NCBI RefSeq assembly: GCF_002929495.1
Contig: NZ_PJJJ01000035.1
Coordinates: 124,270 to 188,269, forward strand
DNA length: 64,000 bases
Reading direction: 5' to 3'
DNA from: Cryobacterium sp. Y82
GTDB taxonomy: Bacteria > Actinomycetota > Actinomycetes > Actinomycetales > Microbacteriaceae
Each line of letters begins with the position of its first letter. The stretch's first letter is position 1. Position numbers and translations under genes: made by a program. This document shows positions 1-64,000 of the stretch, piece after piece. The notes under the pieces were generated by a model. That model was not told the DNA's origin and ran no database searches. It saw nothing but the letters and a program-made list of their open reading frames with translations.

Positions 1-1
1 C

Positions 2-391
2 ACCGAACCCGACCTGCCCGGCCGCACGGCGAGCGGCAATCAAGTCGCGACGATTAACCTCACGTCTATTGCCGAGCGGCTCAACCAGCCCACCTACACC
101 GGTGCGTACGGTCTGATGGACTCGGAAAGCCCCTTGCCTAGCGAGGAACGTCCGACCGCTGTCGTCAAACCGATACGCGACGAGGGTCCCCACCTGTCGT
201 ATGCCTTCCAGTGGTTTGTGTTCGGCCTGCTCGCCTTCATCGGCCTCGGCTGGGCACTACGCGAGGAATACCGCAGCGTGAACGCCGAAGATCCAGAAGA
301 ACGCGCACGCGCGGACGAGCGTGCCCGCAAGCGGGCGGCAAAACCGCGTAACGATGCGGAAATTGAAGACGCTTTGCTCGACGCCAACTGA
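2..391 (+). CDS. SURF1-like cytochrome oxidase assembly protein, C-terminal part
   Basis: The frame is open from the left edge, so the start lies outside the window. The readable 129 residues end in a typical SURF1 tail: a motif reading GPHLSYAFQWFVFG followed by a hydrophobic segment and a charged, Arg/Ala-rich cytoplasmic end. SURF1 proteins are two-helix membrane proteins that help insert heme a into subunit I of cytochrome c oxidase. The context fits, because heme A synthase and heme O synthase lie 8-11 kb away. An internal ATG at 116 is not the true start, since the upstream codons continue the family sequence. Confidence is good for the family and lower for the exact role. Confidence 0.85.
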   Translation, partial: TEPDLPGRTASGNQVATINLTSIAERLNQPTYTGAYGLMDSESPLPSEERPTAVVKPIRDEGPHLSYAFQWFVFGLLAFIGLGWALREEYRSVNAEDPEERARADERARKRAAKPRNDAEIEDALLDAN

Positions 392-392
392 C

Positions 393-1682
393 CTAATCGA
401 AAGAAACGTCAGGCGACGTCGCTCGGTGCTGCGTGCGGCCGGGCGAACGCGTACTGAGTTTTCTCCCGTGGGCGTCACACGCGAGCAGCCCCCGGTAGAC
501 CTCGAGCAGCGACGCAGCCGACCGGGCCCATTTCAGACCAAGTGCGCGCTCCCGCGCCGCCACTGAGAGTTGCCGCGCCCGCTGCGGATCGGTCAGTACG
601 TCAGCGATCGCGTCGGCCCACACCAGTGGCTCACGCGATTCCAGCACCAGACCGGTCACCCCGTCAGCAACGGCTTCACGCAGGCCGCCGGATGCTGCGG
701 CAATGACGGGCACACCGCTCGCGGCAGCTTCGAGGGCAACGAGCCCGTAGGTTTCCGAGTGAGACGGCACCAGCACGAGCCGGGCACCCCGAAACAGGGC
801 GCTCATATTGACCCTGGACTGCGGACCGATCAGATCAAGCTCATCTGTAAGCCCGACCCGCTCGGCGATCGCCCTCAACTCGTCAACGTAGCCGTCGTAG
901 TCGGCCGAAGCAGCACCGGCGATCACGAGCGTCGGACGAATGGCCGCCGGCACGGCTGCGACTGCAGCAATGGCCAGGTCGAGGCCTTTGAGGGGTTGCA
1001 GGCGGGCTGCGACGAGGACGTAACCGCGGCCGTCGCCCTGTACCGCCAGATCAACCGGCATGCTCGGCGAGAACATGCTGCTGTCGACACCGGGCGGCAC
1101 AATGGCCGTGCGGTCTACGGCACCGCCCAGCCGCCCAGTGATCGTCGCCGCCTCGGACGCGCTGATCGCGACGAGTGAATCCGATTCACGTGCCAGCCAT
1201 GCCTCACCGAGCATCCGTCCCGGTGACTCGGCACGCTCCCCCGCCGAGAGCGGCGTCGATTCGTCGGCAGCGATGCTGTGGAAGCTTTGTACGTGCGGAA
1301 CGCCCCATTTCCGCGCTACCGGCAAAGCGGCCATGCCGGAAAACCAGTGATGCGAGTGGACAATGTCCCACGGCGGTCTTGCCGCCAGCTGGGCCGAAAA
1401 CTTCTCGATCCAGTGTTCGTGGTCGCCCTTCGGCAGTGCAGTTGCCGGACCCGCGTCAAGAAACTCCAGGATCACGCCCGGAGCCAGCTCCATCGCTCTT
1501 GGCTGATTCGCCGCTGAACGGCGGCTCAGAATACTCACGGAGTGCCCCAGGGCTGCAAGAGCTTCCGCTTGATGGCGTACGACGACGTTCATACCGCCCG
1601 CGTCACCGGCACCGGGATCCGCACCCGGTGAGGTGTGCAGGCACACCAGCGCGATGCGCAAAGATTTCGCGAGCGGCAACAC
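393..1682 (-). CDS. Glycosyltransferase family 4, MshA-like
   Basis: This 429-residue protein starts at a GTG preceded by AAAGGA. The N-terminus carries the GT-B glycine-rich loop motif GAGDAGGMNVVV, as in MshA (D-inositol-3-phosphate glycosyltransferase, first step of mycothiol synthesis). The C-terminal half has the nucleotide-sugar binding pattern PSHSETYGLVALEAAASGVPV, including the E-x7-E acidic pair typical of GT4 enzymes. The substrate is not certain: MshA is the best resemblance, but related GT4 enzymes of glycan or phosphatidylinositol mannoside synthesis share these motifs. It abuts the SURF1-like gene tail-to-tail, with one base between the stops, and lies downstream of the ABC-F gene on the same strand. 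Confidence 0.75.
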   Translation of the reverse strand: MLPLAKSLRIALVCLHTSPGADPGAGDAGGMNVVVRHQAEALAALGHSVSILSRRSAANQPRAMELAPGVILEFLDAGPATALPKGDHEHWIEKFSAQLAARPPWDIVHSHHWFSGMAALPVARKWGVPHVQSFHSIAADESTPLSAGERAESPGRMLGEAWLARESDSLVAISASEAATITGRLGGAVDRTAIVPPGVDSSMFSPSMPVDLAVQGDGRGYVLVAARLQPLKGLDLAIAAVAAVPAAIRPTLVIAGAASADYDGYVDELRAIAERVGLTDELDLIGPQSRVNMSALFRGARLVLVPSHSETYGLVALEAAASGVPVIAAASGGLREAVADGVTGLVLESREPLVWADAIADVLTDPQRARQLSVAARERALGLKWARSAASLLEVYRGLLACDAHGRKLSTRSPGRTQHRATSPDVSFD

Positions 1683-1703
1683 GCAGGGTTCCTTTGAGTC
1701 GAA

Positions 1704-1722
1704 TCCGGCGAGGTACGCCGGA
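1704..1722 (-). terminator. Hairpin between ABC-F gene and glycosyltransferase gene
   Basis: TCCGGCG (1704-1710) pairs perfectly with CGCCGGA (1716-1722) across a five-base loop. Flanking TTTGA/TCAAA segments could extend the stem after a bulge. There is no U-run, so it may be a weak terminator or a mRNA stability element between the two minus-strand genes. Confidence 0.4.
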
Positions 1723-1734
1723 TCAAAGAATCAG

Positions 1735-3333
1735 TTAGGACAGCTCGATGAGGTCGAGGTAATCCTTGTTCCAGTGGTCTTCTGTGCCTTCGGGCATGAT
1801 CAACACGCGCTCCGGATTGAGGGCCTGCACTGCGCCCTCATCGTGGCTCACGAGTACAACAGCACCGGCGTAGTGCGCCAGAGCGTCCAAAATTTCCTCG
1901 CGGCTGGCCGGGTCAAGGTTGTTAGTGGGCTCGTCGAGCAGCAGCACGTTGGCGCCGGAGACGACGATCATGGCCAGGGCAAGACGGGTCTTCTCGCCGC
2001 CGGAAAGCACACCGGCCGGCTTGTTGGAGTCGTCGCCGGTGAACAGGAACGAGCCGAGTACCCGCCGGGCTTCCATCTCGGTGATGCTGGGCGAGGAAGA
2101 AACCATGTTCTCGAGCACGCTGCGTTTGACGTCGATCGTTTCATGTTCCTGCGCGTAGTAACCGATCCGCAGGCCGTGCCCGGGTTCGATCGAACCGGTA
2201 TCGGATTCGTCGACACCCGCGAGCATGCGCAGCAGCGTAGTTTTACCGGCACCGTTGAGGCCGAGAATGACAACCTTGGATCCGCGGTCGATGGCGAGGT
2301 CGACGGCCGTGAAGATTTCGAGCGAACCATAGCTCTTCGACAGGTCTTTGGCCATGAGCGGCGTTCGACCGCAGGGTGCTGGTTCAGGGAACCGCAGCTT
2401 CGCGACACGTTCAACGGCACGCACGGCGTCGAGCCCGGAGAGGAGCTTCTCAGCGCGGGCCACCATCTGGTGGGCGGCTGCGGCCTTGCTGGCCTTGGCC
2501 CCGAACTTCGCGGCCTGCAACTGCAGGGTTGAGGCTTTCTTCTCCGCGTTGGAGCGTTCCTTCTTGCGGCGATCGGCATCCGCTGTGCGCTGGAGTAGGT
2601 AGTTCTTCCAGTTCATGTTGTAGATGTCGATCATCATGCGGTTCGCATCGAGGTAGAAGACGCGGTTGACTGTCTCTCCGACGAGCTCGATATCGTGGCT
2701 GATGATGATGACACCGCCCTTGTAATTCTTGACGAATTCGCGCAGCCACGCCACCGAGTCGGCGTCGAGGTGGTTGGTGGGTTCGTCGAGGATCATCATC
2801 TCGGCGGCCGAGAACAGGATGCGCGCCAGTTCGATGCGACGACGCTGACCACCGGACAGGGTGCTGAGGGCCTGGTCGAGGATATGGTCGGGCAGTTTCA
2901 GGTTGCTGGCGATCGACGCGGCCTCGGCCTCGGCGGAATAACCGCCTAAACCGTTGAACTCATCCGTCAGGCGACCATACTTTTTCATGGCGGCAGCGCT
3001 GATTTTGGGATCAGGGTCAGCCATGGCCAAGCTGGACTCGTGCATGCCGAGCGCAATGGTACCGAGGCCGCGCGCGTCCAGGATACGGGTGCGGGCGAGC
3101 ATGGTCGGGTCTCCGGCGCGCGGATCCTGGGGCAGGTAGCCGATTTCACCGGAATGGCTGATCGAACCCTTGGTCGGGTTCGTCTCCCCCGCGAGCGTCT
3201 TCGTCAGGGTCGTCTTGCCTGCTCCGTTACGACCGACGAGACCTATCTTGTCGCCGCTCGCGACGCGGAAGTTGACGCCCTCCATGAGCACGCGCGCTCC
3301 AACGCGGATTTCGAGATCTTGCACGTTGAGCAC
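1735..3333 (-). CDS. ABC-F family ATPase
   Basis: The 532-residue protein has two ABC ATPase domains and no membrane segment, the hallmark of ABC-F proteins that act on ribosomes. Walker A motifs are GRNGAGKTT near residue 34 and GLNGAGKTT in the second half. The signatures are LSGGQRRRIELA and LSGGEKTRLALA, with Walker B segments MMILDEPTNHLD and VLLLDEPTNNLD. The interdomain linker is rich in Lys/Arg/Ala, as expected. The start is a GTG reading MLNVQDLEIRVG. A homologous ABC-F gene sits near the suf cluster in mycobacteria, so position is conserved. Whether it acts as a translation factor or in antibiotic resistance cannot be told from sequence. Confidence 0.9.
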   Translation of the reverse strand: MLNVQDLEIRVGARVLMEGVNFRVASGDKIGLVGRNGAGKTTLTKTLAGETNPTKGSISHSGEIGYLPQDPRAGDPTMLARTRILDARGLGTIALGMHESSLAMADPDPKISAAAMKKYGRLTDEFNGLGGYSAEAEAASIASNLKLPDHILDQALSTLSGGQRRRIELARILFSAAEMMILDEPTNHLDADSVAWLREFVKNYKGGVIIISHDIELVGETVNRVFYLDANRMMIDIYNMNWKNYLLQRTADADRRKKERSNAEKKASTLQLQAAKFGAKASKAAAAHQMVARAEKLLSGLDAVRAVERVAKLRFPEPAPCGRTPLMAKDLSKSYGSLEIFTAVDLAIDRGSKVVILGLNGAGKTTLLRMLAGVDESDTGSIEPGHGLRIGYYAQEHETIDVKRSVLENMVSSSPSITEMEARRVLGSFLFTGDDSNKPAGVLSGGEKTRLALAMIVVSGANVLLLDEPTNNLDPASREEILDALAHYAGAVVLVSHDEGAVQALNPERVLIMPEGTEDHWNKDYLDLIELS

Positions 3334-3453
3334 AGCAATAGTCCATTCGAGGTGTGTGTACGGGTGTGGTGGTGTTCATGTAATCTGCGGTGGGCCAAAG
3401 TGGTCCAACTCACTAGTATATTTGCCTTCAGGTTGTGCTCGGCACACGGATGG

Positions 3454-4095
3454 CTACAGCAAGGCCGCCAGGAGCGACTTTTCCAGCCAGTTCAGGTAGG
3501 CCTCCGTCGACCAGCCGAGCGACAGAACGAGCGAGCGGTAAGTCTGTGGATGCGCCAGCGCCCACATTGTCGCCGCCGCCTCGTGGTCACTCAGTCCCCC
3601 GCGTAGGCCGCGCTTCTCGCGCAGCGCTGCCGCCACTTCGCCGAAACCGTGAAGCCTCGCCGCATCGCGCTTCTGCTCGAACTCCCCCACATCGGGGTCG
3701 ACCACGGCCGCTTCGCTGACAATGCGCAAGATTCCCGAGGTGCGCTCGTTCACCAGTGCGCTCGATCGGGCCAAAATGCGAATGACCTCGGTTGCCGTGC
3801 GTGCCTCAGCGATGCGTTCCCGGGTCGCGCCAGACAGCAGTGCCGGTGCCCCCGGTTCTGCAGCGACCCTATCGAGTACCGCTGCCAGCAGCTCGGCCTT
3901 CGACCCCACCGAGTTGTAGATGGTTTGCACGACGACACCGGCTTCTCCCGCGATCGCCGCCACCGAAGTGCCGACATACCCGCGCTCGAGCATCAGCCTT
4001 CCCGCCGCCATCACGATCTCGGCGCGTGTACTCGCCGCTTGGGCCACCCTCCGCCGCACTGCCCCATTTTCCCCGATATCCATGTGCATTAGCAT
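3454..4095 (-). CDS. TetR family transcriptional regulator
   Basis: The 213-residue protein has an N-terminal TetR helix-turn-helix at about residues 20-66 (RAEIVMAAGRLMLERGYVG, then SVAAIAGEAGVVVQTIYNSV) and an all-helical ligand-binding C-terminal domain. Three ATG codons lie close together at 4095, 4089 and 4083. A TAGACT hexamer (minus strand, 4099-4104) would put the transcript start at or just after the first ATG, so a leaderless message starting at 4089 or 4083 is possible. It precedes the ABC-F gene on the same strand and may control it. The ligand is unknown. Confidence 0.88.
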   Translation of the reverse strand: MLMHMDIGENGAVRRRVAQAASTRAEIVMAAGRLMLERGYVGTSVAAIAGEAGVVVQTIYNSVGSKAELLAAVLDRVAAEPGAPALLSGATRERIAEARTATEVIRILARSSALVNERTSGILRIVSEAAVVDPDVGEFEQKRDAARLHGFGEVAAALREKRGLRGGLSDHEAAATMWALAHPQTYRSLVLSLGWSTEAYLNWLEKSLLAALL

Positions 4096-4151
4096 ACTAG
4101 TCTAATCAATAGAATGACCTACTAACCCTCATCGGCTGGCGGGCAGGGACC

Positions 4152-4185
4152 TAAAAAGACCCCGCCTGCTGGTACGGGCGGGGCC
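4152..4185 (-). terminator. Rho-independent terminator of the suf operon
   Basis: The CCCCGCC (4160-4166) / GGCGGGG (4177-4183) stem is followed on the minus strand by a run of five U (4153-4157). It sits about 20 bases beyond the sufT stop and is a canonical intrinsic terminator. Confidence 0.85.
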
Positions 4186-4202
4186 TTCAAATCGAGCGGG
4201 AG

Positions 4203-4532
4203 TTACATCGCGAAGCCGAGGGCTCGCATCATGTCGCGACCATCGTCTGTGATCTTTTCGGGACCCCACGGCGGCATCCAGACCCAGTTGATGCGGAACT
4301 GATCGACGACGCCATCCAAAGCCTCGGCCGTCTGCTCCTCGAGCACATCGGTCAGCGGACAGCCGGCCGAGGTGAGGGTCATGTGGATGATGAGCGCATT
4401 GTTCTCATCGTCCCAGCCGAGGTCGTAGATAAGTCCGAGGTCGACCACATTGATGCCGAGCTCGGGGTCCATGACGTCTTTAAGGGCCTCTTCGATTTCA
4501 TCGAAGCGCGCCGGACTCAGTGTTGAAACCAT
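4203..4532 (-). CDS. sufT: SufT-like Fe-S cluster assembly factor (MIP18/DUF59)
   Basis: The 109-residue single-domain protein belongs to the MIP18/DUF59 family. It shows DPELGINVVDLGLIYDL and the conserved MTLTSAGCPLTD segment containing the family cysteine. In actinobacteria this gene is usually last in the suf operon and is thought to help Fe-S cluster maturation or transfer. It starts four bases after the sufC stop, so it is translationally linked, and a strong terminator follows it. Confidence is high for family and place, moderate for biochemical role. Confidence 0.9.
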   Translation of the reverse strand: MVSTLSPARFDEIEEALKDVMDPELGINVVDLGLIYDLGWDDENNALIIHMTLTSAGCPLTDVLEEQTAEALDGVVDQFRINWVWMPPWGPEKITDDGRDMMRALGFAM

Positions 4533-4536
4533 ACGA

Positions 4537-5301
4537 TTAGCCTACGTTCGACGGGACGAGAAAGCGATCATAGCCCTCGTCCTCGAGGCGGTCAGCAAGC
4601 TCAGGGCCGCCCTGTTCGGCGATACGGCCATTGACGAAGACATGCACAAAGTCCGGGTGGATGTATCGCAGGATGCGCGTGTAGTGCGTGATGAGGAGCA
4701 ATCCGAGGCCGGTGTTGGCTTTGGCACGGTTGACGCCCTCCGACACGATCTTGAGTGCGTCAACGTCGAGTCCCGAGTCGGTCTCGTCGAGCACGGCGAA
4801 CTTGGGCTTGAGGAGTTCGAGCTGGAGAATCTCGTTGCGCTTCTTTTCGCCGCCGGAAAAGCCTTCGTTGACGTTGCGTTCGGCGAAAGCCTTGTCCATG
4901 CGCAGGTCAGTCATGGCCTGGCGCACATCCTTAATCCAGGTCCGGATTGGAGGCGCCTCACCCTCAATGGCAGTCTTCGCAGTGCGGAGGAAGTTGGTGA
5001 CGGTCACACCAGGAATCTCGACCGGGTACTGCATGGCAAGGAACAGGCCGGCGCGAGCACGGGCATCCACTGTCATTTTGAGCACTTCGGCGCCGTCAAG
5101 CAGGATGGAGCCGCTCTCGACGTGATACTTCGGGTGACCGGCGATTGTGTAGGCGAGGGTGGACTTGCCTGAGCCGTTCGGGCCCATAATGGCGTGGATT
5201 TCGCCTTCATTGATGGTGAGGTCGACGCCGCGCAGAATCTGCTTGGTGCCCTGGTCGGTCTCGACGCTGACGTGCAGGTCTTTGATCTCAAGAACAGACA
5301 T
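4537..5301 (-). CDS. sufC: SufC, Fe-S assembly ATPase
   Basis: The 254-residue cytosolic ABC-type ATPase reads MSVLEIKDLHVSVETDQG. Walker A is GPNGSGKST, the signature is the SufC-specific FSGGEKKRNEILQ, and Walker B is FAVLDETDSGLDVDALKIV. SufC pairs with SufB and SufD to form the SufBC2D scaffold. The start was chosen at the ATG at 5301, where alignment to the family begins and AAAGGG lies upstream. A longer upstream extension in the same frame runs into the Rieske gene and is not credible. sufS and sufU, which usually follow sufC in actinobacteria, are absent here. Confidence 0.95.
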   Translation of the reverse strand: MSVLEIKDLHVSVETDQGTKQILRGVDLTINEGEIHAIMGPNGSGKSTLAYTIAGHPKYHVESGSILLDGAEVLKMTVDARARAGLFLAMQYPVEIPGVTVTNFLRTAKTAIEGEAPPIRTWIKDVRQAMTDLRMDKAFAERNVNEGFSGGEKKRNEILQLELLKPKFAVLDETDSGLDVDALKIVSEGVNRAKANTGLGLLLITHYTRILRYIHPDFVHVFVNGRIAEQGGPELADRLEDEGYDRFLVPSNVG

Positions 5302-5362
5302 GAATGTCTTATCCCTTTCTAAATTCTTTGAGTTGATGGGCGCGGAACTGCCTTGAGCAGAT

Positions 5363-5689
5363 TTATACCGCGACGGTGACGGACGGATCGACGAAGACGA
5401 AACCATCGATGAGTTCAACGTTGTAAACCGGGACCGGGTCGTAGGCCGGCAGAGACAGCGGCTTGCCCGTGGTGAGGGAGAACATCGAACCGTGGGCCCA
5501 GCACTCAAGAGTCTGGCCTTCCACGAAACCCTCCGACAGGGAAATATCACCGTGCGTGCAGGTATCACCGATGGCGAACACGTCGCCGGCGGCGTCACGC
5601 ACGAGAGCGATGGCGACCCCGTCGATTTCGATCTTAACGGCTTGGTTTACTTCGAGCTCATCGAGAGCGCAGATCTTCGTTGCGGTCAT
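5363..5689 (-). CDS. Rieske-type ferredoxin of the suf operon
   Basis: This 108-residue soluble protein has the two Rieske ligand boxes CTHGDISL and CWAHGSMF (C-x-H and C-x2-H), which bind a [2Fe-2S] cluster. It matches the small non-heme-iron oxygenase ferredoxin type. It begins two bases after the sufD stop and lies 61 bases before sufC, so it belongs to the operon. Its role in Fe-S assembly is not established; electron donation to the SufBCD scaffold is a reasonable inference. Confidence 0.92.
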   Translation of the reverse strand: MTATKICALDELEVNQAVKIEIDGVAIALVRDAAGDVFAIGDTCTHGDISLSEGFVEGQTLECWAHGSMFSLTTGKPLSLPAYDPVPVYNVELIDGFVFVDPSVTVAV

Positions 5690-5691
5690 GC

Positions 5692-6936
5692 TTACTTGTC
5701 GTCCGTTCCAATAAGTTCGGCTTCGATTGCAAGTTGCAACCGAGCTTCAAGTTCGGGGGAACCAATCTGCTGAACGACCTCGGTGAGGAATCCGCGTACG
5801 ACCAGTCGTCGCGCTTCTTCTTCGGTGATGCCGCGAGCCTGAAGGTAGAACAGTTGCTCATCATCGAAGCGTCCAGTGGCACTGGCATGACCAGCCCCCA
5901 CAATGTCGCCGGTCTCGATCTCCAGGTTGGGGATGGAATCGGCGCGTGTACCCTCCGTGAGAACGAGGTTGCGGTTCTGTTCGTAGCTGTCGGTGCCAGC
6001 GGCCTTGTTGCCGATCAGTACGTCGCCAATCCAGACCGTGCGGGCACCCTGGCCCTGCAGCGCTCCCTTATAGTTCACGCGGCTGCGGCTCTTCGGGGCG
6101 TCGTGAAAGACGTAGACCTGCTGTTCCAGGTGTTGGCCGGCATCCGCGAAGTAGAGGCCGAGAAGCAGGGTATCCGAGCCGGGTCCGGCCAGACGCACCG
6201 ATGGGTTGATCCGCACGATGCTGCCGCCAAGCGAGACGACGACGTGTTTGAGGCGGGCGTCACGGCCGACGGATGCGAAATGGTTGGCCAGGTGCACCGC
6301 GGAGTCGTCCCATTCCTGCAATGAGACAACGGTAAGGTTCGCGGACTCACCGAGAATGATCTCAAGGTTTTCGGTGAGTCGGGCGCCGCCCGTGTTCTGC
6401 AGAATGACCGTGGCTTGGCTGAACGGCTTGGCTTCGATAATAGTGTGGGCGCCGCGGGTGGAGTTGCCGAGGGTCGACCGGGTGACCGTGATTTCCTTGG
6501 CTTCTTCGCCACTCACCGTGATGGCGAGGGCGTCGTCGAACGCCGACCAGGCATTGGCTGCTGCGCGTTCTTCCGGTAGACCAGCGGTCCCGATGCGGGC
6601 ATCCGTTCTGGGCACCCACTCGACGGAGATGTCCGGTGACGGAGTCGATTCAACCGGGTAGCGAGAGCCGTCAACGTGACCGGCGGTGAGGTCGGTGAAT
6701 TTCGCGACGGGCGAGTGCTTCCATACGGCTTCGCGGCCGGTGACGGCCTCGAAGTCGGCGACGTTGACGCTCTTGAAGCGGTCCGAGCGGGTTTGCACCG
6801 GCACGTAACCGAAACGTCCGTCGGAGTGTTCTTTGATTCCGTGCTGGCCGGCCGGCAGAACCGACTCGGCAGCGGATGTGGATGGTGCGGGCACAGTTTT
6901 TAAAGCGCTCTTCGAAAGCGCTGAAGCGGCGGACAT
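5692..6936 (-). CDS. sufD: SufD, Fe-S scaffold subunit
   Basis: The 414-residue protein is related to SufB but more divergent. It ends with the SufB/SufD C-terminal domain: HASATGRFDDEQLFYLQARGITEEEARRL appears in segments near residue 350-380, including the conserved DDEQLFYLQARG. SufD forms the SufBC2D scaffold with SufB and SufC. Its ATG follows the sufB stop codon directly, so the two are translationally coupled. Length is normal for the actinobacterial form. Confidence 0.93.
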   Translation of the reverse strand: MSAASALSKSALKTVPAPSTSAAESVLPAGQHGIKEHSDGRFGYVPVQTRSDRFKSVNVADFEAVTGREAVWKHSPVAKFTDLTAGHVDGSRYPVESTPSPDISVEWVPRTDARIGTAGLPEERAAANAWSAFDDALAITVSGEEAKEITVTRSTLGNSTRGAHTIIEAKPFSQATVILQNTGGARLTENLEIILGESANLTVVSLQEWDDSAVHLANHFASVGRDARLKHVVVSLGGSIVRINPSVRLAGPGSDTLLLGLYFADAGQHLEQQVYVFHDAPKSRSRVNYKGALQGQGARTVWIGDVLIGNKAAGTDSYEQNRNLVLTEGTRADSIPNLEIETGDIVGAGHASATGRFDDEQLFYLQARGITEEEARRLVVRGFLTEVVQQIGSPELEARLQLAIEAELIGTDDK

Positions 6937-8355
6937 TTAGCCGACGGATCCTTCCATGCCCATTTCAATGAGCTTGTTGAGTTCGAGGGCGTACTCCATC
7001 GGGAGCTCCCGTGCGATCGGTTCGATGAATCCGCGGACGATCATTGCCATGGCCTCGTCTTCGGGCATACCACGGCTCATCAGGTAGAACAATTGCTCCT
7101 CGCTCACGCGGGAGACGGTGGCCTCGTGGCCGAGCTGAACGTCGTCCACCCGGATATCGATGGACGGGTAGGTGTCCGAACGTGACTGGGTATCAACCAG
7201 CAGTGCGTCACAGCGCACCGTATTGGCGGAGTGGTGTGCCGAGGCATCCACTCGAACCTCACCCCGATACCCGCTGCGCCCGCCACCGCGAGCGATGGAC
7301 TTGGAGACGATCGACGACTGCGTGTAAGGCGCCATGTGGATCATCTTGGCACCGGCGTCCTGGTGCTGACCGGGGCCAGCAAAGGCCACGGACAGGGTCT
7401 CGCCCTTGGCGTGCTCCCCCATCAGGTAGATGGACGGGTACTTCATGGTGACCTTGGAACCGATGTTGCCGTCGATCCACTCCATCGTGGCGCCTTCGCC
7501 GGCCGTGGCCCGCTTGGTGACGAGGTTGTAGACGTTATTCGACCAGTTCTGGATGGTTGTATAGCGAACGCGAGCGTTCTTCTTTACAACGATCTCAACG
7601 ACGGCGGAGTGCAACGAATCCGACTTGTAAATCGGGGCCGTGCAGCCCTCGATGTAGTGCACGTAGCTGCCCTCGTCGGCGATGATCAGCGTGCGCTCGA
7701 ACTGGCCCATGTTTTCCGTGTTGATGCGGAAGTAGGCCTGAAGGGGAATCTCCACGTGCACGCCGGGAGGAACGTAGACGAACGATCCGCCTGACCAGAC
7801 AGCCGTGTTGAGCGCGGCGAACTTGTTGTCACCGGAGGGAATGATGGTGCCGAAGTACTCCTCGAAGAACTCCGGGTGCTCCTTGAGCGCTGTGTCGGTG
7901 TCCATGAAGATGACGCCCTGGGCTGCAAGTTCTTCATTGATCTGGTGGTAGACCACTTCGGACTCGTATTGGGCTGCCACACCGGACACGAGGCGCTGGC
8001 GCTCCGCTTCGGGGATGCCGAGCTTCTCGTAAGTGTTCTTGATGTCGTCAGGCAGGTCTTCCCAGGTTTGGGCCTGCTTCTCTGTAGACCGCACGAAGTA
8101 CTTGATGTTGTCGAAATCGATCTCAGAAAGATCGGCGCCCCACGTGGGCATGGGCTTGCGTTCAAACAACTGCAGGGCTTTCAGCCGTCGCTGGAGCATC
8201 CAGTCCGGCTCGGATTTCAGGTTCGAGATGTCTGTGACAACCTCAGGAGAAATGCCACGGCGCGCGGAGGCGCCGGCCTTGTCTGAATCGGCCCATCCGA
8301 ATTCGTAGGTGCCAATCCCCTCAAGGTCGGGACGGTCGAGCAGGACATCCGACAT
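6937..8355 (-). CDS. sufB: SufB, Fe-S scaffold subunit
   Basis: The 472-residue protein is first in the suf operon. Typical SufB segments include [19 protein letters not shown], then [20 protein letters not shown] with the conserved Cys, and the C-terminal [20 protein letters not shown]. SufB is where the nascent cluster is built in the SufBC2D complex. The ATG at 8355 was chosen because GAGGTAATT precedes it closely; an in-frame codon 24 bases upstream has no such site. No SufR-like repressor gene precedes it, unlike in mycobacteria. Confidence 0.95.
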
Positions 8356-8382
8356 AATTACCTCTTCTCTACCCAGCACAAC

Positions 8383-8398
8383 CCGGATATTAGTCCGG
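8383..8398 (-). promoter_or_regulatory. Possible suf promoter region with inverted repeat
   Basis: CCGGA (8383-8387) and TCCGG (8394-8398) form an inverted repeat whose spacer contains TAATAT on the minus strand, resembling a -10 box about 35 bases upstream of sufB. No convincing -35 hexamer was found. The rest of the sufB-ctaA divergent gap, 8399-8653, shows no gene. Confidence 0.3.
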
Positions 8399-8653
8399 TG
8401 ATTCCCGGGCGATCTCAGTGGAGACCACGGGGAACGGGTTGCGTGGACAGCTACGTTGCGTACCTAGAATGTTCATAGAGCCAAATCGAACCCGAGCCGC
8501 CAGTGCCCGTTCGGCCACTGTTTGGTTCCGGTCGACCTCGTGCAGTCACTATGACCGTAAGAGAGATCTCCATGGAAATCCCAATTCTACAGGTTGATCG
8601 GCAAGATACGCGTGCTTGCCGGTTGATTCACATTCGCACAGGGCACAATCAGA

Positions 8654-9643
8654 GTGCACGCGATCATGAGTGAGACAGTGGGAGCAGAACCGGTGAATTC
8701 CATCTACCAATGGTTACCCAGCGCTATGGACGCACGAATTCGGGTGGTTGCCTGGCTGTCTCTGTTGTCCGAGATAGTGATTGTCGGCACCGGCGGCGCC
8801 GTACGCCTCACTGGCTCCGGACTCGGCTGCCCGACCTGGCCGAACTGCGTCGTCGGTTCGCTCGTGCCGACGGAGGAGATGGGCCTCCACGGTGTCATTG
8901 AGTTTGCCAACCGTTTGATGACCGGGCTGATCGGAATCATTGCGATCGCGGCCGTCGTTTTGCTCTGGCGTCTGCGCAGGGAACGCAAGGACCTGTTTGT
9001 CCTCGCCGTGATTCTCGTCGGTGGCGTTCTCGCGCAGGCACTCGTCGGCGGCGTCACCGTGTGGACCGGTCTCAACCCATTTATCGTTGGCTTCCACTTC
9101 ACGGTGTCGCTCATCATGGTCTGCCTGGCGACCGTGCTCGTGCACCGGGTCTATCTTGCACCGGGACCGCGTACCCTGGTCGTTCCGGTCGGCTTCGCCG
9201 GGCTGGCCCACGCCACCAGCTTCGCCGTGGCGCTGACGGTGATAATGGGCGTGTTGACCACCGCCTCCGGACCGCATTCGGGTGATGCCGACGCGGGACG
9301 CACGGGCTTCAACGCTGAATTGCTGGAACACCTGCACGCCTGGCCGGGCTACGCGACGCTGGTTTTGACGATCGTGCTGCTCGCAGCGTGCGTTGGTGGC
9401 AAGCTCCCCGTGCGGAGATTCGTCGTCGCCCTGCTCGTGATCGAGCTCGTGCAAATCTTAGTGGGCCTGCTCCAGGCCAATCTGGGGCTGCCCCCCGTGC
9501 TGGTCGGCTTACACATGGTGCTGGCCTGCGTACTCGCCGCTGCGATGACGGCGCTCGTGCTGAACCTCAAGGCCCCGACCGGAATCACGCCGGACGCTAC
9601 CGAATTCATCGGCACGAGCGAGCTCAGCAGCCGCCGCGGATAA
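8654..9643 (+). CDS. ctaA: Heme A synthase CtaA (COX15 family)
   Basis: This polytopic membrane protein of up to 329 residues has about eight hydrophobic segments. The first loop holds the conserved cysteine pair in GSGLGCPTWPNC, followed by EFANRLMTGLIGI; both are typical of the Gram-positive CtaA branch. It converts heme O to heme A for aa3-type oxidases, working after CtaB, which is encoded 2 kb away. An alternative start at 8666 (MSETVG) would shorten the protein by four residues. The gene is divergent from sufB. Confidence 0.93.
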   Translation: MHAIMSETVGAEPVNSIYQWLPSAMDARIRVVAWLSLLSEIVIVGTGGAVRLTGSGLGCPTWPNCVVGSLVPTEEMGLHGVIEFANRLMTGLIGIIAIAAVVLLWRLRRERKDLFVLAVILVGGVLAQALVGGVTVWTGLNPFIVGFHFTVSLIMVCLATVLVHRVYLAPGPRTLVVPVGFAGLAHATSFAVALTVIMGVLTTASGPHSGDADAGRTGFNAELLEHLHAWPGYATLVLTIVLLAACVGGKLPVRRFVVALLVIELVQILVGLLQANLGLPPVLVGLHMVLACVLAAAMTALVLNLKAPTGITPDATEFIGTSELSSRRG

Positions 9644-9770
9644 CCTGCGATCTTCGCCGAATGCCACAATCTTTGATGGGGTTGCCAATCAAAGGCGCGA
9701 CGGTACACGACGGCTGAAAAATTACCGCGTGGCTCTCCCCCGGCGGTGGTCGCCGGTGTACTCTCCAGAC

Positions 9771-10358
9771 ATGCATCTCGCACCGGGAGCCAGGTCGAAA
9801 CCGCCAGACGACGGCGCGCGCCTCGCCCTGTTCGGTCCGCCGGTGTTCGGTTTCGTGAATCAACCACGCCTTCAGGAACGTGGGTGGAGCTGGTACGGCA
9901 ACCACGGCCATACGTTGGAAGCGCAGGCACACTACTGGCTCGCGGACCCCACCGGTAATTTTTGGTTCGAGGATTCCCCAGCCGGTCCGGTCGGTATCGC
10001 CGAACTGCGCGGCTTCGTTTTCACAGACGTACCCGGCTCCACAAATCGCGGGGGCGACCCGATTCGGGATGCCTTGAACCAACATCTGCAGTACATCGTG
10101 ATGAACTACGCCAAAAACCCCCATGACTTCGGGTCGCAATTGTGGGCTGACCGACACACTCAACAGCAGTCCGAAATTGAACTCGCGCTTGCCCACCGGT
10201 CGAACCTGATCGTCGATGACAGCGCCCTGCCAGCCATCACGGTGACGGCCTCCGACTTCACTGCCACGAGCCTGGCCCTGGCCGGACGAGTTGTGACGGT
10301 TGTCATCCATTCGGCCGACGTTGCGAAGATAGACAACCGGCTCTCCCGTCGGGTTTAG
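9771..10358 (+). CDS. Protein of unknown function between ctaA and ctaB
   Basis: I do not recognise this protein of about 195 residues. It is rich in Trp, Tyr and His (ERGWSWYGNHGH, then HYWLADPTGNFWFED) and lacks an obvious signal peptide or membrane segment. The start is uncertain: the ATG at 9771 has no clear ribosome binding site, and a GTG at 9729 is in the same frame. The composition, with a long region of ordered-looking sequence, suggests a real gene rather than a chance frame, but the opposite strand is also open here. It is convergent with ctaB, leaving 25 bases between the stops. Confidence 0.6.
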   Translation: MHLAPGARSKPPDDGARLALFGPPVFGFVNQPRLQERGWSWYGNHGHTLEAQAHYWLADPTGNFWFEDSPAGPVGIAELRGFVFTDVPGSTNRGGDPIRDALNQHLQYIVMNYAKNPHDFGSQLWADRHTQQQSEIELALAHRSNLIVDDSALPAITVTASDFTATSLALAGRVVTVVIHSADVAKIDNRLSRRV

Positions 10359-10383
10359 CCTCGACCGCGGCAGCGTAAAGCGC

Positions 10384-11301
10384 TTAGAACGGCAGGAGCG
10401 GATCCACTCCGACAGCCACGAACAGTAGTGTCAGGTAGGCGATCGAGCCATGGAAGACGCGCATCGGCGACACGTGCTCGTGTCGAATTGCAAGGCTGTA
10501 CAGCCGGTGTGTCTCGTAGATGAACCAGCCGCCTGTGACAAGAGCGATACAGGTATACAGCACGCCCATGTCGGCGATCGGAATGAGCAGAAGCGAGCAG
10601 GCGACGGTAGCCCACGCATACAGAATGACCTGTAGGCCCACCTGAGCGCGACCACGCACGACAGCGAGCATTGGAACGCCAGCGGCCAGGTAGTCGCTGC
10701 GGTACTTCATTGACAGTGGCCAGTAATGCGGCGGTGTCCACAGGAAGATGATCATGAACAGAATAACCGGCGGCCAGGACAGCTCGCCGGTCACGGCCGC
10801 CCAGCCGATGAGGACGGGCATACAACCAGCCACACCGCCCCAGACGATGTTCTGCGGCGTACGACGCTTGAGAATGATCGTGTAAAAGACAACGTAGAGC
10901 AGAATCGCGCCAAACGACAGCGCGGCCGCCAGCCAGTTGGTCAGCAGACCCAGCCATAAAATGGATGCCGCGCCCAAGGCCCACGCAAAGATCAAGGCTT
11001 CTCGGTCGCTGAGCTCGCCGGTGACGAGCGGACGATTTTTCGTTCTCTTCATGAGACGGTCGATGTCACGGTCGAGGTAGCAATTGAAGGCACCCGCGGA
11101 TCCGGCGCTGAGCGACCCGCCCACGAGCGTCGCCAGAATTAGCCAGAGGCTGGGGATTCCCCGCTCGGCAAGGAGCATTGTGGGCGCGGTGACCACCAGG
11201 AGCAACTCGACTACTCGCGGTTTAGTCAGAGAGACATAAGCCTTGAGGGTGCGCTTCAACGTACGCGGAGTTCTCTCGATGGTCTGAAGTGCGACGTCCA
11301 T
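10384..11301 (-). CDS. ctaB: Protoheme IX farnesyltransferase (heme O synthase)
   Basis: The 305-residue UbiA-family membrane prenyltransferase shows the Asp-rich site [15 protein letters not shown] and the second conserved block [14 protein letters not shown]. It attaches a farnesyl group to heme b, giving heme O, the substrate of CtaA. It is divergent from tkt, an arrangement also seen in other actinobacteria. The N-terminal stretch before [11 protein letters not shown] is short and cytosolic. Confidence 0.95.
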
Positions 11302-11513
11302 AAATCCTCGAATGCTAGGCAGTTCCTCTAATTCTAGGTCACCCGGTGGCGCGTCGCTGCAAATGACAGGTCACGTTCTATCGAGCGCCCGGCGCATTCG
11401 ATGCGTATACTTAATGCGCTCCCCACAGTGAATCAGTAGTTCGGCGAGCCCCCGGGTGGGAGATGGCAGCGTAAAGCAGGCCAACTCGCTGGGGGTGATA
11501 TTTCGCTTGCAGT

Positions 11514-11535
11514 CCCGCGTAACAAAATACGCGGG
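11514..11535 (+). promoter_or_regulatory. Inverted repeat in ctaB-tkt divergent region
   Basis: CCCGCGTA and TACGCGGG form a perfect eight-base inverted repeat with loop ACAAAA, about 93 bases before the tkt start. There is no U-run, so an operator or leader hairpin is likelier than a terminator. The 326-base gap from 11302 to 11627 holds this repeat and the palindrome at 11583 but no gene. Confidence 0.4.
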
Positions 11536-11582
11536 TCCGCCGTGCGAGACGGTTGCCGGCACTTGCACAACTATCAAAGGAT

Positions 11583-11598
11583 GGGTTGAGCTCAACCC
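11583..11598 (+). promoter_or_regulatory. Perfect 16-bp palindrome upstream of tkt
   Basis: GGGTTGAGCTCAACCC is an uninterrupted palindrome ending 29 bases before the chosen tkt start. Its shape and position fit a dimeric repressor or activator site. The regulator is unknown. Confidence 0.5.
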
Positions 11599-11627
11599 GC
11601 CTTCGCTTCAATGAAGGGTTACGTGAC

Positions 11628-13721
11628 GTGGCAGCTTTGCAATGGAATTCCGTTGACGATCAGGCGGTTGACACCGCACGCATTCTGGCGGCCGATGCCG
11701 TTGAGAAGGTTGGGAATGGGCATCCGGGCACGGCAATGAGCCTCGCTCCGGCCGCGTACCTTCTGTTTCAGAAAGTCATGCGCCGCGATCCGTCCGACAA
11801 CGAGTGGATCGGTCGCGACCGATTCATTCTCTCGGTCGGCCATAGCTCGCTGACCCAATACATACAGCTCTACCTCGGCGGCTACGGCCTCGAGCTCGAA
11901 GACCTCAAGGCCCTCCGCACCTGGGGATCCAAGACCCCCGGCCACCCGGAATATGGCCACACCGACGGCGTCGAAATCACCACAGGCCCGCTCGGCCAGG
12001 GACTTGCCTCCGCTGTTGGCTTTGCCTACGCGTCCCGCTTCGAGCGTGGCCTGTTCGACCCGGATGCCGCCACCGGCGCCAGCCCGTTCGATCACTTCGT
12101 GTACGTCATTGCCGGCGACGGCGACCTGCAGGAGGGCCTGACGAGCGAAGCATCCTCTCTCGCTGGCCACCAGCAGCTCGGCAACCTGATTGCAATTTAC
12201 GACAGCAATCAGATCTCGATCGAGGACGACACCAATATCGCCTTCACCGAAGACGTTGCCGCGCGCTATGCCGCCTATGACTGGCACGTGCAGACCGTGG
12301 ACTGGAAGAAGACCGGCTCCTACGTTGAAGACGTCGCCGAATTGAATGCGGCCATCGAGGCTGCCCAGAACGAAACCGGCAAGCCCAGCCTGATCATTTT
12401 GAAGACGATCATCGGTTGGCCCAGCCCGAAGAAGCAGAATACGGGCAAGATCCACGGCTCCGCCCTCGGCGCCGAAGAACTCGCCGGCGTCAAGACCGTT
12501 CTCGGCTTCGATCCGGAGAAGACCTTCGATGTCGCCCCCGAAGTCATCGCTCACACCCGGCTGGCCCGGCAACGCGGTGCGACCCAGCATGCGCAGTGGA
12601 CCGTGCAGTTCGATGCCTGGGCCGCCGCCAATCCCGAGCGCAAGGTGCTGCTCGACCGCGTGCTTTCCGGCGACCTGCCCGACGGCGTCGACGAGGCACT
12701 CCCCGTCTTCCCCGGCGGCACCGCAGTCTCGACCCGTGCAGCCTCCGGCAAGGTGCTCACCGCCCTCGGCGGCGTCATCCCTGAACTTTGGGGGGGCTCG
12801 GCCGACCTCGCCGAATCAAACAACACCACTATCGGCGGCGCAGCCTCGTTCATTCCGAGCGAGCACTCCACCGGCGAATGGACCGGCAACTCGTATGGCC
12901 GGGTGCTGCACTTCGGCATTCGCGAACACGCCATGGCCGCTATTCTCAACGGAATCGTGCTGCACGGCAACACGCGTCCGTTCGGCGGGACGTTCCTCAT
13001 CTTCAGCGACTACATGCGCCCCGCTGTGCGTCTCGCGGCGCTCATGAAAGCGCCGTCAATCTTCGTCTGGACCCACGACTCCGTCGCACTGGGCGAAGAC
13101 GGCCCCACCCACCAGCCGATCGAACAGCTCGCCACCCTGCGTGCCATCCCCGGGCTTGACGTGGTGCGTCCCGGCGATGCCAACGAAACCGCGTGGGCCT
13201 GGAAGACCATTTTGGAACGCCGGGGCGGTCCGGCCGGCATCGCCCTCACCCGCCAGAACATTCCGGTGTACGAGCGCGGCGAAGGCGCAGCATCCGCTGA
13301 AATCTTCGCCTCGGCGAAGAATGTCGCCCGCGGCGCCTACGTGCTGGCCGAAGCGGCCGGCGGAACTCCGGACGTCATCCTGATCGGAACCGGGTCCGAG
13401 GTGCAGCTCGCCATTGACGCCCGCGCCCAGCTAGCCCTCGAAGGCATCAACGCCCGCGTGGTCAGCGCCCCCTGCCTGGAATGGTTCGAGGAGCAGAGCA
13501 GCGAATATCGCGAGTCGGTGCTGCCCGCAGCCATCACCGCCAGGGTATCGGTCGAGGCCGGGCTCGCGCTGACCTGGCGCGGTTACGTCGGCGACGCGGG
13601 TCGCAGCATCTCGATCGAACATTTCGGGGCATCCGCTGACTACCAGACGCTGTTCCGCGAATTCGGCATCACCACCGAAGCCGTGGTTGCCGCTGCCAAG
13701 GAATCAATTAGCGCAGCCTGA
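11628..13721 (+). CDS. tkt: Transketolase
   Basis: The 697-residue thiamine-diphosphate enzyme interconverts pentose, triose and hexose phosphates. It shows the family start region DAVEKVGNGHPGTAMSLAP, the TPP/Mg motif GDGDLQEGLTSEA, and the C-terminal half with WTHDSVALGEDGPTHQPIEQ. The GTG at 11628 was chosen because family similarity begins at VAALQWNSVDDQAVDTAR and AAGGG lies upstream. A frame extension to 11553 adds 25 unconserved residues and would cover the palindrome at 11583. It opens the run tkt-tal-pgi-zwf-opcA-pgl. Confidence 0.96.
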   Translation: MAALQWNSVDDQAVDTARILAADAVEKVGNGHPGTAMSLAPAAYLLFQKVMRRDPSDNEWIGRDRFILSVGHSSLTQYIQLYLGGYGLELEDLKALRTWGSKTPGHPEYGHTDGVEITTGPLGQGLASAVGFAYASRFERGLFDPDAATGASPFDHFVYVIAGDGDLQEGLTSEASSLAGHQQLGNLIAIYDSNQISIEDDTNIAFTEDVAARYAAYDWHVQTVDWKKTGSYVEDVAELNAAIEAAQNETGKPSLIILKTIIGWPSPKKQNTGKIHGSALGAEELAGVKTVLGFDPEKTFDVAPEVIAHTRLARQRGATQHAQWTVQFDAWAAANPERKVLLDRVLSGDLPDGVDEALPVFPGGTAVSTRAASGKVLTALGGVIPELWGGSADLAESNNTTIGGAASFIPSEHSTGEWTGNSYGRVLHFGIREHAMAAILNGIVLHGNTRPFGGTFLIFSDYMRPAVRLAALMKAPSIFVWTHDSVALGEDGPTHQPIEQLATLRAIPGLDVVRPGDANETAWAWKTILERRGGPAGIALTRQNIPVYERGEGAASAEIFASAKNVARGAYVLAEAAGGTPDVILIGTGSEVQLAIDARAQLALEGINARVVSAPCLEWFEEQSSEYRESVLPAAITARVSVEAGLALTWRGYVGDAGRSISIEHFGASADYQTLFREFGITTEAVVAAAKESISAA

Positions 13722-13785
13722 TGTTGCCCCCTAGTACGGGGTCAGCACCGCACATCGTCAACCTCTCCACACACTGCACGACCCA

Positions 13786-13801
13786 GCTGCCTGACGGCAG
13801 C
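13786..13801 (+). other. Small hairpin between tkt and tal
   Basis: GCTGCC-TGAC-GGCAGC forms a six-base stem just before the tal ribosome site (AGGAG at 13808). With no U-run, it could tune translation or RNA processing between the two genes. Confidence 0.3.
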
Positions 13802-13821
13802 ACGACCAGGAGATTTCAACT

Positions 13822-14952
13822 ATGACAAATCCGACACCCCTCGCCCAGCTGTCCACAGCCGGCGTCAGTATCTGGCTCGACGACCTCTCCCGCGAACGCA
13901 TCAACTCCGGCGGGCTCCAAGACCTGATCAAGAACAGCAACGTCGTCGGCGTCACGACAAACCCGACGATCTTCGCCGGCGCCCTGGCCAAGGGCGAGGC
14001 GTATTCCGACCAGGTCGCGACGTTGGCCGCCGCCGGCACGAACGTCATCGACTCCGTTTTCGCCATCACCACGGACGACGTTGCCGCTGCCTGCGATATC
14101 TTTCGCCCGGTCTACGACTCGACCAACGGCCAGGATGGACGCGTCTCGATCGAGGTTGAGCCGAGCCTCGCCCGCGACGCAGCCGGCACGGTCGCCGAAG
14201 CCCAGAAGCTATGGGCCAAGGTCAACCGCCCCAACGCGATGATCAAGATTCCGGCGACGCTCGAAGGCCTGGAAGCCATTACGGCGACGATCGCCCTCGG
14301 CATCAGCGTCAATGTCACCCTGATCTTCAGCCTCGAGCGTCACCGTCAGGTGATCAACGCCTACCTGGCCGGTCTCGAGCATGCCAAAGCTGCCGGCATC
14401 GATCTTTCTACTATTCACTCCGTTGCCTCGTTCTTCGTCTCGCGCGTCGACTCCGAGATCAACGCTCGCCTTGAAGCTATCGGCACCCCCGAAGCCCTCG
14501 CGCTGAAGAGCAAAGCCGGCGTCGCCAATGCCCAGCTTGCCTACCAGGTTTACGAGCAGGCGTTCAGTAGTGAGCGCGCCCTCGGCCTGATCAAGGCCGG
14601 AGCCACCAAGCAACGTCCGCTCTGGGCGTCGACCGGTGTCAAGGATGCCAGCCTTCCCGACACCCTGTACGTCACCGAGCTAGTCGCCCCCGAAGTCGTC
14701 AACACGATGCCGGAGAAGACCATGCAGGCCACGGCCGACCACGGAGTCATTCCGGCTGACTCGGTTACCGGCTCGTACGCCGCCGCAAACGCGGTGCTCG
14801 ACGCGCTGGCCGCGCAGGGTGTCTCATACGACGACGTCACCCGCCAGCTCGAGGACGAAGGCCTGTCGAAGTTCGAGGTGTCGTGGAACGAACTGCTCGA
14901 TACCGTACAGACGGCCCTCACGGCCGCCTCGACTCCCTCGGTCGCCCAGTGA
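13822..14952 (+). CDS. tal: Transaldolase
   Basis: The 376-residue protein is of the longer actinobacterial transaldolase type. It has the N-terminal [14 protein letters not shown], the [13 protein letters not shown] loop, the Schiff-base lysine in NAMIKIPAT, and the later [11 protein letters not shown]. It moves a dihydroxyacetone unit between sugar phosphates, linking the pentose pathway to glycolysis. AGGAG precedes the ATG by nine bases. Its stop codon overlaps the pgi start (GTGA), so translation is coupled. Confidence 0.96.
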
Positions 14953-16550
14953 GCTTTCGAATCTCGGTGAGTGGTGCCGCAGCTGATGCTGTGCGCGCCA
15001 CCGTACCGACCCTGATCACAGACCTGGTCGCGTCGGGCATCACTGCCCAAAACCCCGCACTGTGGGGCCCTGCCGTCGAAGCTGAGGCCGCGTTGCGTCT
15101 GGGCTGGACGGAGTCTGCCGCAGTGTCCCGCCCACTCGTGGCTGAGATTGTCGAGTTGCGGGCTGCCCTCCACGCCCGTGGTGTCACCCAGATCGCCCTC
15201 GCCGGAATGGGCGGATCATCGCTCGCTCCCGAGGTCATCACCCGCACCGCTGGAGTGGACCTCACTGTGCTCGACGCGACCGACCCGGGTCAAGTGTTGT
15301 CCGCATTGAACGACAATCTGGCCGGAACCGCGCTCGTCGTCTCGTCCAAGAGCGGCTCAACGGTTGAAACCGACAGCCAGCGCCGCGTGTTTGAACGTGC
15401 GTACCGGGATATCGGAATCGACCCGGCCGAGCGCATTATCGTCGTGACCGACCCGGGGTCACCGCTCGAGGCATCCGCTCGGGAAGCTGGCTACCGCGTG
15501 TTCAACGCCGACCCCACTGTCGGCGGACGCTACTCGGCGCTGACCGCGTTTGGTCTCGTTCCGTCGGGACTGGCCGGTGTTGACATTGGTGCGCTCCTCG
15601 ACGAGGCCGAATCCATCTCGCTGGCATTGGCCGTTGACTCGCCCGAGAATCCGGGCCTCGTGCTCGGAGCGGCCATCGCCGCTGCCAGCCCTCGTCGGGA
15701 CAAGCTCGCCATCGTCTCAGACGGCACCCACATTGTGGGCTTTGCCGATTGGGTCGAACAACTGATCGCTGAATCTACCGGCAAGCTCGGCACCGGCATT
15801 TTGCCCGTCGTTCTCTCTCCCGATGCTCCCGAGCTGACCGAGGCTCTGCCGGACCTGCAACTCGTTCGGGTTGTGGCCGACGCCGGCACCGACCTTTTCG
15901 TTGAAACCGGCGACGAGATTCGCGTCAGCGGAACCCTCGGAGCTCAGTTTCTAGTCTGGGAATACGCGACTGTCGTAGCGGGCCGTTTGCTCGGTATCAA
16001 CCCGTTCGACCAGCCGGACGTGGAGTCCGCCAAGATCGCTACGCGAGGGTTGCTCGACGTTCGCCCCGCGCCGATACCGGCCGCCTTCATCGCGGACGGT
16101 ATCGAAGTGCGTGGCACGCCGCACGTTATCGGTGCGGCGAGCGACCTCGCCTCGGCAATCGACGCGCTTCTCGAAGAGCTCGGCCCCGACGGCTATGTTG
16201 CTGTCCAGGCCTACGTAGACCGGCTGGCCCTGCCGGAACTGGCCGAAATTCGCAACAAACTGGCCACACTCTCGAAGCGTCCGGTCACGTTCGGCTGGGG
16301 ACCGCGCTTTCTGCACTCCACCGGGCAGTTCCACAAGGGCGGACCGGCAACGGCCGTTTACCTGCAAATCCTGGCCACGCCGGCGGAGGATCTTGAAATT
16401 CCGGAGCGTCCCTTCACCTTCGGTGAACTCATTCAGGCGCAGGCCAGCGGTGATGCGAGCGTGCTCGCCGACCACGGGCGCCCGGTGTTGACGTTGACCC
16501 TGACGCAGCCCAAGCAAAATATCTCCACATTATTCCGGGCTTTGGCCTAG
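14949..16550 (+). CDS. pgi: Glucose-6-phosphate isomerase, actinobacterial form
   Basis: The 533-residue protein interconverts glucose-6-phosphate and fructose-6-phosphate. The sugar-binding SIS-type segments [11 protein letters not shown] and [11 protein letters not shown] are clear, as is the C-terminal [19 protein letters not shown] region. This is the divergent form commonly found between tal and zwf in Microbacteriaceae-like genomes, some of which are annotated as bifunctional in other taxa. The GTG at 14949 overlaps the tal stop, which fixes the start; upstream residues in the frame are just read-through of tal. Confidence 0.92.
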
Positions 16551-16569
16551 TAAAACCAACAAACCGAAC

Positions 16570-16617
16570 GCCTGATTTGTTCTTCGCGAGCAACGCCCGA
16601 CGAGGAACCAATCAGGC
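16570..16617 (+). terminator. Imperfect hairpin between pgi and zwf
   Basis: A 17-base stem (16570-16586 with 16601-16617, two non-Watson-Crick positions) follows the pgi stop by 20 bases. There is no U-run. It probably ends or weakens tkt-tal-pgi transcription, and the roughly 75 bases that follow before zwf can hold a separate promoter. Confidence 0.45.
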
Positions 16618-16692
16618 CAACGCACTATTCTCTTTGCAGCATCCCTTGTTTGCATTCTTAACTTTCCTGCACTAAACCGTAAAAGGAGCTGC

Positions 16693-18234
16693 ATGTCCCC
16701 GGTGGAAATTACCCCGGAGTTTAATCCGCTCAGGTCACCATCCGACTATCGTCTGAACCGTATCGCCGGGCCATCCAGCCTCGTTATCTTCGGCGTCACC
16801 GGTGACCTCGCGCGCAAGAAACTCATGCCAGCGGTCTATGACCTCGCCAATCGCGGCTTGCTGCCACCTGGATTCGCCCTCGTCGGGTTTGCCCGCCGAG
16901 ACTGGGACAACGAAGACTTCATGGAAGTCGTGCATGATGCCGTTAAGGAACATGCCCGCACAGAGTTCCACGAGGATGTTTGGGCGCAGCTGGCCGAAGG
17001 CATCCGTTTCGTCTCTGGAACTTTTGACGACGACGAGGCATTTGCGCGTCTCAGCCAAACCATCGACGAGTTGGACCGTGAGCGCGGCACGATGGGCAAC
17101 CACGCGTTCTATCTGGCCATTCCGCCGAAGGCTTTCCCACAAGTGACAGAGCAGCTGCGCCGATCCGGCCTGGCCGAGCAGAAGAATGGGCAATGGCGTC
17201 GCGTCGTCATCGAAAAGCCTTTCGGCAGTGACCTGACGACGGCACGCCAGCTCAATGATGTCGTCGAGTCGGTCTTTCCTCCGGACTCGGTTTTTCGGAT
17301 CGACCACTACCTCGGAAAAGAGACGGTGCAGAATATTCTCGCGCTGCGTTTCGCCAACGAGATGTTCGAGCCGCTGTGGAACGCCAATCACGTCGAACAC
17401 GTTCAAATCACCATGGCTGAAGACATCGGCGTGGGAGGTCGGGCCGGCTATTATGACGGCATCGGCGCCGCCCGCGACGTCATCCAGAACCATCTGCTGC
17501 AGCTTCTCGCGCTCACGGCCATGGAAGAACCAATCTCCTTCGACGCCGCCGACCTGCGCGCCGAAAAGGAAAAGGTACTCGCCTCGGTTCGACTCCCCGC
17601 CGACCTCGGCCTCGGCACCGCCCGCGGGCAGTATGCCGGTGGCTGGCAGGGCGGAGAAAAGGTCGTCGGCTTCCTGGAGGAAGACGGCATGGACCCGGAT
17701 TCCGTCACCGAAACCTACGCTGCCATGCGGCTGACAATCGATACCCGACGCTGGGCCGGCGTTCCGTTCTACCTGCGGGCCGGTAAGCGCCTGGGTCGTC
17801 GCGTAACGGAAATTGCCGTGGTCTTCAAACGAGCGCCGCAGTACCTGTTCGCACCAGGCCAGACCGCCGAACTCGGCCACAACGCCCTGGTCATTCGGGT
17901 GCAGCCCGATGAGGGCGTCACCATCCGTTTTGGCTCGAAAGTTCCGGGTGTCGTCATGCAGGTTCGCGACGTGACTATGGACTTCGGTTACGGGCACGCG
18001 TTCACCGAGGCGAGCCCGGAAGCGTACGAGAGGCTCATCCTCGACGTACTGCTTGGTGACCCGCCGTTGTTCCCCCGCCATGAAGAGGTCGAATTGTCCT
18101 GGAAAATTCTCGACCCGATCGAAGAGTACTGGGCTACGCAAGGACAGCCTGAGCCCTATCGCCCCGGAACTTGGGGACCCACATCCGCTGACGACCTGCT
18201 GGCCCGCGACGGCCGAACCTGGAGGCGACCATGA
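16693..18234 (+). CDS. zwf: Glucose-6-phosphate dehydrogenase
   Basis: The 513-residue enzyme oxidises glucose-6-phosphate with NADP. The dinucleotide site is FGVTGDLARKKLMPAVYDL near residue 33, and the catalytic signature is RIDHYLGKETVQNIL near residue 203. A strong AAGGAG lies seven bases upstream of the ATG. It overlaps opcA by four bases (ATGA), consistent with joint production with its activator OpcA. Length is normal. Confidence 0.97.
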   Translation: MSPVEITPEFNPLRSPSDYRLNRIAGPSSLVIFGVTGDLARKKLMPAVYDLANRGLLPPGFALVGFARRDWDNEDFMEVVHDAVKEHARTEFHEDVWAQLAEGIRFVSGTFDDDEAFARLSQTIDELDRERGTMGNHAFYLAIPPKAFPQVTEQLRRSGLAEQKNGQWRRVVIEKPFGSDLTTARQLNDVVESVFPPDSVFRIDHYLGKETVQNILALRFANEMFEPLWNANHVEHVQITMAEDIGVGGRAGYYDGIGAARDVIQNHLLQLLALTAMEEPISFDAADLRAEKEKVLASVRLPADLGLGTARGQYAGGWQGGEKVVGFLEEDGMDPDSVTETYAAMRLTIDTRRWAGVPFYLRAGKRLGRRVTEIAVVFKRAPQYLFAPGQTAELGHNALVIRVQPDEGVTIRFGSKVPGVVMQVRDVTMDFGYGHAFTEASPEAYERLILDVLLGDPPLFPRHEEVELSWKILDPIEEYWATQGQPEPYRPGTWGPTSADDLLARDGRTWRRP

Positions 18235-19187
18235 TCGTCGATCTGCCCAACACCACGACCGCGAAAATCTCGAAGGCGCTCGTGCGAATTCGCGAAGAGG
18301 GTGGCGCCGTCGCCCTCGGGCGAGTGCTGACCCTGATTATCGCGTCAAATCTCGGACAAGAGGAAGAGGCCATTGAAGCGGCCAACGATGCGTCGAGGGA
18401 ACACCCGATGCGGGTCATCGTCGTGTCGACGCAGGAACACGATACGACCAGTGGCAAGGCACGGGTTGACGCGGAAATTCGGGTCGGAGGCGACGCCGGT
18501 GCGAGCGAGGTCATCGTTCTGCGCGTGTATGGCGAGGCGGCGACCGACCCGGAAAGTCTGGTTACCGGTCTGCTGCTGTCGGACGCCCCGGTTGTCGCCT
18601 GGTGGCCAGGCACGGCTCCCGCCGTTCCCAGTGACTCCCCTCTCGGCCGGATCGCCTATCGGCGCATTACGGACGCCTCAGCCCAGCCGGACCCCCAGGC
18701 AGCACTACGCCAGCTCTGCGGCAGCTACCGGCCAGGCGACACCGACTTCGCCTGGACTCGGCTGACTCTCTGGCGCGCCCAACTAGCCGCGGTTCTGGAC
18801 CAGCCGCCCTTCGAGCCCATCATCGGTATTCAGGTCATTGGCGCCGCGGCGTCCCCTTCGACCACGCTGCTCGCCGCCTGGCTCCAGATGCAGCTGCAGG
18901 TGCCCGTGGAGTGCAAGCTGACCACCGGCCCCCTGGCTAATGGTTTGCACGGCGTGCACCTGGTGCGAGCATCGGGAGCGATTTCACTCGAACGAGAGGT
19001 TCCTGATATCGCCACACTGAGCCAGCCCGGGCAGCCGCTGCAGGATCTGACGCTCAAGCGCCGCAGCCTGCGTGATTGTCTGGCCGACGAACTGCGCCGC
19101 CTCGATCCCGATGAGCTGTATGGTGAGGTCATCACCCGCGGGTTACCGCAGCTCAAAAAAGTGGTGAGCCAGGAGACCGGAGCTTAA
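18231..19187 (+). CDS. opcA: OpcA, glucose-6-phosphate dehydrogenase assembly protein
   Basis: The 318-residue cytosolic protein is of the OpcA family, found next to zwf in actinobacteria and cyanobacteria and needed for full G6PDH activity. Family segments include MIVDLPNTTTAKISKALVRI and LLLSDAPVVAWWPGTAP. It overlaps zwf by ATGA and is followed two bases later by pgl, so the three are almost certainly one transcript. Confidence 0.95.
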   Translation: MIVDLPNTTTAKISKALVRIREEGGAVALGRVLTLIIASNLGQEEEAIEAANDASREHPMRVIVVSTQEHDTTSGKARVDAEIRVGGDAGASEVIVLRVYGEAATDPESLVTGLLLSDAPVVAWWPGTAPAVPSDSPLGRIAYRRITDASAQPDPQAALRQLCGSYRPGDTDFAWTRLTLWRAQLAAVLDQPPFEPIIGIQVIGAAASPSTTLLAAWLQMQLQVPVECKLTTGPLANGLHGVHLVRASGAISLEREVPDIATLSQPGQPLQDLTLKRRSLRDCLADELRRLDPDELYGEVITRGLPQLKKVVSQETGA

Positions 19188-19189
19188 CC

Positions 19190-19975
19190 GTGACACATGA
19201 CCGACGCGTGCTGCTGCACCAAAACAAGCACGCCCTGGCCGGGTCGGTCGCTGCACGGTTTCTCACCAATATGGTTGACGTTCTGCACGAGCAGGACGAG
19301 GCGAATGTCGTGCTCACCGGCGGTTCCGTCGGCATCGCTGTTCTGGCTGCCATCAACGAATCGGCCGCACGCGACACGATCGACTGGTCCCGAGTAAATT
19401 TCTGGTGGGGCGACGATCGTTGGCTGCCTCGCGCCGATCCGGAACGTAATGAGTTGCAAGCGCGCGAAGCCCTCTTGAACCACATCTCGGTGCCGCCGGA
19501 GAATATTCACGCCTTCGGGGCGTCAGATGATGCGGTCGAAGCCGGAACGGATGCACTCGACGCTGCGGCCGCACGGTACGCGGCGGAGTTATTGGCTCGT
19601 GCTCCTGCCGGAGCCCAGTACCCCCGAATTGACGTAACTTTTCTTGGAGTCGGACCGGACGGGCACATTGCGTCGTTGTTCCCACACCGACCGGGTATCC
19701 GCGAGAGTGAAGCCAGTGTCGTCGCCGTGCGGGACTCCCCCAAGCCGCCGGCCGCCCGGCTGTCGTTAACCCGACCCGTAATCAACTCTTCGGATCGCGT
19801 CTGGCTGGTGCTGGCCGGATCGGACAAGGCATCGGCGCTCGGACTGGCCCTCGCCGGAGCGAGTCGCGACGAGGTACCCGCTGCAGGAATCAAAGGCCGG
19901 TACCGAACCGTGTTCTTCGTTGACAACGACGCAGCAGCTCAGGTGCCCGAAAGCCTCATCGCTCCGGGCTACTAG
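19190..19975 (+). CDS. pgl: 6-phosphogluconolactonase
   Basis: The 261-residue protein hydrolyses 6-phosphogluconolactone, the product of Zwf. It has the NagB/Pgl fold motifs LTGGSVGIAVL, FWWGDDRWLPRADPERN and FLGVGPDGHIASLFPH. The GTG at 19190 gives MTHDRR; the start is not strongly supported by a ribosome site, but coupling to opcA two bases upstream makes it likely. It ends the pentose phosphate run and is followed by a strong bidirectional hairpin. Confidence 0.94.
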   Translation: MTHDRRVLLHQNKHALAGSVAARFLTNMVDVLHEQDEANVVLTGGSVGIAVLAAINESAARDTIDWSRVNFWWGDDRWLPRADPERNELQAREALLNHISVPPENIHAFGASDDAVEAGTDALDAAAARYAAELLARAPAGAQYPRIDVTFLGVGPDGHIASLFPHRPGIRESEASVVAVRDSPKPPAARLSLTRPVINSSDRVWLVLAGSDKASALGLALAGASRDEVPAAGIKGRYRTVFFVDNDAAAQVPESLIAPGY

Positions 19976-20025
19976 TTTCCCGCCAGCCGATTTCGCCGCA
20001 CCACCTACCAGCGGTCGGGCATAAA

Positions 20026-20061
20026 AAACACCGGTTCTCGAACAATTGAGAACCGGTGTTT
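20026..20061. terminator. Bidirectional terminator between pgl and rbpA
   Basis: AAACACCGGTTCTC (20026-20039) pairs perfectly with 20048-20061 around an eight-base loop. A-rich and U-rich arms on either side make it work for pgl (+) and rbpA (-), which converge here. Confidence 0.85.
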
Positions 20062-20073
20062 CGCGCTCCCGCG

Positions 20074-20442
20074 TCAGTTGGTCGGCGACAACTTGCCGCG
20101 ACGAACGCGCAACTGATTGAGGGCCTCCTCGAGCAACGAGTCGGCCTCTTCTTCGGTACGTCGTTCCTTGACGTAGGCGAGGTGCGTCTTGTACGGCTCG
20201 AGCTTGACGACAGAAGGAGGATTCTCCTTGTCGCGCCCGGCAGGCAGCCCCGATGACGGGCAGTCGATGGTGACGGGAATTTCTTCATCTGGTAAGCTCG
20301 CCGCAAAATACCGCACGGTTTCATTCCCAAGCGCGTCCCAGTACGAGATCTTGATGCGATCCGCGTGAAAACCGCGGTCCTGCTCACCCATAGGGCCTGC
20401 GCCTACACGCGAGCCACGAATTGCGCTTCCGCCTGATGCCAT
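20074..20442 (-). CDS. rbpA: RNA polymerase-binding protein RbpA
   Basis: The 122-residue protein is specific to actinobacteria and binds RNA polymerase with the principal sigma factor to stabilise open complexes. It has the Gly/Arg-rich N-terminal tail (ASGGSAIRGSRVGAG), the core domain beginning around YWDALGNETVRYF, and the C-terminal sigma-interacting helix RRTEEEADSLLEEALNQLR. GGAGG precedes the ATG. It is monocistronic between two terminator-like elements. Confidence 0.95.
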   Translation of the reverse strand: MASGGSAIRGSRVGAGPMGEQDRGFHADRIKISYWDALGNETVRYFAASLPDEEIPVTIDCPSSGLPAGRDKENPPSVVKLEPYKTHLAYVKERRTEEEADSLLEEALNQLRVRRGKLSPTN

Positions 20443-20547
20443 CTTGTTCCTCCGTTGACTCGTGCAGTTGTGCGCTGCAGGTTCGAGCTGTAATTGGTGT
20501 TACTGCTATTGTGTTCTGCGCTCAAGATCTATGCCCGTAAAGCTCAG

Positions 20548-20578
20548 GCTAACCCCGCGCGGGGCGAAAAGTTAAGCC
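20548..20578 (-). terminator. Possible terminator at the secG end
   Basis: Outer arms reading about GGCTAAC and GTTAAGCC enclose the palindrome CCCCGCGCGGGG (20553-20564). The structure overlaps the secG stop. The U-run is only four bases and lies inside the structure, so this is a tentative call. Confidence 0.3.
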
Positions 20579-20823
20579 CCGGTGTCGAACTTGGTGATCA
20601 ATCCGAGAACTACGATGCACGAGATCCAGAGCAGACCCAGAATGACAGTGATGCGATTGAGGTTACGTTCGGCAACACCCGATGCCCCCAGGTTGGAAGT
20701 TACGCCGCCGCCGAACATGTCCGACAACCCACCGCCCCGTCCCTTATGCAACAGAATGAGCATGGTGAGCAGGAGGCTCGTGATTCCAACGAGCACCTGC
20801 ATGACGACCTGGAGAATCTCCAC
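20572..20823 (-). CDS. secG: SecG, preprotein translocase subunit
   Basis: This small 83-residue membrane protein has two hydrophobic helices (about residues 5-22 and 56-76) joined by the family loop HKGRGGGLSDMFGGG. SecG assists the SecYE channel. The GTG at 20823 was chosen because GAAAGG lies seven bases upstream and family similarity begins there; extra upstream codons in frame are not conserved. It follows tpiA, as in other actinobacteria. Confidence 0.93.
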   Translation of the reverse strand: MEILQVVMQVLVGITSLLLTMLILLHKGRGGGLSDMFGGGVTSNLGASGVAERNLNRITVILGLLWISCIVVLGLITKFDTGA

Positions 20824-20891
20824 ACGAAACCTTTCAAAACACGGTGGGCGCAACTCGGGCGCCAAGACCCTCGTAATTATACTCTGCAGGC

Positions 20892-20932
20892 AGGAGAGAG
20901 GTGGTTGCCACACGGGCAACCACCTCTCTCCT
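20892..20932 (-). terminator. 18-bp perfect hairpin between tpiA and secG
   Basis: An 18-base perfect stem (20892-20909 with 20915-20932) has a five-base loop. No U-run follows on the minus strand; instead a TATAAT hexamer (20876-20881) lies just beyond. It may terminate or stabilise the gap-pgk-tpiA message while secG has its own promoter. Confidence 0.65.
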
Positions 20933-20953
20933 CACTGTCGGGTGCGCGTCGGT

Positions 20954-21754
20954 TTAACGGCCGACGTGCTTCTGATACCGAACAATGCTGGAAAACTCAG
21001 TAATATCCAAGCTCGCACCACCGACGAGCGCTCCGTCGACATTGGGTTCCCGCATGAACGCGGCGATGTTGCTGCTCTTAACCGAACCTCCGTAGAGGAT
21101 GCGGGTCTTGTCGGCTACATCCTGACCAAGAGTCTCAGCGAGGACGCCACGCAGCGCGGCCGCCACCTGCTCGGCCTGCTCCGGCGTGGCAGCCTGTCCG
21201 GAGCCAATGGCCCAGACCGGCTCGTAGGCTACGACGATGTCCGCCGCGTTCGTAACGCCCGCGAGAGCAGCCCGCAGCTGGGCGACCGGAACCGCGCTGG
21301 GCCCATGAACGGCGAGGTCCTCGGCGCTCTCTCCCACGCAAATCAGCGGCACGAGGTTGTGCTTGAGGGCTGCGGTCACCTTAGAAGCGACCTGCTCATC
21401 GGACTCGTTGTGCAGGGTGCGGCGTTCGGAGTGACCGATGATGACGTACTGGCACTCCAGTTGGGCGAGGAAAGCACCCGAAATCTCACCGGTGTACGCC
21501 CCCGAATCGTGTGCCGAGACATCTTGCGCCCCGAAGGCGAGCGAAAGCTTGTCGGCCGAGATAAGGGTCTGCACGCTGCGCAAATCCGTGAAGGGCGGGA
21601 ACACGGCTACCTCGACCGCGGCGACATCGTGGCCGGTATCCTTAAGATTCCAGGCGAGCTTCTGCACGAAAGCGATTGCCTGGAGGTGGTCCAGGTTCAT
21701 TTTCCAGTTGCCCGCAATCAGCGGTGTGCGCCGAGGGTTGATGTTCACTGCCAT
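20954..21754 (-). CDS. tpiA: Triosephosphate isomerase
   Basis: The 266-residue TIM-barrel enzyme interconverts dihydroxyacetone phosphate and glyceraldehyde-3-phosphate. Catalytic residues are visible: Lys in GNWKMN, His in IIGHSERR and Glu in AYEPVWAIGSG. Its start overlaps the end of pgk by ten bases, so translation is coupled. It is third in the gap-pgk-tpiA operon. Confidence 0.97.
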   Translation of the reverse strand: MAVNINPRRTPLIAGNWKMNLDHLQAIAFVQKLAWNLKDTGHDVAAVEVAVFPPFTDLRSVQTLISADKLSLAFGAQDVSAHDSGAYTGEISGAFLAQLECQYVIIGHSERRTLHNESDEQVASKVTAALKHNLVPLICVGESAEDLAVHGPSAVPVAQLRAALAGVTNAADIVVAYEPVWAIGSGQAATPEQAEQVAAALRGVLAETLGQDVADKTRILYGGSVKSSNIAAFMREPNVDGALVGGASLDITEFSSIVRYQKHVGR

Positions 21755-22959
21755 CCGAGGACCTCCAGTCCTGGGAGACGCTTGCCTTCGAGAAATTCGA
21801 GGCTCGCGCCGCCGCCGGTAGAAATATGACCGAATTGGTCGTCGTTGAAACCGAGAATGCGCACGGCAGCGGCAGAGTCGCCACCACCGACCACGCTGAG
21901 GCCGGTGACCTCGGTGAGTGCTGCGGCCACGGTGCGGGTGCCCTCCGCGAACGGTGCCAGTTCAAAAACACCCATCGGGCCGTTCCAGAACACCGTCTGC
22001 GACGCGCGAATAATCTCGGCGAACGCTTTAGCGGTGTCCGGCCCGATGTCCAGGCCGAGTCCGGCCGCACCGAAGGGAGTGTTCTCGATGCCGTCGGCCG
22101 GGGTGATCTCGTATTCGGCATCTGCACCGAACTTCGATGCCACGACGACGTCGGTCGGCAGCACGATCTTGACGCCGAGACGTTCGGCTTCGGCCAGGTA
22201 GCCTCGGACTGTCTCGATCTGGTCGATCTCCAGCAGGCTGGCGCCGACCTTGTGCCCCTGGGCGGCCAGAAAGGTGAAGAGCATACCGCCGCCGATGAGC
22301 AAAGAATTCACTCGAGGAAGCAGATGCCCGATCACGCCGAGCTTGTCGCTCACCTTCGAACCGCCGAGGATGACCGTGTAGGGCGCTTCCGGCTTTTCGG
22401 TGAGCCGGTCGAGCACGTCGAGTTCGGCCGCGATGAGCAGGCCGGCAGCGCTCGGAAGCAGTGAGGCGAGATCGAACACGCTCGCCTGCTTGCGGTGCAC
22501 GACACCAAAGCCGTCGGAGACGAGCGCGTCGCCGAGCAGTGCGAGCTTTTCGGCGAACGCGAGGCGCTCGGCATCCGCTTTGCTGGTTTCACCGGCGTTG
22601 AACCGCAGGTTCTCCAGAACGACGATGTCGCCGTTCTGCAAGGCCGCGACGGCCCGCGTGGCCGCGTCGCCGACGGTATCGGTGGCGAAAGCTACCGGGA
22701 GGTTCACCAGTTCGCTCAGGCGAGCGGCAACGGGCCGCAGGCTGTATTGGGGATCAACGGCCCCGTCGGGGCGCCCGAGGTGAGAAACGATCACCACGCG
22801 GGCGCCCTGGGTAACGAGGGCGCTGAGGGTGGGCAGTGATGCCCGCACTCGTCCGTCGTCGGTGATCTGCCCGTCTTTCAACGGAACATTCAGGTCGAAG
22901 CGGACAATAACCCGCTTGCCGGTCAGTGAACCAAGCGAGTCAATGGTGCGTAACGTCAC
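21745..22959 (-). CDS. pgk: Phosphoglycerate kinase
   Basis: The 404-residue enzyme transfers phosphate from 1,3-bisphosphoglycerate to ADP. It shows the N-terminal signature RVIVRFDLNVPLKDG, the substrate-binding SHLGRPDG, and the nucleotide-domain motifs ILGGSKVSDK, FWNGPMGVFE and VVGGGDSAAA. The start is a GTG ten bases after the gap stop. Length and motifs are complete. Confidence 0.97.
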   Translation of the reverse strand: MTLRTIDSLGSLTGKRVIVRFDLNVPLKDGQITDDGRVRASLPTLSALVTQGARVVIVSHLGRPDGAVDPQYSLRPVAARLSELVNLPVAFATDTVGDAATRAVAALQNGDIVVLENLRFNAGETSKADAERLAFAEKLALLGDALVSDGFGVVHRKQASVFDLASLLPSAAGLLIAAELDVLDRLTEKPEAPYTVILGGSKVSDKLGVIGHLLPRVNSLLIGGGMLFTFLAAQGHKVGASLLEIDQIETVRGYLAEAERLGVKIVLPTDVVVASKFGADAEYEITPADGIENTPFGAAGLGLDIGPDTAKAFAEIIRASQTVFWNGPMGVFELAPFAEGTRTVAAALTEVTGLSVVGGGDSAAAVRILGFNDDQFGHISTGGGASLEFLEGKRLPGLEVLGWQ

Positions 22960-22969
22960 CGCGCGGCCG

Positions 22970-23989
<1,020 letters not shown>

Positions 23990-24073
23990 TTACTGAAAAG
24001 GCGCCGGAAGGCGCGATGAAAAGAATGCGGAAGGACAACGGCGGTGCCCCGTATCGCTCGGGGCACCAACCGG

Positions 24074-24700
24074 CTACGAGAGTAGCAGCAGTCCGTTCGT
24101 CTTCTCGCGCGCGACGGTGAAACGCTCCTGGACGTTTGCCCAGTTGGCGATGTTCCAGAAGGCCTTGACGTAGTCGGCACGCACGTTGCGATAGTCGAGG
24201 TAGTAGGCGTGCTCCCAGACATCGAGCATGAGAACCGGAACGGTTCCGGCAGCGAAGTTGGACTGCTGGTCGAAGAACTGCTGAATGATCAGGCGCTGCC
24301 CGATGGAGTCCCAGGCCAGGACTGCCCAGCCGGAACCCTGCACGCCGAGCGCGGCCGCGGTGAAGTGCGCCTGGAACTTGTCAAAGGAGCCGAAGTTGTC
24401 ATCGATCGCCGCAGCGAGCTCGCCGACCGGCTTGTCACCGCCGTTCGGGGACAGGTTGGTCCAGAAGATGGAGTGATTGACGTGACCGCCGAGGTTGAAG
24501 GCGAGGTCCTTCTGCAGCTTGTTCACGTTGGCGAGGCTTCCGCTGTCGCGGGCCTCCGCGAGCTGGGCCAGTGCCGTGTTGGCGCCGGTGACGTATGCCT
24601 GGTGGTGCTTGCCATGATGGAGTTCCATGATGGTGCCGCTGATGCTGGGCTCGAGGGCCGCGTAGTCGTAATCAAGGGTGGGGAGGGTGTATTCAGCCAT
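24074..24700 (-). CDS. sodA: Superoxide dismutase (Fe/Mn family)
   Basis: The 208-residue protein carries the four metal ligands: His in [12 protein letters not shown], His in [10 protein letters not shown], and Asp and His in [21 protein letters not shown] and a downstream Gln favour a manganese or cambialistic enzyme, but metal choice is inferred. It has no signal peptide, so it should be cytosolic. AAGGAG precedes the ATG. A near-palindrome lies in its leader. Confidence 0.95.
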
Positions 24701-24722
24701 TACTTATCTCCTTGTGGGTTGT

Positions 24723-24745
24723 GCCGCCACACCAGGTGAGGCGGC
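24723..24745 (-). promoter_or_regulatory. Near-perfect 23-bp palindrome in the sodA leader
   Basis: Arms GCCGCCACACC and GGTGAGGCGGC match as an inverted repeat around a central A with one mismatched position. It lies 23-45 bases upstream of the ATG and downstream of a TAGACT hexamer (minus strand, 24763-24768). It could be an operator or an mRNA stem-loop. Confidence 0.45.
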
Positions 24746-24824
24746 GTTGTAAGCGACGATTCAGTCTAACCGCGCGCGTTCGAAGTCACAGAATTCAAGA
24801 CCTCGTGCACGATCATGGTTCGAT

Positions 24825-25826
24825 TCACACGGGCGCTAGGTCGTCGGGGTGAATGGGATAGCCGACGTCGGTTCCTTCGATGCCGAGTTCGACCGCTTTC
24901 TTGTCTGCCATAGCGAGCAAACGTCGAATTCGGCCGGCGACGGCGTCCTTGGTCATTGGCGGTTCGGCGTGGTGGCCGAGTTCGTCAAGACTGGAGTCAC
25001 GAAAGTTAAGACGCAGGTCTCCCGCGTAACGCAGGTGCTCGGGGATATCCTCACCGAGGATATCCATCGCTCGCTGCACTCGGGCGCAGGCTGCAACGGC
25101 CGCTTCGGCGGAGCGACGCAGGTTGGCGTCGTCGAAGTTGACCAATCGGTTCGCGGTGGCCCGCACTTCGCGCCGTTGACGCAGGGTTTCCCAGTTGAGC
25201 ACCGTGTTGGTGGCACCCATGTGCACGAGCATGGCCCCAATAGCGTCGCCATCGCGGATGACGACGCGGTGCACCCCTCGAACCTCGCGCGCTTTGGCTG
25301 CGACGCCGAGGCGTCCGGCCGCTCCGACGAGAGCCATGGCTGCCTCATTGCCGGGACAGACGACTTCCAGCGCCGCCGATCGGCCCGGATCGGTCAGGGT
25401 GCCGTGGGCGAGGAAAGCGCCGCGCCAGACGGCGGCGATTTCTTCCTTCGAGCCCGTGGTCAAACGGTTGGGCAGACCGCGAATAGGCCGGCGGCGGGCA
25501 TCCAGCAGGCCGGTTTGCCGCGCGAGTGTTTCGCCTCCCTCGATGACCTGGACGAGGTAGTGGCTGGACTGACGGATGCCGGTGGCAGCGATGACCTGCA
25601 GGGCGCTGCGTACCCCATACAGTTCCGCGAGATCTTTGCGCACCCTGCGAGCCAGGATGGCAGTGTCGAGTTCGGACTCGATTGCGATGCGGCTGCTGAT
25701 CATGTGTAATCCGCCGGAGAACCGGAGAATCGTGGCCAGTTCGGCCGCGCGCACGGTGGTCTTGGAGACCTCCACGCGCGAAAGTTCATCTTTAACGTCG
25801 GCGGTGAGTGCCAATCGCTTTTCCAT
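24825..25826 (-). CDS. whiA: WhiA, sporulation/cell-division regulator
   Basis: Up to 333 residues. WhiA has an N-terminal LAGLIDADG-like domain and a C-terminal helix-turn-helix ([19 protein letters not shown]), and regulates division genes in actinobacteria. The ATG at 25826 gives [11 protein letters not shown]; a TTG at 25814 ([13 protein letters not shown]) has GGAA upstream and matches the usual family N-terminus, so it may be the real start. Unlike in most actinobacteria, no yvcK/cuvA gene separates it from rapZ. Confidence 0.94.
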
Positions 25827-25895
25827 TCTGTTGATCAGTTGCGTTATGTCTGAGTGGTGAAAGCCTGGGGAGCCGGATGCTGCGCCCGGGCTCGC

Positions 25896-26771
25896 TTATT
25901 CGCGTCCGAGGTCGCGGTCTTTGATATTGACCGCGACACCGGGAAGTTTTTCGAGTCGAGAGGCCAGTTCCCTAGCCATCGCAACGGAGCGGTGCTTGCC
26001 TCCGGTACAGCCGATGCCGATGGTGGCGTGACGTTTATTTTCTCGCTGGTAGCCGGCCAACACCGGCGCCATGGCTGCGGCGTAGTGGTCGATAAAATCG
26101 AGGGCCCCAATTTGGGCAAGTACGAAGTCTTTCACCTCTGGCTCGACGCCGGTGTGCGCACGCAATTCGGGGATCCAGAACGGGTTCGGCAGAAAGCGGG
26201 CATCCGCGACGAGATCGACGTCCGTCGGCAGGCCGTACTTGAAGCCGAAGCTCATGATGGTCAGCTGCAGCCCCGCTCGCCCCTCGCCCGCGAACCGTTC
26301 GGTGATCGTCGTCGCGAGCTGGTGCACGTTCAGATCCGAGGTATCGACAACGAGATCACACGATTCCCGCACGGCGAGTAACCGGGAACGCTCTGCCGAG
26401 ATGCCGTCGAGAAGGGTGCCGTCGCCCTGAAGCGGATGAGGTCGGCGCACGGATTCAAACCTGCGCACGAGCGCGTCGTCCCTGGCTTCGAGAAAGATAA
26501 CCTGCACCTGGGTGTTGCTACGCAGTTGCTGCACGGTTTCGAGAAAATCGCCGAACAGATCGCGACCGCGAATGTCCACCACGGCGGCGATCTTGGGCAA
26601 ATTCGTGCCAGCCCGTTCAACCAGATCGACCAGGGGCCGCAGCATTTGCGGCGGAAGATTGTCGACGACGTACCAGTCCAGGTCTTCCAACGCGTTGGCG
26701 ACGGTGGAACGTCCTGCCCCGGACATTCCCGTGACGATCAGCACTTCCTGCTTGTCCGGGTCCGTAGTCAT
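25896..26771 (-). CDS. rapZ: RapZ-like nucleotide-binding protein
   Basis: The 291-residue P-loop protein has GMSGAGRST near residue 14; the Arg in place of the P-loop Lys is usual in actinobacterial members. Other family blocks are YVVDNLPPQML, FGFKYGLPTDVDLVADARFLPNP and IGIGCTGGKHRSVAMA. RapZ in E. coli is an RNA adaptor controlling glmS; the actinobacterial role is unclear. It lies between uvrC and whiA on one strand. Confidence 0.93.
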   Translation of the reverse strand: MTTDPDKQEVLIVTGMSGAGRSTVANALEDLDWYVVDNLPPQMLRPLVDLVERAGTNLPKIAAVVDIRGRDLFGDFLETVQQLRSNTQVQVIFLEARDDALVRRFESVRRPHPLQGDGTLLDGISAERSRLLAVRESCDLVVDTSDLNVHQLATTITERFAGEGRAGLQLTIMSFGFKYGLPTDVDLVADARFLPNPFWIPELRAHTGVEPEVKDFVLAQIGALDFIDHYAAAMAPVLAGYQRENKRHATIGIGCTGGKHRSVAMARELASRLEKLPGVAVNIKDRDLGRE

Positions 26772-26844
26772 TCTTAAAAATCGCCTTAATGAGAAGTTGA
26801 TGGACTAGCAAGCCTACCGAGCGCTGGCCGGTTTCGGGTTACGT

Positions 26845-28746
26845 TCAGGCTCGCAGGTGGGCGTGGATCGACTCGGCCAGCACCGGGCCGATGCCGCGAA
26901 CATCCGCTATTTCCGCCACCGAAGCCACCTTGAGGCGCGCCACCGAACCGAAATGTTGCAACAAAACTTTCACCCGGGCCGGCCCGAGCCCCGCGATCGC
27001 ACCCAAAATCGAAGAGATATCTTTCTTGCGGCGAATGCGCTGGTGCGTGATGGCGAACCGGTGGGCTTCGTCGCGGATGCGTTGGATTAAAAACAGCGCG
27101 TCACTGTTGCGGGGCAGAATCACCGGATAGTTGGAGTCGGGCAGCCAAATTTCTTCGAGCCGCTTGGCAATCCCGCACAATTGGATTCCGGTCACGCCCG
27201 ATTCGGCCAGGGCGCGCTTGGCGGCGGCTACCTGCGGTTGCCCGCCGTCGACGATGAGCAGGTTGGGCAGGTATTTGAATTTGGCGCGCTTCTGCTCCAC
27301 CTGGCCGATGTCGCTCAATTCGACGGTGCCTGGAGCGGAGTTTGGTGCATCCGCGGCAACCGACTCTGGCTTCAGGTAGGCGAGGCGTCGAGTGAGAATC
27401 TGATAAATCGAGTCGGTGTCGTCGGTAGATTCGGGAATGTTAAAGCGTCGGTATTCGTCTTTGCGGGGCAACCCGTCTTCGAAGACGACCATGGACGCGA
27501 CAATATTGGTGCCGCTCAGGTGCGACACGTCGTAGCACTCCATGCGCAGTGGAGCGGCCGGCATCTCGAGGGCGTCCTGAATATCCTCCAGGGCCTTGGA
27601 ACGTGCGACGAAGTCTGAGCTCCGCCGAGTCTTGTAGAGCATCAGCGCCTGCTTGGCGTTGTTGCTCGCCGTCACGAGCAGAGCCGCCTTCTCACCGCGC
27701 TGGGCGGCTACGAGCCGCACCTTACGACCGGCCAGGTCTGCCAGCCACGCCTCCAGGGCCTCAGCATCTTCTGGCAGCTCGGGGAGCACGATTTCGCGCG
27801 GCGGCAATGCGTCATGGTTGTAGGCCGTCTGCATCATGGAGTCGATGAGTTCACTCATGGTGACGTCGAGCTCCTTGTCAACCATCCAGCCACGCACACC
27901 GCGGATGCGCCCGCCCCGTACGATGAACAGCTGCACGGCTGCGGCCAACTCGTCCTGCTCGATGGCGAACAGATCGATGTCAACGTTGTCCCGCAGCACA
28001 ACCGCGCTCTTTTCAAGGACGGCGTTGAGTGCCCGCACCTGATCGCGCCGTTTGCCGGCGATTTCGTACTGCTGCGCCGCCGCTGCGTCCTTCATCTCCT
28101 GGGTGAGTTCGTTGATGAGCTTCCTGTCGTGACTGCCCATGAAGCTGACGAACTCGTTGACGATTTTTCGGTGATCCGCCATCGAAACCAGGCCGGAGCA
28201 GGGGCCGAAGCATCGACCGATCTGGCCGGCGAAACACGGCTTGCCGCTCTGCATCGCCCGCTTGTAATTGGCGTTGTTGCACGTGCGGATGGGAAAAGCC
28301 TTGAGCATGAGCTCAATGGTTTCGTGCACCGCCCACACCTTTGGGTACGGACCGTAATAGCGAGCACCCTTGATGCCCTCTGTACGGGTTACCAGGGCGC
28401 GCGGCGCCTCGTCGCCCAGGGTAACGGCGAGATACGGGTAGGACTTGTCATCCTTGAACTGCACATTGAACGGCGGATCGAATTCGTTGATCCACATCCA
28501 CTCGAGCTGCAAGGCTTCGACCTCGGTGCCGACGACCGTCCACTCGACCCCGGTCGCGGTGGTGACCATGCGCCGGGTGCGTTCGTGCAGGCTGTGCAGC
28601 GGGGCGAAGTAGTTGCTCAGCCGGGCCCGCAGGTTCTTGGCCTTGCCGACATAGAGGATGCGCCCGGTCGCATCGCGAAACCGGTATACCCCAGGGGTCG
28701 TGGGAATCTCGCCCGTTTTCGGACGATAGCTCAGGGCATCAGACAT
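26845..28746 (-). CDS. uvrC: UvrC, excinuclease ABC subunit C
   Basis: The 633-residue nuclease makes the two incisions in nucleotide excision repair. It has an N-terminal GIY-YIG domain ([22 protein letters not shown]), a UVR motif near the middle ([20 protein letters not shown]), an RNase H-like C-terminal nuclease ([19 protein letters not shown], then [14 protein letters not shown]) and tandem helix-hairpin-helix motifs at the end. It begins 14 bases after uvrA and is probably cotranscribed with it. Confidence 0.97.
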
Positions 28747-28760
28747 GACCGGGTGACCGC

Positions 28761-31628
<2,868 letters not shown>

Positions 31629-31714
31629 TCATAGAGTCTATGCACCGCCGCTGACAGTGCCTGACAGCAAGCATCGCCGAGAGCGAACACCGGCATCTAC
31701 TGATATTGTTTTTG

Positions 31715-31728
31715 AGTATGTATATACT
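31715..31728 (+). promoter_or_regulatory. Candidate PadR operator upstream of the padR-like gene
   Basis: AGTAT-GTAT-ATACT is an inverted repeat containing GTATATAC, the kind of AT-rich palindrome bound by PadR-family repressors. It lies 36 bases before the padR ATG. Autoregulation is inferred. Confidence 0.45.
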
Positions 31729-31763
31729 TGGTGATTATTAGCCGTTGAAGTGCCGGAGGTCGT

Positions 31764-32372
31764 ATGTCTGTTCGCCAGAGTCTGCTCGCCATCCTGAACC
31801 AGGGGCCGTGCTACGGCTACCAGTTGCGGGCCGAATTCGACCGTCGCACCGGGTCGACCTGGCCGCTCAACGTCGGCCAGATCTACAACACCCTCGACCG
31901 GCTCGAGCGGGACGGCCTCGTGCAGAAGGCCGATATCGACGCCGACGGTCAGAATTACGTCGAGATAACGGATGCCGGCCGCACGGAGGTCGCCGAGTGG
32001 CTCGGCTCCCCCGTGGTGCGCACCATGGCCACCCGCGACGAGCTCGCCATCAAGCTCGCTATTGCGGTGACTCTGCCGGGAGTCGACATCGCCCAGGTGA
32101 TTCAGGTGCAGCGCACCGCCACCATGCGCACCCTGCAGGAGCTGACCCGCACCAAGAACGCGACCGCCGACCCAGAATCGGCGGAGCAGCTGGCCTGGCT
32201 GCTCGTGGTCGATTCGCTCATCTTCGCGGCCGAGGCCGAGGCCCGCTGGCTCGATCACTCGGAGCACCGGCTGGCCCGGGCGCGCGCGGCCGGCCTGGCG
32301 AAACCGTTGCCACTGAACACCGCGGTACCCAAGCGCGGTCGCCCGGCCAAGACGGTGCAGGCCAGCGCATGA
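31764..32372 (+). CDS. PadR family transcriptional regulator
   Basis: The 202-residue protein has the PadR winged helix at the N-terminus (SVRQSLLAILNQGPCYGYQLRAEF, read in parts, then VGQIYNTLDRLERDGLV) and a C-terminal helical dimerisation region. It overlaps the following ABC ATPase gene by ATGA, and PadR regulators of this type usually repress the adjacent transporter until a toxic compound binds. The ligand is unknown. Confidence 0.93.
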   Translation: MSVRQSLLAILNQGPCYGYQLRAEFDRRTGSTWPLNVGQIYNTLDRLERDGLVQKADIDADGQNYVEITDAGRTEVAEWLGSPVVRTMATRDELAIKLAIAVTLPGVDIAQVIQVQRTATMRTLQELTRTKNATADPESAEQLAWLLVVDSLIFAAEAEARWLDHSEHRLARARAAGLAKPLPLNTAVPKRGRPAKTVQASA

Positions 32373-33097
32373 CCGGCTCGGATCTTCTACTTCAGCTCGA
32401 CGGCGTTTCGATGCAGTACGGCCGCGGTGAGACCGCGATCACGGCGCTTGCTGGCGTCGACCTGTCGGTGCGCCGCGGCGAACTTGTTGCGGTAATGGGG
32501 GCATCCGGTTCGGGAAAATCGACCCTGCTGACCCTGGCCGGCGGGCTCACGCCGCCGACGGCCGGGGAGGTCGTGGTCGAAGGGCACTGGCTCAGCCAGC
32601 TCTCGGCCCGCGAACTCGCAACGCTGCGGCGCCGCAGCCTCGGCTTCGTTTTTCAGGATTTCAACCTGATTCCGTCGCTGACCGCGCTCGAAAACGTGAG
32701 CCTGCCGCTCGAACTCGACGGGTGGACGTCGAAGAAGGCGCACCGCCCAGCCCTCGATGCGCTCAATATCGTCGAGCTCGGCGATCGAGCCCAGCACTTT
32801 CCCTCCGACCTGTCGGGCGGCCAGCAGCAGCGGGTGGCGATCGCCCGCGCTGTCGTCGGCGGCCGATCGTTGATTCTCGCCGATGAACCCACCGGCGCCC
32901 TCGACAGCACGACCGGCGAACTCGTGCTGCGGAGGCTCCGCTCGCGAGTCGACGCCGGTGCCGGCGGCATTCTGGTCACCCACGATGCTCGCCACGCGGC
33001 GTGGGCGGACCGGATCGTCTTTCTGCGCGACGGGCGGATCGTGGACGAGTCGCAGGCATCCGCTGTGTCGAGCCTGCTGAGCGGGCTGCCGGCATGA
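32369..33097 (+). CDS. ABC transporter ATP-binding protein (MacB/LolD type)
   Basis: The 242-residue ATPase has Walker A GASGSGKST, Q-loop FQDFNLIPSLTALENV, signature DLSGGQQQRVAIARA and Walker B LILADEPTGALD. It belongs to the FtsE/LolD/MacB class that partners FtsX-like permeases. It overlaps the PadR gene upstream and the permease gene downstream by four bases each. Earlier in-frame codons overlap padR and are not credible as a start. Confidence 0.95.
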   Translation: MTGSDLLLQLDGVSMQYGRGETAITALAGVDLSVRRGELVAVMGASGSGKSTLLTLAGGLTPPTAGEVVVEGHWLSQLSARELATLRRRSLGFVFQDFNLIPSLTALENVSLPLELDGWTSKKAHRPALDALNIVELGDRAQHFPSDLSGGQQQRVAIARAVVGGRSLILADEPTGALDSTTGELVLRRLRSRVDAGAGGILVTHDARHAAWADRIVFLRDGRIVDESQASAVSSLLSGLPA

Positions 33098-35943
33098 GTT
33101 TTGAACCGAGTTCGCTCGCTGGCGGGCGCCCGGGATCTACTCGAATCGCGTTTCGGATCGCCCGGCGGATGGCCGGACAGTCCCGCGGTCGCAGCGCGCT
33201 GATCGCACTGCTGGTGGCGATCCCCGTGCTGGGAATGGTGGGGATCACGACGGTGACCGCGAGCAATGTCGCAACCCCCGCTGAGCACGTTGCACTCGAG
33301 CTTGGGTCGACTGAGGCGCGTGTCGTGATCGCCGCAGCACCCGACCCGCAGTTCACCCAGGACCCGATCAATGACCGGTTTTCGGGTCACAGCGATCAGG
33401 TCATCCGTGCCGACGCCGCGCAGTCGATCGAGCCGACGCCGGTCACCGCCGCGTCGCTGTTCCCCGCTGGTACCCACCTGCTGTCCATTCGGAAGACGAA
33501 CGTCGTCGCGGAGACGAAGGACGGGCTCGGCTCGTTCAACGCCGTACAGGGCCAGCCCTGGGACCCAGCGTTTGCCGGCAAGTACGACGTGACGTCTGGT
33601 TCAGCGCCAACCAATGGCGGCGAGATCATGGTGACCGCCGCGGCGCTCGACCGCCTCGGAGCACAGATCGGGTCGACGGCCGTCATGACCGCGCCCCGTG
33701 CCGCATCGTTCACCATCGTCGGCACGATTCGCTACGCCTATTTTGACGACAGCATCGTGGCGTTCTACGGTATGCCCGGCGCCTTCGACGGCATCATGCC
33801 CGACGATGCCGACCTGATGACCGAGTGGTACCTGCCCGACACCCCACTCACCTGGAGCCAGATCGGTGAGCTAAACCCGCGCGGGGCAACCGTTCTTTCG
33901 CGCACGGTGCTGCTCGACCCGCCGCCCGCAGGCAGCTCCCCTTTTGATAGCAGCTTCTCCCGCGACTTCGAAAATCTCTTCATCGCCCTGCTCGGCGGAT
34001 TCGCCCTGTTCGAGGTGGCACTGCTCGCAGGGGCCGCGTTCACTGTCGGCGCCCGCACCCAGCAGCGCACGCTCGCAACCCTCGCGAGCGTCGGCGGCGA
34101 CAAACGGATGCTGTTTCGCGTGATGTCGTTCGGCGGAGTCATTCTCGGCGCTCTCGGAGCGGCACTGGGAACGCTGCTCGGCCTCGCTGGTGCGTGGATT
34201 TTCATGCAGATTTCGGCGAACGGCAGCGCGGCCCGGTACCCGGGTTTTCACCTCGATCTGGTCTCCCTGCTCGTCATCGCGATCTTCGCCGTGCTCGCCG
34301 GCTGGTGTGCAGCGGCGGTTCCGGCGCGGGCTGCTGGCCGCATCGACGTTCTGGCGGCGCTGCGCGGCGCCCAGCGCCCGCCACGAGCAACGCGTCGCCG
34401 ACCAGCGGCCGGGCTCGTTTTGTTGGCCATCGGTGCCGTCATGGCCGTCACCGGCGGGTTGATCGAGCTCGCCGCCTACGTGCCCACCTACCGCCAGGGC
34501 CTGGCCACCCTCGGAATTTGGCTCATCGTTGGTGGCCCGGTGATCATGCAGATCGGCGCGGTGTTCGTCGCTCCGCTGATTCTGCGGTGGGCGGCGCGGG
34601 TCGCCTCGAGAGTCGGACCAGCCGCCCGCTTGGCGACCCGGGATGTCGCCCGCAATCCGGGGCGCAGCGTTCCGGCGATCGCCGCCATCATGAGCTGCGT
34701 CTTTGTCGCCACGTTCGCGATGAGTCTCGTGGCGACCTTCCAGTTGAACTCGACCAAGAACTACGTTTTCGGCGCCCCGCTGGACACGGCGTGGGTGAGC
34801 CTGAACACCTCCGTCGATGAGCCACCGTACGGCTACGAGCTGCAGACAAGCGGCCTCGAGGTCGTTGCCGCCGTCGACAGCAGTTTTCCCAGCGCCCAGG
34901 CCCGCCTCTTGAGCAGCGCCGAGGATCCGCCAATGGGTTTCGGAGAGACCGATGCCGAAAGGAGTGGGAACGCCGCTGCTGAGCCGACCTTCGCTTTACC
35001 GCGGCTCGACCCCGGCGCGGTGTGTCCGAGTGATGCCAGTCGGCCGGGCTCGAACCCGGAGGCGGAAAACCGCACCGACACCCGGTGCCCCACTCCCTAC
35101 TATCTCGACACGTTCACGATGTCGAGCATGAACGACCACATCTGGGTTGGCGATCTGGCAGACTTCGCCGCGATTCTCGGAGAGCCGGTCTCGACCGAGT
35201 CCCGGGCAACGCTCGCCGCCGGTGGAGCTGTCGCCACCTACGCACAATACGTGGTCAACGACAGCGTTCAGATCGACTGGATCACCGAGCTCAACTCCAC
35301 CCTGAAGCCAGCTCGCAGCCTGACGCTGGCCGCGAGCGTGCAGGAGCCGGAGCATCCCCTGCCCTACGCCGTGTTCATGCTGACTGCCACAGCCGATGCG
35401 TCCAACCTCGCGTACCGGCCGTCGATGGTGGTCAGCAGTATCGGTGCGGCACCGACCCAAGCCGAATTCGACCACGCCCAGGGTGCCCTCGCCGCCATCT
35501 CGCCGAAATTTTCCCTTATAAGCGAATCGGGCCCGCAAACTTATGGCGCGTCGTGGACCTGGGCGCTGCTCGCTCTCACCACCATCATCGCCCTGGTCAC
35601 GGCGTCGATCACGATCGGACTCGCCCGCGCTGACGGGCACCGCGACAATGCAGTGCTCACGTCGCTCGGTGCATCACCGCGGGTGCGTCGAGCCTTCGGG
35701 TTCTGGCAGGCCGTGGTGATCGTCGGGCTCGGCAGCATCATCGGGGTGCTGCTCGGGCTGGTGCCGTCGCTTGCGCTGTCGCTGACCCGCGACACCGCTG
35801 GTCACTCGTTGCTGCCGTTCACTCCCCCGTGGCTGCAGCTCGCGCTAATCGTGGTGGCGCTGCCGGCGGTCGTCGCGGTTGGTGGTGCCCTCACGACTGG
35901 CGGCAACCGCACCCGGTTCAGCAACCGGGCCGCGTTCGACTGA
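33094..35943 (+). CDS. Large FtsX-like ABC transporter permease
   Basis: The 949-residue membrane protein has one N-terminal helix (SALIALLVAIPVLGMVGI), a long extracytoplasmic region of about 250 residues, four central helices, a second large exterior domain (with Cys residues near residues 650-675), and C-terminal helices. This is the duplicated FtsX/MacB permease architecture, working as a mechanotransmission exporter with the upstream ATPase. The substrate is probably a lipid, peptide or antibiotic; it cannot be told. Start at ATG 33094 overlaps the ATPase stop. Confidence 0.9.
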   Translation: MSFEPSSLAGGRPGSTRIAFRIARRMAGQSRGRSALIALLVAIPVLGMVGITTVTASNVATPAEHVALELGSTEARVVIAAAPDPQFTQDPINDRFSGHSDQVIRADAAQSIEPTPVTAASLFPAGTHLLSIRKTNVVAETKDGLGSFNAVQGQPWDPAFAGKYDVTSGSAPTNGGEIMVTAAALDRLGAQIGSTAVMTAPRAASFTIVGTIRYAYFDDSIVAFYGMPGAFDGIMPDDADLMTEWYLPDTPLTWSQIGELNPRGATVLSRTVLLDPPPAGSSPFDSSFSRDFENLFIALLGGFALFEVALLAGAAFTVGARTQQRTLATLASVGGDKRMLFRVMSFGGVILGALGAALGTLLGLAGAWIFMQISANGSAARYPGFHLDLVSLLVIAIFAVLAGWCAAAVPARAAGRIDVLAALRGAQRPPRATRRRPAAGLVLLAIGAVMAVTGGLIELAAYVPTYRQGLATLGIWLIVGGPVIMQIGAVFVAPLILRWAARVASRVGPAARLATRDVARNPGRSVPAIAAIMSCVFVATFAMSLVATFQLNSTKNYVFGAPLDTAWVSLNTSVDEPPYGYELQTSGLEVVAAVDSSFPSAQARLLSSAEDPPMGFGETDAERSGNAAAEPTFALPRLDPGAVCPSDASRPGSNPEAENRTDTRCPTPYYLDTFTMSSMNDHIWVGDLADFAAILGEPVSTESRATLAAGGAVATYAQYVVNDSVQIDWITELNSTLKPARSLTLAASVQEPEHPLPYAVFMLTATADASNLAYRPSMVVSSIGAAPTQAEFDHAQGALAAISPKFSLISESGPQTYGASWTWALLALTTIIALVTASITIGLARADGHRDNAVLTSLGASPRVRRAFGFWQAVVIVGLGSIIGVLLGLVPSLALSLTRDTAGHSLLPFTPPWLQLALIVVALPAVVAVGGALTTGGNRTRFSNRAAFD

Positions 35944-35959
35944 ATCGCACGGGCATCGG

Positions 35960-36170
35960 GCATCCGCCCTCGCGGCACTCGTTAGCGCTGACGGCACTCG
36001 TTCGTAAGGGTGCCGCGATCTCCAGCGAGTGCAGCGACGCTCTAGCCGGCCGGCCGAGGGACGACCCCGACTTGCGGCACTCGTTCAGGATCGCGGCACC
36101 CCTAAGAACGCGTGCCGTGATCCCCAACAGGTGCCGCGACAACAGGGCTCGGTGACGGCACCCCGTTCGG
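35960..36170. repeat. Cluster of intergenic inverted repeats
   Basis: In the gap between the permease and uvrB, the word CGGCAC occurs at about 35973, 35992, 36075, 36094 and 36155, and its complement GTGCCG at about 36010, 36112 and 36131. Three copies continue as CGGCACTCGTT. Opposed copies can pair into several hairpins. No gene was found here. The genes on either side converge, so it may act in termination. Confidence 0.6.
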
Positions 36171-36187
36171 AGGCGCGCAAAGCAGGG

Positions 36188-38251
36188 CTACTGCAGGTGG
36201 CCGGCCTTCTCCATTTGCCGCAGCTCGCGCTTGAGCTCGGAAAGCTCATCGCGCAGGCGCGCGGCCAGTTCGAACTTCAGCTCCCCGGCAGCCTCGAGCA
36301 TCTGCGAGTTCAGGTCGGCGATGATCGATTCGAGGTCGTTGGCGCCGTTCGCAGCGAGGCCGACCCGCCGGTTAGGAGTGGAACTCTTGCGCCGGGCATC
36401 GCGGCCGGCCAGCAGTTCGGCGGTATCGGCCTCCTCACGGGCGAGCGCCTCGGTGATGTCGCCAATACGTTTGCGCAGCGGCGTCGGGTCGATGCCGTGC
36501 AGGGTGTTGTAGGCGACCTGCTTCTCCCGTCGACGGTCGGTCTCGTCGATCGCTTTCTCCATGGATGCCGTCAGCCGGTCGGCGTACATGTGTACCTCGC
36601 CGGACACGTTGCGGGCGGCCCGCCCGATGGTCTGGATGAGCGACGTGGCCGAGCGCAGAAACCCTTCTTTGTCGGCGTCAAGGATGGCGACGAGGGACAC
36701 CTCGGGCAGGTCGAGGCCCTCACGCAGCAGGTTAATGCCGACCAGCACGTCGTAGATGCCGGCTCGCAGTTCGGTGAGCAGTTCCACCCTGCGCAACGTG
36801 TCGACGTCGGAGTGCAGGTAGCGCACGCGCACCCCGGCTTCGGTGAGGAAGTCCGTGAGATTCTCGGCCATTTTCTTGGTGAGCGTCGTGACGAGCACGC
36901 GTTCGTTGCGCTCGGTGCGCTTCTTGATTTCTTCGAGCAGGTCGTCAATCTGCCCGGCGCTCGGCTTCACGATGATCTGTGGGTCGATCAAGCCGGTCGG
37001 GCGGATGATCTGTTCGACGATGCCGTCGGCGATACCCATCTCGTACTTACCCGGCGTGGCCGACAGGTAAACGGTCTGACCGACCCGGTTCTTGAATTCG
37101 TTGAACTTGAGCGGGCGGTTGTCGAGTGCGCTCGGCAGCCGAAAGCCGTGGTCGACCAGGGTGCGCTTACGTGAGGAGTCTCCCTCGTACATAGCGCCGA
37201 TCTGCGGCACGGTCACGTGTGACTCATCGATGACCATGAGAAAGTCGTCGGGAAAATAGTCGAGCAGGCAGTGCGGAGCCTCCCCCGGTTCGCGCGCATC
37301 GATGTGACGGGAGTAGTTTTCAATGCCGGAGCAGAACCCGATCTGCTCCATCATCTCGAGGTCGAAGGTGGTGCGCATCCGCAGCCGCTGGGCTTCGAGT
37401 AGCTTGCCCTCACGTTCGAGCACCTCCAGGCGCTCCGCGAGTTCAATCTCGATGGTGCCGATGGCGCGGCGCATGACGTCGTCGCTTGCGACATAGTGAG
37501 ATCCGGGAAAAACGGATACCGAATCGAGTTTCTTGACGATGTCACCGGTGAGCGGATGCAGGCTGTACAGCCCCTCGATCTCATCGCCGAACATCTCGAT
37601 GCGAATAGCGAGCTCCTCGTACATCGGGATGATCTCAATCGTGTCGCCGCGCACGCGAAAATTACCTCTCGAAAAGTCGACATCGTTGCGCTTGTATTGC
37701 ATGGCCACGAATTTGCGCACCAACCAGTCGCGGCTGACTTTCTGGCCCACCTGCAACGCGATCATGGCGTCGAGGTAGCCTTGCGGCGTGCCGAGCCCGT
37801 AGATGCACGACACGGTGGAGACGACGATGACGTCGCGCCGGCTCAGCAGTGAATTGGTGGTGGAATGCCGCAGCCGTTCCACCTCTTCATTGATCGAGGA
37901 GTCTTTCTCGATAAACGTATCCGTTTGCGGCACGTAGGCCTCTGGCTGGTAGTAGTCGTAGTACGAGACGAAGTACTCCACCGCGTTGTTGGGCATGAGG
38001 TCGCGAAATTCGTTGACCAGCTGGGCTGCGAGAGTCTTGTTGTGGGCCAGTACCAGCGTCGGGCGTTGCACCTGCTCGATCAGCCAGGCGGTTGTGGCCG
38101 ATTTTCCGGTTCCGGTGGCGCCGAGCAGAACGATGTCTGTTTCGCCGGCGTTGATCCGGGCGGTCAGGTCGGCGATGGCGGAGGGCTGGTCACCGCTCGG
38201 CGTGTACTCACTGACCACTTCAAACGGGTTCACAGAGCGGGTGGGTTCCAT
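36188..38251 (-). CDS. uvrB: UvrB, excinuclease ABC subunit B
   Basis: The 687-residue helicase-like protein verifies damage and recruits UvrC. It has Walker [17 protein letters not shown], the beta-hairpin region [16 protein letters not shown], helicase motifs [11 protein letters not shown] and TIGRAARNV, and a C-terminal UVR domain for UvrC contact ([21 protein letters not shown]). Complete in length. It converges on the PadR-ABC cassette across the repeat cluster. Confidence 0.97.
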
Positions 38252-38280
38252 GCTCCCATTCTACAAAGGGGGTCTGACAG

Positions 38281-38946
38281 TCAGCCTCGGCGGGCAGACC
38301 ACGGCGTGCGGGTGCCGTCGGACTCTTCGACCGTGCGAGCTTCGTCCGCCCGTACGCGAGTCCACAGGGCGTCAACCTGAGCCAGAGTCGCTTCAACGGT
38401 GCCGTTGTTGTCGATGACGACATCGGCCAGGGCGAGGCGGTCCGCATCACTGGCCTGCGCGGAAATGCGGTGGGCAGCTTCCTCACGCGTCAGTCCGCGT
38501 AAGTCCACCATGCGCTTGATTCGGGTCACAGCATCTGCGTGCACGACAACGATCAGATCAAACGTGACCAGACCGCCGGCGATGGCCTCCGCCAGGAGCG
38601 GAACGTCGTACACAACGATGGCGTGCGAGTCGACGGCACTTGCAGCGGCGACCCGGTCGCGGGTGAGTCGTCGAACGGCCGGATGCGTGATGGCGTTCAG
38701 TCGCTCTCTCCGGCTCGCATCGGAAAAAATGATGGCGCCCAGCGCCGGTCGATTCAGCGTGCCATCAGCCAGCAAGATCGTGTCGCCGAACTCGGCGGCA
38801 ATCGCTGCGAGGCCGGGCGTGCCGGGTTCAACCACTTCACGAGCCAGCTGGTCGGCGTCGATCCCCACGGCGCCCCAGGAGGCCAGGCGCTTGGCCACTG
38901 TGCTCTTGCCCGACGCGATCCCGCCGGTCAGTCCTATCAAGTACAT
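38281..38946 (-). CDS. coaE: Dephospho-CoA kinase
   Basis: The 221-residue P-loop kinase performs the last step of coenzyme A synthesis. The ATP site is GLTGGIASGKSTVAKRL, with conserved DADQLAREVVEPG and the lid-region HPAVRRLTRDR. It lies between uvrB and rpsA, as in other actinobacteria. The roughly 20-residue C-terminal extension beyond the core is unremarkable. Confidence 0.95.
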   Translation of the reverse strand: MYLIGLTGGIASGKSTVAKRLASWGAVGIDADQLAREVVEPGTPGLAAIAAEFGDTILLADGTLNRPALGAIIFSDASRRERLNAITHPAVRRLTRDRVAAASAVDSHAIVVYDVPLLAEAIAGGLVTFDLIVVVHADAVTRIKRMVDLRGLTREEAAHRISAQASDADRLALADVVIDNNGTVEATLAQVDALWTRVRADEARTVEESDGTRTPWSARRG

Positions 38947-39027
38947 TCCGCCATGCTATCCGCTGCGCCGCCGCGCGTGACGAGCGGACGCGACCACCTG
39001 CACCGAAAGAGGACTGCGGGCATCGAC

Positions 39028-39537
39028 CTATCTGAGGGCCCGCTGAATCTCGGCCAGGAGTGCTTCACGGCTGCGGAGGCCGAGCAGGGTGAGAGAAGTC
39101 TGCAGCTCGGCCGGCTGGAGCGGTTTCTCCAGGACGGCAGCAGCCCCCCTGCTCAGCGCCATGCCCATATCCGTCCGACCACCGATAACAATGACCGGTG
39201 CGGATTCCTGCCCCAGTGAATCTTGCAGCTTCAACAGGAATTTCCAACCATCCATTCCGGGAAGATACACATCGAGGGTGATCAGGCTCAGCGGAACTCT
39301 CCGAGTGATATCGAGAGCCTCCTCGCCGGTCGCAACCGTGATTACCCGAAATCCGTCCGACTCCAGGAGCAGCCGGAGGAGCTCGGCCGATTCGGGATCG
39401 GTCTCGACGACGAGTGCCGTCGAGTGGCTCGCTGCGGTGTTGTTGCTGATGATGGCTTCGGTGTGGCTCGACGGCGCTACGTCGAAGGGAGCGTCGCCCC
39501 CCGTGCCGCCGTTGTCTGAGGGACGAAAACTTTTCAT
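39028..39537 (-). CDS. Stand-alone response regulator receiver protein
   Basis: The 169-residue protein has a disordered N-terminus of about 40 residues (SFRPSDNGGTGGDAPFD) and one receiver domain with no output domain. Phospho-acceptor Asp is in LITLDVYLPGMDGW, the acidic pair is in VVETDPESAEL, and the conserved Lys is in VLEKPLQ. The usual Thr/Ser after strand 4 is replaced by Gly (VIVIGGRTD). GGAG precedes the ATG at 39537; in-frame codons farther upstream encode low-complexity sequence. The partner kinase is not in this window. Confidence 0.85.
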   Translation of the reverse strand: MKSFRPSDNGGTGGDAPFDVAPSSHTEAIISNNTAASHSTALVVETDPESAELLRLLLESDGFRVITVATGEEALDITRRVPLSLITLDVYLPGMDGWKFLLKLQDSLGQESAPVIVIGGRTDMGMALSRGAAAVLEKPLQPAELQTSLTLLGLRSREALLAEIQRALR

Positions 39538-39735
39538 GAAATGCTCCGATGGGGCTGTGATTCGTGGAACTGGTGTGCACGGGCGAATTCGTCCAGAAAA
39601 CAGGTTTTCGTGGGGAAGTTGGAAGTGCGCGGCAATCCTGAAGATATCGGGACGCGCTAAGGAGGAGGAAATATCCTCACTATCAGGTATAGCACGAAGT
39701 GTCCAGAGTCCCACGGTCAGGCCGCACACAACCAC

Positions 39736-39768
39736 GACCCCGACCCCGACCTCGACCTCGACCTCGAC
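39736..39768. repeat. Hexanucleotide tandem repeat
   Basis: About five to six copies of a six-base unit, CGACCC then CGACCT, lie in the 367-base gap between the receiver gene and rpsA (39538-39904). Translated in the frame of the receiver gene it gives a Val-Glu/Gly repeat, but this lies upstream of the likely start. Nothing else except the rpsA terminator was found in this gap. Confidence 0.6.
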
Positions 39769-39852
39769 GGATGCACAGCAGACTTCGGCATCTGCCTTAG
39801 CCGCAGGCGTTGCGTCAACCGCTGGTGTCCGATCCATCGGTTATACAACACA

Positions 39853-39882
39853 GCGGGCCGCACCCCGAAGGATGCGGCCCGC
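39853..39882 (-). terminator. rpsA terminator hairpin
   Basis: GCGGGCCGCA (39853-39862) pairs perfectly with TGCGGCCCGC (39873-39882), 22 bases beyond the rpsA stop. The minus-strand flank is only mildly U-rich. Confidence 0.7.
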
Positions 39883-39904
39883 CGTTGAGCGTCGTGCTGT
39901 GGTG

Positions 39905-41359
39905 CTAGTTGCCGCCAGAGAGCTTCTCGCGGAGGGCCGCGAGTGCTTCGTCGTCGGCGAGCGTGCCGGCGCCAGCCGACTCGCTCGAGAAGGCCGATCC
40001 GGCCGGTGCGACGTCGCTGGGGGCAGCGATTTCGTCGTTCGCGGTCGAAACCTGCTTCTTGTGGGCTTCCCAGCGAGCCTGGGCAGCAGCGTAGTCCTGC
40101 TCCCACTTTTCGCGCTGCTCGTCAAAGCCTTCGCGCCACTCGTTGGTCTCAGAGTCGAAGCCTTCGGGGTACTTGTACTGGCCCTTGTCGTCGTACTCGG
40201 TGAGCATTCCGTAGAGCGCCGGGTCGAACTCGGTGCCGTCGGGGTCGACGCCATCGTTGGCCTGCTTGAGGCTCAGCGAGATGCGGCGACGCTCGAGGTC
40301 GATGTCGATGACCTTGACGAAGACCTCGTCGCCGACCGAGACAACCTGCTCGGCGAGCTCGACATGCTTGCCGGAGAGCTCGCTGATGTGCACGAGGCCC
40401 TCGATGCCCTCGGCAACGCGAACGAACGCGCCGAACGGAACGAGCTTGGTGACCTTACCCGGTGCAACCTGGCCGATGGCGTGGGTGCGGGCGAATACCT
40501 GCCACGGGTCTTCCTGCGTAGCCTTGAGCGACAGCGAGACACGCTCGCGCTCGAGGTCAACTTCGAGGATCTCGACGGTGACTTCCTGGCCAACTTCAAC
40601 GACCTCGCTGGCGTGCTCAATGTGCTTCCAGCTGAGCTCGGAAACGTGAACCAGACCGTCGACGCCGCCGAGGTCGACGAACGCACCGAAGTTGACGATC
40701 GAGGAGACGACGCCCTTGCGGACCTGTCCCTTCTGGAGGTTGTTGAGGAACGTGGTGCGGCTTTCGCTCTGCGTCTGCTCGAGCAGGGCGCGACGCGACA
40801 GCACGACATTGTTGCGGTTCTTGTCGAGCTCGAGGATCTTCGCTTCGATCTCCTGGCCCAGGTACGGGGTCAGGTCGCGAACACGGCGAAGTTCGATGAG
40901 CGATGCCGGCAGGAAGCCGCGCAGGCCGATGTCGACGATGAGTCCACCCTTGACGACCTCGATGACCGAACCGGTGACAACACCGTCGGACTCCTTGATC
41001 TTCTCAACGTCGCCCCATGCACGCTCGTACTGAGCACGCTTCTTAGAGAGGATGAGGCGGCCTTCTTTGTCTTCTTTCTGAAGAACGAGGGCCTCGACCA
41101 GGTCGCCGACCTTGACAACCTCAGAGGGGTCAACGTCGTGCTTGATGGAGAGTTCGCGGGAGGGAATGACACCCTCGGTCTTGTACCCAACGTCGAGGAG
41201 AACCTCGTCGCGGTCGATCTTCACAACGGTGCCTTCGATGAGGTCTCCGTCGTTGAAGAATTTCAGAGTCTTTTCGACCGCGGCAAGAAAGTCTTCAGCA
41301 GATCCAATGTCGTTAATGGCGACCTGCTTGGGTGCCCGTTCGGTCGTTGCGATTGTCAT
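39905..41359 (-). CDS. rpsA: 30S ribosomal protein S1
   Basis: The 484-residue protein has four S1 RNA-binding repeats, as in actinobacteria (six in E. coli). Repeat cores read GTVVKIDRDEVLLDVGYKTEG, then a region around GGLIVDIGLRGFLPAS, then SIVNFGAFVDLGGVDGLVH and KLVPFGAFVRVAEGIEGLVH. The C-terminal tail is acidic and Ala/Ser-rich. The ATG at 41359 (MTIATTERAPKQVAIND) matches the family start. A promoter candidate with an adjacent inverted repeat lies upstream. Confidence 0.97.
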   Translation of the reverse strand: MTIATTERAPKQVAINDIGSAEDFLAAVEKTLKFFNDGDLIEGTVVKIDRDEVLLDVGYKTEGVIPSRELSIKHDVDPSEVVKVGDLVEALVLQKEDKEGRLILSKKRAQYERAWGDVEKIKESDGVVTGSVIEVVKGGLIVDIGLRGFLPASLIELRRVRDLTPYLGQEIEAKILELDKNRNNVVLSRRALLEQTQSESRTTFLNNLQKGQVRKGVVSSIVNFGAFVDLGGVDGLVHVSELSWKHIEHASEVVEVGQEVTVEILEVDLERERVSLSLKATQEDPWQVFARTHAIGQVAPGKVTKLVPFGAFVRVAEGIEGLVHISELSGKHVELAEQVVSVGDEVFVKVIDIDLERRRISLSLKQANDGVDPDGTEFDPALYGMLTEYDDKGQYKYPEGFDSETNEWREGFDEQREKWEQDYAAAQARWEAHKKQVSTANDEIAAPSDVAPAGSAFSSESAGAGTLADDEALAALREKLSGGN

Positions 41360-41477
41360 GTAGTAGTTGCTCCAGGATGGACAAAATCGGGCCACACGCA
41401 AAAAGTTGTGCAAGTGTTATTGATGCTCGGCGGTGCAGAAAAACCGGGGAACACTCCGCGCATGGCAGCGGATAGGC

Positions 41478-41491
41478 GTCACGATTGTGAC
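41478..41491 (-). promoter_or_regulatory. Inverted repeat at the putative rpsA transcription start
   Basis: GTCAC-GATT-GTGAC sits just downstream of the putative rpsA -10 box, at the likely transcription start. Its place suggests an operator. The arm orientation is the reverse of a CRP site, so no regulator is proposed. Confidence 0.35.
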
Positions 41492-41496
41492 ACCTT

Positions 41497-41526
41497 AGTC
41501 TAGCCACCCGAAGCGACGAGGAGCAA
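41497..41526 (-). promoter_or_regulatory. Candidate rpsA promoter
   Basis: On the minus strand TTGCTC (41521-41526) and TAGACT (41497-41502) are separated by 18 bases, a plausible housekeeping sigma promoter. It implies an rpsA leader of about 130 bases. Confidence 0.4.
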
Positions 41527-41565
41527 CTCGATGTCCAACGCGGGTGCCCTGCCGCCGCAAAGCGG

Positions 41566-44232
41566 CTACGGGACGACCATGATCTGCCCGGCGGCGCCGC
41601 GTTCAGCATCTGTCATGGCGTGCGTCACGAAGGGATAGGTGCCAGCTTCGGGGAAGCGCAGCTCCACAAACCCGCCCTGCGCCGGCGCGAGCCCGAGCGT
41701 CTGACTGCCGCCGGTGCCGGTGCTGCCGCCGTTACGCAGCAAATACTCGCCTTCCGCGTAGACCGTGTCGAACTGGCCGCCGACGATGTGGAAGGAACTC
41801 GCCAGGTTGGGTCCGGCGTCGAGTACCCAGAAGCGGATGCGCTCCCCCACTTTTGCGCGGAGCGGCTGCTCCTGGTATTGGTTCGCGTAGCCGTTAAAGA
41901 CGACGAGGTCGGGGACGGCTGCGGCGATTTTGTCGGAATCGGCAATGCCGCCCTGCGGCCCGAGGTAGAACTCAGATTGCACGAGCAGGTATTCCCGATC
42001 GACCGGGTCGAGCCCGGCGGGATCGATGACGACCGCCCCAAACATGCCGTTGGCGATGTGCAGCGACATCGGCATCGTGGAGCAGTGGTACAGCCAGACA
42101 CCCGACCGCGTGGCGGTGAAGGAATACTCGAGGGTTTCGCCCGGCTCTATCGTGCGCATGGGACCGTCGGGGGCCAGCGCGCCGGCGTGGAAGTCGAGGG
42201 AGTGACCGGTCGTGGCCTGATTGACCAGGGTGATCGTGAAGGTGTCCCCGACTTTTCCGCGCAGGGTCGGGCCGGGCGCTGTGCCGTTAAACGGCCAGAG
42301 GGTCTGGGTTACCCCTGGGGCGACCTCGACTTGGGTATCACCGACCCGGAAAGTGTAATCGTGGTGGGTTTCGGCGGACGCGGGCAGCAGGAAGGGGTCG
42401 CGCGCCTCGAATCCAGGCGAGGGCTCCGGCTGGGTTCCGAGGTCGTCGGCGGCGGATACTTCTAAACCCGTGGCATCGGAACCGGAGTGGTCGGCCGCAG
42501 CATCCGTTTCTGCGGAGCCGGTGACGATGATCTGCAGCACCATACCCATCTGGCGGTGGCCGGCGATGGAACACCAGCCTTCACTGCTGGCGGCCGTGAT
42601 TCCGGCGTCGATGATCACTGTCTCCCTGGGCGCGACACGGCCCGATGTCAAACCGCTCGCGAGGGTGAGGTCGTGCACGGCGGTGTCGCCGTTGGTGACG
42701 GTGAGTTCAAGCCGGTTGCCGGCGGGCACGGTCAGGCTCGAGGGCGCGAACCGCATGTCGAGCATGGTCACGGTCGCCTCGGTGACCTCGCCCGAGGCGC
42801 TGGCCACGGTGCCCTGAGCGGTGACCGATGCCGCACCCACCCCGGCCGTGACCGGGTCGAGGGCAACCCCCACGGTGACGGCCAGCACGAGTGCACCGAC
42901 CGCGCCGGCGGCCATCCCACTACGCGTGCGGCGCGAACGCGCCTCGCCGGCCGGCACCGCGGCGGAACCGGCGACCGGAGCGGACCCGGCGACCGGAGCG
43001 GACCCGGCGCGAGAGCGGATGCGCCCACCTGCCACGACCGCGCGCACCAACAGCACCAGAAAGCTCAGCATCACCCCGAACACCAACAGGGACAGTACGA
43101 CCTTGACCAGGCTCGGCACCGGCAGGAGGTACAGCACAATGCCGCCGTTCACGACGAGCAGGCGAAACAACGGCGCCCGGTTGAGTTCGACGGCGGCGGC
43201 CTTGCCGGCCTGCGGTCCGCCGCCGGAAACCATCGGAATCAGGTAGCTGAGGGCGCCGAGCAGCAGTTGCGCACTGAAGCCGGCCAGCAACGGAATCACC
43301 AGCCAGCCGAGGCGGGCTACGGCGTCGATCGGGGTCGCCGCGGTCGCTACCACGACGCCGAGCGCCGCAACACTGAACGCCAGCCAGGCCATCGAGGCGG
43401 CGAGGCTCCAGCCGGCGAAAGTCGTCGGCGGCGCGTGCCGGGCCTGCCGCACTGCCTCCCACACAACGGGTACGAGACCTAGAAGGTACAGCAGGGCGCC
43501 TGCACCGACACCGAGCGGCACTCCGGCCAGGCTGGCACCGGCGACCACCCCCACGCCTGCGGTGAGTAGGGGAAGGGCGGTACGGGCGGCGGCATCCGTT
43601 CCATCGCCAAGCCGGGTGCGCAGCACCGTGGGCCAGAGCAACAGGAGGGTTCCGACCGCGGTCAGGCCGATCCAGCCGAGCACGTTGAGAGCGATATGCG
43701 CCAGGTAGAGGCGAGCGTGCAGGTCGGCGCCCGTCCCCGGGTTCGCCATCCAGATGCCGAGGCACACACCACCCAAGAGGCTCACAGCGGCTGCGACGTA
43801 GAAGCGCACGAGCGAGCCGAAGCGGGTGGGTTTCGTCCGGCGGAGCTCACGGCCCAGTAGCGCCGTATGCAGCACCGCAACCGCGCCGACCAGCACGCCC
43901 CCCGCGAGCACCACAACGAACAGGTTCACGATCATGCCGATTATCACGAGAATGGCCCCGAGCGTGTGCCCGACCAGGCGAATGATCAGCGACCGGCGCC
44001 CGCCCAGTGGATGCCGCCGCACCAGAGTGTCGGCGAAGTGCTGGCTCCAGATGATGATCGCAGTACTGACTGCGCCGAGCAGTAAAAGGTGCACCATGAG
44101 CCAGTCGGCGACCGGAATGTTTTGATGGGCCAGAACAACAACGCCGAGCACGGCGAGCCAGGCAGCGACAACGGCGTTCGTCTGCAGATACCAGGTGCGT
44201 CGGGCATACACCCGGGCCGTGACGGGACTCAT
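41566..44232 (-). CDS. Fused membrane / cupredoxin / copper nitrite reductase
   Basis: The 888-residue protein has three parts. Residues 1 to about 420 form roughly ten to twelve membrane helices with conserved His. A linker and another helix lead to a cupredoxin near 480-580, with ligands in VHDL and GWCSIAGHRQMGM. Residues about 620-888 are a two-domain NirK-type reductase: HSLDFH (type 1 His, catalytic Asp, type 2 His), LYHCSTMPMSLHIANGM (type 2 His, type 1 Cys, His, Met), catalytic His in FHIVGGQ and bridging His in FVTHAM. It should reduce nitrite to nitric oxide outside the membrane, fed by the fused domains. Other multicopper activity is possible. It overlaps the upstream NnrS-like gene by ATGA. 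Confidence 0.85.
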   Translation of the reverse strand: MSPVTARVYARRTWYLQTNAVVAAWLAVLGVVVLAHQNIPVADWLMVHLLLLGAVSTAIIIWSQHFADTLVRRHPLGGRRSLIIRLVGHTLGAILVIIGMIVNLFVVVLAGGVLVGAVAVLHTALLGRELRRTKPTRFGSLVRFYVAAAVSLLGGVCLGIWMANPGTGADLHARLYLAHIALNVLGWIGLTAVGTLLLLWPTVLRTRLGDGTDAAARTALPLLTAGVGVVAGASLAGVPLGVGAGALLYLLGLVPVVWEAVRQARHAPPTTFAGWSLAASMAWLAFSVAALGVVVATAATPIDAVARLGWLVIPLLAGFSAQLLLGALSYLIPMVSGGGPQAGKAAAVELNRAPLFRLLVVNGGIVLYLLPVPSLVKVVLSLLVFGVMLSFLVLLVRAVVAGGRIRSRAGSAPVAGSAPVAGSAAVPAGEARSRRTRSGMAAGAVGALVLAVTVGVALDPVTAGVGAASVTAQGTVASASGEVTEATVTMLDMRFAPSSLTVPAGNRLELTVTNGDTAVHDLTLASGLTSGRVAPRETVIIDAGITAASSEGWCSIAGHRQMGMVLQIIVTGSAETDAAADHSGSDATGLEVSAADDLGTQPEPSPGFEARDPFLLPASAETHHDYTFRVGDTQVEVAPGVTQTLWPFNGTAPGPTLRGKVGDTFTITLVNQATTGHSLDFHAGALAPDGPMRTIEPGETLEYSFTATRSGVWLYHCSTMPMSLHIANGMFGAVVIDPAGLDPVDREYLLVQSEFYLGPQGGIADSDKIAAAVPDLVVFNGYANQYQEQPLRAKVGERIRFWVLDAGPNLASSFHIVGGQFDTVYAEGEYLLRNGGSTGTGGSQTLGLAPAQGGFVELRFPEAGTYPFVTHAMTDAERGAAGQIMVVP

Positions 44233-45452
44233 GAACGGTCTCTCTGAACAGGTCGCGCTGGCTTGCCCTGGCGCACCGGGCCAAGGACCGCGGAGGCCCC
44301 AGCGATGACGATGAACAGCAGCAGGGCGGTGATGCTGAGTGATCCGCCAAGCTGGAGCAGGTGGGGTAAGTCGCGCGCATCACCGAACAACACGCGCAGC
44401 ACGAGCGAGGCGTGCAGCAGCACTACAGGCAGGTACATGATCGGCCGGTACGGTAGCGGACGGCGCAGCACGGCCGGCAGAATGACGGGCGCGTGCGCCA
44501 TGATCATCGACAGTGTGAACCCCAGCAGCACCGCGTGAATGACAGCGTCGTAGGTCGGGCCGCTTGTCGCGGCGTCGCCGACGAGCCAGATGACACCGGC
44601 GACGACCAGCCAGGCGTACCCGCTGAGCAAGCACGCTGCCATGTACCTCGGCAGCCCGACCGATCCCAGCGTGCGGCGCGCGACATCGTGCAGGAACAGC
44701 CAGGACACCACGCAGAGCAGAGCCAGGCCAAACAATGGATAGCCGAACGCGGGCACGCACAGGGCGAGCGAGACGCATCCGGTCAACGTCAGCGACGCCC
44801 AGAGCAGGGCACGCCCGGGATGGGTGCCGCGCAGGGACAACCGCGCAAGTTCGAGGCGTTCCCCGGCGATGGTAAGCACGAGGAAGGCGCTGAACGCCGG
44901 TATCAGGTGGGCAACCGGAACGTTGGCGAGCCAGAGAATCGCCGCGACGAGCAGGTTGACACCGCCGAGGAACTGAATCGCAATGGCCGTCATCGCCTGA
45001 CGGCGCCAGATGCTGCGGTAGATCAGCAGCAGGCCGAGCGCGCCGACCGCGATTGCGGTGCGTCCGATCCAGATCGGCAGCGGCGCCAGCACGAGCAGGC
45101 TGCCAACGCCGAGCAAGGCCGGCGCAAAGAAGGCCCACCACATCTTGATCGCGACGGCCCGTTCGAGCACGATCAGGGTTCCGACAAAGCCAAAAACCAT
45201 GAGCGCGCCGTGCGATGCGGCCAGGCGGTCGGCGAGCGGCGGCACGTCGAAGCCGAGTAGGGCCGCCGCGGCATACAGCCCGAGCAGCAGCGACACCCCC
45301 GCCGGAGCCAGAAACAGAAGGCGGATGCCCGAACGATCAATCACGGCTCGGCGGGACTTTGGCCGGAGCTGGAATGGAGCGGGTGCAGTCGCTGTCTGTT
45401 CCGGTGCAGATACAGTGCCGGTGTCGAACGGGGACGACTCAGGGGGACGCAC
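44229..45452 (-). CDS. NnrS-like polytopic membrane protein
   Basis: The 407-residue protein has about twelve hydrophobic segments and a Pro/Ser-rich cytosolic N-terminus of about 40 residues. Conserved His occur in ASHGALMVFGF, HAVLLGFTLSMIMAHAPVILP and LLHASLVLRV, resembling NnrS-type heme/copper membrane proteins linked to nitric oxide stress and denitrification. Its end overlaps the start of the nitrite reductase fusion gene, so the two form one operon. The start (GTG at 45452) has a weak ribosome site and could be internal. Confidence 0.75.
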   Translation of the reverse strand: MRPPESSPFDTGTVSAPEQTATAPAPFQLRPKSRRAVIDRSGIRLLFLAPAGVSLLLGLYAAAALLGFDVPPLADRLAASHGALMVFGFVGTLIVLERAVAIKMWWAFFAPALLGVGSLLVLAPLPIWIGRTAIAVGALGLLLIYRSIWRRQAMTAIAIQFLGGVNLLVAAILWLANVPVAHLIPAFSAFLVLTIAGERLELARLSLRGTHPGRALLWASLTLTGCVSLALCVPAFGYPLFGLALLCVVSWLFLHDVARRTLGSVGLPRYMAACLLSGYAWLVVAGVIWLVGDAATSGPTYDAVIHAVLLGFTLSMIMAHAPVILPAVLRRPLPYRPIMYLPVVLLHASLVLRVLFGDARDLPHLLQLGGSLSITALLLFIVIAGASAVLGPVRQGKPARPVQRDRS

Positions 45453-45507
45453 CTGCCCAGTTTACCGAGCCGTATATGCTCGATGCGGACTGCGTCGCCC
45501 CTGGCGC

Positions 45508-47181
45508 TTATGCCAGCGCCGACCGCAGGGTGTCAAGACCAACGCCGCCGAGATCGAGGGCACGACGATGAAATTCCTTGACCCTGAACTTCGCTCCCTC
45601 GCGAGCGGCACACTCGTCGCGAAGCTGCTCCCAGATGCGCTGGCCGACCTTGTACGACGGCGCCTGGCCCGGCCAGCCGAGGTAGCGGTTCACCTCGAAC
45701 TTCACGAAACTCTCATTCATGTTGACGTTCTGACCGAGGAATTGGAAGGCATAGTCCGAAGTCCACGGGCCCGAACCGTCTGGCCGGGTCTTGCCGAGGT
45801 GCACGCCGATGTCAAGAACGACGCGAGCGGCGCGCATCCGCTGGCCGTCAAGCATGCCGAAACGGTCTGCCGGGTCGTCGAGGTAGCCGAGTTGTTCCAT
45901 CAGTCGTTCAGCGTAGAGCGCCCAGCCCTCGGCATGCCCGGAGGTGCCGGCCAGCTGGCGGCGCCAGGTGTTGAGCTTGGCCCGGTTATAGACGGCCTGG
46001 CCGATCTGCAGGTGGTGGCCGGGCACACCCTCGTGATAGACGGTGGTGAGCTCGCGCCAGGTGTCGAATTCGGTCACACCGACGGGTACTGACCACCACA
46101 TGCGTCCGGGCCTGGAGAAATCATCGGTGGGGCCGGTGTAGTAGATGCCGCCTTCCTGGGTGGGCGCGATCATGCACTCGATGGTCTTGATCTCGTCGGG
46201 AATGTCGAACTGGGTTTCGGCGAGGTCAGCGACGGCTTTGTCGCTGGTTTTCTGCATCCATTCCTGTAAGGCCTGCGTGCCGTGCAGTTTACGTTTCGGG
46301 TCAGTGTCGAGGTAGGCGATGGCTTCGAGTACGCCCGCGCCTGGTTTGATCTGGTCGGCGATCTTTTCTTGCTCTTCCACCATGCGAGCGAGTTCTTCGA
46401 TGCCCCATTCGTAGGTTTCGTCGAGATCCACCGTCGCGCCCAAGAAACGACGAGAGGCGAGGTTGTACAGATCCCGACCGATTGCGTCGTTTTCGGTGGC
46501 TTTGCCCTCAAGTTCTGTGCTGAAGAAGGTGGCCAGTTTGTCGTAGGCGGTCGCGGAGAGGCGTGCGCCCACACCGAGGTCCGTGACCAGGGATGCTGGC
46601 AGTGTGCCCTCGGCCGCAGTTGCGTTCGCGGTGAACTCGGCGAAGAACCCGTCGCTGGCAGCGTGGCGCTTCGCCTGGGCGAGCACCTCCCGCACCTGCC
46701 GGCGAGCCGGCGTCACGCCGCGTTCGATGCCGAGGCGAAGGGTGTCGATATAGCCGTCGATGGCTGCGGGCAGGTTGCCGAGCCTCGACGAAATGTTGGC
46801 CCAGTCGTCAACGGTCTTGGTCGGCATAAGGTCGAAGATCTCGCGAATCTCCTGCGCCGGTGAGGCAATGACGTTGAGGTCGCGCAGCTGCAACTCGGCG
46901 TCGGCGCTTTCCACAGTGAGCGCCAACTCGCTGCGCAGGTCGGTCTGGGTGACTTCATCGACGCTGTCACCCGGGTGAGCGGCATCCAGCTGGGCAATGG
47001 TCTTCTTTGCCTCGGCGATGAATCGTTCGTGGCCGGCCGGGGAATAATCGCCGTAGCGACCGTCCCCCTCGGTGCGGCCGATGTAGGTACCCACCGTGGG
47101 GTCGAGGTCGACGAGGGTGTCCACCCACTCTTCAGCGATCTGGTCGATGGCCGTTGGCGTGCGCTGGATGTCGTGTGTCAT
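45508..47181 (-). CDS. DUF885 family protein, putative metallopeptidase
   Basis: The 557-residue protein belongs to the DUF885 family. It has the expected zinc-type motif in TVYHEGVPGHHLQIGQ, the upstream GGIYYTGPTDDFSRPGRMWW, and a later AEGWALYAERLMEQLGYL. No signal peptide is visible, so it should be cytosolic. The family is believed to be zinc peptidases, but substrates are not established. It lies between polA and the NnrS-like gene on the same strand. Confidence 0.88.
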   Translation of the reverse strand: MTHDIQRTPTAIDQIAEEWVDTLVDLDPTVGTYIGRTEGDGRYGDYSPAGHERFIAEAKKTIAQLDAAHPGDSVDEVTQTDLRSELALTVESADAELQLRDLNVIASPAQEIREIFDLMPTKTVDDWANISSRLGNLPAAIDGYIDTLRLGIERGVTPARRQVREVLAQAKRHAASDGFFAEFTANATAAEGTLPASLVTDLGVGARLSATAYDKLATFFSTELEGKATENDAIGRDLYNLASRRFLGATVDLDETYEWGIEELARMVEEQEKIADQIKPGAGVLEAIAYLDTDPKRKLHGTQALQEWMQKTSDKAVADLAETQFDIPDEIKTIECMIAPTQEGGIYYTGPTDDFSRPGRMWWSVPVGVTEFDTWRELTTVYHEGVPGHHLQIGQAVYNRAKLNTWRRQLAGTSGHAEGWALYAERLMEQLGYLDDPADRFGMLDGQRMRAARVVLDIGVHLGKTRPDGSGPWTSDYAFQFLGQNVNMNESFVKFEVNRYLGWPGQAPSYKVGQRIWEQLRDECAAREGAKFRVKEFHRRALDLGGVGLDTLRSALA

Positions 47182-47203
47182 GCCCCGAGCCTAGGACACG
47201 GGT

Positions 47204-47252
47204 GTTGCGTCTGGGCCCCCCAATTGGGGAAAGTGGCCGGTCAACCCGCAAC
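47204..47252 (-). terminator. Nested inverted repeats between polA and the DUF885 gene
   Basis: The perfect palindrome CCCCAATTGGGG (47218-47229) lies inside outer arms GTTGCG (47204-47209) and CGCAAC (47247-47252). It follows the polA stop and could end polA transcription. No U-run is present. Confidence 0.4.
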
Positions 47253-47255
47253 GAA

Positions 47256-49934
47256 CTAGTGGGCGGCTGCGTCCCAGTTGGGTCCGCGACCGACCTGCAC
47301 CGTCAGCGGAACGAGCAGGTCGGCGGCGGACTCCATGTTGTGGGTGACGACCTGGCGCAGGGCGTCCCACTCCCCCGGTGCGACGTCGAAAATCAACTCG
47401 TCGTGTACCTGGAGTAGCATGCGGGAATCCATCGACGCATCCGCCAGATCCGCGGCGATACCGTTCATGGCGATTTTCATGATGTCGGCCGCCGAACCCT
47501 GAATCGGAGCGTTGAGAGCCGCGCGTTCCGCGTTGTCGCGCAGCACTCGTTTCGGGCTGGCCAGATCAGGGAACGGCCGGCGCCGCCCGTAGATGGTCTC
47601 GGTGTAGCCGTCAACCTTGGCTTGCTCGACAACGTTACGCAGGTAGTCCCGCACCGCTCCGAACCGTTCGAAGTAGTCGGTCATGAGCTGCTTGGCTTCT
47701 TTGGTGTCGATGCGCAGCTGCCTGGACAGGCCGAAGGCACTCAGGCCGTAGGCGAGCCCGTAGCTCATCGCCTTGACCTTGCTGCGCATCTCACCGGACA
47801 CATCGGCGGGGTCGACACCGAAAATGCGCGAACCGACGAAACGGTGCAGGTCTTCTCCGGCGTTGAAGGCTTCGATCAGCCCCGCGTCCTCGGAGAGATG
47901 CGCCATGATGCGCATCTCGATCTGCGAATAGTCCGCAGTGAGCAGGCTTTCGCTACCGACGCCGGCTTGGAAAGCGGCACGGATGCGCCGACCCTCCTCG
48001 GTGCGCACGGGGATGTTCTGCAGGTTGGGATCGTTCGAGGAGATCCGGCCGGTCGTGGTGCCGATCTGCACGTACGTCGTGTGGATGCGGCCGGTCGTGT
48101 CGATGGCCTTGTCGAGGGTTTCGACGATCTGGCGCAGCTTGGTAGCGTCGCGATGCTTTAGCAGCAGATCGAGGAACGGATGCGGGTTGCTCGCCTGAAG
48201 GTCGGCCAGGGCGCCGGCATCCGTTGAAAAACCAGTCTTGTTGGCGCGCGTCTTCGGCATCTGAAGCTGCTCGAACAGCACGTCTTGCAGTTGCTTGGGT
48301 GAACCGAGGTTGACCTCGCGCCCGATCTCGGCGTAGGCCGCCGCGGCGAGACTCGCCGTGCTGACGCCGAGCTCGGCTGATAGTTCGGCGAGTTGCTCGT
48401 GTGAGACGCTGACGCCGGCGAGTTCCATGTCGGCCAGGGCCAGCAGGGTCGGCAGCTCGATCTCCAGCAGCAGTTTGAGAGAGCCGGGATCGAGCGCGGT
48501 TTCGACGGCGGCGAACACCCGCAGGGTATACCAGGCGTGGGCGGGGGCGCCAGCCTGCTGGGTCTCGTCGGGCACGAGCTGGTTGGGATCGGCCACCGGC
48601 AGCACTTCGTCGAGGTACCGTGACACAAGGTCGGCCAGGGACTTGTCCGGACCGCCCGGGCGGACAAGCCAGGCGCCGACCAGCGTGTCGAAGGCCAGGC
48701 CGGCGAAAGCCAGGCCGCTTTTGCTCAGGGCCTTCACCTGGTGTTTGGCGTCGTTCATGATCTTCAGGGCATCGCTCGCCAGCCAGGCTTCGAGCGGGGC
48801 GTAGTCTTTGCGACCCTGCTGCCACGGCAGGTTGATGGTTTCGGTCGGGGTGGCCAGGCCGAAACCGATCGCCTTGCCGTCCTGCACCTCGACGGTGAGT
48901 CCGAGTCCCGCCGGGTGGGCCGCCGTTGCCCGGTCGAGCCAGGACTGCAGCTCCTCGTCCAGCAGGTCCTGCGCGACAGGCGACTGCACCGCTGGAAGCT
49001 CGTCGATGGCGGCAACGAGAGCGGAGCCTTCCGCCGCCGGGTCTTCACCGGCAAGCTTGAGCACCCGGTCGAGTAGCGTCTTAAACTCGAGGCGAGTGAA
49101 GATGTCGCGCACGGCATCCGTGTCCATGGCCCCGCGTTCCAGGGCGGCAACAGCCACGGGCAGCTCCAGGTCGGTGACCAGGCGGTTGAGACGGCGGTTG
49201 CGAATCGCGTTCTCTTTCTGCTCGCGCAGGTTGTTGCCAACGACGCCCTTGATCTCGTCGGCGTGTTCGAGGATGCCGTCGAGGCTGCCGTAGAGGCCGA
49301 GCCACTTGACGGCCGTCTTCTCGCCAACCTTACTGATGCCGATGAGATTGTCACTGGTTTCGCCGACGAGTGCGGCGATGTCGGGATACTGCTCCGGTTC
49401 GATGCCGTAGCGCTCGCGCACCCGGGCCGGGTCGTAGCGGGTGAGCGCCGACACGCCCTGACTGGAGGGGTAGAGCAGGGTGACGGTCTCGTTGACGAGC
49501 TGGATCGCATCCCGGTCGCCGGAGACGACCAGTACGTTGTAGCCGGCGTCGGTACCCTGCACCGACAGGGTCGCCAGAATATCGTCGGCCTCGAAGTCTT
49601 CCTTGGTGATGGTCGTGATGTTCATCGCGGCGAGGGCTTCCTGCAGCAGCGGAATCTGGCCGAGGAACTCCGTGGGCGTCGCATTACGCGTGCCCTTGTA
49701 CTCGGGGTATTCCCTGGTGCGAAAGGACGCGCGCGAAATGTCGAAGGCGACGGCGAGGTGGGTCGGCTTCTCGTTGCGCAGCAGGCTGAGCAGCATCGAC
49801 AGAAAGCCGTGGATGGCGTTCGTATGCTGCCCGGCACGGGTCTGGAAGCTGTCCACTGGCAGGGCGAAGAACGCCCGGAATGCCAGGGAGTGGCCGTCGA
49901 TGATCATCAGGGTAGGCTTTTCGGAGTCCAACAC
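47256..49934 (-). CDS. polA: DNA polymerase I
   Basis: The 892-residue protein has an N-terminal 5'-3' exonuclease (LMIIDGHSLAFRAFFAL, DFEADDILATL, VVSGDRDAIQLV) and a C-terminal family A polymerase (LLTADYSQIEMRIMAHL, with VHDELIFDV). The middle 3'-5' exonuclease domain is degenerate: the DxE, KxD and final Asp positions read TVE, KHQ and no Asp, so proofreading should be absent, as in several actinobacterial Pol I enzymes. GGGGAG precedes the GTG start. It functions in repair and Okazaki fragment processing. Confidence 0.97.
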   Translation of the reverse strand: MLDSEKPTLMIIDGHSLAFRAFFALPVDSFQTRAGQHTNAIHGFLSMLLSLLRNEKPTHLAVAFDISRASFRTREYPEYKGTRNATPTEFLGQIPLLQEALAAMNITTITKEDFEADDILATLSVQGTDAGYNVLVVSGDRDAIQLVNETVTLLYPSSQGVSALTRYDPARVRERYGIEPEQYPDIAALVGETSDNLIGISKVGEKTAVKWLGLYGSLDGILEHADEIKGVVGNNLREQKENAIRNRRLNRLVTDLELPVAVAALERGAMDTDAVRDIFTRLEFKTLLDRVLKLAGEDPAAEGSALVAAIDELPAVQSPVAQDLLDEELQSWLDRATAAHPAGLGLTVEVQDGKAIGFGLATPTETINLPWQQGRKDYAPLEAWLASDALKIMNDAKHQVKALSKSGLAFAGLAFDTLVGAWLVRPGGPDKSLADLVSRYLDEVLPVADPNQLVPDETQQAGAPAHAWYTLRVFAAVETALDPGSLKLLLEIELPTLLALADMELAGVSVSHEQLAELSAELGVSTASLAAAAYAEIGREVNLGSPKQLQDVLFEQLQMPKTRANKTGFSTDAGALADLQASNPHPFLDLLLKHRDATKLRQIVETLDKAIDTTGRIHTTYVQIGTTTGRISSNDPNLQNIPVRTEEGRRIRAAFQAGVGSESLLTADYSQIEMRIMAHLSEDAGLIEAFNAGEDLHRFVGSRIFGVDPADVSGEMRSKVKAMSYGLAYGLSAFGLSRQLRIDTKEAKQLMTDYFERFGAVRDYLRNVVEQAKVDGYTETIYGRRRPFPDLASPKRVLRDNAERAALNAPIQGSAADIMKIAMNGIAADLADASMDSRMLLQVHDELIFDVAPGEWDALRQVVTHNMESAADLLVPLTVQVGRGPNWDAAAH

Positions 49935-49986
49935 TCCCCTAGCCTACAAGTGTCTTCCCGCGTGGGCTTCCCGACCAAAGGTGATC

Positions 49987-50412
49987 ATGTTCAATACGAC
50001 TGACGACGCACTCGCCTGGGTTCAGCAGCGCGGCTGCGGGGATCTCGCCGACAAGATGGGGCTGGAGTTCACCGAGTTCACCATTGACCGGGCTGTGGCA
50101 CGGATGCCCGTGGCGGGCAACACGCAGCCGGCCATGCTCATGCACGGCGGCGCCTACGTCGTGCTCGGTGAGTCGCTCGGCTCGATGGCCGCGAACCTGC
50201 ATGCCGGACCGGGAAAACTCGCCGTCGGTATCGAAATCAACGCCTCGCACAATCGCTCGGCAACGTCCGGCTACGTCACGGGGGTGTGCACCCCGATTCA
50301 TCTTGGCCGCACGCTCACCACCCACGAGATCGTCGTCACCGATGATGCCGGCCGGCGCTGCTCGACGATTCGCATCACGAACATCATCAAAGACCTGCCG
50401 CCGTCAGCCTAG
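49987..50412 (+). CDS. PaaI-type hotdog thioesterase
   Basis: The 141-residue hotdog-fold protein shows MHGGAYVVLGESLGSMAAN, the active-site helix of the PaaI/YbgC-like thioesterases that hydrolyse aryl- or acyl-CoA. AAGGTG lies just before the ATG at 49987. It is divergent from polA and its last nine bases overlap the end of the opposite nuclease-helicase gene. The physiological CoA ester is not known. Confidence 0.88.
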   Translation: MFNTTDDALAWVQQRGCGDLADKMGLEFTEFTIDRAVARMPVAGNTQPAMLMHGGAYVVLGESLGSMAANLHAGPGKLAVGIEINASHNRSATSGYVTGVCTPIHLGRTLTTHEIVVTDDAGRRCSTIRITNIIKDLPPSA

Positions 50413-53400
50413 ATCTTGGCCCGGGTCTGGCTCAACCAGGCTGATGAACGCACTGAGTTCGGCGAGGCCAGCGGGCGTCACCGGCAGGTGCGCCGTCAGC
50501 GACGGTGAATAGACCAGGTACGCGGCCCATTTGGCCCGCGAAATAGCGACGTTTAGCCGGTTCTTCAAAATGAGGAAGGCCAGGCCGCGCGGCACGTCGT
50601 CGGCCGAACTGGCCGCGAGCGTGACGATCGCGACGGCCGCCTCCTGACCCTGAAACTTATCGACCGTGCCCACCCTCACGTTGAAGTAGCCGGCAGCGGC
50701 CAGTGCCGCGTGCACCAGGGCCAACTGGGCGTTGTAGGGCGTCACGACGATCACGTCGGCTTCGCCCAATGGATCCTCGCTGCGGCACTCGGTCGGGTCG
50801 GTCCAGAGCCGGCCGAGGACATTACGAACGAGGGCCACGACGGCATCTCCCTCTTCGACTGATGAAATGGCATTGCCGGTGTGCTCGACCGGAACGGCGT
50901 GCAACCCGGGCGTGACACCAGCGAGGAACCTGGTCGAAGTGATCGGATTGGCACGCAGGAGTCCGCCGTAGGAGAGTCGGGAGACCGGAGCTGCCACCGC
51001 CGGATGCATGCGGCGACTCTCGGCGAGAAAATATCCTCGCGTCGCTGCGAGCACGTCGTGGCCGGCCGCGACCCAGCCGAGCGCTGACTGGTCGATCGGC
51101 TCGGGGTGCGTGCCCTGACTCACCTGCGGCAGTTGCTGCGGGTCGCCCAGCAACAACAGGTTCTTTGCGCCGACGCTCGCCGCAATGGTCGAGGCGAGCG
51201 AAAACTGGCCGGCCTCGTCGACGACGAGCAGGTCAAGGCTGTGCCGAGGCACACGAGCAGGATTACTGAAGTCCCAGGCAGTGCCGCCGACGACGAATCC
51301 GGAGTTGGCGTGGTCGAGTGCAAAGAGCAGCTGGCCGTCTTTGGGCAGCACCGTGTACCCGGCTTGCGCCGGGTCAGCCCCCGTTTTGGCCGCCTTTCCG
51401 ACGAGGGCAGGATCGAGCCCGGCCGTGACGATAGCGCCGAGCAGATTCTCCACGACGGCGTGGGATTGGGCGACGACACCAATCTTCCAGCCGTACTGCT
51501 GCACGAGCGCCGTGATCACGTGGGCGCCGAGGTAGGTTTTGCCGGTGCCGGGTGGCCCCTGGATCGCAAGGTACGACCCGTCGAGGTCACGAAGACTTGC
51601 CAAGACCGCGTCTATGGTCTCTCCATCGACCGCGACGGCCGCCAGGCCTCCTGTACGGGTGCGCGGCGGGGTGCGACGCAAAATGTCGACCATCGGGTCG
51701 CGCGGCCAGGTTGGCTGGGCGTCAACGATCGCCCGAGCCCACTCATCGATGGCGGGTTTCTGTTGGAGCGGTCGAGGCGGGGCGGCCGGTGTGAGTGCGC
51801 TCGGTCGGTGGTCGTAGCGGGCGACATCTTTGAGCAGGGTCTCTTCGACCAGGATTCCGCCGTCGTCGGCGACCTCGAGCACTTTTACGGCGCGGTGGGT
51901 GCGAGCCCCCGCCGAGGTGTCGGGGTTGGCGAAAGGCCCGGGGTAGTCGTAGAGCAGGTAGGGCCCGGCCTGGTCACCCGGTTTGATGCTGCTGCCCGGT
52001 GCCAGACGCCCCCGAAGCCACAGGTGGCGACGATCGACGCGCTGCTGGCCCTCGCGAAACCAGTCACGGTCGACGTCAACGCGGTCGACCACAAGTACGT
52101 CGCGGGTGTCTTGCCATTCGTCGATGGGGTATTCGAGCCTAGAATAGTGTCCCCACCAGAAACTTTTCTGTTCCCGGCGGTGGTAGTCGATCGCGGCGGC
52201 AGCGAAGGCCGCCGCGGTCTGGTCAGCGCTGCGCGACGTGTGGCCAGCCGTCGCCGCGATGGCGAGCAGCGCGTCGCGCACCGGCGACGGCTCGAGCGTG
52301 TCTGCATCCTGGTCGGCCTGGGTGCCGGCCGAGCGGATGCCCGCCCCGCGCGCGAGCGCGAGCAGCCAGTCGCGCAGGCGCAACGTTGACACGCAGTCGT
52401 AACGGTTGTAGTCGGCGATGGAATCCAGCATGCGCTGCGCTTCGGCCTTGTCGCCGTGCGCGTGCAGGTCTCGAGCGCCGGCGTATTCGGTAATCGAATC
52501 CGCCGCGTTAGTGACCTCACCGCCGCGCAGTTCGGCGCCCATGTAGAGCGGTTCGAGCTTCTTGATCGAGTATGAGCGGGACCCGACACGCATGGTCTTG
52601 CGCACGAGCGGGTACAGGTCGACCAGCACGTTCTCGCGCAGCAACTGGTCGATCTGGTCTTCGCCGACGCCGTGCCGGGCTGCGAGGCTGAGCAGGTGGG
52701 TGCGCTCATAGGCGGCGTAATGATAGACGTGCATACCCGGAAACTCGGTGCGACGCTTGTCGACGTAGGCCAGGAAGTCAACGAGAGCCTGCTTCTCGTC
52801 ACGCCAAGAGTGCGCCCAGAAAGCGCGAAAGCATTCATCGACGTCGACCAGGCCGAACAGGTAGTCCAGTCCCCACTGCGTGGTCGCACCCTCGGTGCCA
52901 CTGTCTTCTGTGTAGAGCGGGTCACCTTCAAAGTCGAAGAAGATGTCCCCGGGGTTAGGCTCGGGCAGCGCGGCCAGTGCACCGGGATTGAACACATCGA
53001 CTGGCGGGGCCGTACCCGCCACCGCCTGGAGCTGCAGCCGCGCCTGTTGGCGCAGGGCGGCGAGCGTGACATCGGCCATGCCGTCAATACCACCGTTGGA
53101 TACTGCCAGCTCCTCAACGGTGCAGATGCCACCGGACACCAGGCGCGCGCGCTGCGTCAGCCGCATTCCGGCTACGAGGAACAGGTCGCGGTGTCTGTGC
53201 ACCTCTACCTCACAGGTGGCACAGCGTCCACACACGGTGTAGCGCGGGTCTCCCCACCTGACGAAAGCAGTATCGCCGAGCCGTTCCGTGATGATCTGCA
53301 CGAGACGCTGTTTGCGCTTGCGGTACACCGGGCGAATGTCTGCCAGCTGGTGCACGCTGACGGAGCCATCGCCGAGCAACAGCTCGACGGTCTCAGCCGA

Positions 53401-53913
53401 CTCGACCCCAATGCGTTCAAGTTGTTCGGCGTAAGCGGCCAGCTGCAACAGGGCGGTAACCCGGGCGTGCCGGGCAAGTTTTGTGTCTTGCACCAGCCAG
53501 GTTTCATCACTTCGCCGCACGATGAAGTCGGCGAATCCGAGGAAGGCGATGGGGCCATCTCTGTTCGGTGGGCCAAAATCGGGATCGAAGAAGGTTGCCT
53601 GAAAAATCACGTCGGCGTGCCCGGCGAACGCCAGCCGCGTGTTGTCGGCTGCTGCTTCGAGGTCGGGCCGCGATATGCGCTCTGGCCGGGCAATCTCCAC
53701 GACCGAATAGTTTTGCCGGTAGCGTTCGAGCACCCGATGTTCGTGCTCATCGCCAAGCCGGGACGTGCGTTCGAGCATGGCATCAACCGGTTCCGGCACG
53801 CTGTCAATGCGGCCCAGTTTCGCGTCGATACGGCGCAGGAACGCAAACTCGCAAACGGATGCCGCACTCAGGTCACTCGCACTGGTTACCACGCTGTCAC
53901 CCAGTCGGAACAT
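50404..53913 (-). CDS. TM0106-family Fe-S nuclease / RNase H-like / SF1 helicase
   Basis: The 1169-residue protein begins with a RecB/Cas4-type nuclease: Cys21, FLGFADFIV, the DxK step in LVQDTKLARH, QLAAYAEQL, and CGRCATC. Together the four Cys suggest an Fe-S cluster. A middle RNase H-like 3'-5' exonuclease has FFDFEGDPLYT. The C-terminal half is a Dna2/UPF1-like helicase with GPPGTGKTYLGAHV, VVDEAGQFSLAS, LLLGDPQQLPQVSQG and a final NVAISRAKW. It likely processes DNA ends or branched DNA. Homologues sit near polA in actinobacteria, but the pathway is not defined. Confidence 0.9.
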   Translation of the reverse strand: MFRLGDSVVTSASDLSAASVCEFAFLRRIDAKLGRIDSVPEPVDAMLERTSRLGDEHEHRVLERYRQNYSVVEIARPERISRPDLEAAADNTRLAFAGHADVIFQATFFDPDFGPPNRDGPIAFLGFADFIVRRSDETWLVQDTKLARHARVTALLQLAAYAEQLERIGVESAETVELLLGDGSVSVHQLADIRPVYRKRKQRLVQIITERLGDTAFVRWGDPRYTVCGRCATCEVEVHRHRDLFLVAGMRLTQRARLVSGGICTVEELAVSNGGIDGMADVTLAALRQQARLQLQAVAGTAPPVDVFNPGALAALPEPNPGDIFFDFEGDPLYTEDSGTEGATTQWGLDYLFGLVDVDECFRAFWAHSWRDEKQALVDFLAYVDKRRTEFPGMHVYHYAAYERTHLLSLAARHGVGEDQIDQLLRENVLVDLYPLVRKTMRVGSRSYSIKKLEPLYMGAELRGGEVTNAADSITEYAGARDLHAHGDKAEAQRMLDSIADYNRYDCVSTLRLRDWLLALARGAGIRSAGTQADQDADTLEPSPVRDALLAIAATAGHTSRSADQTAAAFAAAAIDYHRREQKSFWWGHYSRLEYPIDEWQDTRDVLVVDRVDVDRDWFREGQQRVDRRHLWLRGRLAPGSSIKPGDQAGPYLLYDYPGPFANPDTSAGARTHRAVKVLEVADDGGILVEETLLKDVARYDHRPSALTPAAPPRPLQQKPAIDEWARAIVDAQPTWPRDPMVDILRRTPPRTRTGGLAAVAVDGETIDAVLASLRDLDGSYLAIQGPPGTGKTYLGAHVITALVQQYGWKIGVVAQSHAVVENLLGAIVTAGLDPALVGKAAKTGADPAQAGYTVLPKDGQLLFALDHANSGFVVGGTAWDFSNPARVPRHSLDLLVVDEAGQFSLASTIAASVGAKNLLLLGDPQQLPQVSQGTHPEPIDQSALGWVAAGHDVLAATRGYFLAESRRMHPAVAAPVSRLSYGGLLRANPITSTRFLAGVTPGLHAVPVEHTGNAISSVEEGDAVVALVRNVLGRLWTDPTECRSEDPLGEADVIVVTPYNAQLALVHAALAAAGYFNVRVGTVDKFQGQEAAVAIVTLAASSADDVPRGLAFLILKNRLNVAISRAKWAAYLVYSPSLTAHLPVTPAGLAELSAFISLVEPDPGQDLG

Positions 53914-54049
53914 GCGCCCGCCCTTCGTCTATTCCGAGACTAACGGGCACCACCGACACGCGGTCCATAAGGAGCCGCGCCGGTGCAGACCGCTGGATCG
54001 CAAAAGGGCCCGGCAGAATTTGCCGGGCCGTTCTCTGCGCAAACTGCGA

Positions 54050-54655
54050 TTACTTCTTGGCGCTGAGCTGTTCGATGATCGCCTGAGACACGTCGTGCAT
54101 GGTGAGGCGACGGTCCATCGACGCTTTTTGGATCCAGCGGAAGGCCTCCGGCTCAGTCAGGCCCATCTTCTCGTTGAGCAGGCCCTTAGCCCGATCGACG
54201 AGCTTTCGGGTTTCGAACCGCTCGACCAGGTCGGCAACCTCGGCTTCGAGGGTGATGATCTGGCTGTAGCGCGAGAGGGCGATCTCGATTGCAGGTAACA
54301 GGTCGTTGGGGGTGAAGGGCTTGACGACATACGCCAGAGCGCCGGCTTCGGTGGCGCGCTCGACCAGTTCCTTCTGGCTGAACGCTGTGAGCAGCACAAC
54401 GGGTGCAATGTGCTCTTTGGAGAGGCGTTCGGCTGCGCTGATGCCGTCGAGCTGGGGCATCTTGACGTCCATGATGACCAGGTCGGGGCGGAGTTCCCGT
54501 GCCAAGGCGACCGCAGTTTCTCCGTCACCGGCTTCGCCGACGACTTCAAAGCCGTTGTCGCGCAGAATCTCGACGATGTCGAGGCGGATGAGGGATTCAT
54601 CCTCAGCGACGACAACGCGGCGCGGAGGGGTGGGGGTGCTGTCTTGGTCGGTCAC
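54050..54655 (-). CDS. pdtaR: ANTAR response regulator (PdtaR-like)
   Basis: The 201-residue protein has a receiver domain (VVVAEDESLIRLDI, phospho-Asp in LVIMDVKMPQLDG, Thr in VVLLTAFSQ, Lys in YVVKPF) and a C-terminal ANTAR RNA-binding domain (KLVDRAKGLLNEKMGLTE, WIQKAS). PdtaR acts by binding paired hairpins in leaders to block termination, classically for ethanolamine and nitrogen genes. The GTG at 54655 was chosen; upstream in-frame codons run into the tRNA gene on the other strand. The kinase PdtaS is elsewhere. Confidence 0.93.
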   Translation of the reverse strand: MTDQDSTPTPPRRVVVAEDESLIRLDIVEILRDNGFEVVGEAGDGETAVALARELRPDLVIMDVKMPQLDGISAAERLSKEHIAPVVLLTAFSQKELVERATEAGALAYVVKPFTPNDLLPAIEIALSRYSQIITLEAEVADLVERFETRKLVDRAKGLLNEKMGLTEPEAFRWIQKASMDRRLTMHDVSQAIIEQLSAKK

Positions 54656-54693
54656 GGGTAAAAGCCTACGGTATTCTGAACTAGTAGTTGTAA

Positions 54694-54776
54694 GCCGGTG
54701 TGGCGGAATGGCAGACGCGGAGCACTCAAAATGCTTTGTTCGCAAGGACGTGTGGGTTCGAGTCCCACCACCGGTA
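54694..54776 (+). tRNA. tRNA-Leu (anticodon CAA)
   Basis: The acceptor stem GCCGGTG pairs with CACCGGT, the T arm is GTGGG-TTCGAGT-CCCAC, and the anticodon stem-loop GAGCA-CTCAAAA-TGCTT gives CAA, reading UUG. A variable arm of class II size is present. The CCA end is not encoded (CAA follows the discriminator A). Confidence 0.93.
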
Positions 54777-54789
54777 CAAATTTTCATCT

Positions 54790-54825
54790 GTTAAATCCCT
54801 GGTCAAACAAGTTTTTAACTTTTTT
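54790..54825 (+). terminator. Possible terminator after tRNA-Leu
   Basis: GTTAAA (54790-54795) can pair with TTTAAC (54814-54819), followed immediately by six T. The stem is weak but the T-run is clear. Confidence 0.45.
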
Positions 54826-54884
54826 ACAGCGACTTCATCAACAGCCGTGACACAAATTCATGGTGAACGAGTCGTCGATATCGA

Positions 54885-54925
54885 CCAAAGCCCCGCTCCG
54901 TAGAAATCACGGAGCGGGGCTTTGG
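54885..54925 (-). terminator. pyk terminator
   Basis: CCAAAGCCCCGCTCCG (54885-54900) pairs perfectly with 54910-54925 around a nine-base loop. It lies ten bases past the pyk stop and faces the tRNA gene from the other side. Confidence 0.85.
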
Positions 54926-54934
54926 TATCAAGCG

Positions 54935-56380
54935 TTAATTCTTGACGTACGCCGGCGCGACCTCGTTGTGGGCGTCGCCCACGCGGTGCACGCGAATGTC
55001 GTTCGTCGAACCGACGATTCCGGGAGGGGAACCGGAGATGACGACGACCTTGTCACCGATTTGCGCGAGCCCCTGGCCAATGAGGATGTCGTCCACCTGG
55101 CCGAACATGGCGTCGGTGTGGGTCACCGGGTCCACCAGGTAGGTCTGGATGCCCCAGGTGAGGGCGAGGCGACGACGGATGCCCGCCTCCGGGGTGAAGG
55201 CCAGCATCGGAATTTTTGACCGCAGACGCGACATACGGCGGGCAGAGTCGCCGGACTCGGTGAAGATACAGAGAAACTTCGCGTCGACGAATTCGGCGAC
55301 CTCGATGGCGGCCAGTGTGATGGCACCGCCCTGCGTGCGCGGCTTGTTGGTCAGCTTGCCGATGCGCTCGAGTCCGTGCACCTCGGTGGACTCCACAATG
55401 CGGGCCATCGTCTGCACCGTGACAACAGGGTATTCTCCGACGCTGGTCTCACCACTGAGCATGACGGCATCCGCACCGTCGAGCACGGCGTTGGCGACGT
55501 CACTGGTCTCGGCCCGGGTGGGTACCGGGCTGAGGATCATGGATTCGAGCATCTGCGTGGCCACGATGACCGGCTTCGCCATGCGACGAGCGATCTCAAC
55601 AGCCTGCTTTTGCACGATCGGCACGGCCTCGAGCGGCAGCTCGACGCCGAGGTCGCCGCGAGCTACCATGATCGCGTCGAAGGCGTCAACGATCTCTTCG
55701 AGGTTGTCGACCGCCTGCGGCTTCTCGATCTTGGCGATCACCGGAACCCGGCGACCTTCTTCGGCCATGATCTCGTGCACGCGCACGATGTCGTCGGCGC
55801 TGCGTACAAAGGACAGCGCGATCAGGTCAGCCCCGAGGCGGAGGCCCCAGCGCAGGTCGGCTTCGTCCTTCTCCGACAGGGCGGGAACGTTGACGGCCAC
55901 GCCGGGCAGGTTGATGCCTTTGTTGTTGGAGACCGGGCCGGCGACGATCACCCTGGTCGTGACGACGACGCCATCCGTTTCGACGACCTGCACCTTGACC
56001 TTGCCATCGTCGATAAGCAGAAAATCGCCGGGGTGCACATCGTGCGGCAGTCCCTTGAACGTGGTGCCGGATAGTTCTTTGGTACCCAGTACGTCTTCGG
56101 TGGTGATCTTGAAAATATCGCCGACGGCGAGGTCATACGGGCCGCCCTCGAATTTGCCCAGGCGAATTTTCGGACCCTGCAGGTCAACCATGACGGCGAC
56201 GGCACGGCCGGAATCGTTGGCGGCCTTGCGCACATTGGCGTAAACGCTCTCGTGCACCTGATAGTTGCCGTGGCTCAGGTTCATGCGACACACGTCGACA
56301 CCCGCGTCGATGAGGGCCCTGATCTGCTCGTAACTGGCAGCTGCCGGCCCAAGGGTGGCGACGATTTTTGCGCGTCTCAT
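54935..56380 (-). CDS. pyk: Pyruvate kinase
   Basis: The 481-residue enzyme makes pyruvate and ATP from phosphoenolpyruvate. It has the N-terminal MRRAKIVATLGPA, CRMNLSHGN, the catalytic Lys region VPVIAKIEKPQAVDN, the signature MVARGDLGVELPLE and ATQMLESM. The C-terminal allosteric domain is present in full. It is preceded on the same strand by gltBD. Confidence 0.97.
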   Translation of the reverse strand: MRRAKIVATLGPAAASYEQIRALIDAGVDVCRMNLSHGNYQVHESVYANVRKAANDSGRAVAVMVDLQGPKIRLGKFEGGPYDLAVGDIFKITTEDVLGTKELSGTTFKGLPHDVHPGDFLLIDDGKVKVQVVETDGVVVTTRVIVAGPVSNNKGINLPGVAVNVPALSEKDEADLRWGLRLGADLIALSFVRSADDIVRVHEIMAEEGRRVPVIAKIEKPQAVDNLEEIVDAFDAIMVARGDLGVELPLEAVPIVQKQAVEIARRMAKPVIVATQMLESMILSPVPTRAETSDVANAVLDGADAVMLSGETSVGEYPVVTVQTMARIVESTEVHGLERIGKLTNKPRTQGGAITLAAIEVAEFVDAKFLCIFTESGDSARRMSRLRSKIPMLAFTPEAGIRRRLALTWGIQTYLVDPVTHTDAMFGQVDDILIGQGLAQIGDKVVVISGSPPGIVGSTNDIRVHRVGDAHNEVAPAYVKN

Positions 56381-56446
56381 TCTGGTGAATCTCCGATTTC
56401 CGCGCTATTCAGGCGCATTTCGACGTGGTGCAGGAAGGCTGGTGGA

Positions 56447-57904
56447 TTAGAGGGCGAACGAGCGGTCCGTGGGCTTGACGGGAGACGGCAGTTGCGTCTG
56501 TCCTTCCAGAAACGCATCGACCGAAGCGGCGGCGGCGCGTCCCTCGGCAATGGCCCAGACAATCAGCGACTGGCCACGACCGGCGTCGCCGGCGACGAAG
56601 ACACCCTCCTGGCTGGTCTGGTAGTTTTCGTCCCGCTCAACGTTGCCGCGCCCATCGAAGGGAACCTTCAGCTGGTGGCCAAGGTCGTCTTGTTCCGGAC
56701 CGGTGAAGCCCATCGCAAGCAACACCAGGTCTGCCGGAATCTCCCGCTCCGAACCGGCCTTGGGAACGCGGCGTCCGTCAAGGTACTCGGTCTCGGCGAT
56801 ACGAATGGCTCGCACCTCGCCGAAGTCGTTGGTGAGAAATTCGACCGTTGACGCGAGGTACTGGCGGGTGCCGCCCTCTTCGTGCGCGCTGGAAACCTCG
56901 AACAGGGTCGGCGATATCGGCCAGGGCTGGCTTTCCGGGCGGGTCGTGCCCGGCTGCTTGCCGATCGCCAGGTTGGTGACGGATGCTGCCAGCTGGCGAT
57001 GCGCGGTGCCGATGCAGTCGGCACCGGTGTCACCACCGCCGAGTACAACGACGTGCTTGCCCTCTGCGGTGATCAACGCTTCGATGCTTCCGCCGGCGCC
57101 GATCTTGTTCTGCTGAACCAGGTACTCCATGGCGAAGTGCACTCCGGGCAGATCGCGCCCCGGAATCGGCAGGTCGCGCGGCACCATCGCGCCGGTCGCC
57201 ACCACAACAGCGTCGTAGCGCGCACGCAGGTCGTCCCACGTGATATCCACGCCGATGTTGACGTTGGCACGAAAGCGCGTGCCTTCGGCCGTCATCTGGG
57301 CGAGGCGTAGTTCGAGGTGCTTCTTCTCCATTTTGAAGTCGGGAATGCCGTAGCGTAGCAGCCCGCCAATGCGATCGTCGCGTTCGAACACGGCGACGGT
57401 GTGGCCAGCGCGGGTAAGTTGCTGGGCGGCAGCCAGCCCGGCCGGTCCGGAGCCGACGACCGCGACGGTCTTACCGGTCAGGCGTCCGGGTGGCTGCGGC
57501 TGCACCCAGCCCTTCGCGAAGGCCTGGTCGATAATCGACACCTCGACCTGCTTAATCGTGACGGCGGGCTGGTTGATGCCAAGCACGCACGATGATTCAC
57601 ACGGGGCAGGGCAGAGCCGACCGGTGAATTCGGGAAAGTTGTTCGTCGCGTGCAGGCGTTCGATGGCCGCTCGACCTTCGTCGCGCCAGACCAGATCGTT
57701 CCACTCGGGAATAAGGTTGCCGAGCGGGCAGCCCTGGTGGCAGAACGGTACGCCACAGTCCATGCAGCGGCCGGCCTGCCGTTTGAGCACGGCACTGTCA
57801 CCCTGCTCGTAGACCTCTTTCCAGTCCATCAAGCGGATGGCCACCGGCCGGCGAGCCGGAAGCTCACGTTCCGTGGTCTTCAGGAATCCCTTCGGATCAG
57901 CCAT
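56447..57904 (-). CDS. gltD: Glutamate synthase small subunit
   Basis: The 485-residue protein supplies electrons from NADPH to GltB. The N-terminal cysteines for Fe-S clusters are in [17 protein letters not shown], the FAD site is [14 protein letters not shown], and the NADPH site is [18 protein letters not shown] precedes the ATG, and the gene overlaps the end of gltB by eight bases, so equal production is expected. Confidence 0.97.
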
Positions 57905-60900
57905 TGGTTACCTCCAGAATTCGATTCCAGACAACGAGTCCGTCGGGATCGAGTCCCTCATCGACGGCCGTTTGTCGGGTCTCCAGTACGGCCGCGTAGT
58001 CGCGCGGCAATACCTTGACAAATGTATTCATGGTTTCTTCCAGGTTGTCGAGCATTCGCTTGGCCAGCGCAGAGTCGGTCTGGTCCCGGTGTTGTTCGAG
58101 CAGGTCGCGCACGATCTCACGGTCGACACTTTCGAGCACCAGCAGGCGCAACTCCCCCGAGGTCAGTGCGTCACGATTGACCCGTTCGGCGGTGAGCCCG
58201 TAGACGTAGGCCGTTCCGCCGCTCATTCCGGCTCCGAGATTGCGCCCGGTCTCACCGAGGATGACGGCCAGGCCGCCGGTCATGTACTCCAGGGCATGGT
58301 CGCCCACGCCTTCCACGACGGCGATCGCACCGGAGTTGCGCACCAGGAATCGTTCGCCGACAATGCCGCGAATGAACAGGCTGCCCTGGGTCGCCCCGTA
58401 ACCGATGACGTTCCCGGCGATGACGTTGTCTTCGGCCGGAAATTGGCTGGTTCGATCGGGGCGAACGATGATCTGCCCGCCCGACAGCCCCTTACCGACG
58501 TAATCGTTGGAATCGCCTTCCAGCCGCAGGGTGATGCCGCTCGGCAGGAACGCTCCGAATGACTGCCCGGCAGACCCGGTGAGGGTGACCTCGATCGAGC
58601 CCGCCGGCAGGCCGTTTTCGCCATGCCGCAGGGTGACCTGGTTGCCGAGCATGGTTCCGACGGCGCGCTCGGTGTTGCGGATCGGCAGGTCGATGCTGAT
58701 CGTGCCGCCGTGCTCGAGCACGCTCTGGCTGCGACGAATCAGCTCGTTGTCGAAGTGCTTCTCCAGTTCATGCTCCTGGGCGCGGGCCCACTTGCGCGGT
58801 TCGCTTTCGGAAAAGTCCGGACCGCTGAGAATGGGTGAGAGGTCGAGTCCCTGTGCCTTCCAGTGAGTCAAAGCGCGGTTCACGTTGAGCACTTCACGAT
58901 GGCCGATGGCTTCGTCAAGACTGCGGAATCCGAGCTCGGCCAGGTACTCGCGTACCTCCTGCGCGATGAACTCGAAGAAGTTCACCACGTGGTCGGCCTG
59001 ACCGGCGAAGCGTTTGCGCAACTCCGGGTTCTGGGTAGCAACGCCGACCGGGCAGGTGTCGAGATGACAGACGCGCATCATGATGCAGCCAGAGACGACG
59101 AGCGGCGCGGTGGCGAAACCAAATTCCTCGGCGCCGAGCAGGGCACCGACGAGCACGTCACGCCCGGTCTTCAGCTGGCCGTCAACCTGCACGACCACCC
59201 GGTCGCGCATGCCGTTCAGCATGAGCGTCTGCTGGGTCTCCGCAAGACCGAGTTCCCACGGCGTACCTGCATGCTTGAGCGAGTTGACCGGGCTCGCACC
59301 CGTTCCGCCGTCGTGGCCGCTGATCAGAATCACGTCGGAGAGGGCCTTGGCGACACCGGCCGCGACGGCCCCGATCCCCGACTGGCTGACCAGTTTGGTG
59401 TGGATGCGGGCCTTCGGGTTGGCCCGTTTCAGGTCGAAGATGAGCTGCTTGAGGTCTTCGATCGAGTAGATGTCGTGGTGCGGTGGCGGTGAGATGAGAC
59501 CGACGCCGGCAGTGGCGTGCCTGGTGCGGGCGATCCACGGGTATACCTTGGTGGGCGGCAGCTGGCCGCCTTCGCCGGGCTTGGCACCCTGGGCAAGTTT
59601 GATCTGGATGTCCTCGGCGTGGGTCAGGTACATGCTCGTGACACCGAATCGACCGGACGCAACCTGCTTCACCGCGCTGCGCCGGGTCGGGTCGAGCAGA
59701 CGGTCGATGTCTTCGCCGCCCTCGCCGGTGTTGGACTTACCGCCGAGGCGGTTCATGGCAATCGCGAGGGTCTCGTGCGCTTCCTGGGAAATGGAGCCGT
59801 AGCTCATCGCGCCGGTGGAGAACCGTTTGACGATCTGGGAGACCGATTCGACCTCGTCGAGGGGCACCGGACGACGCTGGCCAGGGCTCAGCGTGAACAT
59901 GCCCCGCAGGGTCATCAGGGATTCGGCTTGATCGTCGACCATTTTCGTATATTCGCGGAAGATGTCGTAGCGCCGGGTACGGGTGGCGTGCTGCAGACGG
60001 AAGATGGTCTCCGGGTTGAACAGGTGTGGGGCACCATCGCGGCGCCACTGGTATTCGCCGCCGGTCGCGAGGCGCTCGTGGGCGGTCACGGCGGCGTCCA
60101 TCGGATAGGCGGATGCGTGCCGCGCCAGGTTTTCGACACCGATCACGTCGATGCCGACGCCGCCGAGCTTGCTCGTGGTGCCGGTGAAGTACTGATCCAC
60201 GAACGACTGGGCGAGGCCGACGGCTTCGAAGGCCTGGGCACCGGCGTAGGACGACACGGTGGAGATACCCATCTTGGACATGATTTTGAGCACGCCCTTG
60301 CCGAGGGCCTTGATGACGTTGCGCACCGCCTTCTCGGGCGTGACGTTGGTGATGATGCCGCTGCGCACAAGGTCTTCGCAGGTCTCCATGGCCAGGTACG
60401 GGTTGACGGCGGAAGCGCCGTACCCAATGAGCAGCGCCACATGGTGCACTTCGCGTACGTCGCCGGCCTCGACCACGATTCCGACCTTCATGCGGTTTTC
60501 GGTGCGAATGAGGTGGTGATGCACGGCCGCGATCATGAGCAGCGAAGGGATGGGTGCGAGATCCTTGTTGGAATCGCGGTCACTCAGCACGATGAACAGC
60601 GCGCCGGCCTCTATAGCGTGGTCGACCTCGACGCAGATGGCGGCAAGGCGCTTCGAGAGCGCGTCTGGCCCTTCTTCGACGCGGTAGAGACCACGAATGG
60701 TCGTTGTGGTGCGGCTGCCGATGGCGGGGTCGATGTGCTGGATCTTCGCCAGTTCGTCGTTATCGATGACCGGGAAGTCCAAAATTACCTGGCGGGCGTG
60801 CTCCGGACCGGCGGACAGCAGGTTGCGCTCCGGCCCGAGAGCGAGCTTGAGACTCGTCACGACTTCTTCGCGAATCGAGTCGAGCGGGGGGTTGGTGACC

Positions 60901-62474
60901 TGTGCGAACTGCTGGGTGAAGTAGTCGAACATGAGGCGCGGACGGTCGCTGAGCACGGCGATGGGGGTGTCGCTACCCATGGCGCCCAGCGGTTCGGCTC
61001 CGGTTCTGGCCATCGGGGCGAGCAGAATGCGCACCTCTTCTTCGGTGTAGCCGAAGGTGCGCTGACGACGCACTACCGAGGCCGGCGGGTGCACGATGTG
61101 CTCTCGCTCCGGAAGATCCTTGAGGTTGATGCGCCCCTTCTCGAGCCAGTCTCCCCAGGGTTCGCTCGCGGACAGTTCTGCCTTGATCTCCCGGTCGTCG
61201 ATGATGCGGCCGGCCTTGGTGTCGACCAGGAACATCTGGCCGGGACGCAGGCGGCCCTTGCGCACGACCCGGGCCGGATCGATGCCGAGTACGCCGATCT
61301 CGCTCGCGAGCACGACGAGCCCGTCGTCGGTGACGAGGTAGCGTCCGGGGCGCAAGCCGTTGCGGTCGAGCGTTGCCCCCACGAGGGAACCGTCGGTGAA
61401 AACGATCGCGGCGGGGCCGTCCCACGGTTCCATGAGCATGGAGTGGTATTCGTAGAAGTCGCGACGTTCGTCGTCGAGGTCGGTCTGGTTTTCCCACGCC
61501 TCCGGCACCATCATCATGATGGCGTGCGGCAGTGATCGTCCCGACAGGCTGAGCAGTTCGACAACCTCATCGAAGGAGGCCGAGTCGCTCGCACCCGGGG
61601 TGACGATCGGCAGCAGCGGTGCGACGTCACCGAGCAGCTCGGACTCGAGCTGGGACTGGCGCGCGCGCATCCAGTTGCGGTTGCCCTGCACCGTGTTGAT
61701 CTCGCCGTTGTGAGCGATCATGCGGAACGGCTGCGCGAGCGGCCAGGAAGGAAATGTGTTCGTTGAGTAGCGCGAGTGCACTAAGGCCAGCGTCGAGGCG
61801 AAGCGTTCGTCGGACAGGTCCGGGTAGAACGGTTCGAGTTGCAGGGTCGTGACCATGCCCTTATAGACGAGTGTGCGGCAGGACAGCGACACGAAGTAAA
61901 TCTCGAGTTCGCGTTCGGCACGCTTGCGCAGTCGATAGGTCTGACGATCGAGTGCGATGTCGGCAAACGGCTCGCCCGACTCGGTGGTGCGGGTGCTCTG
62001 CACAAACAGCTGCTGGATCGCCGGCATGTTCGCGCGGGCCTGGATGCCGAGGTCTTCAGGGTGCACCGGGACCTCGCGCCACCCGATGATGGTGAGGCTT
62101 TCTTCGTCGGCGATGAGACTGATGGCACGTTTGATGGCGGTGCGAGCGGTTGGGTCGGTCGGCAGAAAGACGTTTCCGACGGCGTACTGCCCGACCGGGG
62201 GAAGAGCGAACTCTGTGACGGCGCGCAGAAAAGCATCCGGTATTTGGGTGATGATACCGGCGCCGTCACCGGTACCGGCATCGGAGCCAACCGCACCACG
62301 GTGTTCCAGGTTGCGTAGGGCATCGAGGGCCTGGGTGATGATGTCGTGTCCGGCGGTGCCCCGCAAGGTCGCCACCATGGCCAGGCCGCACGCGTCGCGC
62401 TCGGCCGCCGGGTCGTACAAACCGGATGCTTCGGGCATGTTGCTGAAGCGGGAGTAGAGAGGTTTCTGCGCCAT
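57897..62474 (-). CDS. gltB: Glutamate synthase large subunit
   Basis: The 1525-residue protein makes glutamate from glutamine and 2-oxoglutarate. A short propeptide precedes the catalytic N-terminal Cys in RDACGLAMVA; the 3Fe-4S ligands are in CIMMRVCHLDTCPVGVATQ (C-x5-C-x4-C). The central, FMN and C-terminal GXGXG-type (GGTAYVYG region) domains are all present. ATG at 62474 was chosen, with GAGGAC upstream; a GTG 15 bases earlier overlaps that site. With gltD it gives ammonium assimilation. Confidence 0.97.
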   Translation of the reverse strand: MAQKPLYSRFSNMPEASGLYDPAAERDACGLAMVATLRGTAGHDIITQALDALRNLEHRGAVGSDAGTGDGAGIITQIPDAFLRAVTEFALPPVGQYAVGNVFLPTDPTARTAIKRAISLIADEESLTIIGWREVPVHPEDLGIQARANMPAIQQLFVQSTRTTESGEPFADIALDRQTYRLRKRAERELEIYFVSLSCRTLVYKGMVTTLQLEPFYPDLSDERFASTLALVHSRYSTNTFPSWPLAQPFRMIAHNGEINTVQGNRNWMRARQSQLESELLGDVAPLLPIVTPGASDSASFDEVVELLSLSGRSLPHAIMMMVPEAWENQTDLDDERRDFYEYHSMLMEPWDGPAAIVFTDGSLVGATLDRNGLRPGRYLVTDDGLVVLASEIGVLGIDPARVVRKGRLRPGQMFLVDTKAGRIIDDREIKAELSASEPWGDWLEKGRINLKDLPEREHIVHPPASVVRRQRTFGYTEEEVRILLAPMARTGAEPLGAMGSDTPIAVLSDRPRLMFDYFTQQFAQVTNPPLDSIREEVVTSLKLALGPERNLLSAGPEHARQVILDFPVIDNDELAKIQHIDPAIGSRTTTTIRGLYRVEEGPDALSKRLAAICVEVDHAIEAGALFIVLSDRDSNKDLAPIPSLLMIAAVHHHLIRTENRMKVGIVVEAGDVREVHHVALLIGYGASAVNPYLAMETCEDLVRSGIITNVTPEKAVRNVIKALGKGVLKIMSKMGISTVSSYAGAQAFEAVGLAQSFVDQYFTGTTSKLGGVGIDVIGVENLARHASAYPMDAAVTAHERLATGGEYQWRRDGAPHLFNPETIFRLQHATRTRRYDIFREYTKMVDDQAESLMTLRGMFTLSPGQRRPVPLDEVESVSQIVKRFSTGAMSYGSISQEAHETLAIAMNRLGGKSNTGEGGEDIDRLLDPTRRSAVKQVASGRFGVTSMYLTHAEDIQIKLAQGAKPGEGGQLPPTKVYPWIARTRHATAGVGLISPPPHHDIYSIEDLKQLIFDLKRANPKARIHTKLVSQSGIGAVAAGVAKALSDVILISGHDGGTGASPVNSLKHAGTPWELGLAETQQTLMLNGMRDRVVVQVDGQLKTGRDVLVGALLGAEEFGFATAPLVVSGCIMMRVCHLDTCPVGVATQNPELRKRFAGQADHVVNFFEFIAQEVREYLAELGFRSLDEAIGHREVLNVNRALTHWKAQGLDLSPILSGPDFSESEPRKWARAQEHELEKHFDNELIRRSQSVLEHGGTISIDLPIRNTERAVGTMLGNQVTLRHGENGLPAGSIEVTLTGSAGQSFGAFLPSGITLRLEGDSNDYVGKGLSGGQIIVRPDRTSQFPAEDNVIAGNVIGYGATQGSLFIRGIVGERFLVRNSGAIAVVEGVGDHALEYMTGGLAVILGETGRNLGAGMSGGTAYVYGLTAERVNRDALTSGELRLLVLESVDREIVRDLLEQHRDQTDSALAKRMLDNLEETMNTFVKVLPRDYAAVLETRQTAVDEGLDPDGLVVWNRILEVTNG

Positions 62475-62537
62475 TGAGACCGTCCTCACGAGATGACTGG
62501 CAGGAAGGGACGACGCTGGCCCGAAGGAGAAGTGCGA

Positions 62538-62586
62538 AAAACTGTAACCGTCGCCCTGTTCGGGTCAAGCCCATCAGCGGGCGACG
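62538..62586 (-). terminator. Terminator or attenuator between lgt and gltB
   Basis: CGTCGCCC (62549-62556) pairs with GGGCGACG (62579-62586); inside, GGGT/GCCC segments could form a smaller hairpin. On the minus strand it is followed by a run of five U (62538-62542). It ends lgt or attenuates gltBD. Confidence 0.55.
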
Positions 62587-62621
62587 CTATGTGTGTGTCA
62601 GCTGGATGCAGCGACGTGACT

Positions 62622-63632
62622 CTACAGACGCGAAGCGCTCGTGCTTGTGGCGGGAGCCTCGGGTGATTCGGTGCGTTCATCGGCATCATCGCTCTGATTC
62701 GCGGAGCTTTGATCAAGATCATCCGAATCACTGTCCTCCGATTCTACCCCAGCGTCCGACCCGATCCATTCCCGACCGGGAACATACGGACTCGGCTCCA
62801 GCCCCGGGTGGCGCTGACGCTGCACGAGAATGATGACCAGACCGAGCGCGATGGCGGCCAGAGCAGCCCAGACGTTGGTGCGGATGCCGAAGTAGATCTC
62901 GCTCGGGTCGATGCGAATCGACTCAAAAAAGCTGCGCCCGAATCCGTACCAGATGAGGTACGCACCCAGGGTCTGACCGAACCGCAGACGGAATTTACGT
63001 TCGAGGTAGAGGATGACCGCCACACCGAGCAGGTTCCAGATGATTTCGTAGAGAAAAGTCGGGTGGAACAGCGTGCCGGACGGCAGCCCGACCGGAAAGG
63101 CAACATTGCTCGATTCGATTTCGAGGCCCCAGGGCAGGGTCGTCGGCAGGCCGAACAGTTCGTGGTTGAACCAGTTGCCGAGCCGACCGGTGGCCTGCGC
63201 GACCAGCAGCGCGGGCGCGACGGCGTCGGCGAACGTCCAAAAGCGGATGCCCGCCAGTCGGCAGCCGATATAGGCGCCGACGGCGCCACCGATCAGCGAA
63301 CCGAAGATAGCATTGCCGCCCTCCCAGATGTACAGGGTGCGCAAGAGGTCAGCGCCCTCAAAGAAGTAGTCGCCCGGGTGGGTGAGCACGTGGTACATTC
63401 GCGCCCCGACAATGCCGAGGGGCACCGCCCAGAGGATGATGTCGAGTACAACTCCCGGCTCCGCGCCACGCTTGGTCAGGCGACGGGAGGTGATGATGGT
63501 CGCCAGGATGATACCGGCCAGGATGCACAGCGCGTAGGCGTGGATGCGGAACGTGGCGAGATCGAAAAAGTGGAGGTCGAAGAAACTCCACTCCGGACTC
63601 GGGATGCTCGCGCTCAGAAGACTCAAAGACAC
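62622..63632 (-). CDS. lgt: Prolipoprotein diacylglyceryl transferase
   Basis: The 336-residue polytopic membrane enzyme adds diacylglycerol to the lipobox Cys of prelipoproteins. It has the characteristic GRLGNWFNHELFGLPTTLP, GNAIFGSLIGGAVGAYIG and LVWYGFGR-like (IWYGFGRSFFESIR) segments. The C-terminal tail of about 60 residues is acidic and Ser/Asp-rich. The GTG start has AAAGG about 15 bases upstream. Its place after trpA matches other actinobacteria. Confidence 0.95.
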   Translation of the reverse strand: MSLSLLSASIPSPEWSFFDLHFFDLATFRIHAYALCILAGIILATIITSRRLTKRGAEPGVVLDIILWAVPLGIVGARMYHVLTHPGDYFFEGADLLRTLYIWEGGNAIFGSLIGGAVGAYIGCRLAGIRFWTFADAVAPALLVAQATGRLGNWFNHELFGLPTTLPWGLEIESSNVAFPVGLPSGTLFHPTFLYEIIWNLLGVAVILYLERKFRLRFGQTLGAYLIWYGFGRSFFESIRIDPSEIYFGIRTNVWAALAAIALGLVIILVQRQRHPGLEPSPYVPGREWIGSDAGVESEDSDSDDLDQSSANQSDDADERTESPEAPATSTSASRL

Positions 63633-63713
63633 CTAGGTACTACCTTTCATCGTGACTCACGTCACTTGGGGCGAATCGATCGATCGCCTCGAACAATTAA
63701 GTGTAAAGCGCGT

Positions 63714-64000
63714 CTAGGAGGCGAGACGAATATCGCGCGCACCGGCGGCGAGTTCACCAGCCAGGCGGGCTACGGCGGGTACTCCCCCATCGGTCAGCGC
63801 TTTCACGAGCGCGGAACCAACGATGGCGCCGTCGGCGTAACCGAGGATTTCGCGCACCTGCTCGGGCGTGGAGATGCCCAGGCCGACGCACGCGCTCGTG
63901 CAGCCGACCGCGCGCAAGCGCTCCACGAGGATGCGGGCGGCCGCGTCCACACCGGCGCGAGCGCCGGTCGTTCCCATCGTCGAGACGGTGTACACGAATC
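63714..64000 (-). CDS. trpA: Tryptophan synthase alpha chain, C-terminal part
   Basis: The frame runs off the right edge, so the start is outside the window. The readable 95 residues include FVYTVSTMGTTGARAG and CVGLGISTPEQVREI, followed by DGAIVGSALVKAL, the phosphate-binding end of the TrpA barrel. It cleaves indole-3-glycerol phosphate to indole for TrpB. The gap to lgt (63633-63713) contains only short inverted repeats. Confidence 0.95.
   Translation of the reverse strand, partial: FVYTVSTMGTTGARAGVDAAARILVERLRAVGCTSACVGLGISTPEQVREILGYADGAIVGSALVKALTDGGVPAVARLAGELAAGARDIRLAS

Follow-up and report, generated by a model that had tools for sequence, protein, structure and literature searches.

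What does a large membrane domain do in the same chain as a copper nitrite reductase? The passages of a 2016 paper on the NirK of P. acnes describe a protein of about 900 residues made of a 400-residue membrane domain "of unknown function", a cupredoxin and NirK (PMC4770552), so that a preliminary description of the locus studied here was right to say that other actinobacteria have fusions of this kind. The architecture is already in print, and our addition is a model-based assignment of the membrane part; in the parts of the literature that our search covered outside Pei et al. 2014, no such assignment was found. The locus lies in a 64,000-nucleotide stretch of the Cryobacterium sp. Y82 genome (the window). 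Both genes stand exactly where the preliminary description had placed them and are linked, as it had said, by a shared ATGA, a four-base overlap. A promoter scan of this operon found none.

41566-44232, minus strand: gene A, 888 aa, membrane domain of predicted heme-copper oxidase (HCO) fold, 13th transmembrane segment, cupredoxin and NirK (open reading frame, domain searches)
43006-44232, minus strand: residues 1-409 of A, 12-helix membrane domain, predicted fold of an HCO catalytic subunit (AF2 model)
42859-42915, minus strand: residues 440-458 of A, 13th transmembrane segment, copper domains outside (hydropathy)
42517-42801, minus strand: residues 478-572 of A, type 1 cupredoxin with H520, C554, H559 and M564 (Pfam, ligands)
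41569-42375, minus strand: residues 620-888 of A, two-cupredoxin NirK domain (NCBIfam, PDB relatives, ligands)
44089-44091, minus strand: H48 of A, helix 2, codon CAC, proposed heme ligand (invariance)
43696-43698, minus strand: H179 of A, helix 6, codon CAT, proposed heme ligand (invariance)
44229-45452, minus strand: gene B, 407 aa, predicted 12-helix HCO-fold protein, GTG start as listed (open reading frame, AF2 model)
45210-45212, minus strand: H81 of B, helix 2, proposed low-spin heme ligand (invariance)
44535-44537, minus strand: H306 of B, helix 10, proposed low-spin heme ligand (invariance)
44493-44495, minus strand: H320 of B, also in helix 10, 14 residues further in than H306 (invariance)

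Domain order and copper sites of gene A

Gene A is, as had been proposed, one 888-residue fusion of a polytopic membrane domain, a cupredoxin and NirK, and membrane domain and NirK share a single open reading frame at 82 of 83 loci examined. By its ligands and closest solved structures, it is a membrane-bound copper nitrite reductase. In an alignment of 85 fused sequences, the window's own included, every sequence keeps the type 1 (T1) ligands H677, C717 and H725 of NirK (M730 in 84), the type 2 (T2) ligands H682, H716 and H871, the catalytic D680 and H815, and the cupredoxin ligands H520, C554, H559 and M564. The earlier claim of complete T1 and T2 sites with catalytic Asp and His therefore stands, each being kept in 84 or 85 of the 85 sequences. 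Pfam Cupredoxin_1 matches residues 477-542 (E = 2.8e-9), and the NCBIfam NirK model TIGR02376 matches residues 624-886 with 155.2 bits (E = 2.5e-45), short of the 296.3-bit cut-off of this narrow equivalog model, so that we file gene A as NirK on its ligands and not on this score. The closest solved structures are copper nitrite reductases, namely 2dv6 (E = 5.8e-47, covering cupredoxin and NirK) and 1kbv. A laccase-type enzyme, which the preliminary description had named as contrary evidence alongside missing copper ligands, is ruled out by the full NirK ligand set and these top PDB matches.

Predicted fold and invariant histidines of the membrane proteins

The AF2 model of residues 1-409 of A is confident (pLDDT 94.8, pTM 0.92), and the domain is predicted to fold like the catalytic subunit of heme-copper oxidases and NO reductases: its best structural match is CcoN (Z = 32.0 over 388-389 residues, 3.4-3.5 A), with NorB (4xyd) at Z = 30.7 and a Foldseek E of 8.2e-5 to NorB 3o0r_B. 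The early label of polytopic was correct in itself and is made precise here: the domain has 12 predicted helices, and a 13th would put the copper domains outside. With the N terminus inside, the 12 helices of the domain would have 24 K+R near their inner ends and 1 near the outer; the 13th helix has a hydropathy of 2.27 over 19 residues, 84/85 sequences reach 1.6 in this linker, and the loop preceding it holds a median of 4 K+R (minimum 1) and 1 D+E.

The likeness to oxidases is barely visible to sequence searches. Against PDB sequences up to E = 10, the A2 profile found nothing and the A3 profile no oxidase and one unrelated weak match; Pfam COX1 touched one of 50 A2 members (E = 1.1e-4), and hhalign of the A-domain profile against a two-sequence NOR profile gave nothing. 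The check for histidines in the N-terminal part that the preliminary description had proposed showed that H48 and H179 are invariant in 85/85 fused sequences, 29/29 standalone relatives and 7/7 plasmid-borne relatives. Other frequent histidines vary among the fused sequences (H36 76/85, H65 82/85, H122 76/85), and standalone relatives keep H65 in 17/29 and H122 in 0/29. Heme-copper oxidases and NO reductases have six conserved histidines, including an HH pair in helix 7 and an HxH motif in helix 10. The membrane domain of A has no counterpart of the helix 7 pair, and the positions matching HxH, aligned by eye, are L311 and I313; these six are not kept, so neither A nor B should be an oxidase or NO reductase.

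B is predicted to be a second protein with the fold of the A domain. Its model (residues 36-407, pLDDT 94.2) best matches CcoN 8smr_E (Z = 27.9, 350 residues, 3.8 A) and reaches Z = 26.6 with NorB; Foldseek gave no match at E <=0.001 (best E 2.8e-3), with oxidase-superfamily chains filling ranks 1-14. Direct kinship of A and B by hhalign is suggestive only, at 5.1% with 50 and 42 sequences and 73% with broader sets. H81, H306 and H320 are each present in 68/68 B sequences and in standalone relatives (11/11 that have the H81 column, of 12; 12/12 for H306 and H320), and H81 in helix 2 and H306 in helix 10 give B a candidate site for a heme where canonical oxidases have their low-spin heme. These candidate ligands lie toward the outer helix ends in both models, in helices 2 and 6 of A and in helices 2 and 10 of B.

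The proposal that B is NnrS-like was not borne out by the Pfam model or by hhalign, and membership of that family is rejected at the Pfam level. PF05940 scores B at 10.2-10.8 bits (E = 0.45) against a gathering cut-off of 28, 4 of 42 B-family members match it at all (best E 0.29), and SmNnrS, the positive control, scores 380 bits; no NnrS exceeded the cut-off in 198 genomes of the phylum. The hhalign score of B against NnrS, 25.8, is at decoy level, 16 reversed comparisons reaching 26.6. Invariant histidines in 14 NnrS sequences lie early (H67) and late (H312, H334).

Distribution of the pair and its relatives

Among the best 80 named loci of at least 545 relatives of A, B lies directly upstream in 69, and the pairing is therefore not chance; the count is 71/83 once the window and two further loci (L008, L040) are added. 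B is missing from 11 of the 80 (one at a contig edge); it is also missing beside A in L039, L041 and L042, and the window's genome has a second copy of A without B. Presence or absence of B changes 8 times on a FastTree tree. A NirK-type match occurs in 20 of 23 genomes with the membrane domain versus 12 of 126 others, kinship ignored, in a sample of 149 genomes apparently inside a set of 396 (cut-offs 95 bits and E = 1e-20). One apparent 904-residue fusion frame (G028) was discarded: its membrane-domain match lies in a 445-residue stop-to-stop frame without a NirK match.

The domain also occurs on its own. Six of 29 stretches holding a standalone domain gene have a NirK match too (L174, partial; L178, L180, L181, L184, L185), and L184 encodes NirK, cupredoxin and membrane domain as three separate genes. 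Elsewhere the domain is paired with B in a stretch without a NirK match (L187-L189, and L190 about 3.5 kb apart) or stands near a ScdA/hemerythrin-type gene (L204), so the family would not be solely a NirK donor. A plasmid-borne relative (hhalign 99.1%), annotated "hypothetical protein", belongs to rhizobial nirK-NnrS clusters: of 6 plasmid stretches, 4 (one of them titled Roseateles) have NnrS and nirK annotated next to it, another (L229) has NnrS and pseudoazurin nearby, and L232 has no annotation. In Sinorhizobium meliloti 1021 the hypothetical gene lies at about 688.2-689.6 kb of pSymA. Rhizobial NirK uses soluble electron donors, so this relative need not feed NirK. The link to an unnamed gene of rhizobial nirK clusters carries the question into well-studied denitrifiers.

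Candidate roles and known systems

The best reading, which we hold tentatively and short of probable, is a single-heme membrane module that passes electrons to cupredoxin and NirK. Electrons would start from a membrane source, presumably menaquinol or a bc complex, enter a putative heme of B, of A or of both, and pass through the T1 copper of the cupredoxin to the T1 and then the T2 copper of NirK, where nitrite would become NO; the 13th helix would hold the cupredoxin-NirK head outside, and we infer that A and B may form one complex. The position of the cupredoxin between membrane part and NirK, with all its ligands kept, counts for such a path, as do the predicted fold and topology, the invariant histidines, the pairing with B, the split versions, the plasmid-borne relative next to nirK and, in the window's own genome, narG above cut-off in two places with a full-length qNOR. 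Counting against it are the loci without B, the lack of any quinol site found in the membrane part, for which the preliminary description had suggested direct transfer from quinol to copper, and remarks in one paper on NirKs such as that of Hyphomicrobium, whose extra N-terminal cupredoxin is said to sit at too great a distance from the core to allow effective transfer, its T1 mutant having been more active than wild type (PMC4770552).

The main rival, possible if rather doubtful, is that NO handling is the task of the HCO-fold domain and of B, which would bind, buffer or pass on the product of NirK at the membrane, a role proposed for NnrS. The ScdA/hemerythrin-type neighbour in L204 favours it, as do the norD, hemN, DUF2249, NnrS and nirK genes around the plasmid-borne relative, and a DUF2249 gene and an HTH regulator (assigned by Pfam on one representative each) in 29/88 and 30/88 stretches compared. 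With one qNOR query, A-bearing genomes held full-length relatives in 2/9, pieces in 1/9 and none in 6/9. However, the fused cupredoxin keeps its ligands, which NO binding would not need, and the window's genome already has a qNOR.

An elaboration of electron transfer that we consider unlikely makes A and B a paired oxidase-fold complex with one heme each, a quinol:nitrite oxidoreductase in which the heme of A has shifted into the helix 2-helix 6 pore and B keeps its heme at the canonical helix 2-helix 10 site; the rhizobial family would then be a part of the classical nirK system that has so far been overlooked. Spacings from histidine to conserved glycine are 5 (H48-G53) and 7 (H179-G186) in A, 7 (H81-G88) and 5 (H306-G311) in B, and both in one helix of NorB (HGHLAFFG, 7 and 5); with the pseudo-threefold symmetry of the fold, they suggest that the histidine pair of A would face the 2-6 pore. 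We know of no cofactor there in canonical oxidases. It is less likely still that the membrane part is an anchor only, or a copper or assembly helper: NirK must be loaded with copper outside the cell and unfused NirK genes occur (L043, 493 aa; L044, 378 aa), but H48 and H179 are invariant across a diverse family, and thirteen helices would anchor no better than a single one. A fused NO reductase turning NO into N2O beside NirK is very improbable and its function disfavoured, since, for all the predicted NorB-like fold, the ligands of helices 7 and 10 are missing and the remaining frequent histidines vary.

The predicted fold and the named invariant histidines make the role of the membrane part testable. 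Should the domain supply electrons, these organisms would reduce nitrite at the membrane and need no soluble carriers. Many NirK carriers among Actinobacteriota lack Nor (PMC10999283); should the domain deal with NO, this would help to explain how these organisms survive their own product.

Gene A has the one-chain membrane domain, cupredoxin and NirK of the long actinobacterial NirK of P. acnes type; the fold, invariant histidines, topology and partner B are absent from the passages on that enzyme (PMC4770552). CcoN of cbb3 oxidase and NorB of cNOR share the 12-helix fold predicted for A and B, whereas their six metal-binding histidines are mostly absent from A and B, and identity is 8-14% in the rows listed. 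The 2dv6 enzyme shares cupredoxin and NirK with A, its aligned chain lacking a membrane domain; we take its source to be Hyphomicrobium denitrificans. NnrS, presumably of the same fold as B, is likewise a membrane protein of denitrification clusters, B falling under its Pfam cut-off. Pei, Li, Kinch and Grishin reportedly described in 2014 families of HCO homology (HCOH), NnrS included, as 12-helix homologues of three units, most with two conserved histidines for one heme, and are said to have linked them to denitrification and NO. The assignment may thus be partly known already. By that definition A, with its 12 predicted helices in three units, two conserved histidines and putative heme, belongs with these families, an offset second alignment of A 140-341 with the plasmid relative 9-220 (hhalign 94.1%) being in line with such units; B has three invariant histidines.

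The fused nitrite reductase and its partner

Both genes lie where the preliminary description had placed them:
41566-44232, minus strand: gene A, 888 aa, joining a membrane domain (residues 1-409), a cupredoxin and NirK
44229-45452, minus strand: gene B, 407 aa, overlapping A by ATGA

Cupredoxin and NirK models both matched A in domain model searches, and copper nitrite reductases were its best solved relatives in a sequence search of the structure database. We compared copper sites across 85 aligned A sequences, comprising 79 of the 80 named loci (the best 80 of at least 545 relatives), the window, a second copy (L008) and stretches L039-L042. The type 2 ligands with the catalytic Asp and His, all four cupredoxin ligands and the type 1 ligands were kept throughout (85/85), except for the type 1 Met (84/85). 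A metagenome contig, L057, was left out, its A gene (671-3310) being split into two ORFs of 590 and 266 aa.

Of the records compared, Cryobacterium comes closest to the genome: A from C. suzukii is 90% identical to the window protein over the best segment. The second fused copy in the window's own genome (L008 7653-10265, G000:C29) lacks B and is 52% identical to A; its neighbours, named from their first residues, are presumably an MMPL-like and a SulP-like transporter. This genome also carries narG above the cut-off at two places and a full-length qNOR. The A+B pair also occurs in L116, a record titled Sporosarcina, which may reflect contamination or transfer; its other occurrences in this comparison are in actinobacteria. 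The three-part architecture is already published, with the membrane domain called 'unknown function' in PMC4770552; PMC10999283 assigns the majority of actinobacterial NirK to a single clade and reports Nor to be absent from many carriers of clades 2-4.

Predicted fold, topology and conserved histidines

Pfam gave no fitting family for A residues 1-410 (0 families for the window protein), and COX1 was touched by 1 of 50 members of the membrane-domain set. AlphaFold2 modelled this domain from 50 sequences as 12 transmembrane helices (pLDDT 94.8), and the fold comparisons of A and B rest on such predicted models. Foldseek ranks 1-21 for A were all heme-copper oxidase superfamily catalytic subunits, five at E ≤0.001, and VIA-align Z scores of 32.0 to cbb3 CcoN and 30.7 to cNOR NorB far exceed the ~14 quoted as the best Z when a helical model has no clear match. 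The B model (42 sequences) reached Z 27.9 to CcoN by VIA-align and a best Foldseek E of 2.8e-3.

Taking the N-terminus as inside, Lys and Arg near helix ends number 24 inside versus 1 outside in A, and 21 versus 4 in B. This bias, with a 13th hydrophobic segment of A following the 12-helix domain (residues 440-458, present in 84 of 85 sequences), places the cupredoxin and NirK outside by prediction, if the N-terminus is inside.

H48 and H179 are invariant in the fused sequences (85/85 each), alongside H65 (82/85, otherwise Tyr), H122 (76/85, otherwise Gln) and H36 (76/85). Among 29 standalone relatives of the domain, H48 and H179 are again invariant, H65 is kept in 17 and H122 in none. In B, H81, H306 and H320 are each kept in 68/68 and H347 in 60/68; standalone B (n = 12) keeps H81 in 11/11 (the column is absent in one) and the other three in 12/12. 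In the models, H48 and H179 of A and H81 and H306 of B lie ~10 residues or fewer from outer helix ends, with H320 deeper than H306 and H81. Aligned by eye with pSymA NorB, B keeps the low-spin heme positions of helices 2 and 10, whereas A keeps a His in helix 2 and one in helix 6 and lacks the helix 10 His (L311, I313). From spacing and pseudo-threefold symmetry, we infer that a candidate heme of A would sit between helices 2 and 6. Charged pairs E97 R98 and E198 R199 are conserved in helices 2 and 6 of B (44229-45452).

Relatives of the membrane domain and its possible role

The membrane-domain profile A2 matched 57 of 396 phylum genomes, and profile A3 matched 14. Forty stretches around chosen matches held a standalone membrane-domain gene in 29, the fusion in 3 and a B gene in 12; a NirK match was also present in 6 of the 29 (one partial). 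In L187-L189 the standalone gene adjoins B, with no NirK match within the stretch. In L204 it lies ~1.9 kb from a ScdA/hemerythrin-type gene (4407-5153 and 7021-8748; Pfam). A simple gene caller was applied to 88 stretches, made up of the window, L008, L039-L044 and the 80 named loci; 29 of them carry a DUF2249 gene and 30 carry one for an HTH regulator. A further relative is plasmid-borne:
L212 (pSymA) 18232-19590, also L227-L231: membrane 'hypothetical protein', ~450 aa, beside DUF2249 genes in plasmid nor-nir clusters

NnrS and nirK accompany it in 4 of 6 rhizobial-type plasmid stretches. It is homologous to the NirK membrane domain: hhalign scored its alignment with the A domain at 99.1% (E 8.4e-19, 380 columns), with the two His in matching columns, and none of 16 reversed comparisons exceeded 2.4%. 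A second alignment, offset by one four-helix unit (94.1%), supports the internal repeat.

Domain order, outward topology and an intact cupredoxin lead us to favour, tentatively, delivery of electrons from the membrane to NirK, against which counts a report, in PMC4770552, that the extra cupredoxin of other NirKs brought no benefit to activity. An NO-related role for the membrane domain, favoured by its occurrence without NirK near NO-related genes, we consider somewhat less likely; the two may both hold.

Pei et al. reportedly defined a group of homologues that have 12 helices and two His and that include NnrS, and their paper may already contain both families. That work is cited in PMC11218638, Table 4 of which describes denitrification-induced Haloferax mediterranei operons with a multicopper oxidase, an unknown transmembrane protein and plastocyanin/halocyanin; these are possibly a split form of the membrane-domain/cupredoxin/NirK system.
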